A model generated the notes under the pieces. It saw nothing but the letters and a program-made list of their open reading frames with translations, did not search any database and had not been told where the DNA came from. From NCBI GenBank assembly GCA_030592025.1, contig JAUUZX010000057.1:1-7419 (forward strand): a stretch of 7,419 nt of DNA, in the 5' to 3' direction. A program made the translations under genes and the position numbers. The stretch is from a bacterium. GTDB lineage: Bacteria; Krumholzibacteriota; Krumholzibacteria; LZORAL124-64-63. Shown piece by piece: positions 1-7,419 of the stretch (position 1 is its first letter; every line of letters begins with the position of its first letter).

Positions 1-1
1 C

Positions 2-1048
2 CGGGACGGCTTCAACCTTGAGCCACGCTTCTTCTTCCGACGGAACACCGACGAATTCGTGCTCTTCCGCGACAACCCTGACATCTACACCAACGACCAC
101 GCCACCCGCAAATTCGCCGGCGAACTGCGGGGCATCGCCACCCTGGGCCGGCGGCACGCCCTGGCCCTGGGCGTCGAGGGCGTGTACGAGGACATCGAGA
201 GCACCGGCATTCGCGGTGGCAACGAGGTCTCCGCCCTGGGCGCGCACCTGCGCCGCCGGGTCTCGGCCTCGGCCGAGCTGGACCGCCACGGCACGCCCCT
301 GCGCTGGCAACTGGGCGCGCGGCTGGACGAGAGGTCGGTCCACGGCACCCGCCTCTCGGGCACGGGCGCGGCGTCCTACGACCTGACGCAGGTCTGGACG
401 GTCCGGGCCAGCCTGGGCAGCGTGTACCGCGTGCCCACCTTCACCGACCTCTACTACGAGGACCCGGCCAACGTGGGCGACCCCGATCTGGTGCCGGAGA
501 AGGGCTGGGCCTGGGACGCGGGCTTCGAGATGAACCGGCAGGCCTGGTTCGGCCGGGCGACCTACTTCGAGCGTCACGAGGAGGACCTCATCGATTGGAC
601 GTGGGCGCCGGGGGACTCCCTGTGGCGGGTCACGAACATCACCGAGGGGTTGGTCAGGGGCGTGGAGACCCGCGCCGGGTGGCGCCACGGCCGGGGCCAC
701 ACGGTCACCGTGGGTTGGACGTGGCTCGAGCGGGAGACCACGCTGCCGGACGGTTACGCCGCCAAGTATTCGCTGCTCGCCCCCCGCCACAACCTCGTGG
801 GCGCCGGCACCCTGGTGCTGCCCCATGGCCTGGCGCTGACCGCCACGGGCCGCTACCTGGCCCGGACCGACGGCCCCGATGACTTCCGCCACGCCTTCGT
901 GCTGGACGGACGTCTGGATTGGCGCCACCGCCGGGGTTGGTTCGTTTCGGTGGTGGGGACGAACCTGCTGGACCGTCGGGTCATGGAGGTGCCGGGGGTG
1001 CCGTTGGCCGGCGTGCTGCTCACGGGGAGTGTGGGGCGGCGGTTCTGA
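2..1048 (+). CDS. TonB-dependent outer-membrane receptor, C-terminal part (5' truncated)
   Basis: This is the C-terminal part of an outer-membrane beta-barrel that imports a scarce ligand using TonB energy. The frame is open from base 2, so the N-terminus, signal peptide, TonB box and plug lie off the window; 348 residues are visible. The sequence alternates polar and hydrophobic residues as barrel strands do. It contains a receptor signature around bases 419-515 (VYRVPTFTDLYY, then GDPDLVPEKGW), then EEDLIDW, a strand with RGVETRAGWRHG, and near the end GTNLLDRR, all in the order seen in BtuB and siderophore receptors. It ends in Phe (GRRF), the usual C-terminal residue of proteins inserted by the BAM machinery. 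The ligand cannot be told from this part; cobalamin or a ferric siderophore are the usual options. It converges on the P1 gene, with a 76-nt gap holding a hairpin. Family call is strong, substrate unknown. Confidence 0.93.
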   Translation, partial: RDGFNLEPRFFFRRNTDEFVLFRDNPDIYTNDHATRKFAGELRGIATLGRRHALALGVEGVYEDIESTGIRGGNEVSALGAHLRRRVSASAELDRHGTPLRWQLGARLDERSVHGTRLSGTGAASYDLTQVWTVRASLGSVYRVPTFTDLYYEDPANVGDPDLVPEKGWAWDAGFEMNRQAWFGRATYFERHEEDLIDWTWAPGDSLWRVTNITEGLVRGVETRAGWRHGRGHTVTVGWTWLERETTLPDGYAAKYSLLAPRHNLVGAGTLVLPHGLALTATGRYLARTDGPDDFRHAFVLDGRLDWRHRRGWFVSVVGTNLLDRRVMEVPGVPLAGVLLTGSVGRRF

Positions 1049-1074
1049 GGGCGTGGCTCCGTTGGGATTGACGG

Positions 1075-1100
1075 AGGCGCCGCCCTTTCGGACGGCGCCT
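1075..1100. terminator. GC-rich hairpin between convergent receptor and P1 genes
   Basis: A 24-nt inverted repeat (1076-1099, arms GGCGCCG and CGGCGCC), extended by one A-T pair. On the minus strand it forms a 10-bp stem with one T-G wobble closed by a GAAA tetraloop. It sits 25 nt after the P1 stop and 26 nt after the receptor stop, so it may end transcription from both sides. Neither side has a proper T-run (TTAA on plus, TCCGTC on minus), so it could instead protect mRNA 3' ends. An identical 24-nt copy follows P3. Confidence 0.6.
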
Positions 1101-1124
1101 TAACTGTGGGAAACGGCGGTTCGG

Positions 1125-1742
1125 TTACCGGTAGAGCGCCTTCACGTCGCCCCATGACTGGTCCTTGTTGGGCACGGGATAGTTGATCTGGAAGATCGGA
1201 TTCGAAAAGTCCCCGGAAATGGAGAACGCCGGGCTGATGGAGAAATCGTCGTCGGCATCGGTGATGGCCATCTGACCGGGAAGGCTGGGAGCGTAGTACG
1301 GCTCGATGTACAACATGGAAACAGGCGGTTGTTCGAGAAATGTGCCCAGGGTGATCGTCGCCAGGAGGGCCGTCGCGAGGTCACCGGGAGTGGTGACGGG
1401 AATGAACCCGGCGCAGTAGAACGCATGGCTTACCGGATTGAAATCGAGGACGTTCGGTGGCAGCGCGACATTGTTGATGAACCAACCTTCCGGCACCCGG
1501 AGATTGAGTTCGAACCCGCCGATGGTCTCGATCTCCAAGCCGGTGTGTTGGTTCATGGGCTGGGTGCAGACGAGGTAGATATCGTAAAGTCCGGGGTCCC
1601 TCGCCACCAGAATGCTTTCGCTCACCCACAAAAGCGTAGGGGCCGGCGTGATGTACAAACCGATGTCGCTCTCTCCCCAGGACAGGGAGGTCGCGGTAGC
1701 AAGAAACAGAAATACGAGGACGGCGAGGAGCAATGGTCTCAT
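1125..1742 (-). CDS. Secreted array paralogue P1, unknown function
   Basis: A 205-residue exported protein of a family I do not recognise. Residues 1-21 form a signal peptide (MRP, a hydrophobic run, then ATSLS before WGES). The mature part shows the blocks shared by the array: IGLY at 27-30, GLYDIYLVC at 51-59, IGGFELNL at 74-81, LPPNVLDFN at 94-102, FYCAG at 108-112, MAITDADDDFSIS at 158-170, and a C-terminal WGDVKALYR. Cys59 and Cys110 are the only cysteines and are invariant in all five paralogues, suggesting a disulfide. The start is fixed by AGGAGGT five bases before ATG. It begins 22 nt after the P2 stop with no promoter or hairpin in between, so it is probably co-transcribed with P2. 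A hairpin lies 25 nt past its stop. Closest by eye to P2. Function unassigned; a binding or surface protein is only a guess. Confidence 0.85.
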   Translation of the reverse strand: MRPLLLAVLVFLFLATATSLSWGESDIGLYITPAPTLLWVSESILVARDPGLYDIYLVCTQPMNQHTGLEIETIGGFELNLRVPEGWFINNVALPPNVLDFNPVSHAFYCAGFIPVTTPGDLATALLATITLGTFLEQPPVSMLYIEPYYAPSLPGQMAITDADDDFSISPAFSISGDFSNPIFQINYPVPNKDQSWGDVKALYR

Positions 1743-1764
1743 GGAGAACCTCCTGGAAACCGAA

Positions 1765-2385
1765 CTACCTAAACAGAGCTTTCACATTTCCCCACGACTC
1801 GCCCTCGGTGGGCACGACGATATAGTTGATGCCGAGGACCGGCCAGGCATAGTCCCCGGAACTGGGGTACGCCGGGCTGATGGAGAATTCGTCATCGGCG
1901 TCGGTGATGGCCATCTGGCCGGGCAGACTGGGAGCGTGGTACGGCTCGATATGGATTCCGGCGGCCGGTGGTTGCTCCAGGAACGTGCCGATGGTGACCG
2001 TCGCCAATTGGGCCACCCAATCGTAACCGTATCTCGTTACAGGGATGAGTCCGGCACAATAGAAAGCATGGCTGGCCGAGTTGAAATCGAGGACATTCGG
2101 CGGCAGCGTGACACCATTGAAGAACCAGCCTTCCGGCAGTTGGATGTTGAGCTCGAATCCGCCGATGGTCTCGATCGCCCCACCGGTGTGGGCATTGATC
2201 GGCCGGAGGCAGATGAGGTGGATGTCATAAAGACCGGGTCCGTCGGCTGGCAGATGGGCTTCCATCCACCAGTAGGAATCAGGAGTCGGCGAAGTGTACA
2301 AACCGATATTGTTCTCGCCCCAGGCGATTGAGGTGGCAGGCGTCAGCAGCAAGGAAGTGACAGCGAGAAGGATAATGTGTCTCAT
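1765..2385 (-). CDS. Secreted array paralogue P2, unknown function
   Basis: A 206-residue exported protein of the same unrecognised family. The frame stays open upstream to 2484, but I place the start at 2385: GGGAGGT precedes this ATG at the same spacing as in P1 and P3, and the protein then begins MRHIILLAVTSLLL, a proper signal peptide ending near SIA before WGENN. Conserved blocks are IGLY at 27-30, GLYDIHLIC at 51-59, IGGFELNI at 74-81, LPPNVLDFN at 94-102, FYCAG at 108-112, MAITDADDEFSIS at 158-170 and a terminal WGNVKALFR. Cys59 and Cys110 are the conserved pair. Variable segments lie at about 34-48 and 116-126. Upstream it shares a 31-nt block with P3; downstream only 22 nt separate it from P1. 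It probably heads a P2-P1 transcript. Confidence 0.85.
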   Translation of the reverse strand: MRHIILLAVTSLLLTPATSIAWGENNIGLYTSPTPDSYWWMEAHLPADGPGLYDIHLICLRPINAHTGGAIETIGGFELNIQLPEGWFFNGVTLPPNVLDFNSASHAFYCAGLIPVTRYGYDWVAQLATVTIGTFLEQPPAAGIHIEPYHAPSLPGQMAITDADDEFSISPAYPSSGDYAWPVLGINYIVVPTEGESWGNVKALFR

Positions 2386-2459
2386 GGGGCACCTCCCGGA
2401 CAACATCATCACGGCCGGGTCGTGGTGGTCGACCCCGCCGTCCAACACAGATACATCGA

Positions 2460-2490
2460 ATTCTAGCATAGATGGCGCGCCCATTGGGGA
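2460..2490 (-). promoter_or_regulatory. Putative P2 promoter, block shared with P3
   Basis: A 31-nt block aligned without gaps to one upstream of P3. It ends in TAGAAT (2460-2465), a fair -10 match, preceded by TGC as in an extended -10. There is no good -35 at 17 nt; TCCCCA lies 19 nt upstream. Inside are CCCAATGGG and the perfect 8-bp palindrome GGCGCGCC. The -10 is 74 nt before the P2 start codon. The role is inferred from conservation and position. Confidence 0.45.
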
Positions 2491-2524
2491 TGTCGCCTGT
2501 TGGAATGCTTCGCCCTCAAGCTGA

Positions 2525-2550
2525 AGGCGCCGCCCTTTCGGACGGCGCCT
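2525..2550 (-). terminator. GC-rich GAAA-tetraloop hairpin after P3
   Basis: Its 24-nt core (2526-2549) is identical to the hairpin after P1 and lies at the same 25-nt distance from the stop codon, here that of P3. On the coding strand it is a 10-bp stem with one wobble pair, closed by GAAA, plus one outer A-U pair. It is followed by TTCAGC rather than a T-run, so it is either a weak intrinsic terminator or an mRNA-stabilising 3' stem. Confidence 0.6.
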
Positions 2551-2574
2551 CCTCTGTGCAGTACCTCGGTTCGG

Positions 2575-3195
2575 CTACTGGAAGAGCGCCTTCACGCCAC
2601 CCCACGACTGATCCTCGGTGGGCACGACTTCCCAGTTGATGCCCATGATAGGCCAGGTGTACTCCCCGCTACTTGGGTACGCCTGGCTGATGGAAAAGGC
2701 GTCGTCGGCATCGGTGATGGCCATGTGGCCGGGGATGCTCGGGGCTGCGAAAGAGGGTTCGATGAGGATTCCGGCGGGGGGCAGATTCTCCAGGAACGTG
2801 GCCAGCGTGACCGTTGCCAGCAGGGCCATTCCTGTGCTATTGGCTAGGTTTACGGGGATGTTCCCGGCACAGTAGAAAGCGTTGTTTGCCGAGTTAAAAT
2901 CGAGGACGTCCGGGGGCAAGGTAACGCCGTTGATGAACCATCCGTCCGGCATCACAAGATTGAGTTCGAATCCACCGATGGTCAGGATATCCGCACCGGT
3001 GTGTTGGTTGATCGGCTTGGTGCAGACGAGATAGACCTCGTACAGTCCAGGGCCCGGAGCCACCAGAAGGTGATTGCCGTACGCCCCATAGGGGGTCGGT
3101 GTCGTGTACAGACCGATGTTGTTCTCGCCCCAGGCCAGCGAGGTCGCGGGCGTCAGAAGCAGCAATGCCAGGACAACGAGGAGCAATGGTCTCAT
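2575..3195 (-). CDS. Secreted array paralogue P3, unknown function
   Basis: A 206-residue exported protein of the array family. The signal peptide spans residues 1-21 (MRPLLLVVLALLLL, ending SLA before WGENN). Conserved blocks are IGLY at 27-30, GLYEVYLVC at 50-58, IGGFELNL at 73-80, LPPDVLDFN at 93-101, FYCAG at 107-111, MAITDADDAFSIS at 158-170, and the end WGGVKALFQ, where the usual final Arg is Gln. Cys58 and Cys109 are the invariant pair. GGAGGT five bases before the ATG fixes the start. Upstream is the 31-nt promoter-like block shared with P2; downstream, at 25 nt, is the GAAA hairpin. P3 thus forms a complete promoter-gene-hairpin module of about 0.8 kb. Its mature N-terminus and C-terminal third resemble P2 most, while its IPG-HMAI block matches P4. 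Function unknown. Confidence 0.85.
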   Translation of the reverse strand: MRPLLLVVLALLLLTPATSLAWGENNIGLYTTPTPYGAYGNHLLVAPGPGLYEVYLVCTKPINQHTGADILTIGGFELNLVMPDGWFINGVTLPPDVLDFNSANNAFYCAGNIPVNLANSTGMALLATVTLATFLENLPPAGILIEPSFAAPSIPGHMAITDADDAFSISQAYPSSGEYTWPIMGINWEVVPTEDQSWGGVKALFQ

Positions 3196-3268
3196 GGGGT
3201 ACCTCCGGAAGTAGTGATGGTGCCACGGTTCGGGCGTTCAATCCCGCCGTCCTGTGCAGATTGTCAGG

Positions 3269-3299
3269 ATTCTAGCGCATTTGGTGCACCCAGTGGGAA
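3269..3299 (-). promoter_or_regulatory. Putative P3 promoter, block shared with P2
   Basis: A 31-nt block matching the one before P2 without gaps. TAGAAT (3269-3274) is the -10 candidate; TTCCCA lies 19 nt upstream as a poor -35. It contains CCCACTGGG and the perfect palindrome GGTGCACC (3283-3290), which differs from the P2 copy at two positions that mirror each other, so symmetry is kept. The -10 is 73 nt before the start codon. A ten-base match GGACGGCGGG follows at nearly the same distance in both copies. Confidence 0.45.
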
Positions 3300-3326
3300 T
3301 ACCGACTGATGGACCGCCCTGCCACA

Positions 3327-3366
3327 AAGTCGACGGCGCCGTTCCGGGCGACGGCGCCTTCGACTT
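3327..3366 (-). terminator. Long GC-rich hairpin after P4
   Basis: An inverted repeat with an outer 7-bp stem (3327-3333 with 3360-3366), one mismatch, and an inner 8-bp stem (3335-3342 with 3351-3358) around an 8-nt loop. The inner stem shares GGCGCCG with the P1 and P3 hairpins and also lies 25 nt from the stop codon, here that of P4. Loop and outer stem differ from the other two copies. There is no T-run on the minus strand (TTTG is the nearest). Confidence 0.65.
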
Positions 3367-3383
3367 CGAGAGTGGAGAACGGG

Positions 3384-4028
3384 CTACCTGAACAGTGCCT
3401 TCACGTCGCCCCAGGCGCGGTCCTCCGTGGGGACGACGAAGTAGTTGATGGCCAGGACCGGAACATCGTAGTAGAGGCGCGACGGGTCCACCCTGGTGAG
3501 GGAGAAGGCGTCATCGGCGTCGGTGATGGCCATGTGCCCGGGGATGCTCGGAGCTGCGAAGTAGGGCGCCAGGTACACGTAGCCGGCCTCAGGCGTTTCC
3601 GAGAAGCAGCCCAGGGTGACCGTCGCCAGCAGGGCGGTCGAGAGGGGCCCCACGGTGATGACGGGCACCTGACCCGCGCAGTAGAACGAGTTGTTGGCGC
3701 TGTTGAAGTCCAGCACGCATGCCGGCAACGTGGCGGCCTGGATGAACCAGCCGTCGGGGACCTCGAGGTTGAACTCGAAGCCGCCGAGCATGCTGATGTT
3801 GCAGGCGGTGGCGTCGTTGCACGGGTTGATGCACAGGATGTAGACATCGTACAGGCCCGGCGTCGGCGCGATCAGGCGGGTCTCGGCTGCCTGGGCGGCC
3901 GGTACCCTCAGGCTGTTCAGGTCGTCGAGCGCAGGGGTGCTGAACACCCCGATGCGGTTCTCCGTTGCCTGCGCGACGCACGCCATGCAAAGGACAAGAA
4001 CGACGGTGGCCAAAATCATGGTCCGCAT
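3384..4028 (-). CDS. Secreted array paralogue P4, unknown function, extra cysteines
   Basis: A 214-residue exported member of the family, clearly diverged from P1-P3. The signal peptide is residues 1-21 (ending VAQA before TENRIG); the LCMAC stretch is not a convincing lipobox. Conserved blocks are GLYDVYILC at 58-66, LGGFEFNL at 81-88, VLDFNSANNSFYCAG at 105-119, MAITDADDAFSL at 166-177, and a terminal WGDVKALFR. Cys66 and Cys117 are the family pair, but there are four more mature cysteines (70, 76, 104, 141), unique to this copy. The segment after the first block is about 9 residues longer (roughly 33-56). GGAGG precedes the ATG. A near-consensus promoter lies about 84 nt upstream, and a hairpin 25 nt past the stop. 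GC looks higher than in P1-P3. Function unknown. Confidence 0.85.
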   Translation of the reverse strand: MRTMILATVVLVLCMACVAQATENRIGVFSTPALDDLNSLRVPAAQAAETRLIAPTPGLYDVYILCINPCNDATACNISMLGGFEFNLEVPDGWFIQAATLPACVLDFNSANNSFYCAGQVPVITVGPLSTALLATVTLGCFSETPEAGYVYLAPYFAAPSIPGHMAITDADDAFSLTRVDPSRLYYDVPVLAINYFVVPTEDRAWGDVKALFR

Positions 4029-4111
4029 GGTCTCCCTCCTCTTGTTGTGCCCGGATAAGAATCCCCCCAGCGGTGAGCCGATGGTGGCCCACCTCGAACG
4101 TTAATGAATTT

Positions 4112-4140
4112 ATTATATCATAATTTGGGGTTTGTGGCAA
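4112..4140 (-). promoter_or_regulatory. Near-consensus sigma-70 promoter for P4
   Basis: On the minus strand, TTGCCA (4135-4140) is followed by a 17-nt spacer and a perfect TATAAT (4112-4117). This matches the housekeeping sigma consensus at 11 of 12 positions with ideal spacing. Transcription would start near 4105, giving a leader of about 77 nt before P4. It sits in an AT-rich stretch (about 4100-4190) that stands out in this GC-rich window. Confidence 0.8.
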
Positions 4141-4165
4141 GGGTTAAGGTCTGTAACTGACATTT

Positions 4166-4178
4166 TAACAGTATGTTA
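4166..4178. promoter_or_regulatory. Small palindrome upstream of the P4 promoter
   Basis: TAACAGTATGTTA is an inverted repeat with 5-bp arms around 3 nt, centred about 67 nt upstream of the predicted P4 start site, where an activator could bind. Short palindromes are common in AT-rich DNA, so this is only a candidate operator. Confidence 0.2.
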
Positions 4179-4243
4179 TAGTGATTTCGAAGAAGTGAAG
4201 CCGACGTGGGGCTAGGTGCTGGAGGTTCGTGTAAGCGACTGGC

Positions 4244-4870
4244 CTAGGGGCGATAGAGCGCCTTCACGTCGCCCCAGGTTACGTTCTCGTTGGGCAGGTA
4301 ATAGGGATTGATACCCATGACTGGTATGTCGAAGTTGCCGGAAGTCGGGAATGCGGGGCTCAGGGCGCCGTCACGTTCAGCATTGGCGATGGCCATGTGG
4401 CCGGCCAAGCTGGGCATGAATGGGTGGGGCGACAGGAAGACGCCGCCCGTTTCCGGCGCGAACGTCAGCAACACGAGGGTGGCTAGGAGCACCGGGCCCT
4501 CGCCGGCGGGGAACACGCCCCCGCACATGAAGCCGTCCGGCGTGATGTCCACGTCGATGATCCCCGCCGGGAGTATCGCATCGTGGAGGATCCAGCTCCT
4601 GGGCAAGACCACACCCAGTTCGAAGCCCCCCAGCAACTCGATGGGGGCGTCGGCGGCTAGGTCGTAGGGGTTGAAGCAGACGAGGTACACGTCGTACAGT
4701 CCGAAGGAGTTGGCCCATAGGATCCGCTCCTGGTCGAGTCCGTAGGACCAGGCCTGGGACGGCGTGGGCGTGGTGTAGACCCCGATGTTGTTGATGTTCC
4801 AGGCAGGGGCCGCGGTCGGGACGAGGGCGCAGAGAAGCGCGATGGCTAGGATGGTCAGGATGGTTTTCAT
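4244..4870 (-). CDS. Secreted array paralogue P5, most diverged member
   Basis: A 208-residue exported protein, the most diverged of the five. The signal peptide ends around APA (residue 23) before WNINNIG. It keeps IGVYTTPTP at 29-37, GLYDVYLVC at 57-65, LLGGFELG at 79-86, a cysteine in FMCGG at 114-118, GHMAI at 157-161, SPAFPTSG at 171-178 and the C-terminal WGDVKALYR, here followed by one Pro. Cys65 and Cys116 match the invariant pair. It has lost the VLDFN block and the acidic TDADD block (here ANAERDGA). The start is supported by GAGGAG seven bases upstream. It has its own TTGACA promoter and no GGCGCC hairpin after it, so it looks like an independent unit rather than part of the P4-P1 modules. 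Function unknown. Confidence 0.85.
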   Translation of the reverse strand: MKTILTILAIALLCALVPTAAPAWNINNIGVYTTPTPSQAWSYGLDQERILWANSFGLYDVYLVCFNPYDLAADAPIELLGGFELGVVLPRSWILHDAILPAGIIDVDITPDGFMCGGVFPAGEGPVLLATLVLLTFAPETGGVFLSPHPFMPSLAGHMAIANAERDGALSPAFPTSGNFDIPVMGINPYYLPNENVTWGDVKALYRP

Positions 4871-4911
4871 GGGCGCGCTCCTCGTCGCTGAGGTGGGGCA
4901 AAGAGGCCTCC

Positions 4912-4941
4912 ATTATCCCCGATTCGCACATCCGTTGTCAA
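4912..4941 (-). promoter_or_regulatory. Sigma-70 promoter for P5
   Basis: On the minus strand, a perfect TTGACA (4936-4941) is followed by an 18-nt spacer and GATAAT (4912-4917), 11 of 12 matches to the housekeeping consensus. It begins 16 nt after the stop of the haem-binding gene and predicts a leader of about 35 nt before P5. P5 can therefore be transcribed independently of the MATE-haem unit. Confidence 0.75.
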
Positions 4942-4957
4942 ATAGCCCGCCACCGCG

Positions 4958-5368
4958 TCAAGGTCTCCACCCCCGCAGCGTCTGGATCTCGCTGCCCGTG
5001 AGCTTGGACTCGCCGTGGAGGTACATGTAGACCGGCATGGGCATTTCGCGCTTTTCGATAGCTTCGAGCGCCTCCACGGCCAAGTGCTGCTGCTGGCGCA
5101 GGCTGTAGGTGTTCCAGTCGGAAAAATTCATTTCCTCGCGCCCCTCCTTCACGTGCTTGGCCACCAGCCAGGACATGGGCGCGACCTTGGAATACCAGGG
5201 CCAGCGCGTCTGGTTCGAGTGGCAGTCGTAGCAGGAGCGCACGAGGATATCGCGGACCTCGGTCGGGCCGTGGAGGTCGTTCATGACCGGCGGGTTCGTC
5301 CGGTCGACGGGCACGAACTGGATGGCGACCACCACCAGCAAGACGATCAGCGTGGAGCGGTTCTTCAT
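4958..5368 (-). CDS. Haem-binding-domain protein (c-type CxxCH), membrane-tethered
   Basis: A 136-residue protein resembling the small haem-binding domain family (Haem_bd type). Residues 5-20 are hydrophobic and act as a signal or membrane anchor, putting the rest in the periplasm. CYDCH at 46-50 is a c-type haem attachment site, with Cys46 and Cys49 for the thioether bonds and His50 as an axial ligand. It is followed by SNQTRWPWYSKVAPMSW (51-67), the hallmark stretch of this family, then VKEGREEMNFSDW (73-85) and a C-terminal LHGESKLTGSEIQTLRGW. Methionines at 109 and 111 could supply the second ligand; that is inference. Length is normal for the family. The frame stays open far upstream, but the ATG at 5368 has an AGGAGGAG site and begins the hydrophobic run. 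Only 8 nt separate it from the MATE stop. A redox or electron-transfer role is likely; partner unknown. Confidence 0.88.
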   Translation of the reverse strand: MKNRSTLIVLLVVVAIQFVPVDRTNPPVMNDLHGPTEVRDILVRSCYDCHSNQTRWPWYSKVAPMSWLVAKHVKEGREEMNFSDWNTYSLRQQQHLAVEALEAIEKREMPMPVYMYLHGESKLTGSEIQTLRGWRP

Positions 5369-5379
5369 GACTCCTCCTA
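5369..5379 (-). promoter_or_regulatory. Ribosome-binding site overlapping the MATE stop codon
   Basis: On the minus strand the MATE stop TAG is followed directly by GAGGAGTC and then the ATG of the haem-binding gene, so the TAGGAGGAG Shine-Dalgarno contains the stop codon. Ribosomes finishing MATE would land on this start, which suggests coupled translation. Confidence 0.7.
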
Positions 5380-6801
5380 CTTGAAGATCTCGATTTTCTG
5401 CCAGGCCCCCGAGCGGAAGCGCTGCCACATGAACACACCCTGGAGCAGGTAACACACCGACGCGCCGAGCCAGGCCAGGACCACGTCGCCGGCCTGGTGC
5501 ACGATGATCCACCAGGTCAGCGGGATGAAGCCGCCCCACATGATCACGAGGGTGACGAGCATGGTGTAGCGCGTGTCGCCCGCCCCCTGCAGGATGCCGC
5601 TGCTGAGCATGCGGATCCCGTCGAAGTACTGGAAGACCGCCGCCGCCACCACGAGGGCCGCGCCCAGGGCGAGCACCTCGGGGTCGTTGGTGAAGACGCG
5701 AAAGATGTGGTGGCGGGCCAGCACGAGTACGACGGCCAGGGCCACCGAGTAGTAGGTGCCGAGCTTGTAGGCCTGCCGTCCGTAGTGGGCCGCGGTCTCC
5801 GGTTGGCCCCGCCCGATCCAGTTGCCCGTGAGTACCCCGGCGGCGGTGGTCAGGCCCCAGAGGGGCATGAAGCTGAAGCTCAACACCTGGATCGTGATCT
5901 GACTGGCGGCGAGCTGCACCGCGCCCGTGGTGCCCACGAAGATCGTGAACATGAGGAAGCCGCCCATGTCGATGAAGCCTTCCCACGCCGCCGGCAGGCC
6001 CACCCGCACCATGTTGGTGATGGCCCGCATGTCCGGTCGCTGCACCCGGTGCAGGCCGTACTTCCGGCGCAGCCGCGGCGCCAGGGCCCAGGCCACCAGG
6101 GCGATCGCGTTGAAGGCGGTGCCGATGCTCGTGCCGATGGCCGCCCCCTGCACGCCCATGGCCGGCACGGCGAACCAGGTGCGTCCGGCCAACTCGAACC
6201 CCGACCAACCGAAGATGAGCCACACGTCCAGCACCACGTTCACCGCGTTGCCGATGATGCCCGCGTACATGGGCACCTTCACGTCGCGCCGCCCCTGGAA
6301 GAAGCCCATGAGGGCGAAGGTCAACTGGGTGAAGACCGCGCTCAGGCTGCGGTAGCGGATGTAGACGTAGGTCAGGGCCTGGACGTCCTCGGGGTTGCGG
6401 GTCCAGGGTAGGGCGACCCAGCTGTACCAGCCGAGGGCCATGAGGATGATGCCGGTGACCAGGGCGATCCACACTCCCTGCCAGGTGTAGCTGGCGACGG
6501 CATCGTCGTCGCCCCGTCCCCAGGCCTGGGACACGAAGGTACCCGTGATGCGGGAGAGGTTGTTGAACAGGGAGTAGGTGGCCCAGGTGAGCATGCCGCC
6601 CAGCCCCGCCGCGGCCAGGGCCAGGACGCTGACCCGGCCCAGGAGCGCCGTGTCGACGGTCCACATGAGGGTCTGGGAGAGCATGGTGAGGATGGTCGGC
6701 GCAGCGAGGCCGAGGATCTCCCGACCCTGATGCACGCGCAGGCGCGCCCAGGTTCCCGGGGGCGCGGCAGGTGACGGACTGGCAGGGGTGGGGCGGGGCA
6801 T
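5377..6801 (-). CDS. MATE-family multidrug/cation antiporter
   Basis: A 474-residue inner-membrane transporter of the MATE (NorM/DinF-like) family, which exports organic cations, drugs or metabolites in exchange for Na+ or H+. About twelve hydrophobic segments are seen between residues 29 and 460, in two similar halves (about 29-240 and 262-460). Typical motifs are VDTALLG at 49-55, a QAWGRGD at 92-98, NAVNVVLDVWLIFG at 185-198, and SGILQGAGDTR at 401-411. The first 25 residues are Pro/Ala-rich and probably cytosolic. Length is normal. The start at 6801 has an AGGAAG site upstream. Its stop codon lies inside the ribosome-binding region of the haem-binding gene, so the two are probably one operon with coupled translation. 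It is divergent from aroA. The substrate cannot be predicted from the sequence. Confidence 0.93.
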   Translation of the reverse strand: MPRPTPASPSPAAPPGTWARLRVHQGREILGLAAPTILTMLSQTLMWTVDTALLGRVSVLALAAAGLGGMLTWATYSLFNNLSRITGTFVSQAWGRGDDDAVASYTWQGVWIALVTGIILMALGWYSWVALPWTRNPEDVQALTYVYIRYRSLSAVFTQLTFALMGFFQGRRDVKVPMYAGIIGNAVNVVLDVWLIFGWSGFELAGRTWFAVPAMGVQGAAIGTSIGTAFNAIALVAWALAPRLRRKYGLHRVQRPDMRAITNMVRVGLPAAWEGFIDMGGFLMFTIFVGTTGAVQLAASQITIQVLSFSFMPLWGLTTAAGVLTGNWIGRGQPETAAHYGRQAYKLGTYYSVALAVVLVLARHHIFRVFTNDPEVLALGAALVVAAAVFQYFDGIRMLSSGILQGAGDTRYTMLVTLVIMWGGFIPLTWWIIVHQAGDVVLAWLGASVCYLLQGVFMWQRFRSGAWQKIEIFK

Positions 6802-6926
6802 GGGATCGCTTCCTGTGTTGGTTTCGAGGCCTGGCGCAGATTACATTTATCGACGAGGATTGGAAAGGGCCGGTTCTCGCCGGGGACGATCCCGGTGCCG
6901 GAACCAAAGCTCCGAAAGGACGTGCC
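6802..6926. promoter_or_regulatory. Divergent MATE / aroA intergenic region
   Basis: These 125 nt must hold the MATE promoter and probably that of aroA. The only AT-rich part is at about 6838-6863. On the minus strand TTTCCA and TAATCT lie 17 nt apart there, a weak promoter match for MATE. I find no convincing plus-strand promoter for aroA. No strong hairpin or riboswitch-like structure stands out. Confidence 0.3.
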
Positions 6927-7419
6927 TTGAACCGACTGCTCCACCGCGCGACCGCTCCCCTCAGCGGCACCTGCCGGGTACCGGGGGACAAGTCCGTCTC
7001 CCACCGGGTGGTCCTCATGCCCCTGCTGGCGTCGGGCCCCTGCCGGGCGACGGGCTGGTTGGCGAGCGCCGACACCCGGGCGAGCCTGGCGGCGGTGACG
7101 GCTCTCGGGGCGCGCACCGAGTTGCGCGACGGCGAGCTCCTGGTGGACGCGACGGCGGCCAAGGGGCCCCGGGGCGACGAGCCCCTCCTCGTGGACTGCG
7201 CCAACAGCGGCACGACGGCCCGCCTGCTCATGGGGCTGCTCGCCGGTTGGCTGCCCCACGACGGTCCGGGGGTCATCCTCGACGGGGACGCTTCCCTGCG
7301 CGGTCGCCCCATGGCCCGGGTCGTCGATCCCCTGCGCGCCATGGGGGCCGACATCGCCTGGTGCGATCGGCCCGACCACCTGCCTGTGCGCATCTCCGGG
7401 GCGCCCCTGAAGGGCGTCG
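6927..7419 (+). CDS. aroA: 3-phosphoshikimate 1-carboxyvinyltransferase (EPSP synthase), N-terminal part
   Basis: This is the first 164 codons of EPSP synthase, cut by the window edge. The enzyme joins shikimate-3-phosphate and phosphoenolpyruvate in the sixth step of the shikimate pathway in the cytosol. I place the start at TTG 6927, six bases after AGGA (6917-6920); this puts the active-site motif PGDKSVSHR at residues 19-27, so Lys22, Ser23 and Arg27 fall on the same numbers as in the E. coli enzyme. A second signature, NSGTTARLLMGLLAG, is at 93-107, and LDGDASLRGRPM with VDPLRAMGA follows. NSGT in place of the NAGT of the E. coli enzyme, and DCAN where DCGN is common, are the visible variants; Gly95 of the PEP-site loop is kept. 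The identification is firm; the downstream neighbour is not visible. Confidence 0.95.
   Translation, partial: MNRLLHRATAPLSGTCRVPGDKSVSHRVVLMPLLASGPCRATGWLASADTRASLAAVTALGARTELRDGELLVDATAAKGPRGDEPLLVDCANSGTTARLLMGLLAGWLPHDGPGVILDGDASLRGRPMARVVDPLRAMGADIAWCDRPDHLPVRISGAPLKGV

Follow-up and report, generated by a model that had tools for sequence, protein, structure and literature searches.

Three known kinds of C-terminal tail that direct exported proteins to their final location come close to the one described here. PEP-CTERM-type tails occur many times per genome, and the PEP-CTERM, VPLPA-CTERM and MYXO-CTERM forms combine a motif, a membrane helix and a basic cluster. The type A C-terminal domain (CTD) of the type IX secretion system (T9SS; TIGR04183, PF18962) is also C-terminal and sits on Sec-exported proteins, and it has no membrane helix. 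Short CTDs of Prevotella still comprise 43–55 residues, and most of them have GxY in motif D (PMC11969387). A third logic is that of GlyGly-CTERM and rhombosortase, whose carriers are alike only in the C-terminal region (PMC3237569). The locus described here encodes a tandem family of exported proteins that end in a tag of about 17 residues without a membrane helix, and the same tag ends many otherwise different exported proteins across the phylum.

The window, that is, the whole 7,419-nucleotide stretch of DNA analysed, was assigned to Krumholzibacteriota through named relatives, and it holds five adjacent open reading frames (ORFs), all on the minus strand within 1125–4870, for proteins of 205–214 residues. 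ORF calls and alignment define P1 (1125–1742, 205 aa), an exported protein of predicted cohesin fold with the C-terminal tag, and its relatives P2 (1765–2385, 206 aa), P3 (2575–3195, 206 aa, used for the structure model), P4 (3384–4028, 214 aa) and P5 (4244–4870, 208 aa), the most diverged copy, in which one extra proline follows the tag. The start of P2 is placed at the ATG that precedes the signal peptide at 2385, while the ORF as called has 239 codons and begins further upstream; P1 and P2, with P2 upstream and a gap of 22 nt, are probably co-transcribed. A signal-peptide-like segment opens all five proteins, and identity with P1 over the alignment is 62% for P2 and P3, 50% for P4 and 40% for P5. 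A profile of P1–P5, which the five match by construction, found relatives beyond the window as well, with E values from 1e-75 to 1e-45 for the best 17 of 19. This full-length identity, together with DNA repeats that run in register at a spacing of 643–863 nt and the relatives outside the window, places the family beyond chance, and the tandem family of exported proteins proposed in an earlier sequence-only reading is real. That this reading could match the five to no known family agrees with our scans (Pfam, no matches at E<=1; NCBIfam, one row at chance level).

The shared blocks named in that reading are present with variants, namely a GLYDVYLVC-like block, GGFEL (GGFEF in P4), FYCAG (FMCGG in P5) and MAITDADD (MAIANAERD in P5). 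The C-terminal WGxVKALYR, which is conserved more strongly than any other block, had been overlooked, and it is not a family trait. Two invariant cysteines had also been claimed; C59 and C110 (P1 numbering) are invariant in the five copies, but across 22 family members only the second is nearly so, and since the first varies the two are not an obligate pair. The proposal of stepwise amplification stands in modified form: P1–P3 form one clade (support 98/97) and P4 clusters with environmental relatives (100/99), while P5 sits apart on a long branch of uncertain position. The five genes are flanked by syntenic neighbours (Pfam and synteny), downstream by the 3' part of a TonB-dependent receptor gene (2–1048, plus strand) and upstream by genes for a Haem_bd protein (PF14376; 4958–5365, minus strand) and a MATE efflux transporter (5377–6801, minus strand), the latter with 80% identity to a Candidatus Krumholzibacteriota protein. 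P4 is 64% identical to the syntenic copy in genome G001, which has 14 family matches and a five-gene cluster of the P1 family followed by a C25 protein that resembles PorU. Family copy number varies among related genomes.

A structure model of P3 (mean pLDDT 89.7) predicts a cohesin beta-sandwich that fits the fold of Cohesin (PF00963), and the cohesin-like beta-sandwich guessed from sequence thus agrees with both the model and the structure search. Interspersed with the cohesins in the Foldseek list are low-TM hits to pilin and other beta-sandwich chains. The tag appears in the P3 model as a short helix (198–204) of low confidence outside the folded core, and a second model, from an unrelated family, likewise shows it as a terminal helix with low pLDDT that is not part of the core. 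Its consensus, VPxE(D/T)x(S/T)(W/F)(G/S)x(V/L)K(A/S)L(Y/F)R-stop (core form VPxExxSWGxVKALYR-stop), lies on the minus strand at 1128–1178 in P1, where it occupies the last 17 codons, and at 1768–1818, 2578–2628, 3387–3437 and 4250–4300 in P2 to P5, respectively.

A profile of the tag gave 1754 matches (E<=0.1) in 80/80 genomes of the phylum, with 2–66 per genome and about 22 each, and the reversed profile used as a control gave six matches, in 6/80 genomes. The presence of the tag is uncertain in seven genomes, because the best match there reaches only E 0.0028–0.006. We fetched 70 ORFs with tag hits (67 distinct), which were the best-scoring or hand-chosen and not a random sample; 66/70 end exactly at the tag match and two more within one residue. 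Among distinct hits the count is 65/67, the remainder being L087 and L094, and the L094 hit is probably spurious. Signal peptides, called by a simple hydropathy rule, are found in 64/67 tagged proteins versus 13/173 other ORFs of the same loci. The bodies of 66 tagged proteins fall into 27 sequence clusters while their tails are alike, one cluster being the doubtful L094, and phmmer clustering at E<1e-3 would miss remote homology. Pfam matches among tagged proteins (E<=0.01) include beta-helix (11 members), CHRD, CBM_20 and DUF4114, with weak matches to Lectin_C and PPC, and among NCBIfam models choice-of-anchor E exceeds its cut-off and choice-of-anchor J scores 29.9 against 30 bits. The NCBIfam 'invert_tail' match in L093 was considered as a tag model and set aside, as it spans residues 5–52, outside the tag. 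The tag is thus not specific to the P1–P5 family but common to exported proteins without other detectable homology. It is also conserved at the protein level, and synonymous codons vary at every tabulated conserved residue that has synonyms. In the open-access literature searched, the tag sequence turned up only in plant papers that appear unrelated, and nothing came up on the C-terminal parts of secreted proteins in Krumholzibacteriota. If the tag is a sorting signal, the models scanned here do not seem to include it.

Homologues of tagged proteins carry other tails in the same position. Of 300 CHRD relatives, 120 were listed, and 21 of these end in the tag or a variant; most others bear VPEP-like, PEP-CTERM-type tails. 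Among beta-helix relatives, 26/30 carry the tag or a variant and 4/30 have a T9SS type A domain in its stead, all four above the TIGR04183 cut-off. These relaxed patterns (26/30 and 21/120) were composed after the tails had been viewed, and strict patterns give 9 of 30 and 16 of the 120 listed. Four traits expected of a sorting tag are found here: homology in the C-terminal region only, an extreme C-terminal position, signal peptides, and other tails on homologues.

We consider that the tag is probably a mobile sorting signal, confined to the C-terminus and free of a membrane helix, which the T9SS may read; both the localisation role and the reader are what we infer from these patterns. Each of the five genes would encode one Sec-exported cohesin-fold domain, a short linker and the tag, which many otherwise different exported proteins of each genome in the phylum would use as well. 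After Sec export, the core would fold in the periplasm. The tail would stay exposed, probably as a short amphipathic helix that carries Trp, Val and Leu/Tyr along one face and finishes in Lys/Arg; an outer-membrane receptor for export or anchoring, most probably a T9SS component, would bind it and leave the protein on the cell surface or released from it. T9SS genes are present, with SprA_N in 67/80 genomes and both Peptidase C25 and the type A CTD in 80/80. Their co-distribution does not single them out, since they occur in tag-poor genomes too, and C25 number was rejected as a predictor of tag number (rho 0.19, p 0.09).

The strongest competitor, which we regard as possible but unlikely, is a receptor or sortase dedicated to the tag in this phylum and independent of the T9SS, which would take full-length type A domains only. 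It accords with the scan of 66 tagged proteins, none of which had a CTD match listed, and with two genome blocks that look like clades: the most tag-rich (G038–G076 plus G002, 40 genomes, mean 32.8 tags) and another of 25 genomes (G013–G037, mean 6.4 tags) both have SprA in most genomes and C25 in all, so another factor must set tag number. That receptor is not an exosortase, which was not found in 40/40 genomes of the tag-rich block nor in G001 and was rejected as the tag machinery on this ground; mutual exclusion of tag and exosortase was rejected too, because G003, G007, G009 and G080 combine an exosortase with 24–29 tag matches. Against a dedicated receptor, however, tag and T9SS domain interchange within one beta-helix family, the PorU-like gene adjoins the family cluster in G001, and no candidate receptor was found. 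A related formulation, likewise possible but unlikely in our view, is a phylum-wide sorting signal of about 17 residues with neither membrane helix nor CTD fold and with its own receptor, the short tag of that half of the phylum in which no exosortase was found, able to replace a T9SS domain on the same family.

It is rather improbable that the tag is instead an extracellular binding or assembly peptide that docks on a shared surface scaffold or oligomerises. The short helix outside the core in the models would suit such a peptide, as would the cores themselves, since cohesin-fold, lectin, CHRD and beta-helix domains are typical surface modules; but in relatives it is localisation signals, of the PEP-CTERM and T9SS types, that occupy the place of the tag.

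That P1–P5 are anchoring cohesins of a cohesin–dockerin system is very unlikely despite the predicted fold. Cohesin modules (e.g. 2vo8, 2xdh) are only 11% identical to the family, and the cohesin model (PF00963) matches 0/39 members at E<=1. Dockerin_1 is sparse (36/80 genomes, 1–11 per genome), with none in G001 at E<=0.001 in spite of its 14 family matches, and such a system was rejected accordingly. A dockerin-looking neighbour in L001 (8179–8838) matches nothing in Pfam or NCBIfam at E<=0.01. When the family profile was run against PDB sequences, it yielded seven MeCP2 rows only, all at E>=0.74. Finally, chance, or a DNA or RNA element such as a terminator overlapping the stop codon, has almost no likelihood: minus-strand hairpins with GGCGCC arms do lie 24–49 nt beyond the stops of P1 (1076–1101, no U-run), P3 (2526–2551, no U-run, 96% identical to the first) and P4 (3335–3360, 73% identical to the first), but codons in the tag are diverse, and the reversed profile gave 6 matches against 1754. 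A terminator scan and Rfam found nothing.

If the sorting-signal reading is true, the tag offers a simple rule for listing many exported proteins of a phylum seen here as metagenome-assembled genomes, and the P1–P5 family would consist of cohesin-fold modules on display at the cell surface, in copy numbers that vary between related genomes. The question would then be whether a helix of fewer than 20 residues can do the job for which the T9SS uses a folded export domain. The type A CTD resembles the tag in being C-terminal, free of a membrane helix, borne by Sec-exported proteins and provided with a Lys/Arg-containing stretch at the end; the TIGR04183 model, however, has 72 positions versus about 17 residues, and the 15 families listed for the 66 tagged proteins (E<=0.01) do not include it, so the tag does not count as a CTD under the present model. 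PEP-CTERM, VPLPA-CTERM and MYXO-CTERM tails share with it their place after the CHRD domain but differ in the membrane helix and basic cluster that follow their motif, both absent from the tag tails inspected. GlyGly-CTERM and rhombosortase follow the same logic, with signal peptides on the carriers and other tails on their homologues (PMC3237569); the tag differs from them in lacking a membrane helix and in that no protease distributed along with it was found here, and it shares with them the likeness of its carriers in the C-terminal region only.

The window's five tandem genes, P1–P5, lie on the minus strand, encode exported proteins of 205–214 residues, with P2, P3, P4 and P5 being 62, 62, 50 and 40% identical to P1, and are flanked on one side by a TonB-dependent receptor and on the other by a Haem_bd protein, a MATE transporter and an EPSP synthase. 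The five-copy exported family recognized in the sequence-only reading is real, and its lack of a known family was borne out: none of the five matched Pfam at E ≤ 1, and an NCBIfam scan returned a single row, for P5 alone, at E 0.36, far under the cut-off. Taken alone, however, the tandem family is a modest result; the main finding is the tail, the last ~17 residues of P1–P5 (VPxExxSWGxVKALYR, then stop), a candidate C-terminal sorting signal. Around the genes, hairpins with GGCGCC arms and without a U-run were seen at window positions 1076–1101, 2526–2551 and 3335–3360, 24–49 nt past the stops of P1, P3 and P4 (z −3.1 to −4.1); those after P1 and P3 are 96% identical, the one after P4 73%, and the stretch after P5 has no such fold. 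Promoter-like sites 5′ of P4 and P5 (4112–4140 and 4912–4941, minus strand) agree with 11/12 consensus positions, P4's within an AT-rich stretch; four such sites were found in the region versus 1.4 expected.

A family profile searched against proteins, as had been proposed, scored 7997 candidates and gave 24 proteins at E ≤ 0.01, including the window's own five. Searching the genome collection gave two family loci, in MAG Gpa_8 (G001) and a Candidatus Krumholzibacteriia MAG (G002), for which whole-genome searches yielded 14 matches (clusters of 5, 3 and 2 plus four singles) and 6, respectively. One G001 contig keeps the window's gene order (EPSP, MATE, Haem_bd, family, TonB) but carries three family genes versus five. 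The window's MATE transporter shares 82% identity with that contig's copy and 80% with a Candidatus Krumholzibacteriota protein, which makes this phylum the most likely source of the window. A 22-member tree groups P4 with environmental proteins and its counterpart in G001 (100/99), which makes P4 older than the split from G001, whereas P1–P3 form one clade (98/97) and so most likely multiplied after that split, in the window's lineage. The suggested stepwise amplification is supported in modified form; the deeper forks, P5's included, are weak.

In a wider alignment, the final WGxVKALYR persists while identity to P3 drops to 25%. A tag profile built from the C-terminal 25 residues of 25 family members (window, protein search, G001 and G002) gave 1754 matches at E ≤ 0.1 in all 80 genomes of the phylum (median about 19 per genome, range 2–66), with presence uncertain in seven genomes whose best match reached just E 0.0028–0.006; the reversed profile gave 6 matches in 6 genomes. 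The 70 hits fetched were chosen rather than random, with 40 picked from those listed, long ORFs and core-only matches being preferred, and the best 30 of 46 at E ≤ 10 in G001; three genes were fetched twice, leaving 67 distinct. The tag match ended with the ORF in 66/70 and within one residue in two more, while loci L087 and L094 extend 8 and 5 residues past it. As in L087, a few extra residues follow the tag in L143, L144 and L123, and the signal may tolerate short extensions. By a simple hydropathy rule on each ORF's best start codon, signal peptides were called in 64/67 tagged ORFs versus 13/173 other ORFs of at least 150 aa from those loci; the majority of these control ORFs are probably not genuine genes.

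The carriers are diverse. After trimming of 22 N-terminal and 25 C-terminal residues, 66 bodies (one was too short) fell into 27 single-linkage clusters (phmmer E < 1e-3). The largest, of 23, includes the window's family as found in G001; next come one cluster of 11 beta-helix proteins, five of 2–3 and 20 singletons, the doubtful L094 among them. With one representative per cluster, the commonest tag residues were R−1, Y/F−2, L−3, S/A−4, K−5, V−6, G/S−8, W−9, S/T−10, E−13, P−15 and V−16. Across ten tabulated columns synonymous codons vary wherever the residue permits, so conservation is at the protein rather than the DNA level. Pfam and NCBIfam scans of the 66, made without per-member positions, found beta-helix (11 members), CHRD (2.3e-19), CBM_20 (6.7e-17), DUF4114 (8.3e-6), Lectin_C (1.8e-4), PPC (0.0052) and a few more Pfam domains at E ≤ 0.01, together with two NCBIfam domains, choice-of-anchor E at 67.3 bits (cut-off 23.8) and choice-of-anchor J at 29.9 bits (cut-off 30). 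'Choice-of-anchor' names denote domains with different sorting tails in different lineages. When 20 tagged proteins were compared with NCBIfam one at a time, none of the stretches listed covered the WGxVKALYR core. A tagged CHRD protein is modelled with a well-folded core (block means 91–97 over residues 31–170) and a low-confidence terminal helix at 183–190, the second model with this arrangement.

Tails are exchanged among relatives. For 120 listed of the 300 relatives found with one tagged CHRD protein, a simple rule assigned the C-terminus to the strict tag in 16, to a hydrophobic stretch plus a basic end in 74, to a hydrophobic stretch only in 16 and to none of these in 14. The last group includes five tag variants, which raises the total to 21/120 by a relaxed pattern. 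A loose VPEP-like pattern matches 92/120, including at least one tagged protein (P0033), and the names include MYXO-CTERM twice and VPLPA-CTERM once. Tag variants among relatives P0032–P0046 include TWGRVKALYR, SWGRIKDLYR and SWGAIRNLYR; several lack the VPxE lead, and they may come from other phyla. The tag pattern occurred in 0/120 MATE proteins, a weak control because MATE is not exported. For a tagged beta-helix protein, 44/80 genomes contain relatives; of 30 fetched loci, the top one from each of 30 genomes, 26 have the tag or a variant at the C-terminus (9 under a strict pattern) and 4 end instead in a type A domain of the type IX secretion system (T9SS), all above the TIGR04183 cut-off.

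With SprA_N in 67/80 genomes and Peptidase C25 and the type A C-terminal domain (CTD) in 80/80, T9SS is available almost everywhere. Directly after the five-gene family cluster in G001, L001:13370–17740 encodes a PorU-like Peptidase C25 protein with an FlgD-like C-terminal domain; its match to NF033707 has E 4.8e-40 but scores 137 bits where the cut-off is 420. The number of tags per genome follows genome size (rho 0.58) but not the number of C25 proteins (rho 0.19, p 0.09). On the same locus, L001:8179–8838 encodes a short exported protein whose C-terminus looks dockerin-pair-like by eye, with no Pfam or NCBIfam match at E ≤ 0.01. Exosortase, matched in 29/80 genomes, is dispensable for the tag, because the most tag-rich block (G038–G076 plus G002, mean 32.8 tags) has a match in 0/40. 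It tends to be absent where tags abound, occurring in 29/40 of the remaining genomes and in 21/25 of G013–G037 (mean 6.4 tags). That the tag and exosortase replace each other is not proved, since G003, G007, G009 and G080 combine exosortase with 24–29 matches to the tag and the blocks resemble clades.

No mention of the tag was found in the open-access literature searched. Set beside GlyGly-CTERM (PMC3237569), the tag shows every feature except a membrane helix and an identified partner enzyme. Among T9SS signals, GFP fused to the final 22 residues of the HBP35 CTD was reported to be secreted in P. gingivalis (PMC4804311), and P. intermedia is reported to have CTDs of 43–55 residues (PMC11969387); a 17-residue tag, if read by T9SS, would be an extreme of this short-CTD series.
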